Notes under the pieces: model-generated | The model's input: the letters and a program-made list of their open reading frames with translations, nothing else | Told to the model about the DNA's origin: nothing | The model's database searches: none | Program-made: the position numbers and the translations under genes | NCBI GenBank assembly: GCA_031264445.1 | Contig: JAISDW010000009.1 | Location: 1 to 36,948, forward strand | Source of the DNA: Elusimicrobiota bacterium | Lineage (GTDB): Bacteria > Elusimicrobiota > Elusimicrobia > Elusimicrobiales > Elusimicrobiaceae | Reading direction: 5' to 3' | Length of the DNA: 36,948 bases | Shown here: in pieces, positions 1-36,948 of the stretch | Layout: every line of letters starts with the position of its first letter | Numbering within the stretch: position 1 is the first letter of the stretch

Positions 1-107
1 ACTCGGCGCGCGTATATACTTATATCGGATATAACCTCATGCAAATATAATATAAATATTGTATTATTATAATTATCTAAAAACAACATTGAAAGGAGAC
101 CAACTGT

Positions 108-428
108 ATGATAATGACAAACACGGAGTTCATCCCAGGGATGAAAATAACAAAACACTACGGCGTAGTATCGGGCAGCACGGTAAGGGCCAAAGACGCG
201 TTAAAAGATTTGGGCGCCAGCTTAAAAAACTTCGTCGGCGGTGAGCTTAAAGCCTACACCGAACTTTTGGAAGAATCCCGCAAAGAAGCGATTGAAAGAA
301 TGCAAAAGCAGGCGCAGCAGCTCGGCGCAAACGCGGTGATAAACGTCAGGATGGCGACTTCTTCCATAACCGCGGGCGCGGCAGAAATTTATGTCTACGG
401 CACGGCCGTCAGCGCGCAGGAACAGTAA
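108..428 (+). CDS. YbjQ/UPF0145 (DUF74) family protein
   Basis: ORF with GAAAGGAG ribosome-binding site upstream; YbjQ-like pattern (TxxxIPGxxIxxxxGVVSGSTVRAKDALKDL...GANAVINVR...YGTAV). Confidence 0.85.
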   Translation: MIMTNTEFIPGMKITKHYGVVSGSTVRAKDALKDLGASLKNFVGGELKAYTELLEESRKEAIERMQKQAQQLGANAVINVRMATSSITAGAAEIYVYGTAVSAQEQ

Positions 429-430
429 TT

Positions 431-880
431 ATGGATTTGCTGATATTACTTGCGCTCTTCGCAGTGGCCTGCATAACGGGCGGCATAATTGAGCGCAGCC
501 ATTTCAGGCATATTAAAAAGCGCGAAATTGAGTTGCTTGACCGTCCTTACATAAGTTTTGAAAATAACTCCGTGGACCCGTCAAGAAAAGTGGCCCAAAC
601 GCGCCTGGTAAGCGGCAATATCGCCATAGGCGGGGATTATTTCAAAAATGTGATAGCGGGCCTGAAATCGTTCTTCGGCGGGCGGATTGGCGCTTATGAA
701 CCGCTTCTGGACAGAGCCCGCCGCGAGGCGCTTTTAAGAATGCGCGAAAGCGCGCCGGACAGCGATATAATAATTAATGTCCGCATTGACAGCGTAAACT
801 TAAATTCCGCAAATGCGCGCAAAGCGCCGCCCCGCATCAGCGTATTTGCTTACGGTACGGCAGTTACTTATGAAAAATGA
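431..880 (+). CDS. Membrane-anchored YbjQ-like protein
   Basis: N-terminal hydrophobic segment (LLILLALFAVACITGGII) followed by a YbjQ-like domain (LVSGNIAIGGDYFKNVIAGLKSFFGGRIGAYEPLLDRARREALLRM...YGTAV), paralogous to the upstream gene. Confidence 0.75.
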   Translation: MDLLILLALFAVACITGGIIERSHFRHIKKREIELLDRPYISFENNSVDPSRKVAQTRLVSGNIAIGGDYFKNVIAGLKSFFGGRIGAYEPLLDRARREALLRMRESAPDSDIIINVRIDSVNLNSANARKAPPRISVFAYGTAVTYEK

Positions 881-1661
881 CGCCGATTTCAGGGCGCGCC
901 AGCTTGAGCTGATAGAAAATAACGTTAACGCCGGTAAAGAGCCTCCGTGGCGGGAGGCTCTGAAAGTGACAGCCGGTTTTGCGGCAATTCTGGCGGCGCT
1001 TTATATAATTATTGGCATTGCAGTGGGGATATACGTAAACGCAATATCCTTTAAAACCCAAAAGAAAATTGAAAGCTTATTTGCCGCGGCAAACCCCTCG
1101 GCCGAATTTAAGGGCAAAGAATACGCGCAGGCCGTTTCCGCCTTGCGGGAAATAAGCGCGCAAATAGCCGCGCAAAACCGTCTGCCTGAAAACTACGCGC
1201 CGGATATCGGCGTTGTTTACAGCCGCGCCGCGAACGCTTTTTTAACGCCCGGCGGCAAAATATATTTTACGACCGCGCTGCTTGATAATGTTAAAAACAA
1301 AGAGGCTCTGGCTTTTGTGCTGGCGCATGAAATCGGCCATTACGTAAACAGAGATCACTTAAAGGCCATGGGACGCGGCCTTGCGCTGTCCGTGGTTAAA
1401 ATTCTGTTTTCCGGTGACAGCAGCACCGGCGTCGTTTCAGGCGGAACAGACGCTATTGCCCGAAACTCTTATTCCCGCGGGCAGGAGCGCGAGGCTGATG
1501 CTTACGCGCAAAAAGTCTGCACCGCGCTTTACGGCAGCGCGGACGGCGGAATAGAATTTTTCGAATATATGGAAGCGAAAGATAAGCTGCCAGAATTTAT
1601 TAGCTATCTCTCCACCCACCCGAGCACAAGAAGCAGAATCCAGAAACTCCGTAATAATTGA
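870..1661 (+). CDS. M48 family metallopeptidase, N-terminal TM segment
   Basis: HEIGH zinc motif (VLAHEIGHYVNRDH) and downstream QEREADAYA. ORF-track start (813) trimmed to ATG at 870 (MKNDADF), which overlaps the upstream stop by 11 nt. Confidence 0.88.
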   Translation: MKNDADFRARQLELIENNVNAGKEPPWREALKVTAGFAAILAALYIIIGIAVGIYVNAISFKTQKKIESLFAAANPSAEFKGKEYAQAVSALREISAQIAAQNRLPENYAPDIGVVYSRAANAFLTPGGKIYFTTALLDNVKNKEALAFVLAHEIGHYVNRDHLKAMGRGLALSVVKILFSGDSSTGVVSGGTDAIARNSYSRGQEREADAYAQKVCTALYGSADGGIEFFEYMEAKDKLPEFISYLSTHPSTRSRIQKLRNN

Positions 1662-1726
1662 TCCCTTCCCGCGCGGCACCGCAAATTTCGGCGGCTTCAA
1701 TCTATTTTTTCAGATAGAAAATTTTA

Positions 1727-2605
1727 TCATTGCCCCTGTTTTTCAAAAATAAAAAATTCACCGTTGGCGGCCGTCCGCTTATAACGGCCGAGAATTTTTG
1801 TAAATTCGTCGTCTTCTTGGTAATAATTCAGCGTGAGCGCGGTATTCTTGTCAAGCACAAGCAGATTTTCGGAAGAGGCCAAGTAACTATATATTTTTTT
1901 GTAATCACTTTTCAATATCCAGTCAATTGACACTGGAAAAGGAAGCGTATCGACTTCGCCAAGCTCGGAGTACAAAACCGAGGACGGAAGGGCGATAATA
2001 TCTTTTTTGCGCTCGCCGGCGCGCTGCCTGATAAGATCCACAGCCTGTTTTATCATTAAAGCCTCTGTTGAAGAACGCATATCCGTCCGTATCCGCGCAG
2101 GCATGGGGCCGCAAAGCAGGGCGACGCCGACGCCGCCGTAAAAAATAAAGAAAGCCGCAATTACGCAGACTCTGTAAGCCCAAATTCTACGGAAAATATC
2201 GTTTTGCGCGGTGGCGTGCAGTTTGTCCAGATATTCCTGTGCAAAAAACGCCAAAAGGCAAACCGCCGGAAATACGACGCCCTGCAGCGTCATCGGGTGG
2301 CTGCGGCCCTGATAATAAATAAAAATGCCCAGCCCTATGAACGCAAAAACAAAATAAAGCGCGGCGCGCGGCGGCGTAAAATATGCGTCCTTTTCCTTTA
2401 AAAAAGGCAGCAGATTGAAAGATTTTATAAGCGCGAGCGCGTAAACGATTATCGGCAGCAGCCAGCCGTGGCCGGGCTCCATAGGCAGCATAAAAAAGCC
2501 GGTTTCGTAAAATAACTTCTGCGCGCGCATTATTGTGGCAAAGTCTAGAATCTTGCCGCTTTGCAAATATGTCGCCGCCTGCACCGCAAAAAAAGCTGCT
2601 AGCAT
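1727..2605 (-). CDS. Polytopic membrane protein, C-terminal part (probably continuous with 2599..3777)
   Basis: Hydrophobic ORF overlapping the upstream ORF by 7 nt; starts in the middle of an apparent TM helix. Confidence 0.55.
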   Translation of the reverse strand: MLAAFFAVQAATYLQSGKILDFATIMRAQKLFYETGFFMLPMEPGHGWLLPIIVYALALIKSFNLLPFLKEKDAYFTPPRAALYFVFAFIGLGIFIYYQGRSHPMTLQGVVFPAVCLLAFFAQEYLDKLHATAQNDIFRRIWAYRVCVIAAFFIFYGGVGVALLCGPMPARIRTDMRSSTEALMIKQAVDLIRQRAGERKKDIIALPSSVLYSELGEVDTLPFPVSIDWILKSDYKKIYSYLASSENLLVLDKNTALTLNYYQEDDEFTKILGRYKRTAANGEFFIFEKQGQ

Positions 2606-3777
2606 GGCCAGAAAAGCAAAAATAATATTTTAACGGCGGCCGTCCAAAATTCTTTGGGCGCGCTCAATACCAGCGGTACGCGCAAAGCTATAAGCATTAA
2701 AACCCAGGCCCACAATGCTATCAAACCGCTTTCAATATTCCACGCCACGGCCAGCGCGCCCGCTCCGTAGCCAACCGCGATATATAAATTTTTGAGGCGC
2801 GGGCTGCTGCCGCCACGCAAATACAGGCTGCACAGCAGCATGATAAAATTGATAAAAAACACTCTGTGCGGCAGGAATTGGAGATAGACCCCTCCCCCCG
2901 CGATATTGAAAACATAAAATAAAGAGGCATACGCGGTGATTGCAATCAGCCTTAAAGCCCTGTTTTTGACATTCAGCCATATCGCGGCGGCGGCAAAAAG
3001 CAGCGACAGGCAAATCAAAATCGTGTTGATCCACATAAAGCCCTCAAGCTTAATGCCGCCAAAAACTTTGGCGGCCGCAGCGTAAAAATAAGGATAAAAA
3101 CCATAAAGATTATTAAAGTCAACGGCCGGCGCGAGCCCGCTTAAAGTTTTATAAACCGGCGCGAAATACGGCATAAAATGCCATACGGAAATAAAATTGC
3201 CGGCAAAAAACGGCGGCCTGTAAAGCAGCAAAACATATATAAAAACAAAAGCCGCCTGCGCGGAAAGGACAAACAATACCGCGCCGCGCGTTTTGGCTTT
3301 GAATTCATAACATAAAAAACATAAACCTGACAAAAATATAAAAAAAGCCGCCGCGGCCCAGCCGCCAAGGCGGGTGTAAACCATTATTCCTTCGTCTATA
3401 AACCCTAAGTGGAAAAAGACAAAAATAAAGACGGCTGCCAGCAAACAGCCTTCAATCGCAAACAATATTTTTAAAGATATGCGCGGCGGCTTAATTCTGT
3501 TGATAAGCAGCAGTACGGCCGTGTAAAGAAACGGAAACAAAAAAGTAAGCAGATAATAGGAAAATTTTTCCGCGCGCTCGGGTTTGAAATCTGCGGTATC
3601 GGCGTAAAAATTCGCTTTTATAAAAGCAAGGTCAACCGGACTTTTGACGAAAAAAAATATAACAGCGCATATCCCCGCCATAATAAGTGCGGAAAATAAG
3701 GCTGCTAATAAGAAATGTATATAACCGGCGGATTGCGCGGCGGAGGCGTCCCCATTGGTAATTTGCTCGCCTTTCAT
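2599..3777 (-). CDS. Polytopic membrane protein, N-terminal part (glycosyltransferase-like topology, unassigned)
   Basis: Long ORF with many TM helices; ends abruptly in a hydrophobic stretch ...KILFLLFWPC*. Confidence 0.6.
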   Translation of the reverse strand: MKGEQITNGDASAAQSAGYIHFLLAALFSALIMAGICAVIFFFVKSPVDLAFIKANFYADTADFKPERAEKFSYYLLTFLFPFLYTAVLLLINRIKPPRISLKILFAIEGCLLAAVFIFVFFHLGFIDEGIMVYTRLGGWAAAAFFIFLSGLCFLCYEFKAKTRGAVLFVLSAQAAFVFIYVLLLYRPPFFAGNFISVWHFMPYFAPVYKTLSGLAPAVDFNNLYGFYPYFYAAAAKVFGGIKLEGFMWINTILICLSLLFAAAAIWLNVKNRALRLIAITAYASLFYVFNIAGGGVYLQFLPHRVFFINFIMLLCSLYLRGGSSPRLKNLYIAVGYGAGALAVAWNIESGLIALWAWVLMLIALRVPLVLSAPKEFWTAAVKILFLLFWPC

Positions 3778-3795
3778 AAAGTAAAGTATAGCAAA

Positions 3796-4935
3796 TTAAT
3801 ATTGTTTAATTGCGACGGCTTTGCCAAGCTTGCGCAGCTTTGCGGCCAGCATTTCAACTATTTTCGCCCTGGGCAAAATGCGCAGCTGGGAAAATATCAT
3901 GCTTTCGTTCTGCGCGGGATTATCGGCGCGGCCCGCATAAAAATTTATTTTGTCGCAGTTATCCAGCAGCTCTTTTAGCCGCGCCACGGGCGAGGACCTG
4001 TCCAAAGCAACGGGGTTAAGCTCGTAGAGATTATAAAGCTGGTTAAGCATAAGCGCGCCTTCGGAAGCAAAATCTATGTCCGGCACTTTGTAGGTGGGCG
4101 CCTCAAACGGATTGAAGTTTTTGACGGGCTGTATTTTTGCGCCGCTGTGGCGCGCGTAAATATCCAAAGTGGTTGAGCCGCAGATAATTTTAAAACCCCG
4201 GTCTTTGCGGAAGTCTTCAATAAAACGCGAGTCCATATCTTTTTCAGCGGGCGGGCCAGTCAAAATATCGGCATTAATCGCGGGGCGGGTTTCAACAAAA
4301 ACGAGAGAGGTATCATCCTCCCATCTGCCGCCGGAAATCTGCTTGCAGTATTCAAGCAAATCTTCCGCGGCCCGCGCGCCAGCGCCGCCGCGGCCGTAGA
4401 TATCGTTGAGTTTATCCGCCGCGCCCTGCGTACCCAGCCCGTAGCCGAAACCGTGCCCCACGCCCGCCTCGGAAACGCCGTCGCTGAACATAACCAAAGC
4501 GCGGCCCGGGCCGAGGGTGCAGTCCGTCTCCATCAGATTTTCACCGCCGGCTTCATGCACAAGCGGCTGCGGCGCATAGGCATAGCCGTCGTTTATAAAA
4601 ATGGGGATAGGGGCCTCGTAGCTGATAATCTGTGCGTAGCCGCTGTGCAAAACCGCGGCCGCGCTGAAAGCCGCGAAATTGCCATGAGCGCGGCCGGCTT
4701 TAATGCTTTGCACCGTCAGGCGGCAGGATTCCAGCAGCGAATAGCCCTTCTTCAGCAGCGCGGTAAGCTCGCCGCCGAACATCTGCGCGCAGATATTGGC
4801 GCGCGGGCCGCTGCCTATGCCGTCCATAACGATGATAAATGTCGTTTCCCTTCCGCGGCGGATTATTATATGGTCGCCGCAGGTGTCATAACCGTCTTTA
4901 TTGTGAAGGAAGCCAGTGGTCTGGATATATTGCAT
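3796..4935 (-). CDS. SpoIIE/PP2C-type serine phosphatase with C-terminal extension
   Basis: VMDGIGSGPRA, ALVMFSDGVSE and WEDDTSLVFVE motifs; adjacent to the sensory-type hydrogenase. Confidence 0.85.
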   Translation of the reverse strand: MQYIQTTGFLHNKDGYDTCGDHIIIRRGRETTFIIVMDGIGSGPRANICAQMFGGELTALLKKGYSLLESCRLTVQSIKAGRAHGNFAAFSAAAVLHSGYAQIISYEAPIPIFINDGYAYAPQPLVHEAGGENLMETDCTLGPGRALVMFSDGVSEAGVGHGFGYGLGTQGAADKLNDIYGRGGAGARAAEDLLEYCKQISGGRWEDDTSLVFVETRPAINADILTGPPAEKDMDSRFIEDFRKDRGFKIICGSTTLDIYARHSGAKIQPVKNFNPFEAPTYKVPDIDFASEGALMLNQLYNLYELNPVALDRSSPVARLKELLDNCDKINFYAGRADNPAQNESMIFSQLRILPRAKIVEMLAAKLRKLGKAVAIKQY

Positions 4936-6657
4936 TTACTCGTCTTCGCCTGTTTCTGAAGTTATCCGCACAATCTGGTTTACGATATCCTGCGACTGCG
5001 CCGTGCTGTCCCCCAGATATTTGGCGATTTGCTGGCTGGTCTCAATCTGGTGTCTCAGCAGCTCGCGCGCTTTATCAAGCGCTTTCATTTTCATGGAAGA
5101 CTTCAGCTGCGCCAGCTCCTGCGCGTTTAATATGGGTATAAAAATGCCCACAAGCTGGTTTGTGTCTTTTATATTATAGACGATAAAACGGCATTTGAGA
5201 TTATACTGCGGGTACTCCATGAGCCAGTTTATTTCCTTCTCCTCGCCGGAGAGCACAAGCTCAAAAGGATGTATATCGGTGATAAGAGAGATGCTCTCCC
5301 CGACTATTGAAGGCGAGCATTTAAACATCTCGTTAAAACGCGCGTTCGTCTGCGCTATATTAAATTTATCGTCCAGTATTACTATGCCGCCCGGCATGCT
5401 GTCTATAACCGCATTGTTTATATTATGCAGCCGGCGGCGCAGGTAAAGCATGCACATTTCCTTTTGCGCGTAGCCGTTAAGGTTCGCCACCGCCTTATCC
5501 CTGCACGAAGGATAACCGCAGCCGCCGCAGTTAAGGCGGTCGGCATCTTTTTCTTTGCCCATGAGTTTGAGCATATGCTCAATTTCCGCCTCGCTGTAAT
5601 GCGGCTCGTTCAGCGGGCACGGCGCGAATTTATTGCCCAGATCAATGCCTGCGGGCTTTGGCCCGGGCCTGGCGTAATTTTTGTTTGAGCGCGCGTATTC
5701 TTCTATATTGGCGTGTTTTTTTATTATATTGCCCAGACTAAGCGGGCCGTTCAGGCAGCCGTCCTCGCACCACATAAGTTCTATATCGCAGTTTTGCCCT
5801 TCAAAATTATCAAGAGCGTTTTTTACGTTTTCCGGCCCGTCTATGCACAGGATTTTTTTGGGCAAATCCTTATTGTCGGCGTCAAGCGCTTTTAAAATGC
5901 CGCCGGGCAAAGGGTAGTATTGGGATTTGTAGAAGGACGGTTTATCAAAGGGCGTCTCGTCGCAGTTTTTAAGGCTGATGCCGCGCGCTTTGAACATTTT
6001 GAAAATTTCTTCAAAAGTAAGCGCGGCGGCGACGAGGCCTTCGTATTCGGGCCGCAGAAGCTCGTCCTTTTTTGCCACGCAAGGGCCTATGAAGACTATA
6101 TCTATATCCCGCCCGAGTTCGCCTTTAAGCAGCCTCGCGTGGCCTATCATGGGCGATACGACGGGCGCGATTGCGGATGCAAGGTCCGGCTTATATTTGG
6201 TGATATAATTTATTACCGCCGGACAGGAAGTGTGTATATAAGCCCTTGATACGTCCTTTATATATTTAAACGATTCCTGCGCGGTGTAATAAGCGCCGCA
6301 GGCCGTCTCAAACACATAATCAAAACCCAGCTTGCGCAGCGCGCCGGCCATGCGCCGCTGCTGCCAAAGTTCCAGACTGGCGGCAAAAGACGGCGCTATG
6401 CTGACCGCCGTCCTGCGGCTTTTATCCTGCAATAATCTTTCAACGGCAAAAATGCTGCTGAGATACTGCTTTGCATGCTGCGGGCAGCTGCGTATGCACG
6501 CGCCGCAGACTATGCAGTTGCGGTTCAGTACCTGCGCCTGCCCGTCGTTCATGCTTATGCACGAGACAGGGCAGTTGCGCAGGCATTTATAACAGTCCCT
6601 GCAATGCGCGCTGCGGGTGTAAACTAAAGAAGGGCTTTCTTCGGTCTTATTAATCAT
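4936..6657 (-). CDS. hydS: Sensory-type [FeFe]-hydrogenase: ferredoxin-like + H-cluster + 4Fe-4S + PAS
   Basis: 2x[4Fe-4S] (CRDCYKCLRNCP, CIVCGACIRSCP); H-cluster Cys in HTSCP, GPCVAKKDE, ELMWCEDGCLNGP; CGGCGYPSC cluster; PAS-like PGGIVILDDKFNIAQTNARFNEMF; C-terminal coiled region. Confidence 0.85.
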   Translation of the reverse strand: MINKTEESPSLVYTRSAHCRDCYKCLRNCPVSCISMNDGQAQVLNRNCIVCGACIRSCPQHAKQYLSSIFAVERLLQDKSRRTAVSIAPSFAASLELWQQRRMAGALRKLGFDYVFETACGAYYTAQESFKYIKDVSRAYIHTSCPAVINYITKYKPDLASAIAPVVSPMIGHARLLKGELGRDIDIVFIGPCVAKKDELLRPEYEGLVAAALTFEEIFKMFKARGISLKNCDETPFDKPSFYKSQYYPLPGGILKALDADNKDLPKKILCIDGPENVKNALDNFEGQNCDIELMWCEDGCLNGPLSLGNIIKKHANIEEYARSNKNYARPGPKPAGIDLGNKFAPCPLNEPHYSEAEIEHMLKLMGKEKDADRLNCGGCGYPSCRDKAVANLNGYAQKEMCMLYLRRRLHNINNAVIDSMPGGIVILDDKFNIAQTNARFNEMFKCSPSIVGESISLITDIHPFELVLSGEEKEINWLMEYPQYNLKCRFIVYNIKDTNQLVGIFIPILNAQELAQLKSSMKMKALDKARELLRHQIETSQQIAKYLGDSTAQSQDIVNQIVRITSETGEDE

Positions 6658-6676
6658 GTATCCCGCCTGCCGCGGC

Positions 6677-8671
6677 TTACTGCGCGGCTTTGGTTAATTC
6701 TTTTGTAAGCACGATATCAATTTTTTCAATATCCGCTTTTTCTATCTCCACGTCATTAATGCGCACAACCGGCGCTTTTGTGCATTTTTCGTAGCAGAAG
6801 GAAGGAGACACATCAATCTGCGCATTGATGTTTTTGCTTTGCGCGTACTGGCGTATCTGCCTGACTAAATCCTTTGCGCCGTGGCGCACGCAGGTAGAGC
6901 CGAAGCATACGTTCACATGCACTTTGCCCTCTTCACTGCGCGGCGATATATTCACGCGTTTACGGTTGTGGTAATGCGTGTGGAAAAGCTCATGCGCTTT
7001 ATGCCCGCCGATTTCGCTCTGCAAAGCGTCGTATAACTTGGTTATATAATGATTGTCCTGCGGCTTGTGCAGTTGCTGCTGGCCGTCAATGCCGTAAAGG
7101 CCTTCCCTGCGCTTTGCCGCGTTTTGCGAGCTGTTTGTAACCGGCTGGCCCGCGCCGCCGACGCATCCGTTGGGGCATGCCATGACTTCTATGAAGTCAT
7201 ACTGTTTTTTGCCGGTTTTAATGTCTTCAATGAGTTTCTTGGCGTTTTTCAGGCCGTTTACCGCCGCGATGCGGACTTTTTTGCCGTTGACTTCAAGCTC
7301 CAGCTCTTTGAGGGACGCGTCTTCATGCAGCACTTTGCACACGGGCTTATAATCCGCGCTGGGGACGACTATGCCCATAATATATCTTATCACGGCTTCC
7401 GTTACGCCGCCCGCCGTACCGAAAATAACGCCCGCGCCGGTCTTGAAGCCGAAAGGCATATCAAAAGCGCCGGGCTCAAGCTCGCTGAACTTTATGCCCT
7501 TTTCGTCTATCATGCGCGCGAGTTCCATTGTGGTAAGCACATTGCTTACGTCGCTGTCGCCGTTGACGGAAAACTCGGGGCGTTTGGCCTCGTACTTTTT
7601 GGCCGTGCACGGCATCACCGAAACTACGGAAATATCTTCCCTTTTGCCGCCTTCTTTCACGTAGCTTGCCTTAATCGCGCTGGCCATCATCTGCTGCGGC
7701 GATTTACAGGTTGAAATATTTTCCAGCAAGTCGGAGTAGCAGTGCTCAGCGTGTTTTACCCACGCGGGGCAGCAAGACGTGAAAAGCGGCAGCTTCTCGC
7801 CTTTCTCAAAACGCTGGAGGAATTCCGTCGCTTCTTCAAAAATAGTCAGATCGGCCGAGTAAGATGTATCGTAAACATAATCAAAGCCTATCATCCTTAA
7901 AGCCGTGGCTATCTGGCCGGTGGCGTTTTCGCCAGCGGGGAGGTTATACATCTCCCCGAGCGCAACGCGCACCGCGGGCGCTATCTGCACCGCGACTTTT
8001 TTACTGGGGCTCCAGATATCGGCCCATATCTGCGAGACTTCCGACTTGCTTGAAAGCGCGCCGGTGGGGCAGATTCGCACGCACTGGCCGCAGTTCACGC
8101 ATTCAACGTCGGCCAAATCCTTGCCGAAGGTTGGCAGTACCTCTGTTTTGCTGCCGCGGCCGGCGAAATCTATAACGCCGATGCCCTGCACTTCGCTGCA
8201 CATGCGTATGCAGTCGCCGCAAAGAATACACTTATCCGGATCGCGCACTATGGAGTGCGAATGCGTATTGCGCGCCTTGCGGGTATCGGCCTCTTTAAAG
8301 CGCAGCTCCTTGACGCCGAGTTTGCGCGCGACGTCCTGCAGAGTGCAATAACCCGTTTTTACGCAGGTCGTGCAGTTATGATGGCCCGAGGCAAGCAGCA
8401 GTTCAATATTGGTGCGCCGGATTTCGCGTATCTGCGGCGTGTGGACTTTTACTTTCATGCCGTCCTTTGGCTCTATGGAGCACGAGGCCTGTATCCCCAT
8501 GCCCTCAATATCCGCCAGACACAGGCGGCACGCGCCGTAAACGCTGAGCTCGCTGTGATAGCAGAAAGTCGGGATTTCTATACCCGCTTTGCGGATAAGC
8601 TCCAACAAATTCTTCTCGTTCTCTATGGCAACCTGTTTGCCTTCTATTGATACAAAACCTTTACTGGTCAT
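6677..8671 (-). CDS. hydA: [FeFe]-hydrogenase catalytic subunit HydA (bifurcating type)
   Basis: Canonical L1 TSCCPAW, L2 MPCTAKKYE, L3 EVMACPNGCVGGAGQP; N-terminal [2Fe-2S] and two [4Fe-4S] motifs; C-terminal thioredoxin-like [2Fe-2S] domain (CFGSTC...CYEKC). Confidence 0.95.
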   Translation of the reverse strand: MTSKGFVSIEGKQVAIENEKNLLELIRKAGIEIPTFCYHSELSVYGACRLCLADIEGMGIQASCSIEPKDGMKVKVHTPQIREIRRTNIELLLASGHHNCTTCVKTGYCTLQDVARKLGVKELRFKEADTRKARNTHSHSIVRDPDKCILCGDCIRMCSEVQGIGVIDFAGRGSKTEVLPTFGKDLADVECVNCGQCVRICPTGALSSKSEVSQIWADIWSPSKKVAVQIAPAVRVALGEMYNLPAGENATGQIATALRMIGFDYVYDTSYSADLTIFEEATEFLQRFEKGEKLPLFTSCCPAWVKHAEHCYSDLLENISTCKSPQQMMASAIKASYVKEGGKREDISVVSVMPCTAKKYEAKRPEFSVNGDSDVSNVLTTMELARMIDEKGIKFSELEPGAFDMPFGFKTGAGVIFGTAGGVTEAVIRYIMGIVVPSADYKPVCKVLHEDASLKELELEVNGKKVRIAAVNGLKNAKKLIEDIKTGKKQYDFIEVMACPNGCVGGAGQPVTNSSQNAAKRREGLYGIDGQQQLHKPQDNHYITKLYDALQSEIGGHKAHELFHTHYHNRKRVNISPRSEEGKVHVNVCFGSTCVRHGAKDLVRQIRQYAQSKNINAQIDVSPSFCYEKCTKAPVVRINDVEIEKADIEKIDIVLTKELTKAAQ

Positions 8672-8675
8672 TTGC

Positions 8676-10559
8676 TTAACCTCCCACCGATACCGCGCCG
8701 AATTTGCACGCGGACGCGCACGCGCCGCATTTTATGCATTTTGAGGCGTCTATCTTATGCGCCTGCCTGACCTCGCCGCTTATTGCGCCCGCGGGGCAGA
8801 CGCGTTTGCACGCCGTGCAGCCCTTGCATTTGACGGCGTCTATAATATACTTGGCCAAAGCCTTACAGTTATTGGTAGGGCAGGTTTTATCCTTAATATG
8901 GGCCAGGTATTCGTCCTTAAAATATTTTATGGTTGAAAGCACTGGATTGGGCGCGCTTTTGCCCAGCCCGCAAAGCGATGAAACCTTAACCACATTGGCC
9001 AGGCCGTCAAGCAGGTCCAGCGTTTTTATCGTGGCTTTGCCTTCGCTGATGTCATTGAGCATATTAAGCATTTGTTTTGTGCCTTCGCGGCAGGATACGC
9101 ACTTGCCGCAGCTTTCGTTTTGCGTAAAGCCCATGAAGAACTTGGCGATATTGACCATGCAGGTCTTATCGTTCATCACCACCAGCCCGCCGGAGCCAAC
9201 CATCGCGCCTACGGATTTGAGCGAATCAAAATCCAGAGGCAAGTCCATGTGTTCTTTGGTAAGGCACCCGCCCGAAGGCCCGCCGATCTGCACGGCCTTG
9301 AAAGCGTTTAAATCCGCCTCGCCTTTGTCGTTGGCGGTGCCGCCGGCGATTTCGTTCACAATCTGGTGAATTGTGGAGCCGAAGGGCACCTCCACCAGAC
9401 CGCTGTTGCAGACGTGGCCAGTAAGCGCGAAAGTTTTTGTGCCCGGGGAAGCCGCCGTGCCCATTTTGCGGAATTCCGCCGCGCCTATGGCCATAACCTT
9501 GCCGATATTTGCCAGCGTTTCCACATTATTGATAACCGTGGGTTTGCCGAAGAGCCCGCTCTGCGCCGGAAAGGGCGGTTTGGGGCGCGGCATGCCGCGC
9601 TCGCCCTCGACGGAAGCGATTAAAGCCGTTTCCTCTCCGCATACAAAAGCGCCCGCGCCTTCCATTACATTAATCTTAAAATTATGGCCCGAGCCGAAGA
9701 TGCCGCACCCCAGAATCCCGGCTTCTTCCGCCTGCTTTATTGCAAAACGCACGCGCTCCACCGCAAGCGGATATTCCATACGCACATAAATATAACCTTC
9801 GTCCGCGCCTATGGCGCGCGCCGCGATTATCATGCCTTCCAGCACCGCGTGCGGGTCCCCCTCCATTACGCTGCGGTCCATGAAAGCGCCCGGGTCGCCC
9901 TCGTCGCCGTTGCAGATTACGTATTTTTTATCGCCCTTGCTCTGGCGCGTCAAATCCCACTTTCTGCCGGTGGGGAATCCGCCGCCGCCGCGGCCGCGCA
10001 GGCCGCTGTCGCTTATAGCTTTGCAGATTTCTTCGGGAGTCATTTCATTACAGGCTTTGGCCGCGCTGAAATAGCCGCCGCGGCTGATGTATTCATTGAT
10101 ATCGCCCGGGTTGATTCTGCCGCAATCCCTCAGCAGAAAGCGCGTTTGTTTTTTGTAAAAAGGTATATCCCCGCTTTTGGCGTATTTTTTGCCGTCGGCC
10201 GGGTTTTTGTAAAGCAGCCTTTCAACCGGCTCGTCTTTGAGGACGGTTTTTTCAATAAGTTCCTCAACGTCGCTTTCCTTTACTTTGGTGTAGAAAATAT
10301 CGCCGATGCTGAGCAGCGGGCCCTGCTGGCAGAAGCCCTGGCAGCCGCTTTTTGTGAGGTAGACTTCGCGGCAGCCTTCGGAAATCTGCAGGCTTACGTG
10401 GATTTTACGCTCCTCAAGGCCTTTTTTGAAGGCTTCAAATATTTTGAGCGAGCCGCTTGAAACGCAGCCCGTGCCCGCGCAGACGATAATCTTTTTGGTT
10501 ATATTTTTGTAATTTTTATCGTAAGCGTTTTTTATTGCGCCGAGATCGGTTTTAGGCAT
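8676..10559 (-). CDS. hydB: NuoF-like hydrogenase subunit HydB
   Basis: N-terminal thioredoxin-like Fd, FMN/NADH motif GRGGGGFPTGRKWDLTR, ESCGKCVSCREGT, two C-terminal [4Fe-4S] motifs. Confidence 0.94.
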   Translation of the reverse strand: MPKTDLGAIKNAYDKNYKNITKKIIVCAGTGCVSSGSLKIFEAFKKGLEERKIHVSLQISEGCREVYLTKSGCQGFCQQGPLLSIGDIFYTKVKESDVEELIEKTVLKDEPVERLLYKNPADGKKYAKSGDIPFYKKQTRFLLRDCGRINPGDINEYISRGGYFSAAKACNEMTPEEICKAISDSGLRGRGGGGFPTGRKWDLTRQSKGDKKYVICNGDEGDPGAFMDRSVMEGDPHAVLEGMIIAARAIGADEGYIYVRMEYPLAVERVRFAIKQAEEAGILGCGIFGSGHNFKINVMEGAGAFVCGEETALIASVEGERGMPRPKPPFPAQSGLFGKPTVINNVETLANIGKVMAIGAAEFRKMGTAASPGTKTFALTGHVCNSGLVEVPFGSTIHQIVNEIAGGTANDKGEADLNAFKAVQIGGPSGGCLTKEHMDLPLDFDSLKSVGAMVGSGGLVVMNDKTCMVNIAKFFMGFTQNESCGKCVSCREGTKQMLNMLNDISEGKATIKTLDLLDGLANVVKVSSLCGLGKSAPNPVLSTIKYFKDEYLAHIKDKTCPTNNCKALAKYIIDAVKCKGCTACKRVCPAGAISGEVRQAHKIDASKCIKCGACASACKFGAVSVGG

Positions 10560-11037
10560 TTGCTTTCTCCTTCGCGCAGACGGCGTCTATGAGCGCGGTC
10601 ATCTTTTCCGGCGTCATCTGCGGGTGGACTTCATCGTCCACCACCGCCACCGGCGCTATGCCGCACGCCCCCAGGCATGATACGCATTCCAAAGTAAACA
10701 TAAAATCGTTTGACGTATGTTTTTCGTCCGTAAGGCCCAGACGCTTTTTCGCCGCGTTTATTATGCCTTCGGATTTTTTTACGTGGCACGCCGTGCCGTC
10801 GCATATTTTTATGATATGCCTGCCTTTGGGCACGGTTGAGAAGTGGGAAAAGAAAGTCGCCACCCCGTACACTTTTGAAGGCGCTATACCCAGCGAGTTC
10901 GCCACAAAAGTCATGGCGTCCTGCGGCAGATAATTATACTGCTGCTGCACCTTCTGCAGGATAGGTATCAGTTTGCTTGGGTTATTGTCATACTCGTTGA
11001 GAATGGCAATAACGTCGTTCAGTTTTTCTAAGGACAT
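10552..11037 (-). CDS. hydC: NuoE-like hydrogenase subunit HydC
   Basis: 24-kDa subunit signature: VYGVATFFSHFS, CDGTACHVKKSEGI, CVSCLGACGIAPV. Confidence 0.93.
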   Translation of the reverse strand: MSLEKLNDVIAILNEYDNNPSKLIPILQKVQQQYNYLPQDAMTFVANSLGIAPSKVYGVATFFSHFSTVPKGRHIIKICDGTACHVKKSEGIINAAKKRLGLTDEKHTSNDFMFTLECVSCLGACGIAPVAVVDDEVHPQMTPEKMTALIDAVCAKEKANA

Positions 11038-11071
11038 CTTTTTTTAGTCTCCTGTAATAATTACGGCCGTG

Positions 11072-11815
11072 TTATTTGCGGGCCTGCGTTTCCGCCGCGA
11101 GCAGCTTCTGCGACAGCACGGAAAGCGACGCGCCTAAATCTTCGTTCTGCACTATAATATCCGGCGGGCAGCTGAGCCTCACGGAAGAAAAATTCCAGAT
11201 AGCCTTTATCCCCGCTTTTATAAGCAGGTCCGCCGAGGGCTGGGACTGGCCGGCCGGCACGGTGATAATGGCGAATTTTATTTTAAGCCTTTTAATAAGG
11301 TCAAGGGCCTTTTCAACGGAAAATATTTTTTTGCCGTTAATTTCCGTCCCCTGCAGCCGCGGGTCAATGTCGCACGCGGCAATGATATTAAGCGAATATT
11401 TCGCAAACCCGCCGTAAGAGGCCAGCGCGCGGCCGATATTGCCCACGCCGATCAAAAAAGCGTCCATCTTATCATTGAAACCGAGGAAGTCTTCTATATG
11501 TTTGATAAGTTCCGCGCGGCTGTAGCCGTGCTTTGGGCGGCCTGCGAAACCGGCGCAGGCGATATCCTTGCGCACCTGTATCGCGGTAAAGCCGAAGTTA
11601 TCCGCTATCTGGCCGGAAGACACGCAATCCGCATCCTGGCTTTTGAGGTAATCAAGATAAATAAGTAAACGTCTTATTGCAAGCTCCGGCGCGGGGCGCG
11701 GCGCGGCACTGCGCGCCCGCTTTATGCGGGCGGCATTTTTTGGACGGGCCAAGTTTTGCGTTGAGACCATAAAATACCCCGCTTGAATACGCGCAAAAGT
11801 ATCCGCAGCACCCAA
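11072..11815 (-). CDS. rex: Redox-sensing transcriptional repressor Rex
   Basis: N-terminal winged helix (SSGQIADNFGFTAIQVRKDIACAGFAGRPKHGY) and NAD(H)-binding GVGNIGRALASY. True start may be the internal ATG at 11770 (MVSTQ). Confidence 0.93.
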   Translation of the reverse strand: MGAADTFARIQAGYFMVSTQNLARPKNAARIKRARSAAPRPAPELAIRRLLIYLDYLKSQDADCVSSGQIADNFGFTAIQVRKDIACAGFAGRPKHGYSRAELIKHIEDFLGFNDKMDAFLIGVGNIGRALASYGGFAKYSLNIIAACDIDPRLQGTEINGKKIFSVEKALDLIKRLKIKFAIITVPAGQSQPSADLLIKAGIKAIWNFSSVRLSCPPDIIVQNEDLGASLSVLSQKLLAAETQARK

Positions 11816-11878
11816 CCGGACTGGAATCCTGCCGCCTCAAAGCGGGCTTTGTTGATATTTTTTTAAAGGAAGCACTAA

Positions 11879-11896
11879 TTGATAATTAATTATCAA
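11879..11896. promoter_or_regulatory. Candidate Rex operator TTGATAATTAATTATCAA
   Basis: Perfect 18-bp palindrome (22 bp including AATT...AATT, 11877..11898) with 7-4-7 layout like the Rex consensus TTGTKAA-N4-TTMACAA; sits just downstream of the predicted -10 of the rex-hyd operon. Confidence 0.75.
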
Positions 11897-11900
11897 TTTA

Positions 11901-11929
11901 ATTTTATCAATAAAGGAAGTTTATGTCAA
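11901..11929 (-). promoter_or_regulatory. Sigma70-like promoter for the rex-hyd operon
   Basis: On the minus strand: TTGACA (11929..11924) - 17 nt - TAAAAT (11906..11901). Confidence 0.75.
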
Positions 11930-12004
11930 CAGCATTATTGTAATGCGCCGGCCGTTTTCTCCCTTTTATAAAGGGGATTGTTCTGATTTTGTATATTTAG
12001 GCAA

Positions 12005-12163
12005 TTTTCTCCCTTTTGTAAAGGGAGTGGCGCGAAGCGCCGAGGGATTTAATGGCAGTAAAGTTGTAAATGACTCTTTATTAATAACAGCTTATATTAA
12101 ATCCTCCGGCGCGAAGTGACAATTGTCACTTCGCGCCACCTCCTTTACTAAAGGAGGAAAAAG
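12005..12163. repeat. Family A full palindromic element (with partial leader 11953..12004)
   Basis: TTTTCTCCCTTTTGTAAAGGGAGTGGCGCGAAGCGCCGAGGGATTTAA ... TTAAATCCTCCGGCGCGAAGTGACAATTGTCACTTCGCGCCACCTCCTTTACTAAAGGAGG. Confidence 0.85.
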
Positions 12164-12168
12164 ACATA

Positions 12169-12342
12169 TTAATTTGTATAGCACGGCGGCCAGAAGCAAT
12201 TGTTTGAAACGGTGTTTGTAAAACCGATATCCGCGCAGGTTAGAGTCAGCGGCAGCTTGCGTCCTTCAATGCAAATCAGCTGGTCTGTATCTATAGGCAT
12301 ATACAGCATATATTTGCTTCTTCCGTTTAAAGCCAAATGAAT
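12169..12342 (-). pseudogene. C-terminal fragment of the IS-interrupted pilin
   Basis: Open minus-strand frame without start: IHLALNGRSKYMLYMPIDTDQLICIEGRKLPLTLTCADIGFTNTVSNNCFWPPCYTN*; directly abuts the IS200-type end hairpin. Confidence 0.75.
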
Positions 12343-12888
12343 CTCTATGGGCTTACGCCCATAGTCTCACTTTATTCAAACAAAGTTTGCCCTAAATCCT
12401 CTTTCCCCTGCTCCTCAACGTACAACTTTATCATTTCCTCATTCACTCCTACTGTACTTACCATGTACCCCTCGGACCAAATCCCATCTGTTCCCCAGTA
12501 CAATCTTTGTAAGTATCCGTATTTTTCTTTCATCGCTTTCCCAGTATTGCATTTTATTATACGCACCACATCGCTAACGCTCATTTTGGGCGGAATACTT
12601 ACAACCATGTGCACGTGGTCCATATCGTGGTTACAATTTTCTATCTCTATCTCGGGATAATGGGATCTTATACGCCTAAGCAGTTTTAAAAAATACTCAT
12701 GGACCCCTGCCGGCCTAAATACTTTCCTACGGTATTTTGTGTTAAATACTAAATGGTATTTGCAATAGTAGACACTATGTCCTTGTTTTTTTAATCGCAT
12801 GCTTCTATCTTACTATTTTCTATCGCGACGAACATCGGGCACGGATTTAGGGAGGAACTCCCTCCACGGGCTTACGCCCGTGGATTCA
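12343..12888 (-). mobile_element. IS200-type insertion sequence (tnpA only); ends approximate
   Basis: TnpA ORF bracketed by two hairpins sharing the core GGGCTTACGCCC: CTATGGGC-TTAC-GCCCATAG (12345..12364) and CCACGGGC-TTAC-GCCCGTGG (12864..12883). Confidence 0.85.
12372..12800 (-). CDS. tnpA: IS200/IS605-family Y1 (HUH) transposase TnpA
   Basis: HSVYYCKYHLVFNTKYRRKVF...HDMDHVHMVVSIPPKMSVSDVVRIIK, typical TnpA Y1 pattern. Confidence 0.95.
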   Translation of the reverse strand: MRLKKQGHSVYYCKYHLVFNTKYRRKVFRPAGVHEYFLKLLRRIRSHYPEIEIENCNHDMDHVHMVVSIPPKMSVSDVVRIIKCNTGKAMKEKYGYLQRLYWGTDGIWSEGYMVSTVGVNEEMIKLYVEEQGKEDLGQTLFE

Positions 12889-13249
12889 AGTTCGGTACAT
12901 ATTGAATTTTTTCGCCGTCAAGCGGTCCTATAAAAGCCGCCTTGCCGGAACTTTCTATTACGGAGGAAAATTTATCGCAGACAAGATAATTAAGGGTACT
13001 GACCTGCTCCATTGAGCAACCGGGGAAACTTATATCCAGCTCGCCATAATTTGCGGGGTTGTAGCCGCGCGCCATCTTAAATATCTTTATGGCATTGTTT
13101 ATGGTTTTGATAACGGATATCTGCTGGGCCGCGGTACTCCTGTTCACGGCTTTTTGATATTGCGGCAACGCGATTGCGGCCAAAATGCCGATAATTAAAA
13201 CAACTACTAATAATTCAATTAGAGTAAAAGCCTTTTTATTCAGTTTCAT
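12872..13249 (-). pseudogene. N-terminal part of a type IV pilin-like protein truncated by IS insertion
   Basis: MKLNKKAFTLIELLVVVLIIGILAAIALPQYQKAV pilin N-terminus; reading frame ends in the IS hairpin (...QYVPNLNPRA*). Confidence 0.85.
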
Positions 13250-13327
13250 TTGTTTCCCCTAGTGGATTTAGTTATATGCCTACATAATTATATACTAAAA
13301 CCAATTCGCTTGTGCAAGGGGGTAAGC

Positions 13328-13360
13328 AAAATCCCCGCGTATTTAATACGCGGGGATTTT
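13328..13360 (-). terminator. Hairpin terminator downstream of the CCA-adding enzyme gene
   Basis: AAAATCCCCGCGTA-TTTAA-TACGCGGGGATTTT, perfect stem with A/T flanks. Confidence 0.7.
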
Positions 13361-13400
13361 AGTGCGGTTAAATTTTTCACTCTTGTTTTACATTATTCTT

Positions 13401-13453
13401 CCTCTCCCTTCGTGATGGGAGAGGGTTAGGGTGAGGGCGGAAATTATCTTCTC
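13401..13453. repeat. Repeat family D copy 1
   Basis: CCTCTCCCTTCGTGATGGGAGAGGGTTAGGGTGAGGGCGGAAATTATCTTCTC; about 49/53 nt shared with 35606..35658. Confidence 0.8.
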
Positions 13454-13495
13454 CCTTTTGTAAAGGGAGTGGCGCGAAGCGCCGAGTGATTTAAG
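13449..13495. repeat. Family A repeat, left arm only
   Basis: TTCTCCCTTTTGTAAAGGGAGTGGCGCGAAGCGCCGAGTGATTTAA, same as the left arm of full elements. Confidence 0.8.
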
Positions 13496-13526
13496 TGCAG
13501 TAAAATTGAAAGACCGTAAAATCGTA

Positions 13527-14636
13527 TTAAACTTTAAAAATCTTAAGCGCTTCTTTTTTGGTTCTTATTTCGCCGGCGAATTGCAGACGGGCGGTTTTCC
13601 TGAGCGCCGCACCCAGCGCGCCGCCCTGCAGGCCCAGCTTCTGCAAATCCCCACCGGCAATGACAAGCGGGCGCAAAGCGGCGGCAGGAAGGCCGGGCGC
13701 ATATAATCGGGCAATCTTTTTCTGCGCGGCGTTCAGCGGGCGCGCAAGAGCGCGTTTATTTTCAAAAAAATCAACTACGGCAACGCATTCATTGTAAAGC
13801 CCGCGCTCCAAACGCAGCGACTTTAAGAAATCCGCGCCTTTAGCGCCCTGCGCCAGGGCAAGCAGCGTAAGCCGCGCGGACAAATCTTGAACCTTTTCAA
13901 TAGCCGGCGGGCATTTTAGGCCCGCGTAAACAAATTTTAGCGCGCCGTATTCGGCCGCCAGCTTCAAAGCGGGCAGCGGGTTTTTTTCTTCCAGGATTTT
14001 CAGGAGCTCCTGCCGCACGCGCTCGCGCGAGAGCAGGCTTATAAACCCGCCGCGCACGGCGGCTTTCAGCAGTTTTTCCGTAGCAGGCTCAAGCCGCCAG
14101 CCAAAACGCGCTGCAAAGCGCACAGCGCGGAAAACTCTTGTAGGGTCGTCCTCAAAACTTTTGGGGTGAAGGATTTTTACAATTCCCGCGTCTATTGCAG
14201 CGCGGGATTCAAATAAATCATAACTTTTAAAAAATTCCGACGGCAGCAGGCTTAAGGCCCAGGCGTTTGCGGTAAAATCCCTGCGGTATAAATCATCTTC
14301 AAGATTGCCCGCGGCTACGTGCGGCAGCGCGGCGGGTTTATCATAAACCTCCTTGCGGCAGCGCACAAAATCAATTTTAAGGCCGCCGTCAAAAACCGCG
14401 CGCGCGGTGCCGAAATTATTAAAATAAACCGCCCGCGCGCCGTAATTTTTTATGCAGAAATCCACCAGCGGCCGCGTATCGCCAAGCGCGCAGATATCAA
14501 TATCACAAGTATTTTTGCCAAGGTAATAATCCCGCGCGAAGCCGCCCACCGCCCACGCCTTAAGGCCCGCGCGCGCGGCGGCCGCGCCAATGGCGGCAAG
14601 TATTTTGAGCTGCGCTTTATTGCCGGCCGCGCGCAT
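13527..14636 (-). CDS. CCA-adding enzyme / poly(A) polymerase family nucleotidyltransferase
   Basis: AVGGFARDYYLGKNTCDIDICALGD nucleotidyltransferase motif; RRDFTANAWAL; DDPTRVFRAVRFAARFGW. Confidence 0.92.
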   Translation of the reverse strand: MRAAGNKAQLKILAAIGAAAARAGLKAWAVGGFARDYYLGKNTCDIDICALGDTRPLVDFCIKNYGARAVYFNNFGTARAVFDGGLKIDFVRCRKEVYDKPAALPHVAAGNLEDDLYRRDFTANAWALSLLPSEFFKSYDLFESRAAIDAGIVKILHPKSFEDDPTRVFRAVRFAARFGWRLEPATEKLLKAAVRGGFISLLSRERVRQELLKILEEKNPLPALKLAAEYGALKFVYAGLKCPPAIEKVQDLSARLTLLALAQGAKGADFLKSLRLERGLYNECVAVVDFFENKRALARPLNAAQKKIARLYAPGLPAAALRPLVIAGGDLQKLGLQGGALGAALRKTARLQFAGEIRTKKEALKIFKV

Positions 14637-14638
14637 TT

Positions 14639-15274
14639 TTATATCCTCGGCGGCAGCGGCGTGCCGGCGGAAATATCTTTTATAAAAGCCGCAAGCAGCC
14701 CCATGGCCGGATTTTGGGCCAGCACTTCTTTTGAGGCTTTAAGCGCGGTTTCTTTATTATAATCCGCGACGGCGACCGGAATATAAAACGGCCAGCCCTT
14801 CACGCGCGCTGTGGCGCGCCGCAGCGGCGCAAGTTTAAAACCCTGCTGCGCGGCAAAAGCGGCTATGACTTCGCTCTGCTCGCTTATTTTGGCCTCGTAA
14901 TCAAGCATGGCCTTAAGCTCTTCAAGACCGCGTAGGAAAAAAGGCTCATAGTCAATCTTCATACCGGGCAGATTTTCTTTAAGCAGTTTAAAATCGGCCC
15001 GCATTTTGGTTGTTACTTTTTCAAAATCTTTTTTATCCGCATTGGGCGCGACGAAAGCCAAAAGCTGGGCGGGAGGGTCAAAATAAATTATATTGCGGTC
15101 GTGGTAGAAGAACCTGCCGCACTCGGGGCATTGGACGAGATTAAGCTCTCCGCCGAGTAGGGCCTGCTTTAAATTCTCGTCCTCATCCGCGCCGATTAAG
15201 GCCCAGAATTCCGCTTCAAAAGGTTCGCAGCCGCCGGGGCAGGCCGCGCCGCCCGAACTTTTAATTGATTTCAT
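14639..15274 (-). CDS. CpXC-domain-like protein
   Basis: CPGGC...QCPECGRFFYHD metal-binding style N-terminus; ends 2 nt upstream of the CCA-adding enzyme start. Confidence 0.5.
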   Translation of the reverse strand: MKSIKSSGGAACPGGCEPFEAEFWALIGADEDENLKQALLGGELNLVQCPECGRFFYHDRNIIYFDPPAQLLAFVAPNADKKDFEKVTTKMRADFKLLKENLPGMKIDYEPFFLRGLEELKAMLDYEAKISEQSEVIAAFAAQQGFKLAPLRRATARVKGWPFYIPVAVADYNKETALKASKEVLAQNPAMGLLAAFIKDISAGTPLPPRI

Positions 15275-15325
15275 ATATTATAGTTTACCAAATAACGGCG
15301 CGGCAAAATGTTAAAATAATTATAT

Positions 15326-15398
15326 GCCCCGTTAGCTCAACCGGATAGAGTATCGGTCTTCGGAACCGAGGGTATAGGTTCAAATCCTTTACGGGGCA
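15326..15398 (+). tRNA. tRNA-Arg (anticodon TCG)
   Basis: GCCCCGT/ACGGGGC acceptor stem; anticodon stem TCGGT-CTTCGGA-ACCGA; T-arm GGTTCAAATCC; discriminator A. Confidence 0.93.
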
Positions 15399-15503
15399 CG
15401 GTTTTGCGGACGCAGTGCCGTAATCGGTCCGGCCCAGATTGCGGCATACACGGCGGCCCCAATTTGGTAAAATAAACTATATTATTTCAAAGGAGTTTTT
15501 CTT

Positions 15504-16259
15504 ATGGGCGGACATTCGCATTGGGCGGGCATAAAACACAAAAAGGCTTTGGTTGACGCAAAGAAAGGCAAAGTCTTCACCAAAATTATAAGGGAAATTA
15601 CCATAGCGGCCAAACTGGGCGGCGCGGATTTGAACAGCAATGCCCGCCTGCGCAAAGCGGTAGACGACGCCAAAAATGCCAATATGCCGGCCGACAATGT
15701 AAAACGCGCAATAATGAAAGGCACGGGCCAAATCCCGGGCACGGTTTACGAGGAAATTACCTACGAAGGCTACGGGCCGGGCTCCGTCGCCGTCATAGTG
15801 GAATGTACAACCGACAATAAAAACAGAACCTTCTCCGAAATACGCAAAAAATTTACCGATAAGGGCGGCAATACCGGCACGCCGGGCTCGGTGGCTTATA
15901 TGTTCGCAAAAAAGGGTTTGATTCTGGTTGACAAGACCGCCGTATCCGAGGAAGATTTGATGAATATCGCGCTTGAGGCCGGCGCGGAGGACATCAAAAC
16001 CCAGGCCGAAGGTTATGAAATTATCACGCCCGTTGAAGCTTTTGAAGCCGTCAAAACCGCCGTTGAAGCCAAGGGAATAAAGCCCGTCTCGGCGGAGCTG
16101 AGCATGCTGCCCTCCAACGAGGTTGAAATTAAGGACGTTGAAACCGCTTCAAAAATCCTCGCCATGATTGAAAACCTGGAAGAGCATGACGACGTTAAAG
16201 AAGTTTATTCCAACTACAGCATACCGGACGATATTCTGGCAAAAATAGAAAGCAAATAA
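15504..16259 (+). CDS. yebC: YebC/PmpR family protein
   Basis: MGGHSHWAGIKHKKALVDAKKGKVFTKI signature. Confidence 0.96.
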   Translation: MGGHSHWAGIKHKKALVDAKKGKVFTKIIREITIAAKLGGADLNSNARLRKAVDDAKNANMPADNVKRAIMKGTGQIPGTVYEEITYEGYGPGSVAVIVECTTDNKNRTFSEIRKKFTDKGGNTGTPGSVAYMFAKKGLILVDKTAVSEEDLMNIALEAGAEDIKTQAEGYEIITPVEAFEAVKTAVEAKGIKPVSAELSMLPSNEVEIKDVETASKILAMIENLEEHDDVKEVYSNYSIPDDILAKIESK

Positions 16260-16293
16260 TTTAAGCCCGCGTTTTGCGCGGCGCGCAAACCAA

Positions 16294-16848
16294 ATGAACG
16301 CGAGAGTTTTGGGCATAGACCCCGGATTAGACAGAACCGGCTGGGCCGTCGTAAAAAACGACGGGCCGGCCGGTATGGTTTTGGAGGCGTGCGGCCTTAT
16401 CCACACGCCGGCGGCTTTTGAGCTGCCGCAGCGGCTTGATATTATTTACGGTGAGATAAAAAAAGTCGCAGCCTTATTTGCGCCGCAGGCCGCCGCGATG
16501 GAGGAGATGTTCTTCCTGAAACGCGCGATGACAATGTCCCACACCATACAGACGCGCGGGGTTATACTGCTTGCGCTGCATCAATGCGGCCTGGGCGTGA
16601 GTGTGTACCAGCCAAAAAAAGTGAAGCTGACAGTTGCCGGCAGCGGCGCGGCCGATAAAAAACAAATGCAGCGCATGGTGCAGCTTACGCTGCGTCTTAA
16701 AGAACAGCTGCGCCCCGACGACGCGGCCGACGCCGCGGCCATAGCCGTCTGCCATCTCAAGACCGCGCCCGCAGCCGCGCAGATTGCCGCACAGCAGAAA
16801 TTTCTGGACAAATTAAAGCAGGCCCGCGCGCAGCAATCCCGCCGTTAA
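16294..16848 (+). CDS. ruvC: Holliday junction endodeoxyribonuclease RuvC
   Basis: VLGIDPGLDRTGWAVV; AAMEEMFF; DDAADAAAIAVCH. Confidence 0.96.
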   Translation: MNARVLGIDPGLDRTGWAVVKNDGPAGMVLEACGLIHTPAAFELPQRLDIIYGEIKKVAALFAPQAAAMEEMFFLKRAMTMSHTIQTRGVILLALHQCGLGVSVYQPKKVKLTVAGSGAADKKQMQRMVQLTLRLKEQLRPDDAADAAAIAVCHLKTAPAAAQIAAQQKFLDKLKQARAQQSRR

Positions 16849-16864
16849 ATGCTTTGCCCTGTGC

Positions 16865-16919
16865 CATTTTCTACCTTTAGTAAAAAGCATTGTTTTGGTT
16901 TTGGATATTTGGGCAGTTT
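16865..16919. repeat. Family A leader module
   Basis: TTTTCTACCTTTAGTAAAAAGCATTGTTTTGGTTTTGGATATTTGGGCAGTTTTCT, similar to 11953..12004 and 18392..18435. Confidence 0.6.
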
Positions 16920-16971
16920 TCTACCTTTCGTAAAGAAAGCGGCTCGCAATAGCGGTGCGGAGCATATGCCG

Positions 16972-17143
16972 TTTTCTCCCTTTTGTAAAGGGAGTACCAC
17001 GGCGTAGCGTAGCGAAGACGGGGGAGGGATTTAAGATAAGCCGTTATTAATAAAGAGTAGTTTACGATTTTATAACTTTACGGCTTTACGGCCTTTAAAT
17101 CCCTCGGCGCTTCGCGCCACTCCCTTTACAAAAGGGAGCAAAA
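16972..17143. repeat. Family A full palindromic element
   Basis: TTTTCTCCCTTTTGTAAAGGGAG...GGGATTTAA - centre - TTTAAATCCCTCGGCGCTTCGCGCCACTCCCTTTACAAAAGGGAG. Confidence 0.85.
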
Positions 17144-17164
17144 CTTGCGCATGACAACAAAAGA

Positions 17165-17193
17165 AACGCCCCGCAATAAAAACGCGGGGCGTT
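17165..17193 (-). terminator. Hairpin terminator downstream of 17245..18057
   Basis: AACGCCCCGC...GCGGGGCGTT stem followed on the minus strand by TTCTTTTGTTG. Confidence 0.6.
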
Positions 17194-17244
17194 AAACTAA
17201 ACAACAAACTAACTCATTACATCAAGGCAACTACAAATTTCAAT

Positions 17245-18057
17245 TTATATCAAATTATAAGTCGTATGCAAAAGGCTGTTGGTATCAAGCGTGCGAATAA
17301 AATCAGCCACTATGCCATTGCTTTTAATCTTTTCCATAAGGCGGGAAAGCTCGTTTTTATTCGTCAAGGCGTAATTTATTGTTTTGTAAGCCGCTTCCTG
17401 TATTAAAGCGGTTGTTCTTGGTATATCTTTTAATAAATTATATACGCCAGGGCTCTTGTTTTCCGCAAATGCAAGAACCGTCATATTCTTGTTATTATCC
17501 CTAATTTCAATATAAGGATTAGCTTTAGGCTTTAAAATCTTGGCCCCGCCAATATTATTACCTTCGGCAGCCGTGGCCACGACAGTGCGGGACTCGTTGG
17601 CATTAGGACCATGGATGGCACAAGCCCTGTCGTAATTAACATCCCAACCCCGTCCCATTAAATATTTAATAATACTTTCGGAATTTTCCCCGCTGTAATA
17701 TGCGGAGACCTGCAATAAATTTAATCCGTTTTTATTGCTATGTAAAATGGGGTCTCCCCACCTCTGGCTTCTGACACAATATTTAATAATTTCTGTAGCC
17801 ACTTTGTCATTTTTCGTAAGCGCATTTTCAAGCAGTTCCCAGGCGGACATATACCGGCCGGCATACTTGCCCATTTTAAATTTATAATTGCTGTCCAAAC
17901 TTGGGTATTCATTCTCCGGTTTCTCGTCTTCAAAATTACATGGTATCTTTGCCTGCGAATTTGTTGCTTCAAAACTAATCTGCGGAATAGCCGCGTAAGA
18001 AAGAGTGGCCAAAACAAACAAACTTAATACAGGCAGGACTAATTTTTTGAGCTGCAT
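17245..18057 (-). CDS. Secreted ankyrin-like protein
   Basis: Start reassigned to MQLKKLVLPVL with GGAGGATAT upstream; signal peptide; ankyrin-like segments (NGLNLLQVSAYYSGENSESIIKYLMGRGWDVNY; MTVLAFAENKSPGVYNLL). Confidence 0.6.
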   Translation of the reverse strand: MQLKKLVLPVLSLFVLATLSYAAIPQISFEATNSQAKIPCNFEDEKPENEYPSLDSNYKFKMGKYAGRYMSAWELLENALTKNDKVATEIIKYCVRSQRWGDPILHSNKNGLNLLQVSAYYSGENSESIIKYLMGRGWDVNYDRACAIHGPNANESRTVVATAAEGNNIGGAKILKPKANPYIEIRDNNKNMTVLAFAENKSPGVYNLLKDIPRTTALIQEAAYKTINYALTNKNELSRLMEKIKSNGIVADFIRTLDTNSLLHTTYNLI

Positions 18058-18199
18058 ATAAATATCCTCCGAAGAAGTATCAAATAATTGATTTATACTA
18101 ATATATGCTGTTTCACTATTAAGTATAACACAAAACCGGAAATATGTCAAGCGTTTTGTAAGATATCAATACATATTGGACTTTGGCCAATTTTAGTCT

Positions 18200-18369
18200 T
18201 TTTCTCCCTTTCGTAAAGGGAGTACCACGAAGGGGCGAGGGATTTAATAATATAAGCAGTTATTGAAAAAAATAGTAGTTTGTAATTTTGCGGCTTTACA
18301 GCCATTAAATCCTCCGCCCGACTTCGCTTCGCTACGCCGTGGCACCTCCTTTACGAAAGGAGGAAAAAG
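18200..18369. repeat. Family A full palindromic element
   Basis: TTTCTCCCTTTCGTAAAGGGAGTACCACGAAGGGGCGAGGGATTTAA ... ATTAAATCCTCCGCCCGACTTCGCTTCGCTACGCCGTGGCACCTCCTTTACGAAAGGAGGAAAAA. Confidence 0.85.
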
Positions 18370-18433
18370 GCATAATCTTATTCTTCCGCTCTCTTTCGTA
18401 AAGGGTATTATTTTTACTTTGGATATTTGAGCT

Positions 18434-18938
18434 GTTTTCTCCCTTTAGTAAAGGGAGTGGCCCGCAGGGCCGAGGGATTTAATTGCACCGTATATCCAAT
18501 TCCAGAACAAGCCGTCAGGTGGGGTGGGATTTAATATTATCCCAAATTACTTTTAAAACAGTCTCCAAATCGCGGTATATATCTGTATTCGTAAACCTTA
18601 AAACCGTAAACCCTTTGGAGCTTAAATATAAATCTCTTTCCTTGTCTTTTGCCTTGGCGTCGTCAGTATAATGCCCGCCGCCGTCAAGTTCTATTACCAG
18701 TTTCTCTTTAGTACAGCAAAAATCTGCAATATAATTTCCTACGGGCTTCTGCCTGTAAAATATTGCGTTTTTAATTTGCCCTTTTCTTATTTTTGACCAT
18801 AGGATTAATTCCGGCTCCGTCATTCTTGCTCTTAAGTTCCGGGATAATGATTTATTGTTTTTATTGTATTCTATCATTAAATCCCTCCCCGTCTTCGCTG
18901 CGCTACGCCGGTACTCCCTTTACAAAAGGGAGAAAACG
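18434..18938. mobile_element. Candidate DUF559-bearing family A element
   Basis: Left arm 18434..18482, inner arm AGGTGGGGTGGGATTTAAT (18518..18535), DUF559 ORF, right arm ATTAAATCCCTCCCCGTC...TACTCCCTTTACAAAAGGGAG (about 18875..18938). Confidence 0.6.
18515..18877 (-). CDS. DUF559 domain endonuclease (PD-(D/E)XK, Vsr-like)
   Basis: LSRNLRARMTEPELILWSKIRKGQIKNAIFYRQKPVGNYIADFCCTKEKLVIELDGGGHYTDDAKAKDKERDLYLSSKGFTVLRFTN, hallmark DUF559. Confidence 0.95.
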   Translation of the reverse strand: MIEYNKNNKSLSRNLRARMTEPELILWSKIRKGQIKNAIFYRQKPVGNYIADFCCTKEKLVIELDGGGHYTDDAKAKDKERDLYLSSKGFTVLRFTNTDIYRDLETVLKVIWDNIKSHPT

Positions 18939-18983
18939 ACAAACGCTTTACGGCATTACTTTAATTATCTTTCTATATTTTAA

Positions 18984-20876
18984 TTATTTATTGTAAGTAA
19001 TGGCACCCATTGACCTGTAGGCATTATACATACCATCTTGAAGCAGCTTACGCTTGGCCTCCTCCGTAGATACAAATCTTCGCGTTGCCGCTACAAGCTC
19101 TTTGGCAAAATTATCCAAATTTAACGGCGTTATAACGCCGTTAAATTCAACGACAATATACCCGCCGTTTTCAGGCTTTTCATAATATTCTTTTTGCTCC
19201 TTGGTCCTCACTATAATTATAATGGGCATTTTTTCAGGATTGCTCTGCAATAATACGTTCAAATCACCCTCTGGGGAAAAGTTTTCCGCATGGCTCTTGC
19301 CGTCTTTGCCCGTAACAAGAGACTTAACAATCTGCCAGTAATAATTATCGTCTGGTATACCTTGGAGATCATTGCCCTTAAAACCGTCTATCATCGCTAT
19401 TGTCAACGGCTGGCTGGTTTTAGCTTTAGACAAAATATCTATTATTTCAGGGCCGTATGTTTCTTTATATTTTTTATCAACATCATCTAATTCTTTATCT
19501 ACACGCTTTTGATCGCTCCCAAGAAATATGCCAAAGGCACCTAAATTTTCATTATAAAAAGCTCTTCCGGGGCCGTTACCTTTCAAGTCTTTGGGAAACA
19601 TCCAAGGATTATCTTTCGGATTATCTTCATAATCAAACTTTCCTTGAAAGGTTTTTAAGGCGGAGCATTCTGTTTTGCCGGCGCAAAACAGCTCCTTTGT
19701 AATATCTCTGCGTATATCTTCATTACCCGAGATTATATTTTCGCCGCTTCCTTGCAGTTGAATAGGTTGAGGTTTATTATCTAATGCGGATTCATCAACG
19801 GACATTGAGCTTTGCCCACCGGAACCCATTGAGGAACCTGACACCTTATCTTGCTTTATTGCCGCAGGCCAAAACTTCTCACCCATCAACTGTTGCTGAA
19901 ATAATTTCTTGACATCCGCAAGCATGGTCGTATTATCTTTCTGTTGCTTTGCCGCTTCTTTCGCGTTTGCCGCAGCAACTTTGCCTGCCACTGCTCCGGC
20001 CGCAGCCCTGCTGCCTGCGCCGCCGCGCGAAACCCCGCGCGAGCCGCCCGCACCCGCGCCGCCATAAGAACCGCCGCCACCGCCGCCGCGGCCGGCTTTG
20101 GCGTCAGCAGTAAGCGGCGCGCCGAAGCCGTCAAAATTCCCAAAGCCGCCGCCTTTGCCGCTGTGCCGCCGGCCGCCGGCCTCGTCAAATAAGCTCCGCG
20201 CGCCATTGCCGCTGAGTCTGTTGTAATCCCCGCTTTGCAAAAACTGCGCCACGCCGCCCGGGTAATTAGTCCGCTCCGCGTATTTGGCGGCTTCAATTAT
20301 TTGCCAGTCTTCCAGCCCGGGCGCGGCTTTTTTGGCGGCCTTATAATCCTGCTCGCTGACGGTTGCGCCCAAAAACTGATCATAAGGCACCAGGCCGTTT
20401 TCCGTCTTTACGAATTTGCTGCCAGACTCGTCCTGATACACTTCGTAAATCGGGCCGCCGTTGATGCGCACGTATTCTTTGGAGCTTTCGGCCACGGCTT
20501 CAGCCTGCGCGATCTGCTGCGCGCGTATGGCTTCGGCCTGCGCCATTGCCGCAGCATGGTACGTAGCAGCATCGGAGGAGGAAAGCGCGTCCCGCCGTAC
20601 GTCCCGGTCCCCGCCGGAGGCGCCGCGTGCACCCGCGGCGGGCTTCCTGCCGGCGGCACTCTCATAAAACGCTTTCGCCCGCTTGGCGTAAGCCGCAAGC
20701 GGATTGCCAAAGGTGGATAAAGGTTCGGCTATATACTTTTCCCCCAGCTCCCTGATTAAGGAGCCCTCGGGCCATAAAAACGGCAGGCACATGAAAATTA
20801 CAAAGAAAATCAGGGCGGCGGCCCATACCGCGTGGTTTTTGAAAAATCTGCCCAGCTTCTGTTTTTGTTTTTGCAT
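18984..20876 (-). CDS. Single-pass membrane protein with Gly/Ala-rich low-complexity region, function unknown
   Basis: Start reassigned to MQKQKQKLGRFF with GGGGAGG SD; one N-terminal TM; GRGGGGGGSYGGAGAGGSRG region; no recognised fold in the C-terminal half. Confidence 0.75.
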   Translation of the reverse strand: MQKQKQKLGRFFKNHAVWAAALIFFVIFMCLPFLWPEGSLIRELGEKYIAEPLSTFGNPLAAYAKRAKAFYESAAGRKPAAGARGASGGDRDVRRDALSSSDAATYHAAAMAQAEAIRAQQIAQAEAVAESSKEYVRINGGPIYEVYQDESGSKFVKTENGLVPYDQFLGATVSEQDYKAAKKAAPGLEDWQIIEAAKYAERTNYPGGVAQFLQSGDYNRLSGNGARSLFDEAGGRRHSGKGGGFGNFDGFGAPLTADAKAGRGGGGGGSYGGAGAGGSRGVSRGGAGSRAAAGAVAGKVAAANAKEAAKQQKDNTTMLADVKKLFQQQLMGEKFWPAAIKQDKVSGSSMGSGGQSSMSVDESALDNKPQPIQLQGSGENIISGNEDIRRDITKELFCAGKTECSALKTFQGKFDYEDNPKDNPWMFPKDLKGNGPGRAFYNENLGAFGIFLGSDQKRVDKELDDVDKKYKETYGPEIIDILSKAKTSQPLTIAMIDGFKGNDLQGIPDDNYYWQIVKSLVTGKDGKSHAENFSPEGDLNVLLQSNPEKMPIIIIVRTKEQKEYYEKPENGGYIVVEFNGVITPLNLDNFAKELVAATRRFVSTEEAKRKLLQDGMYNAYRSMGAITYNK

Positions 20877-21036
20877 TTTACGAAACCTCCCCTGTAGCTT
20901 ATTATCCCTGTCCTGCAAAAAACGGCCATACATACTGTATATATCTTACAATAATTATATATTAACAAATTTACACAATATTGCAAGTACTTGGCGGGCT
21001 GCCTTTAGTAAATGGAATGCTTTGGCTTTATGGCTG

Positions 21037-21192
21037 TTTTCCTCCTTTTGTAAAGGAGGTGCCCACAGGGCGGAGGATTTAATGATTGTAAATATGTAAA
21101 GTCGGAAACCGTTATTTATTAATAGCTTATTTTAAATCCCTCTCCGCCTTCGCTTCGCTGCGCCGGTACTCCCTTTACAAAAGGGAGAAAAA
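21037..21192. repeat. Family A full palindromic element
   Basis: TTTTCCTCCTTTTGTAAAGGAGGTGCCCACAGGGCGGAGGATTTAA ... TTTAAATCCCTCTCCGCC...CGGTACTCCCTTTACAAAAGGGAGAAAAA. Confidence 0.85.
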
Positions 21193-21257
21193 TACTAAAA
21201 CTACCAAATGCCCGATATCTAACACCGTTATTGCTTTAAATTAAGTAAAATAGCTTT

Positions 21258-21862
21258 ATGATAGCTTATCTCAAGGGCGAGGTTCTGGAAACCGGCGAAG
21301 GCGGCGTAATTCTGCTGGCCGGCGGCGTAGGGTACGAGGTCAATATGGCCGCCCCCAGCGCGGCCGCGCTTGAAGCGGGCCAAAATACCGCGCTGTATAT
21401 TTGCGAATCCCTTTCGCCATACGACGGCACGTCGCTTTACGGATTTTTGACCAAAGAAGACAGACAGCTGTTCCTTCTCTTCAAAGAATCCATACCCAAT
21501 ACCGGCCCCAAAAAAGCTTTGGAATTTTTGGCAAAAGCGCTGCGCTCGGTGGCGGATTTCCGCCGCGCAATAATGACGCAGGACCCTAAAATCCTGACGG
21601 CAATCTTCGGCTTCACCGCTAAAACCGCGCAAAAATTAATTGATTCGCTCAAAGACAAAATTGACGGCATATCCGTGCAGGGCGAAGTCAAAATAAAAAC
21701 CGCGCAGGAGCCCCTGCTCTCGGAAGTGCTCAGCGCGCTTACGGCTTTGGGCTATTCCGCGCAGGAGGCCCGCAGAGCGCTTGAGACAATCCGCAGGCAG
21801 GACGGCCCGCAGCCGGCCGGCGTGGAAGAAAACATAAAATCAGCTTTAAGGATACTGCGCAA

Positions 21863-21866
<4 letters not shown>
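21258..21866 (+). CDS. ruvA: Holliday junction helicase subunit RuvA
   Basis: [11 protein letters not shown]...GVGYEV...[10 protein letters not shown]-terminal [16 protein letters not shown]. Confidence 0.95.
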
Positions 21867-22881
<1,015 letters not shown>

Positions 22882-22885
<4 letters not shown>

Positions 22886-24000
22886 GGCGGCTTTTACCCC
22901 TCCTTCCAACGCTGCTGCTTTTGTGCGCCGCCTGCGCCGCGCCGTCTGCGCGTGCGAGCCAGCAAACGCGCGGCAGGCAGGTGCGGGTGCTGCTGGCGCA
23001 GCCGCAAAACGCAGCCGATATACGCGCCTCGGGTCCTTTCACCCTCGTAAATTTAGACGGCGGTAAAAAATTCAAAATCGCAAAAGGCGGCGTCTTTAAA
23101 ATCTCAAAATCCGGCAAAGAACTGCGGGCGGGCAATATCGCTACGGCAAAAGGCGTGCGCATAGAGCTGAATAATCCCGCGGATTATTTCACTTTAGGCG
23201 GCGTGCAATACCGCGGGCCGCTGTCGGTTACGCCGCTGCGCGCCGGCATAAATATAACGGAACATATTGATTTGGAAGATTATCTGACGGGCGTGCTGCC
23301 TTATGAAATGAGCCCCAGCTGGCCGCTTGAAGCCCTTAAAGCGCAGGCTGTCGCCGCGCGCACCTTCACGCTTAAAACAATAGAAAATACCAAAAACAAA
23401 GATTTTGATTTATATAATGACGTACGCAGCCAGATGTACAAAGGCACGGTTAAAACTTATGACAGCGTAAAAAAAGCCGTGGAAGGAACGAAAGGCGAAA
23501 CGATGCTGTACAAGGGTAAAATCTTCCCGGCGTATTACCACTCCAACTGCGGCGGGCATACCAACGGCGGCAGCGAAAATATTAAACCTCTCAACGGCGC
23601 GAAATGCGGCTACTGCAAAGGCGCGCCCAATTACGAATGGCAAAAAACGCTGCCGAAAGAAGCGCTGAACAATTACCTCAAAAAAAACAATATAAAAGGC
23701 GAAATTAAAAAAATAAAAATAGGCAGAAAGCAGGCCGGCGGCCGCGCGGCCACGCTGGTGCTGATAACTTCCAAAGAAAAAAAAGAAGTAAACTGCGGCG
23801 CGCTGCGCGCCGCGATAGGGCCCGATAATTTAAGAAGCTGCGTGATAACGAAAATAAGCGGCCTTAAGCTGCAGGGGCGCGGCTACGGCCACGGCAAAGG
23901 CCTGTGCCAGGAAGGCGCAAAAGCCATGGCTTTGCAGGGTAAGAGTTATAAAAAAATCCTGGCGCGCTATTACCCGGGCGCGGAAATAAAAAAAATCTGA
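22882..24000 (+). CDS. SpoIID/LytB domain protein
   Basis: GTG start; [52 protein letters not shown]. Confidence 0.9.
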
Positions 24001-25169
24001 TGAAAGCCGCAACAAAAATCCTAATCGCGCTTGCCGCGCTGCTGAGCGCCTGCGGCGGCTTTTGCGCAGACGCGCCGCAGCTGCGCGGGGCGTGGGTCGC
24101 CACTGTGGGCAATATTGACTGGCCGTCCGCGCCGGGCCTCGGCGCGGAGCAGCAGCAAAAAGAACTTACGGAAATGTTTGACAATCTCAAAAAAGCGGGG
24201 TTCAACGCGGTCTTCCTGCAGGTACGGCCCGCGGCGGATACTTTCTGGCCGTCCGAGCTGGAGCCGTGGTCCGTCTATTTAACCGGCACGCAGGGCGCGA
24301 ACCCGGGCTACGACCCGCTGGCCTTCGCCGTTGAGCAAGCGCATAAACGCGGCCTGCAATTGCACGCGTGGGTAAACCCTTTCCGCGTGGCTTTAAGCCC
24401 CAAAACCACGCTGGCAAAAAATCATCCCGCCGTCAAAAACAAAAGCTGGGTTATAGAATACGACGGTAAAAGATTTTATGACCCTGGCAATCCCGCCGCG
24501 CGGGAGCATTGCATAAAAGTGATAACCGAAATCACCCGCAAATACGATATTGACGGCATACATCTTGACGATTATTTTTACCCCTACCCCGACGCAAAAA
24601 ATACGCCGGTAAAAGACGGCGCTTCTTTCAAAAAATATGCGCGCAAAGGCCAAAGCCTTGAAGACTGGCGGCTGCAAAACATAAATTCTTTTTTGCGCGA
24701 TTTGAGGGCCGCCGTAAAAAAAGCAAAACCCGGCGCGGCCTTCGGCATAAGCCCCTTCGGCATATGGTGCAATGCAAAGGACTGCGAGGGCGGCTCCCCG
24801 ACTGCGGGTTTCAACTCCAAACTGGTTTTGTATTCGGACGGCAGGGCCTGGCTGCGCGAGGGCCTGCTTGATTATATAGCGCCGCAGATTTACTGGCATA
24901 TCGGCCACAAAACCGCGTCTTTTGACAAGCTGGTTGACTGGTGGGCCGCGCAGGTGAAAGCCGCGCCCGTTGGCAGCCCCAAGTTATACATCGGCATAGC
25001 CGCGTACAAGCACGCCTCCGGCGAATGGAAGGATAAAAACCAGCTGGGCCGGCAGATAAAATACGCGAGCAAAAATAAAAACGTGGACGGGTTTATTTAC
25101 TTCAGCGCGGGCAAAGCGCTCGGCGCAAAAAGAGATACCGCGCGGATAATAACCGCGCTTAACAAATAA
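24000..25169 (+). CDS. Family 10-like glycosylhydrolase (GHL10/DUF187, YngK-like)
   Basis: LRGAWVATVGNIDWPS; GFNAVFLQVRPAADTFWPS; LHAWVNPFRV; YDIDGIHLDDYFYPYP. Confidence 0.92.
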   Translation: MKAATKILIALAALLSACGGFCADAPQLRGAWVATVGNIDWPSAPGLGAEQQQKELTEMFDNLKKAGFNAVFLQVRPAADTFWPSELEPWSVYLTGTQGANPGYDPLAFAVEQAHKRGLQLHAWVNPFRVALSPKTTLAKNHPAVKNKSWVIEYDGKRFYDPGNPAAREHCIKVITEITRKYDIDGIHLDDYFYPYPDAKNTPVKDGASFKKYARKGQSLEDWRLQNINSFLRDLRAAVKKAKPGAAFGISPFGIWCNAKDCEGGSPTAGFNSKLVLYSDGRAWLREGLLDYIAPQIYWHIGHKTASFDKLVDWWAAQVKAAPVGSPKLYIGIAAYKHASGEWKDKNQLGRQIKYASKNKNVDGFIYFSAGKALGAKRDTARIITALNK

Positions 25170-25171
25170 AT

Positions 25172-26209
25172 ATGGCATTTGAACGCTTTAAAAAATTTAA
25201 TACGGACACTCTTATCGCCCAAAATCCGGCCGACCCGCGCGACAACAGCCGCCTGATGGTTTTGAACCGTGCGGATAAAAGCATAAGCCATAATATCTTC
25301 CGCGATTTGCCGCAGTTTCTGCGCGCGGGCGACACAATCGTAATAAACAACTCAAAAGTTTTCCCCGCGAAAATATTCGCAAAAAAATCCACGGGCGGCA
25401 AAATTGAAATCCTGCTTGTGCGCCAGCTGGAAGATAAATACTGCTGGGCCGCGCTGCTGCGCGAATATAAACCCGGCGCGGAATTATTTTTTGAAGACGG
25501 CCTGCGCGCGGAAATAACCGGCAATACGCCGCAGGGCGAGGCCGTTTTGAAATTCAATACGCAGGATATTCTGCCCTACGCGCGCAAATACGGCCATATG
25601 CCGCTGCCGCCTTATATAGAAAAGGCCCGCGCGCGCGCCGGCCTGCCAAAAGGCATTGAAAGCGATAAGGAAAAGTACCAGACAATTTACGCGCGGGCCG
25701 AAGGCTCCATAGCCGCGCCTACGGCGGGTTTTCATTTCACGCCGCGGCTTTTGGACGCGCTGAAATCCGCGGGCATAAATATTGCCTATATTACGCTGCA
25801 CGTGGGCTGGGGCACTTTTAAACCATTGCGCGGCGAGCCGCAGCAACATCAAATGCTTGCCGAACTTGCCGAAATCAACCCGCAAACCGCCGAAATTATA
25901 AACAAAACAAAAGCAGCCGGCGGGCGCGTGGTATCGGTCGGCACCACGAGCACGCGCACGCTTGAAAGTTTTGCCGACGGCGACGGCCGTATCGCGGCAG
26001 GCCAAAAATGGACGGATTTATTTATTTACGATAATTATAAATTTAAAATTGTTGACGCGCTTATCACTAATTTCCACTTCCCTGACAGCACGCCTTTATG
26101 CCTGACATGCGCCTTCGCCGGCGAAGATTTTATTTATAATGCCTACTCGCAGGCGGTTGAACAAAAATACCGCTTTTATTCCTTCGGCGACGCGATGCTT
26201 ATTTTGTAG
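25172..26209 (+). CDS. queA: S-adenosylmethionine:tRNA ribosyltransferase-isomerase QueA
   Basis: DTLIAQNPADPRDNSRLMVLNR; AAPTAGFHFTPRLLDAL; LHVGWGTFKP; TNFHFPDSTPLCLTCAFAG. Confidence 0.96.
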   Translation: MAFERFKKFNTDTLIAQNPADPRDNSRLMVLNRADKSISHNIFRDLPQFLRAGDTIVINNSKVFPAKIFAKKSTGGKIEILLVRQLEDKYCWAALLREYKPGAELFFEDGLRAEITGNTPQGEAVLKFNTQDILPYARKYGHMPLPPYIEKARARAGLPKGIESDKEKYQTIYARAEGSIAAPTAGFHFTPRLLDALKSAGINIAYITLHVGWGTFKPLRGEPQQHQMLAELAEINPQTAEIINKTKAAGGRVVSVGTTSTRTLESFADGDGRIAAGQKWTDLFIYDNYKFKIVDALITNFHFPDSTPLCLTCAFAGEDFIYNAYSQAVEQKYRFYSFGDAMLIL

Positions 26210-26225
26210 CAATCCGGCCGCAATT

Positions 26226-26519
26226 ATGAAAAATTATTATATCTACATAATAACCAATTACACAAATACCACGCTTTACATCGGCACTACAAATAATTTG
26301 ATTAGAAGAATTTATGAGCATAAAAACAAATCAGTTGAAGGGTTCAGCTCAAAATACAATTTAAAAAAATTGGTGTATTATGAGGTATTTCAGGATATAA
26401 GCAAAGCGATAGAAAGGGAAAAACAATTAAAAAATTGGAACAGAGATTGGAAAGTCAAATTAATAGAAAATACTAATCCAGAATGGAAAGATTTACACGA
26501 CGAAATTATGTATCACTAG
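26226..26519 (+). CDS. GIY-YIG endonuclease (YhbQ-like)
   Basis: YIYIITNYTNTTLYIGTTNNLIRRIYEHKNKSVEGFSSKYNLKKLVYYEVFQDISKAIEREKQLKNW; start trimmed to ATG 26226. Confidence 0.95.
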   Translation: MKNYYIYIITNYTNTTLYIGTTNNLIRRIYEHKNKSVEGFSSKYNLKKLVYYEVFQDISKAIEREKQLKNWNRDWKVKLIENTNPEWKDLHDEIMYH

Positions 26520-26521
26520 TT

Positions 26522-26600
26522 GTCATACCCGAATGTTTCTATCGGGTATCCGGCCGTAGGCTTTACTACCAGATACCCGATTAAGACACTCGGGTATGAC
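26522..26600. repeat. Family B two-hairpin repeat
   Basis: GTCATACCCGA-ATGTTTCTA-TCGGGTATC ... GATACCCGA-TTAAGACAC-TCGGGTATGAC. Confidence 0.85.
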
Positions 26601-26756
26601 AGGAAGAATAACGGGGTCAATTAAATAATATCCTTGTATTATAAATTTTCCGAATAAAGCCTATAAAAGTTATAAGCATCATAAAGCATACTATCTCATG
26701 AATTATTGTTGTATAATATATTTGACTTTATATTTTTTGCACCAAGGGGAAATAGT

Positions 26757-27341
26757 ATGTTATATAATTGTAAATTACTAAATAAATATTCTCGCCGCGG
26801 CTTTACGCTTATTGAACTTCTTGTCGTTGTCCTTATCATCGGCATTCTTGCCGCTATCGCTCTGCCGCAGTATCAGGTTGTAGTGCTGAAAAGCAAACTC
26901 TCTACCGTAATGCAAAATATCAGAACGCTTAAAGACGCGGAGGAAATGTTTTTCCTGATTAACGGCGAATACACGGACAATTTAACGCTGCTGGACGCCA
27001 GCATAGCGAACTGCAGCATGGAAGCCGTCACAGGAATGGGAGCAGGCGCAACAAAGGTTTTTATTTGCGCCAATGATACGGCGTACAGGCTTCAGAGGCA
27101 AGGCTATTCCGCTCCCTATATGTACGAACTTGTAGGCCTATACGCCCCGCAGCAAAGTAAAGGATGGGGGCGCATAGCGTACAGACAACCTTTGGACAGA
27201 CAGTCGGACGGTAAGCCGTGCTCTGCGCTACTGTCCGAACTCTCCAGATGCAGGATTAATAATACTTCGGACACTGCCGCCGCCAAAGTGTGCGACGGGC
27301 TGGGGAGAAAAATCAGCGCGAATGACTGGGCGTGGCAATGA
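26757..27341 (+). CDS. Type IV pilin-like protein
   Basis: RRGFTLIELLVVVLIIGILAAIALPQYQ prepilin N-terminus; AAGGGGAAATAGT upstream of ATG. Confidence 0.88.
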   Translation: MLYNCKLLNKYSRRGFTLIELLVVVLIIGILAAIALPQYQVVVLKSKLSTVMQNIRTLKDAEEMFFLINGEYTDNLTLLDASIANCSMEAVTGMGAGATKVFICANDTAYRLQRQGYSAPYMYELVGLYAPQQSKGWGRIAYRQPLDRQSDGKPCSALLSELSRCRINNTSDTAAAKVCDGLGRKISANDWAWQ

Positions 27342-27495
27342 TTCATTTTTCAAAATAATCTCGCGCGGCGGCAAAACCGGCGGCGCAAATCAAACCCGAA
27401 CATATTTATCCAACGCCGCGGCTTGACGAAGACGGCATTACAAATATTATAATATTCTTATACTATAAATTCATAAACATAAGCTGGGGCGGAAT

Positions 27496-28026
27496 ATGCT
27501 CAACAACAAAAAGGCTTTTACTTTAATAGAACTGCTGGTCGCCGTGCTTATAATAGGCATTCTTGCCGCAATCGCCCTGCCGCAATATCAAAAAGCGGTT
27601 AAGAAAGCCGGGTTTTCGCAAGCTTTCGTGTTAGGGAAAGCTGTAAATTCAGCTCAAAAAATGTGGTCTCTTATTCATGGAGATATTACACCTTTAAACA
27701 GGCCGACATGGCAAGATTTAGATATATCCTTACCAGAAGGTTTTGTATTTTCAACGAAAGGAGAATATTATAGAGCCGTCAGTCAGAAAGTATCTTTAGA
27801 TTTAAGAGTGGACACCGAAGGTTATAACGAGGGATTTGTCGTAGTTGGCTTTCCTGAATTTGGACAAGCCGGCTCTGCAGCCCAGATGTTTTTTCTAACG
27901 AAAAGCGATAGAATTCTTTGTTTTGCGCAAAAACAAAAAAAGATTTCTGTAGATTTGTGTACAAGCATTAACGGCATATTTCAAAAACCATTCGATAGTA
28001 CTTACGATATTTATATAATAAAGTGA
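27496..28026 (+). CDS. Type IV pilin-like protein
   Basis: KKAFTLIELLVAVLIIGILAAIALPQYQKAVKKAGFSQAFVLGKAVNSAQKMW. Confidence 0.88.
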   Translation: MLNNKKAFTLIELLVAVLIIGILAAIALPQYQKAVKKAGFSQAFVLGKAVNSAQKMWSLIHGDITPLNRPTWQDLDISLPEGFVFSTKGEYYRAVSQKVSLDLRVDTEGYNEGFVVVGFPEFGQAGSAAQMFFLTKSDRILCFAQKQKKISVDLCTSINGIFQKPFDSTYDIYIIK

Positions 28027-28055
28027 AATAGTATAACTTAACAATCAGTGATAGC

Positions 28056-28087
28056 AAACCCTCAGCCTTTTAAAGCCGGGGGTTTTT
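28056..28087 (+). terminator. Probable terminator after pilin 27496..28026
   Basis: AACCCTCAGCCTTTTAAAGCCGGGGGTTTTT imperfect hairpin with T-run. Confidence 0.5.
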
Positions 28088-28119
28088 GTCCGCGATTATA
28101 AAATGATAAAATTTAGTTT

Positions 28120-28188
28120 GTCATGCCCGAGTGCCTTAATCGGGTATCCGTTCTTTTCAGATTCCCGATTACAGCATTCGGGAATGAC
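28120..28188. repeat. Family B two-hairpin repeat
   Basis: GTCATGCCCGA-GTGCCTTAA-TCGGGTATC ... GATTCCCGA-TTACAGCAT-TCGGGAATGAC. Confidence 0.85.
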
Positions 28189-28212
28189 AACTTTTTGATA
28201 AACAGAGAAAAT

Positions 28213-29373
28213 ATGGTAGAAATAATTTCCCCTTTTAAAATAATTGCAAAAGACGGCAAAACTTCGGCGCGCGCGGGCTTGCTTTACACAAAACACGGCG
28301 TAATAGAAACGCCCGTTTTCATGCCCGTGGCCACGCAGGCCAGCGTAAAAGCCTTGACGGACGAAGATTTGCGCGGCGTCAAAACGCAGTGCATACTTTC
28401 AAACACTTATCATTTGTATCTCAGGCCCGGCGTTGACCTGCTGGCAAAAATGGGCGGACTGCATAATTTCATGCGCTGGGATGGCGGTATTTTGACGGAT
28501 TCCGGCGGGTTTCAGGTGCACAGTTTATCGCACCTGCGCAAAATTACCGAAGACGGCGTTTGGTTCAAAAGCCATCACGACGGCAGCAAACATTTTTTTA
28601 CGCCGGAGAACGTAATTGAATATGAATCTAAAATCGGCTCTGATATATGGACTTGTTTGGACGTTTTAATCCCCGCCAATGCCAAACACGCCGACGCGCG
28701 CAAAGCGCTGGACGTCACAAAACGCTGGGCGCGACGCGCGGCTGCGAAATATCACGCCATAACGCCGCAGGCCATAAAACCGGCCGGCAGCGGTTTTGAA
28801 GTCTCGCATTCTTTACTTTTCGGAATAATACAAGGCGCAATCTTCCCCGACCTGCGCGAAGAAGCCGCAAAAGACATGTCCGAGCTGCCGCTGCACGGTT
28901 TTTGCATAGGCGGCCTTTCCGTCGGTGAAACGCGGGAAGAAATGAACCTTGCGCTTGCGCATACAATTCCGCATTTGCCGGCAGCAAAACCGCGCTATTT
29001 AATGGGGCTTGGCACGCCGCAGGAAATGCTGGACTGCATTGAACGCGGCGTTGACATGTTTGACTGCGTTTGGCCCACGCGCGTGGCGCGCAACGGCCAG
29101 GTGATGACTTCAAACGGTAAAATTAATATTAAAAACGTCGCCCACCGCGCGGAAGACAAACCGCTTGACGAAACCTGCGACTGTTTTGTCTGCCAAAAGT
29201 ACAGCCGCGCGTATCTTTCGCATTTGTTCAGAGCCGGCGAGCTTACCAGCCACCGTCTGCTTTCCGCGCATAATATCCGCTTCCTCACCCGCCTTATGGA
29301 AAGGGCGCGCGCAGCCATAAAAGCCGGCGCTTTCAGCGAACTGAAAAAAGAAATTGAAGCCCATTATGTATAG
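28213..29373 (+). CDS. tgt: Queuine tRNA-ribosyltransferase Tgt
   Basis: ILSNTYHLYLRPG; RWDGGILTDSGGFQVHSL; GGLSVGE; YLMGLGTPQEML; start trimmed (annotated 5' extension lies in the repeat). Confidence 0.95.
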   Translation: MVEIISPFKIIAKDGKTSARAGLLYTKHGVIETPVFMPVATQASVKALTDEDLRGVKTQCILSNTYHLYLRPGVDLLAKMGGLHNFMRWDGGILTDSGGFQVHSLSHLRKITEDGVWFKSHHDGSKHFFTPENVIEYESKIGSDIWTCLDVLIPANAKHADARKALDVTKRWARRAAAKYHAITPQAIKPAGSGFEVSHSLLFGIIQGAIFPDLREEAAKDMSELPLHGFCIGGLSVGETREEMNLALAHTIPHLPAAKPRYLMGLGTPQEMLDCIERGVDMFDCVWPTRVARNGQVMTSNGKINIKNVAHRAEDKPLDETCDCFVCQKYSRAYLSHLFRAGELTSHRLLSAHNIRFLTRLMERARAAIKAGAFSELKKEIEAHYV

Positions 29374-29477
29374 GCCTTTGCGCGAAATACAAGTTTAATA
29401 TATAGTTATTTTCTCCCTTTGGCAAAGGGATAAAAGAGCGGAAAAAACCGCAATAACAACAGCCGGATAAAAAAAAT

Positions 29478-29975
29478 TTAAGCGGATTGCGCGTTTGTAT
29501 TTTTTGCGCGGGCGCGGGGAGCGCGGGCCTTGCGGCGCGGCAGCTCCTCCGTCAGAATGAACAAAAGATAAGTTTTCAAAATCTCCAGCGAGACCAGGGC
29601 CGATATGCACGAAACCTGCAAAAACTTAAGCCATCCGTAATCCATGCCGGGACAATAATGCAGGATAATGTTTCTGACGAGCGCGACAGCGGGCAGGAAA
29701 GTAAAATCCTCATAAACATAAAAGCAGAACAAAACCTGCAGGGCCGATATAAACCACGCCTCGCTTTTGCGCGCCAGAATCAGCAGGGACTGCGCGGTGT
29801 AAATCACAACCATCGCCACAAAAACTTTTGTGGCGATGGTAGCGTAATCAAAACCAAAGAAAGTAATATAGTAAGTATTGCGCGCTATGCCTGCCAGGCA
29901 GAAAAACAGTATCACCCACAGGGGCCAGCTTACCGCACTAAAATATTTTTTTATCTTCATAAATTTACCTTTCAA
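29478..29975 (-). CDS. Small polytopic membrane protein, unknown function
   Basis: Several TM segments; start overlaps the ddl stop by 11 nt. Confidence 0.6.
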   Translation of the reverse strand: MKGKFMKIKKYFSAVSWPLWVILFFCLAGIARNTYYITFFGFDYATIATKVFVAMVVIYTAQSLLILARKSEAWFISALQVLFCFYVYEDFTFLPAVALVRNIILHYCPGMDYGWLKFLQVSCISALVSLEILKTYLLFILTEELPRRKARAPRARAKNTNAQSA

Positions 29976-31023
29976 GCGAATGCGCGCCGCGCGCCTGGCC
30001 GCGTTTGAGTGCCAGATGTATCAGAATATCCAGAATATCCTCATAAGTCTTTTTGCTTGACTTCCATAAATTGGGGAACAGGCTGCTCTCTGACATGCCG
30101 GGCATGGTATTGATTTCGGAGAAATAAAAATTGCCCCGCGCGTCCATAAGGAAATCCGCCCGCGCAAGCCCCTGCCCGCGCAGCGCGCGGAAGATATCAT
30201 GCGCCGCTATGCGCATTTTATCCTGCGCGGCCTGCGGGATATCCGCCGGTATAATCATATCGCAGCCGCCGGGGGCTTCGTACTTGGCCTTATAATCAAA
30301 AAATTCGCCGTTTAATGCCTTAAGCTCGCCGCAGAGCGAGGTGTGTATTTTATCGTCGCAGCCGACGACGCCGCAAAAAATTTCGCGCGCGTCGGCGATG
30401 CCCTTTTCTATCAGAACCGCGTCTTCATAACGGAATGCCTGCGCCAAAGCTCCTTTGAGGCGTTTGGGCCCGTCAACTTTGCTCACGCCGATGGAAGAGC
30501 CCAAACTCATAGGCTTTACAAAAAGCGGATAGCCGAGTTTGAGTACTGCGGCCTCAAGCTCCTCGTCTTTATATTTATCGGAAGCCTCAAGTTTTATATA
30601 GGGCACTATCGGCACGCCGTAAAAAGAGGCCAGAAGTTTGCAAAGTTCCTTATCCATGCCCAGCGCGGAAGTTAAAACGCCGCAGCCCGCGTAAGGCGCG
30701 CCGAGGATTTCAAAAAGCCCTTGCATGCTACCGTCCTCCCCCATAGTGCCGTGCAATACGGGGAAAAAGACATCGGCCTTTAACTTCTGCCCGTCAAAAG
30801 TCTGCAGATTGGCGTCCGACATTATTACGGGCGTAAGCGGGCGGCCGCCCGCCGGCGCGGGGCCTTCGTCCTGCAAAAACCACAGCCCCTGCCTGGTGAT
30901 AAGAATTTTTATGACTTCGTATTTCGCGGACAGCGTTTGCGCGACCGCTGCCGCGGAGTGAATAGAAACCTCATGCTCGCTGCTGCGGCCGCCGTATAAA
31001 ACGGCTATTTTTAGTTTTGCCAT
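29965..31023 (-). CDS. ddl: D-alanine--D-alanine ligase
   Basis: VLYGGRSSEHEVSIHSA; VFFPVLHGTMGEDGSMQGL; FVKPMSLGSSIGVSKV; FYFSEINTMPGMSESSLFP. Confidence 0.96.
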   Translation of the reverse strand: MAKLKIAVLYGGRSSEHEVSIHSAAAVAQTLSAKYEVIKILITRQGLWFLQDEGPAPAGGRPLTPVIMSDANLQTFDGQKLKADVFFPVLHGTMGEDGSMQGLFEILGAPYAGCGVLTSALGMDKELCKLLASFYGVPIVPYIKLEASDKYKDEELEAAVLKLGYPLFVKPMSLGSSIGVSKVDGPKRLKGALAQAFRYEDAVLIEKGIADAREIFCGVVGCDDKIHTSLCGELKALNGEFFDYKAKYEAPGGCDMIIPADIPQAAQDKMRIAAHDIFRALRGQGLARADFLMDARGNFYFSEINTMPGMSESSLFPNLWKSSKKTYEDILDILIHLALKRGQARGAHSLER

Positions 31024-31033
31024 GTAAGTACGC

Positions 31034-34000
31034 TCACTGCTGCTCGTTAAACAGCGACCATTTTATTCTGTTAAGAACGCTCTTTGTTTTGTTGAGAAAA
31101 TCAGTATAAGCCGCATCCTCGCGGAAGCTGCGCGGCACGCGGCCCAGCGGCCGGCGCGCAATGCCGTGGCCGCGCGGGGCGTGATCCTGCGCGGGCATAT
31201 CGCTTTCCTCGTAAACGCGCGCGGAGCGGCCCGTCAAATCCTGCATGGCGCCGTCGTTTTGCGCGGCGGCTTCTTCCGCGGCCTCTTCGCCGCCGAAGAT
31301 AAGGCTTAAATCCATATTATCGCTTTTTACGTCAATAATCTCGCGGTCGTGCCCGGGCTCGCCGAATTTCAACAGCGGGGATTCGCCGTTGTCCTTGCGG
31401 GCCGCAGGCTGCTGTAGCGTCTGCTGACGCGCCGCAGGCGGCCGTGTTTGCGCGGCCGGCGCGGCAGAGACCAGCGGATTTTGACGCGGCGGGGCCTGCT
31501 GTTTCTGCGGCTGCGGCCGCTGTGCTGGCGCCGCGTTAAGAGTTACCGGCGGAAGGCCGCGCATGGTTTCAAGTTTTTTATTTTCGCCCTCAACTTCGGT
31601 TATTTTGGTATACAGCGTGCGCTCGCGCCGCGTGGTGATTTCCGCGTCGGCTTTGAGGTTTTTGTTTTCCGCCGTAAGTATAATAATCTCTTTTTTAAGT
31701 TTCTCTATAATCCGGTCATTGCCGGCGATTCTCGCTTTCAGCGCGCCGAGGGTGGCCGTTTTTGCTTTCTCGCTCCGCGTGAGCGCGTCTATCTGCGGCT
31801 GCACGGCGGAAAGTTTTTGTTCAAGCGCAGTCCTCTCGCGTTTTATTTTGACTATCTGCGCCGTCAGCGCGGCAGTCTTTGCGGCGGCCAGGCTCGGCCC
31901 GCCAGCCGCGCCGGCGGGGCTTTCATATTTTTTCAACTGAGCTTCAAGCGCGGAAGATTTGTCGGATAACAGTTTGTATTCGCCCTCTATTTTTATTTTT
32001 TCTTCCTCGGCGGATTTGAGGCGCGTGTTATCCGCTTTCAAATTCTGTATTTCTTTAACCTGCTCGGCAAAGCGGGCCGAGGCGTCTTTGAGCCGCGTCT
32101 CAAGATTTACAACTTTGGCCTCGTATTCCTTGCGGATTGAGATTATGCCGTTTTCAAAATCAAAACTCTTTAGCCCGCTTTCGGCCTTTGTAAGCTGCTC
32201 GCGAAGCGCGAGGATTTCTTTTGCCTGCTCCGCCGATTTTTTGAGTGCGGAAAGTTTTTCCGCCTGGACTTTTTTGACCTCCCTGTCCAGCGCGAAGTTG
32301 ACCGCTTTGAGCTTGGAAGTGTGTTCCTGCAGCTGTTTTACGGACGATTCTTCCTGCTGCAGCCGCTCCTGCGTTTTGGAAAGCGAAGCCTTAAGCGAGC
32401 CGATTTCCTCTTCCTTCGCGGCAAGGTCTTTTTTGGCGGCGGCGGTTTCCTCGCGCAGTTTTTGGAGCTCGCCCTCAAGCACCGCGGCCATGCCGCTGGC
32501 GGTTTTAAACTGTTCTTTGAGCTGGTTTATCAGGACGGTATCCTGCAAAAATCTGTTTTCGGCCTTGGCCAGCTGGTTTTTGAGGGAGATTATTTCATCC
32601 GTCTGCTCCAGCGCTTTGCGCGCGGCGGCTTCCCCCGCCGCCAGTGCGGCGGCGCCCGCTGCTTCGGCCGGCGCGGACGGCGGAAGTTTCTGCGCCTGCA
32701 ACTCGGCGATTTTGCCCTTAAGCTCGGCAAGCAAATTTTCTTCCGTGCGCAGACGCAGGGCGGCGTCCTCCAGTCTGGCGCGGTACTGGCCGGCTTCTTT
32801 TGCTTTCTCCTCGCGCAGGGCGGATATTTCGCCCTCATAGCGCAGGCGGTAAGTTTCAAATTCTTTGCTTTTTTCCTCAAGCTTTTTGAGGATTTCATAA
32901 CGCTCGCCGTTGGCTTTTTTCAGCTCTTCGTCAATAAAAAGTTTCTGGCCGGAGACGGCGGCAATCTCGCTCTTGAGCGTGGAGATAAGGCTTTCGTTAT
33001 CGCGCGCGGTAGCCTGCGCACGCTCAAGCGCGGCGGAAAGTTCGCCCTGTTTGCGGCCGGCCTCTGCCGCCTGCGCGGCTTTATCCCGCTTAAGATTTTC
33101 TATTTCCGCGGTGAAATTTGCGGCCTTTTCTTCGCTTTGTAATTTAAGTTCGCCCAGGCGGCGTTCGTCGGCGGTTGATTTGGAATTAAGCCTTTCCAAA
33201 TCAGCCTTAAGCGCGGCGAGGATATTATTATGCTCCTCTTTAATCCCGCGGATTTGGGCGAGATAATCGTCATTCTGCCTGAGGGCCGAGCCCTGCGCGG
33301 CCATGAGTTTATGCATTTCCTGCGTCAGATTATTTTTTTCCGCCGTCGCGTCTGCCAGTTGTTTGGCGAGCGCGCCGTAAGCCGCTTCCTCGCGCGCAAA
33401 TTTATCCTGCGCGGCCTTAAGCTCGCGCCGCAGGGCCTCTATTTCCCCGAGATGATTTTGTTTGATAAAATCCATCTCTTTGGCCAAATCGGCGGCTTTC
33501 GCGCCGCCGCTCAATTGCGCCTTTTCCCACGCGAGAGTTTTGACTTCGTTTCTTAAAGCCTCTATCTGCAGTTTTAAAGTGTTTACAAAAGTTTCTTCCT
33601 GACGGTATTTTTCTTCCGCGCGTTTAAGCTCAAGGCTTACCGCCTGTTCTTCGCGCGCTTTTTGGGTTTTGAGAACTTCAAGCTCCTGCAGCTGCGCGGC
33701 TTTTAAGCGGCTGATTTCGGCATCGCTCTGCTCGCGCGCGGCCTGCAGCTTACGCAGAGCTTCGTCATTTTTGAGCATAAGCGCGGCTTTATCCGCGCCG
33801 TGCCGCTGGAGCTCGGTTTCAAGCGATAATATTTTTTCCCTGAGGGCGGAAGCGGCGAAAGCCTCGCGGTTAAGGCTCTCCTGCGCGCGCGCGGCGGAGG
33901 TTTTTAAAATCTGCGCCTCGCGCTCAAGCGCGGCGGTTTTGCGGTTTGCCTCCTCCCGCTGGGAACGCGTGGAATAAAGTTCATTATCAAGCTCCGCGCG

Positions 34001-34999
34001 GCGGGTTTCAATTTCCCTGAGCTGCTCTTTGAGGTAATTGTTCTGCGTTTCTTCCTGTTTAAATTTTTCTTCCGTCTTGGCAAGGTCAAGCCGCAGGGCC
34101 ATTATTTCTTTGGCCTGCCCGGCCGCTTTTTGCAGGGATTCCAGCTTTTCCCCGCGGATTTTAAGTATTTCCCCGTCAAGCGAGGCCCTTTGTTCGCCCG
34201 CAAGCGCAAGCTGCTGCTCCAAACCGGCCAGCTTAAAATCGCCGTGGCGGGCCTTTTCTTCAACTTTGCTCAGCTGCATGCGCAGCGAAAGGAGCTCTTT
34301 TGTCTGCTCCGCGCTTTTGCGAAGGGATTCAAGCCGCTCGTTCTTAGCGCGTTTGACTTCGCTGTTTAAAGCTATGTTTATGGCTTTGAGGCGGGTCGTT
34401 TTCTCGCGCAGACGGGAAATGAGCGTCTGGTCCTGCCTTATTAAATTTTCTTCGTAGCGCAGGCGCGCGCTGACTATATTTTCCAGGCTGCCCTTTAAAT
34501 TTTCTATCGTGTTGGAAATATTGTGGAAAAATTCGTCGTCCGCTTTGACGCCCGGCGTAAACTTTTCATCTTTATCCCCGTCAAAATCCGCCGTGAAGAC
34601 GGAGGCTATTGACTTTTCCTTATTGGCGTCTTCAAAGCGGGATTCAAGCTCGGCAATTTTTTCTTCAAGGTTTTTTATGGACTGTTCTTTGAAATCGTTC
34701 TGCGGGCCAAAACCGAAATCATCGCCCGCGGCGGGCGCGGCTTCCTTCTGCCCTTCTGCGGGCTGGACGGAGGTTAAAGTTTTCTCCGGCCGGGTTTCGC
34801 CCTGTGAGGAAATAAAAGCGTCAATATCAAATTCGTCGGTGAAGGGGAAAGCCTCAGCATTGTTTGCGTTATTTTCGCCGCTTTCCGGTGCGTTTTGCCG
34901 GTTGTTAGCCGCGCCGTCGTTTTGCGGGGAATCGTTTTGCAGAGATTTGAAAAATTCGTTCATATCGGGCTGGTGCCGGTTATTTTCTTCAGGAGCCAT
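31034..34999 (-). CDS. Giant coiled-coil protein (1321 aa)
   Basis: Continuous heptad-rich Glu/Lys/Ala/Leu sequence, acidic Asn-rich N-terminus, Pro/Gln/Ala-rich linker and short conserved-looking C-terminus (FREDAAYTDFLNKTKSVLNRIKWSLFNEQQ). Confidence 0.85.
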   Translation of the reverse strand: MAPEENNRHQPDMNEFFKSLQNDSPQNDGAANNRQNAPESGENNANNAEAFPFTDEFDIDAFISSQGETRPEKTLTSVQPAEGQKEAAPAAGDDFGFGPQNDFKEQSIKNLEEKIAELESRFEDANKEKSIASVFTADFDGDKDEKFTPGVKADDEFFHNISNTIENLKGSLENIVSARLRYEENLIRQDQTLISRLREKTTRLKAINIALNSEVKRAKNERLESLRKSAEQTKELLSLRMQLSKVEEKARHGDFKLAGLEQQLALAGEQRASLDGEILKIRGEKLESLQKAAGQAKEIMALRLDLAKTEEKFKQEETQNNYLKEQLREIETRRAELDNELYSTRSQREEANRKTAALEREAQILKTSAARAQESLNREAFAASALREKILSLETELQRHGADKAALMLKNDEALRKLQAAREQSDAEISRLKAAQLQELEVLKTQKAREEQAVSLELKRAEEKYRQEETFVNTLKLQIEALRNEVKTLAWEKAQLSGGAKAADLAKEMDFIKQNHLGEIEALRRELKAAQDKFAREEAAYGALAKQLADATAEKNNLTQEMHKLMAAQGSALRQNDDYLAQIRGIKEEHNNILAALKADLERLNSKSTADERRLGELKLQSEEKAANFTAEIENLKRDKAAQAAEAGRKQGELSAALERAQATARDNESLISTLKSEIAAVSGQKLFIDEELKKANGERYEILKKLEEKSKEFETYRLRYEGEISALREEKAKEAGQYRARLEDAALRLRTEENLLAELKGKIAELQAQKLPPSAPAEAAGAAALAAGEAAARKALEQTDEIISLKNQLAKAENRFLQDTVLINQLKEQFKTASGMAAVLEGELQKLREETAAAKKDLAAKEEEIGSLKASLSKTQERLQQEESSVKQLQEHTSKLKAVNFALDREVKKVQAEKLSALKKSAEQAKEILALREQLTKAESGLKSFDFENGIISIRKEYEAKVVNLETRLKDASARFAEQVKEIQNLKADNTRLKSAEEEKIKIEGEYKLLSDKSSALEAQLKKYESPAGAAGGPSLAAAKTAALTAQIVKIKRERTALEQKLSAVQPQIDALTRSEKAKTATLGALKARIAGNDRIIEKLKKEIIILTAENKNLKADAEITTRRERTLYTKITEVEGENKKLETMRGLPPVTLNAAPAQRPQPQKQQAPPRQNPLVSAAPAAQTRPPAARQQTLQQPAARKDNGESPLLKFGEPGHDREIIDVKSDNMDLSLIFGGEEAAEEAAAQNDGAMQDLTGRSARVYEESDMPAQDHAPRGHGIARRPLGRVPRSFREDAAYTDFLNKTKSVLNRIKWSLFNEQQ

Positions 35000-35125
35000 A
35001 TATCCTCATTAGATATTTTATTTACGCATAATGTTAATATTATTAAATATAATTAATTTAAGCACAAATAGACCGCCGTGTCAATACGGCGTGTCTTGGT
35101 TCGGGTAGGTATGAGAGGTTCCGTA

Positions 35126-35340
35126 TTAAGAACAGACCGCGTTGCGCGCGTGTTGCGCGCCTAAATGAAAGGCGTTCAGCGCGGCCTTGCCAAAAACAAA
35201 AGCCTGGGAGACTGAACTTTTATCTATTACTGTGGGTAATACGGGAAAAGGATAGCGGCCAGAATGCCGATAATTAAAACAACGACTAATAACTCAATCT
35301 GCCCTCTTTTAAGTTTAAGGAAAACTACTTCTGTCGTCAT
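35126..35340 (-). pseudogene. Decayed type IV pilin
   Basis: ...KLKRGQIELLVVVLIIGILAAI then frame disruption; second frame continues VIDKSSVSQAFVFGKAALNAF, matching the pilin 27496 segment (SQAFVLGKAVNSA). Confidence 0.8.
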
Positions 35341-35496
35341 TCTAAAAACCGCATACACAGCGGTTTTTAGAATCTATGCGCAAAGCGCATATCTATATTT
35401 GTGCTTTTAAGTATTAATAACAGCACCAATATGATATAACCGTTTTCAACGGTTATAGATTCTCAAACGCGCATTGCAAGCGCGTTTGAGAATGAC
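35336..35496. repeat. Family C four-hairpin GTCAT...ATGAC element
   Basis: Hairpins at 35339..35373, 35375..35391, 35436..35456, 35459..35493; AGAATCTAT / ATAGATTCT inverted between modules. Confidence 0.85.
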
Positions 35497-35605
35497 GGCT
35501 CTGGCGCATTGAATGACGGCTTTAAACCATGAGCGATTATATGATTATAAAAAAAGATGTCGTATAAGCCGAAGTTGTTGACGGGAGAGGCCCTTTTTTT
35601 ATCCC

Positions 35606-35658
35606 CCTCTCCCTTCGTGATGGGAGAGGGCCGGGGTGAGGGTGGAAATTATCTTCTC
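35606..35658. repeat. Repeat family D copy 2
   Basis: CCTCTCCCTTCGTGATGGGAGAGGGCCGGGGTGAGGGTGGAAATTATCTTCTC. Confidence 0.8.
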
Positions 35659-35698
35659 ACTTTTGTAAAGATAGTACTGGCAGCGCTTTCATTTTTAT

Positions 35699-35852
35699 TC
35701 TTCCCCTATTAGGGGAAGTACCGGCAGAGCGTAGCGAAGTCGGGGTAGGGGTAAATGGCTATTGTAGTTTTATAATAAATAACGACTTTAACTCCCCCCT
35801 ACGGCCCGTCTTCGCTGCGCTACGCCGTGGCCACTTCCCCCAAGGGGGGCAG
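35699..35852. repeat. Family A variant element
   Basis: TTCTTCCCCTATTAGGGGAAGTACCGGC...GGGGTAAATGG - centre - TTTAACTCCCCCCTACGGCCCGTCTTCGCTGCGCTACGCCGTGGCCACTTCCCCCAAGGGGGG. Confidence 0.75.
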
Positions 35853-35889
35853 AATTCGATGCGCGGCCGGTAAAAGCGGCGGGGCGCGG

Positions 35890-36948
35890 TTATTTGTAGG
35901 TATACGGGATTTTGGCGGCAAGATAAAAACTGCCTAACACAACAACAGTATCAACGCGAAGGCCGGCAAGATACTTTGCCGTAAGATTTTCCAAAGGCTC
36001 GTACCGCGCGTCGCCAAAATATTTTTGCAGTATTTCCGGCTTAACGCCGCGGGGCGCGCCGGCGGAAGTCAAAATAATATTTTTGAAATGCGGGCGCAAC
36101 AGCACGGCGGCGCTTTTATAATCTTTATCAGCGGAAGCGGCGTAAATAAGCGCGGCCGTTTTTTTGCCGAATGAGGATTTTGAGTAAGTTTTTATAAATT
36201 CTTTAATTGCGGCGGGGTTATGCGCGCCGTCTTTAATTACAGTCTTGCGGCCGAGTTTGCAAACTTCAAAACGCGCTGGCATTTTGAAATTTTTAATGGC
36301 GGCTTTAAACTGCGCCTCTTTAACGCCAAATAGTTTCGCGGCCTCAAGCGCAAGGGCGGCATTCTGCAAAAACGCGTTTTTGGCGCGGGGCAACATTTTA
36401 AGCGGCGCATTATTTTTGGCCACTGATTTTTTTATTGCGGCTTTTGCCGGCGGCGCAAGCGGGCCGCATATGCACGGCGTATTTTGCTTTATTATGCCCG
36501 CTTTCTGCGCGGCTATTTTCGCTATTGTACCGCCCAAAATATCGGCGTGGTCAATATCAACCGACGTGATTATGCCCAGCGCGGTGGAAGCGAAAATATT
36601 TGTGCTGTCCTTAAGCCCGCCTATGCCGCATTCCACAACTGCAAAATCAACTTTCCGCGCGCGGAAATAAAGCAGCGCGGCAAGCGTCAGAACTTCAAAA
36701 AAATTAAGCGGCGCGGCTTCCCTAGCAAGAACCTGCCCGGCATAAAAATCCAAATTTTTAAGCGATATTTGCGCGCCATTTATCTGCACACGCTCCGTAA
36801 TGCGGTAGACATGCGGCGATATAAAAAGCCCCGTCTTAAAGCCCGCGCCGCACAGCGCGTCCGCAAGCAGGCCGGCCGTAGTGCCTTTACCGTTTGTGCC
36901 GGCGATATGTATGAGTTTAAAAGGCGGTTTTGACGCGCAATACCCCAC
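35890..36948 (-). CDS. folC: Folylpolyglutamate/dihydrofolate synthase FolC (5' end outside window)
   Basis: LIHIAGTNGKGTTAGLLADAL; FISPHVYRITERVQING; VDFAVVECGIGGLKDSTN; IKDGAHNPAAI. Confidence 0.93.
   Translation of the reverse strand: MGYCASKPPFKLIHIAGTNGKGTTAGLLADALCGAGFKTGLFISPHVYRITERVQINGAQISLKNLDFYAGQVLAREAAPLNFFEVLTLAALLYFRARKVDFAVVECGIGGLKDSTNIFASTALGIITSVDIDHADILGGTIAKIAAQKAGIIKQNTPCICGPLAPPAKAAIKKSVAKNNAPLKMLPRAKNAFLQNAALALEAAKLFGVKEAQFKAAIKNFKMPARFEVCKLGRKTVIKDGAHNPAAIKEFIKTYSKSSFGKKTAALIYAASADKDYKSAAVLLRPHFKNIILTSAGAPRGVKPEILQKYFGDARYEPLENLTAKYLAGLRVDTVVVLGSFYLAAKIPYTYK

Follow-up and report, generated by a model that had tools for sequence, protein, structure and literature searches.

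A DUF559 nuclease gene between inverted hairpin arms as a candidate agent for the spread of BoxC-type palindromes

BoxC/PIT/TM palindromes, known from E. coli since the 1990s, mark unstable loci, and DUF559 is a widespread protein family whose function is uncertain. The repeats have been described as an intrastrand-triplex motif in more than 260 genomes, and the 2015 survey found neither transposase or integrase remnants nearby nor a mobility gene (Holder et al., 2015; PMC4666352), leaving them described as orphans. REP/REPIN palindromes, by comparison, come with a single small nuclease gene, the Y1/HUH transposase RAYT (TnpA-REP), which lies between inverted REPs and is accompanied by many gene-less copies. 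Free-standing homing endonucleases such as I-Bth0305I, which has a Vsr-like fold, are small lone nucleases that insert as units, also inside conserved genes. Rickettsia palindromic elements (RPE) and prokaryotic MITEs are palindromic, multi-copy and found in-frame in protein genes, and have been reviewed as gene-less and non-autonomous (PMC10969869). DUF559 itself (PF04480) is represented by NGO0050 (PDB 3hrl), E. coli YcjD and Caulobacter VsrA, the last causing an SOS response upon deletion of a cytosine methyltransferase and proposed as a Vsr/mismatch-repair enzyme (PMC12907096). In the literature mentioning DUF559, consulted mostly as titles and abstracts and with preprints and most subscription journals outside the search, no link of these proteins to hairpin or palindromic repeats was apparent, and priority for such a link cannot be claimed with certainty.

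The window analysed here is a whole contig of 36,948 nucleotides from the 1.57 Mb draft genome of an Elusimicrobiota bacterium. It contains a palindromic element in which a DUF559 gene is enclosed by two inverted arms, together with gene-less (solo) elements. The features are as follows, a strand being assigned to the gene only.

18435..18936: whole DUF559-bearing palindromic element, 502 bp; its ends, TTTTCTCCC at 18435 and GGGAGAAAA finishing at 18936, are common to 18 gene-less copies.
18435..18482: left arm, with the outer hairpin (18439-18457), then a second short hairpin and the inner GAGGGATTTAA; 90% complementary to 17095-17142.
18518..18534: GGTGGGGTGGGATTTAA, the second of the two left inner motifs, which overlaps the gene at its 3' end; read directly.
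18515..18877, minus strand: intact DUF559 (PD-(D/E)XK-type) nuclease gene, 120 aa.
18878..18936: right arm, inverted, from TTAAATCCC through the outer hairpin (18914-18932) to GGGAGAAAA; 90% identical to 21132-21198.
12005..12162: solo element, from direct comparison and shared ends.
16972..17143: solo element directly after ruvC, from direct comparison and its centre.
18199..18368: solo element, from direct comparison and shared ends.
21037..21192: solo element directly before ruvA, from direct comparison.
13401..13437: arm of BoxC type, belonging to the genome's other arm family (as at loci L002 and L003), with a second copy at 35606-35642.
16849..21257: 4.4-kb insert between ruvC and ruvA, holding the DUF559 element, three solos and two other ORFs, delimited by sister-species comparison.

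An earlier, sequence-only reading had placed the start codon of the gene against the right inner arm, its last codons and stop in the left inner motif, and inverted copies of the arm on its two sides, all of which can be read in the sequence. The gene, on the minus strand, has its start codon at 18875-18877, directly against the arm beginning with TTAAATCCC at 18878, and the stop (18515-18517) and last codons (encoding IKSHPT) lie within the left inner motif AAATCCCACCCCACCTGA. The inner GGGATTTAA motif occurs twice on the left side, closing the arm at 18482 and recurring 35 bp further in (18518-18534), over the 3' end of the gene. The assignment to DUF559 was likewise borne out, the protein scoring 116.4 bits against a cut-off of 20.6 for PF04480 (E 7e-34). 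Its AF2 model (mean pLDDT 90) has 3hrl, itself a DUF559 protein, as the nearest solved fold (E 2e-8), followed by the catalytic domain of the homing endonuclease I-Bth0305I (E 2.5e-4), with Vsr (1vsr, E 0.18) and TnsA as weak matches; 3hrl compared with the window protein gives E 2.5e-20. E23, D52, E63, D65 and H69 are invariant among 46 homologues, and because the window copy keeps every residue invariant in these proteins it appears to be functional. With a PD-(D/E)XK, Vsr-like fold and conserved acidic residues, it is predicted to be a nuclease.

With up to two mismatches allowed, the outer hairpin CTCCCTTTNNTAAAGGGAG has 97 sites on one strand of the 1.57 Mb genome and 95 on the other, compared with 1 on each for the reversed pattern, and this repetition (about 96 genome copies) is not due to chance. 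The short copies previously noticed at 12005, 16972, 18200 and 21037 were all found again; they do have the arm-centre-arm form proposed for them, but the centre is not arbitrary, being mostly one conserved sequence. Eighteen solos of 144-204 bp share their ends with the 502-bp element, and most of their centres carry TGGCCGTAAA..GTTGTAAAC..TATTAATAACGGCTTATA, with no DUF559 similarity in the 18 centres beyond the 12-13 bp inner motifs. An origin of these centres from the DUF559 gene thus found no support in this genome, the centres being unlike the gene, and because the short elements own a separate centre, simple internal deletion of the DUF559 copy does not account for them. The suggestion that they are MITE-like stands in the broad sense of gene-less copies with the ends of a gene-bearing member, and deletion or relic forms exist elsewhere (Legionella locus L196; PriA in genome G222), but it does not extend to the centres found here. 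Gene-less copies of both arm types occur within the window, at 12005, 16972, 18200 and 21037 for the one and at 13401 and 35606 for the other. Two further repeat features were observed in the window: a Y1 (IS200-like) transposase gene (12372-12800; L006) flanked on either side by small hairpins of its own (GGGCTTACGCCC) that differ from BoxC-type arms, and another inverted repeat (TGTCATACCCGA..TCGGGTATGACA; 26521-26601 and 28119-28148) near prepilin-like sequences, with the second copy 1.5 kb on.

All four DUF559 genes of this genome are bracketed by inverted hairpin arms. The window element (L004) and L001 have one arm type, and L002 and L003 have another, CCCTCTCCC-loop-GGGAGAGGG..GGGTGAGGG; L001/L004 and L002/L003 pair by protein and by arm alike (arm scores 42 and 35, vs 13-16). 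The latter arm, a multi-copy pyrimidine hairpin with a third purine block, is the BoxC/PIT/TM repeat, and it is the common arm, present at L002/L003 and at most of the 80 loci described below. The window-type arm (CTCCCTTT..AAAGGGAG plus GAGGGATTTAA) does not fit the exact BoxC pattern and is a divergent cousin. The pattern itself has 32 sites in genome G000. Among 200 genomes of the phylum, it occurs in 18 of the 27 with strong DUF559 genes and in 13 of the 173 others (p 2.7e-11), with genomes counted as independent apart from a split by Y1 genes and a view by family. The link holds in both Y1-positive (p 4e-7) and Y1-negative genomes (p 0.002), and within the window's family the pattern is confined to G000, G130 and G185, all three of which have strong DUF559 genes; a fourth strong carrier, G013, has different arms. 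Outside the phylum, both NGO0050-like loci and ycjD loci bear BoxC-type arms. In E. coli, ycjD lies between sapF and fabI with BoxC downstream, the arm being on one side only; of 5426 complete genomes, 3370 have the gene at this single locus. A clean empty site at ycjD was considered and rejected, since strains lacking the gene have an efflux operon beside sapF; in strain ETEC6 (L124), an IS1 lies inside ycjD.

A scan of GTDB species genomes with a DUF559 protein motif (narrowed alignment), starting from the DUF559 protein of the same-family genome G130 and covering the subfamily close to that query, returned 80 loci in 13 named phylum-level groups, 78 of them testable. Because the scan went by protein sequence, these loci were not selected for arms. 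An inverted-flank score of at least 14 was reached at 63 of the 78 (81%), compared with 0.45% of random windows. Triplex-type hairpin arms stand on both sides of 60 of the 78 (0.16% of random windows) and on at least one side of 72 (3.5%). The sequence-only reading would have the arms belong to the gene; its orthologues elsewhere are strongly the reverse of armless, and such arms are not as frequent beside unrelated genes, with only 0.7% of 554 other genes from the same loci reaching that score. The nesting of the gene between palindromes is therefore far more general than that reading had supposed. In the phylum sample, most full-length DUF559 genes show the same arm-gene-arm design, and arms are absent at partial or long-protein matches (e.g., L031-L035). 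Among named plasmid records (Deinococcus, cyanobacteria, alphaproteobacteria and others), 11 of 12 loci carry at least one arm, the sole exception being a divergent protein from Thermoactinomyces. The two arms of a locus match over about 37 bp, in many cases including the loops; across the 80 loci both point inward at 40 and both outward at 5. Protein and arm distances are correlated over 94 loci (Mantel r 0.30; 0.28 after removal of GC content and distant flanks, p 0.001), and arm type varies with nuclease lineage. The distribution of the gene is patchy, with multiple copies decaying, and its tree intermixes phyla on too few columns for transfers to be counted. Several units lie in or beside DNA-modification genes (L046, L049, L056, L063, L065, L269 and L272), namely DUF1156, HsdS, MmeI, DNA methylase and BREX PglX genes.

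Empty sites, called for at the outset as a check on mobility, exist in relatives at three places. Among 35 species of one Gastranaerophilales genus, PriA carries an in-frame DUF559 unit in 4; at the same point 6 species have a 21-bp linker, as against 465 and 453 bp where the site is occupied and was measured, and 1 (G222) retains a relic of 36 bp of the left arm. Occupied and empty cognate sites are thus found together, as for homing elements. In many sister species, other repetitive expansions (e.g., RARGQEGKLVSD) occupy the PriA linker before LLHGVTASGKTE (L130-L154), and because of these the linker seems to tolerate insertions generally. In Sinorhizobium, 733 bp comprising DUF559 and two arm pairs are missing from the same gene junction in Shinella. 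Solo arms about 98-99% identical to those of the Sinorhizobium locus are common on S. meliloti pSymB (L278 and other plasmid records) and possibly correspond to known RIME-type repeats; in S. meliloti Ak57 (L277), an IS4-like element has landed in the arm pair on the right. Searches of Azospirillum and Sphingomonas plasmids yielded no clean empty site. In the window, where the DUF559 copy is intergenic, ruvC and ruvA are separated by 4.4 kb vs 6 to about 150 bp in 6 of 9 sister species, and solos lie near both edges of the insert; its other two ORFs encode proteins of 301 aa, weakly matching ankyrin, and of 649 aa, without a Pfam match. Across the loci the unit occupies many unrelated genes as well as intergenic positions: 24 of the 80 lie in-frame in long host ORFs, among them those for PriA, HrpA, Mfd, ValRS, IleRS, an MmeI-type enzyme, a poly(A)-polymerase-type protein and HsdS. 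The association of DUF559 with the arms and their insertion as a unit are well supported.

One Legionella genome contains 21 DUF559 matches, many of them broken; among these are about ten closely similar dispersed elements carrying gene and arms, and one internal-deletion form (L196). In evolved L. pneumophila, homing-endonuclease and DUF559 repeats were involved in 44% of 61 structural variants (PMC12308824). The elements of genome G256 (L189, L190, L193, L194 and L198) carry, in addition, an outer inverted repeat of 70 bp (CTTCCAATTAGCC..), and of the 7 copies whose ends are both intact 5 are flanked by 8-bp direct repeats that differ at no more than one position; these features point to a different enzyme in that genome. 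Two single ends aside, the outer repeats accompany DUF559 matches exclusively and have no transposase-sized member; several of the elements sit within GC-rich palindromes or next to them (TGCCCGCGCAGGCGGGCA). A universal target duplication was rejected, as duplications of at least 6 bp were found at 0 of 70 canonical loci (1.2 expected), and none was found at the solos of the window genome. Mainly because the canonical ends differ in this way from the 8-bp repeats of G256, no single insertion chemistry is adopted here.

Taken together, these data allow a model, which we hold at even chances, in which the DUF559 gene and its two inverted arms form one selfish element and BoxC/PIT/TM palindromes are its gene-less relatives, spread by cleavage and repair. 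DUF559 would cut or nick at the hairpin arms, possibly upon their extrusion at replication forks, and the arm-gene-arm unit, or the arms alone, could then be copied by break repair into another palindrome or a nearby site in a homing-like manner. Gene-less copies would remain, both as targets and as by-products, and the gene would decay where movement stops. That DUF559 drives the spread of the repeats, and by what route, is what we infer from the bracketing and distribution, and several observations speak against it: the 13 of 173 genomes with BoxC and without a detected strong DUF559 gene, the one-sided arm at ycjD, the arms that face either way, and the outer and 8-bp repeats of the G256 copies. 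An alternative is that another enzyme, a DDE or Y1/RAYT-type transposase, moves the palindromic element in trans, DUF559 being cargo from which the element or host gains, perhaps a nuclease with a restriction-like, repair or addiction function. The 8-bp repeats of Legionella make this the main rival, and with the long outer inverted repeats of the G256 units and a published account of DUF559 segments alongside a transposase in L. pneumophila (PMC12308824) it has some footing; Y1 genes, moreover, show an association with BoxC in the phylum, albeit a weaker one (OR 8.7, p 2e-6; p 0.002 without DUF559). However, Y1 genes are not bracketed (inverted flanks at 1 of 18, vs 18 of 24 for DUF559), so that a Y1 transposase was rejected as the bracketed driver and kept as a weaker co-variable. 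The hairpins of the window's own Y1 gene are different, the G256 outer repeats are confined to DUF559 matches in the manner described above, and the arms match the DUF559 lineage, so we consider a passenger role for DUF559 less likely than the model above.

Two other scenarios appear less probable still. BoxC arms may land independently on each side of the gene, at a spot that is tolerated or where DUF559 breaks DNA nearby, with no single element involved; arms in both orientations, the full arm pair on each side in a Sinorhizobium copy and the one-sided ycjD locus would fit such a hotspot. However, whole arm-gene-arm blocks are missing in relatives (in PriA and in Shinella), the two arms of a locus match along their length and in many cases their loops, and dispersed copies in one genome bear gene and arms together, which renders independent landing improbable. 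We give equally little credence to DUF559 being a housekeeping Vsr-like mismatch-repair nuclease with terminators or chance neighbours for hairpins, despite the proposed role of Caulobacter VsrA (PMC12907096), the single locus of ycjD in E. coli and the weak fold match to Vsr. Arms also flank the gene in-frame within PriA, HrpA and tRNA synthetases, where terminators make no sense, and other genes of the same loci lack such flanks; housekeeping also sits badly with the patchy distribution of the gene, the mixing of phyla and the decay of its multiple copies.

A selfish DUF559 element would differ from each of the systems set out at the beginning. Relative to BoxC/PIT/TM as described, the common arm is the same repeat and inverted pairs occur in both, but here a gene lies between the arms. 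The likeness to RAYT and REP, including the lack of target duplication at canonical loci, makes the counterpart that the sequence-only reading had drawn apt as an analogy. However, the bracketed gene is of PD-(D/E)XK rather than HUH/Y1 type, the Y1 genes of the phylum are unbracketed, the arms have a triplex design, and the closest solved fold of known function is a homing endonuclease. Unlike free-standing homing endonucleases, the gene is bracketed by multi-copy palindromes, and no intron or intein is involved. RPE and MITEs, compared by their features, share the in-frame insertion, but DUF559 elements carry a nuclease gene. That the DUF559 copy is the autonomous member, as first proposed, has become plausible across phyla through the bracketing, while remaining conjectural. 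A broader claim, that a lone PD-(D/E)XK nuclease is the only enzyme spreading a phylum-spanning class of triplex-forming palindromes, with the BoxC/PIT/TM repeats of hundreds of genomes as its gene-less members, is more tentative than the model above.

DUF559 is thus the first good candidate for the spreader of BoxC-type repeats. The link provides a candidate enzyme for the repeats and a candidate substrate for the enzyme, and both sides of it are testable in E. coli K-12, which has both ycjD and BoxC. It also reveals a nuclease domain inserted in-frame in core proteins such as PriA and HrpA.
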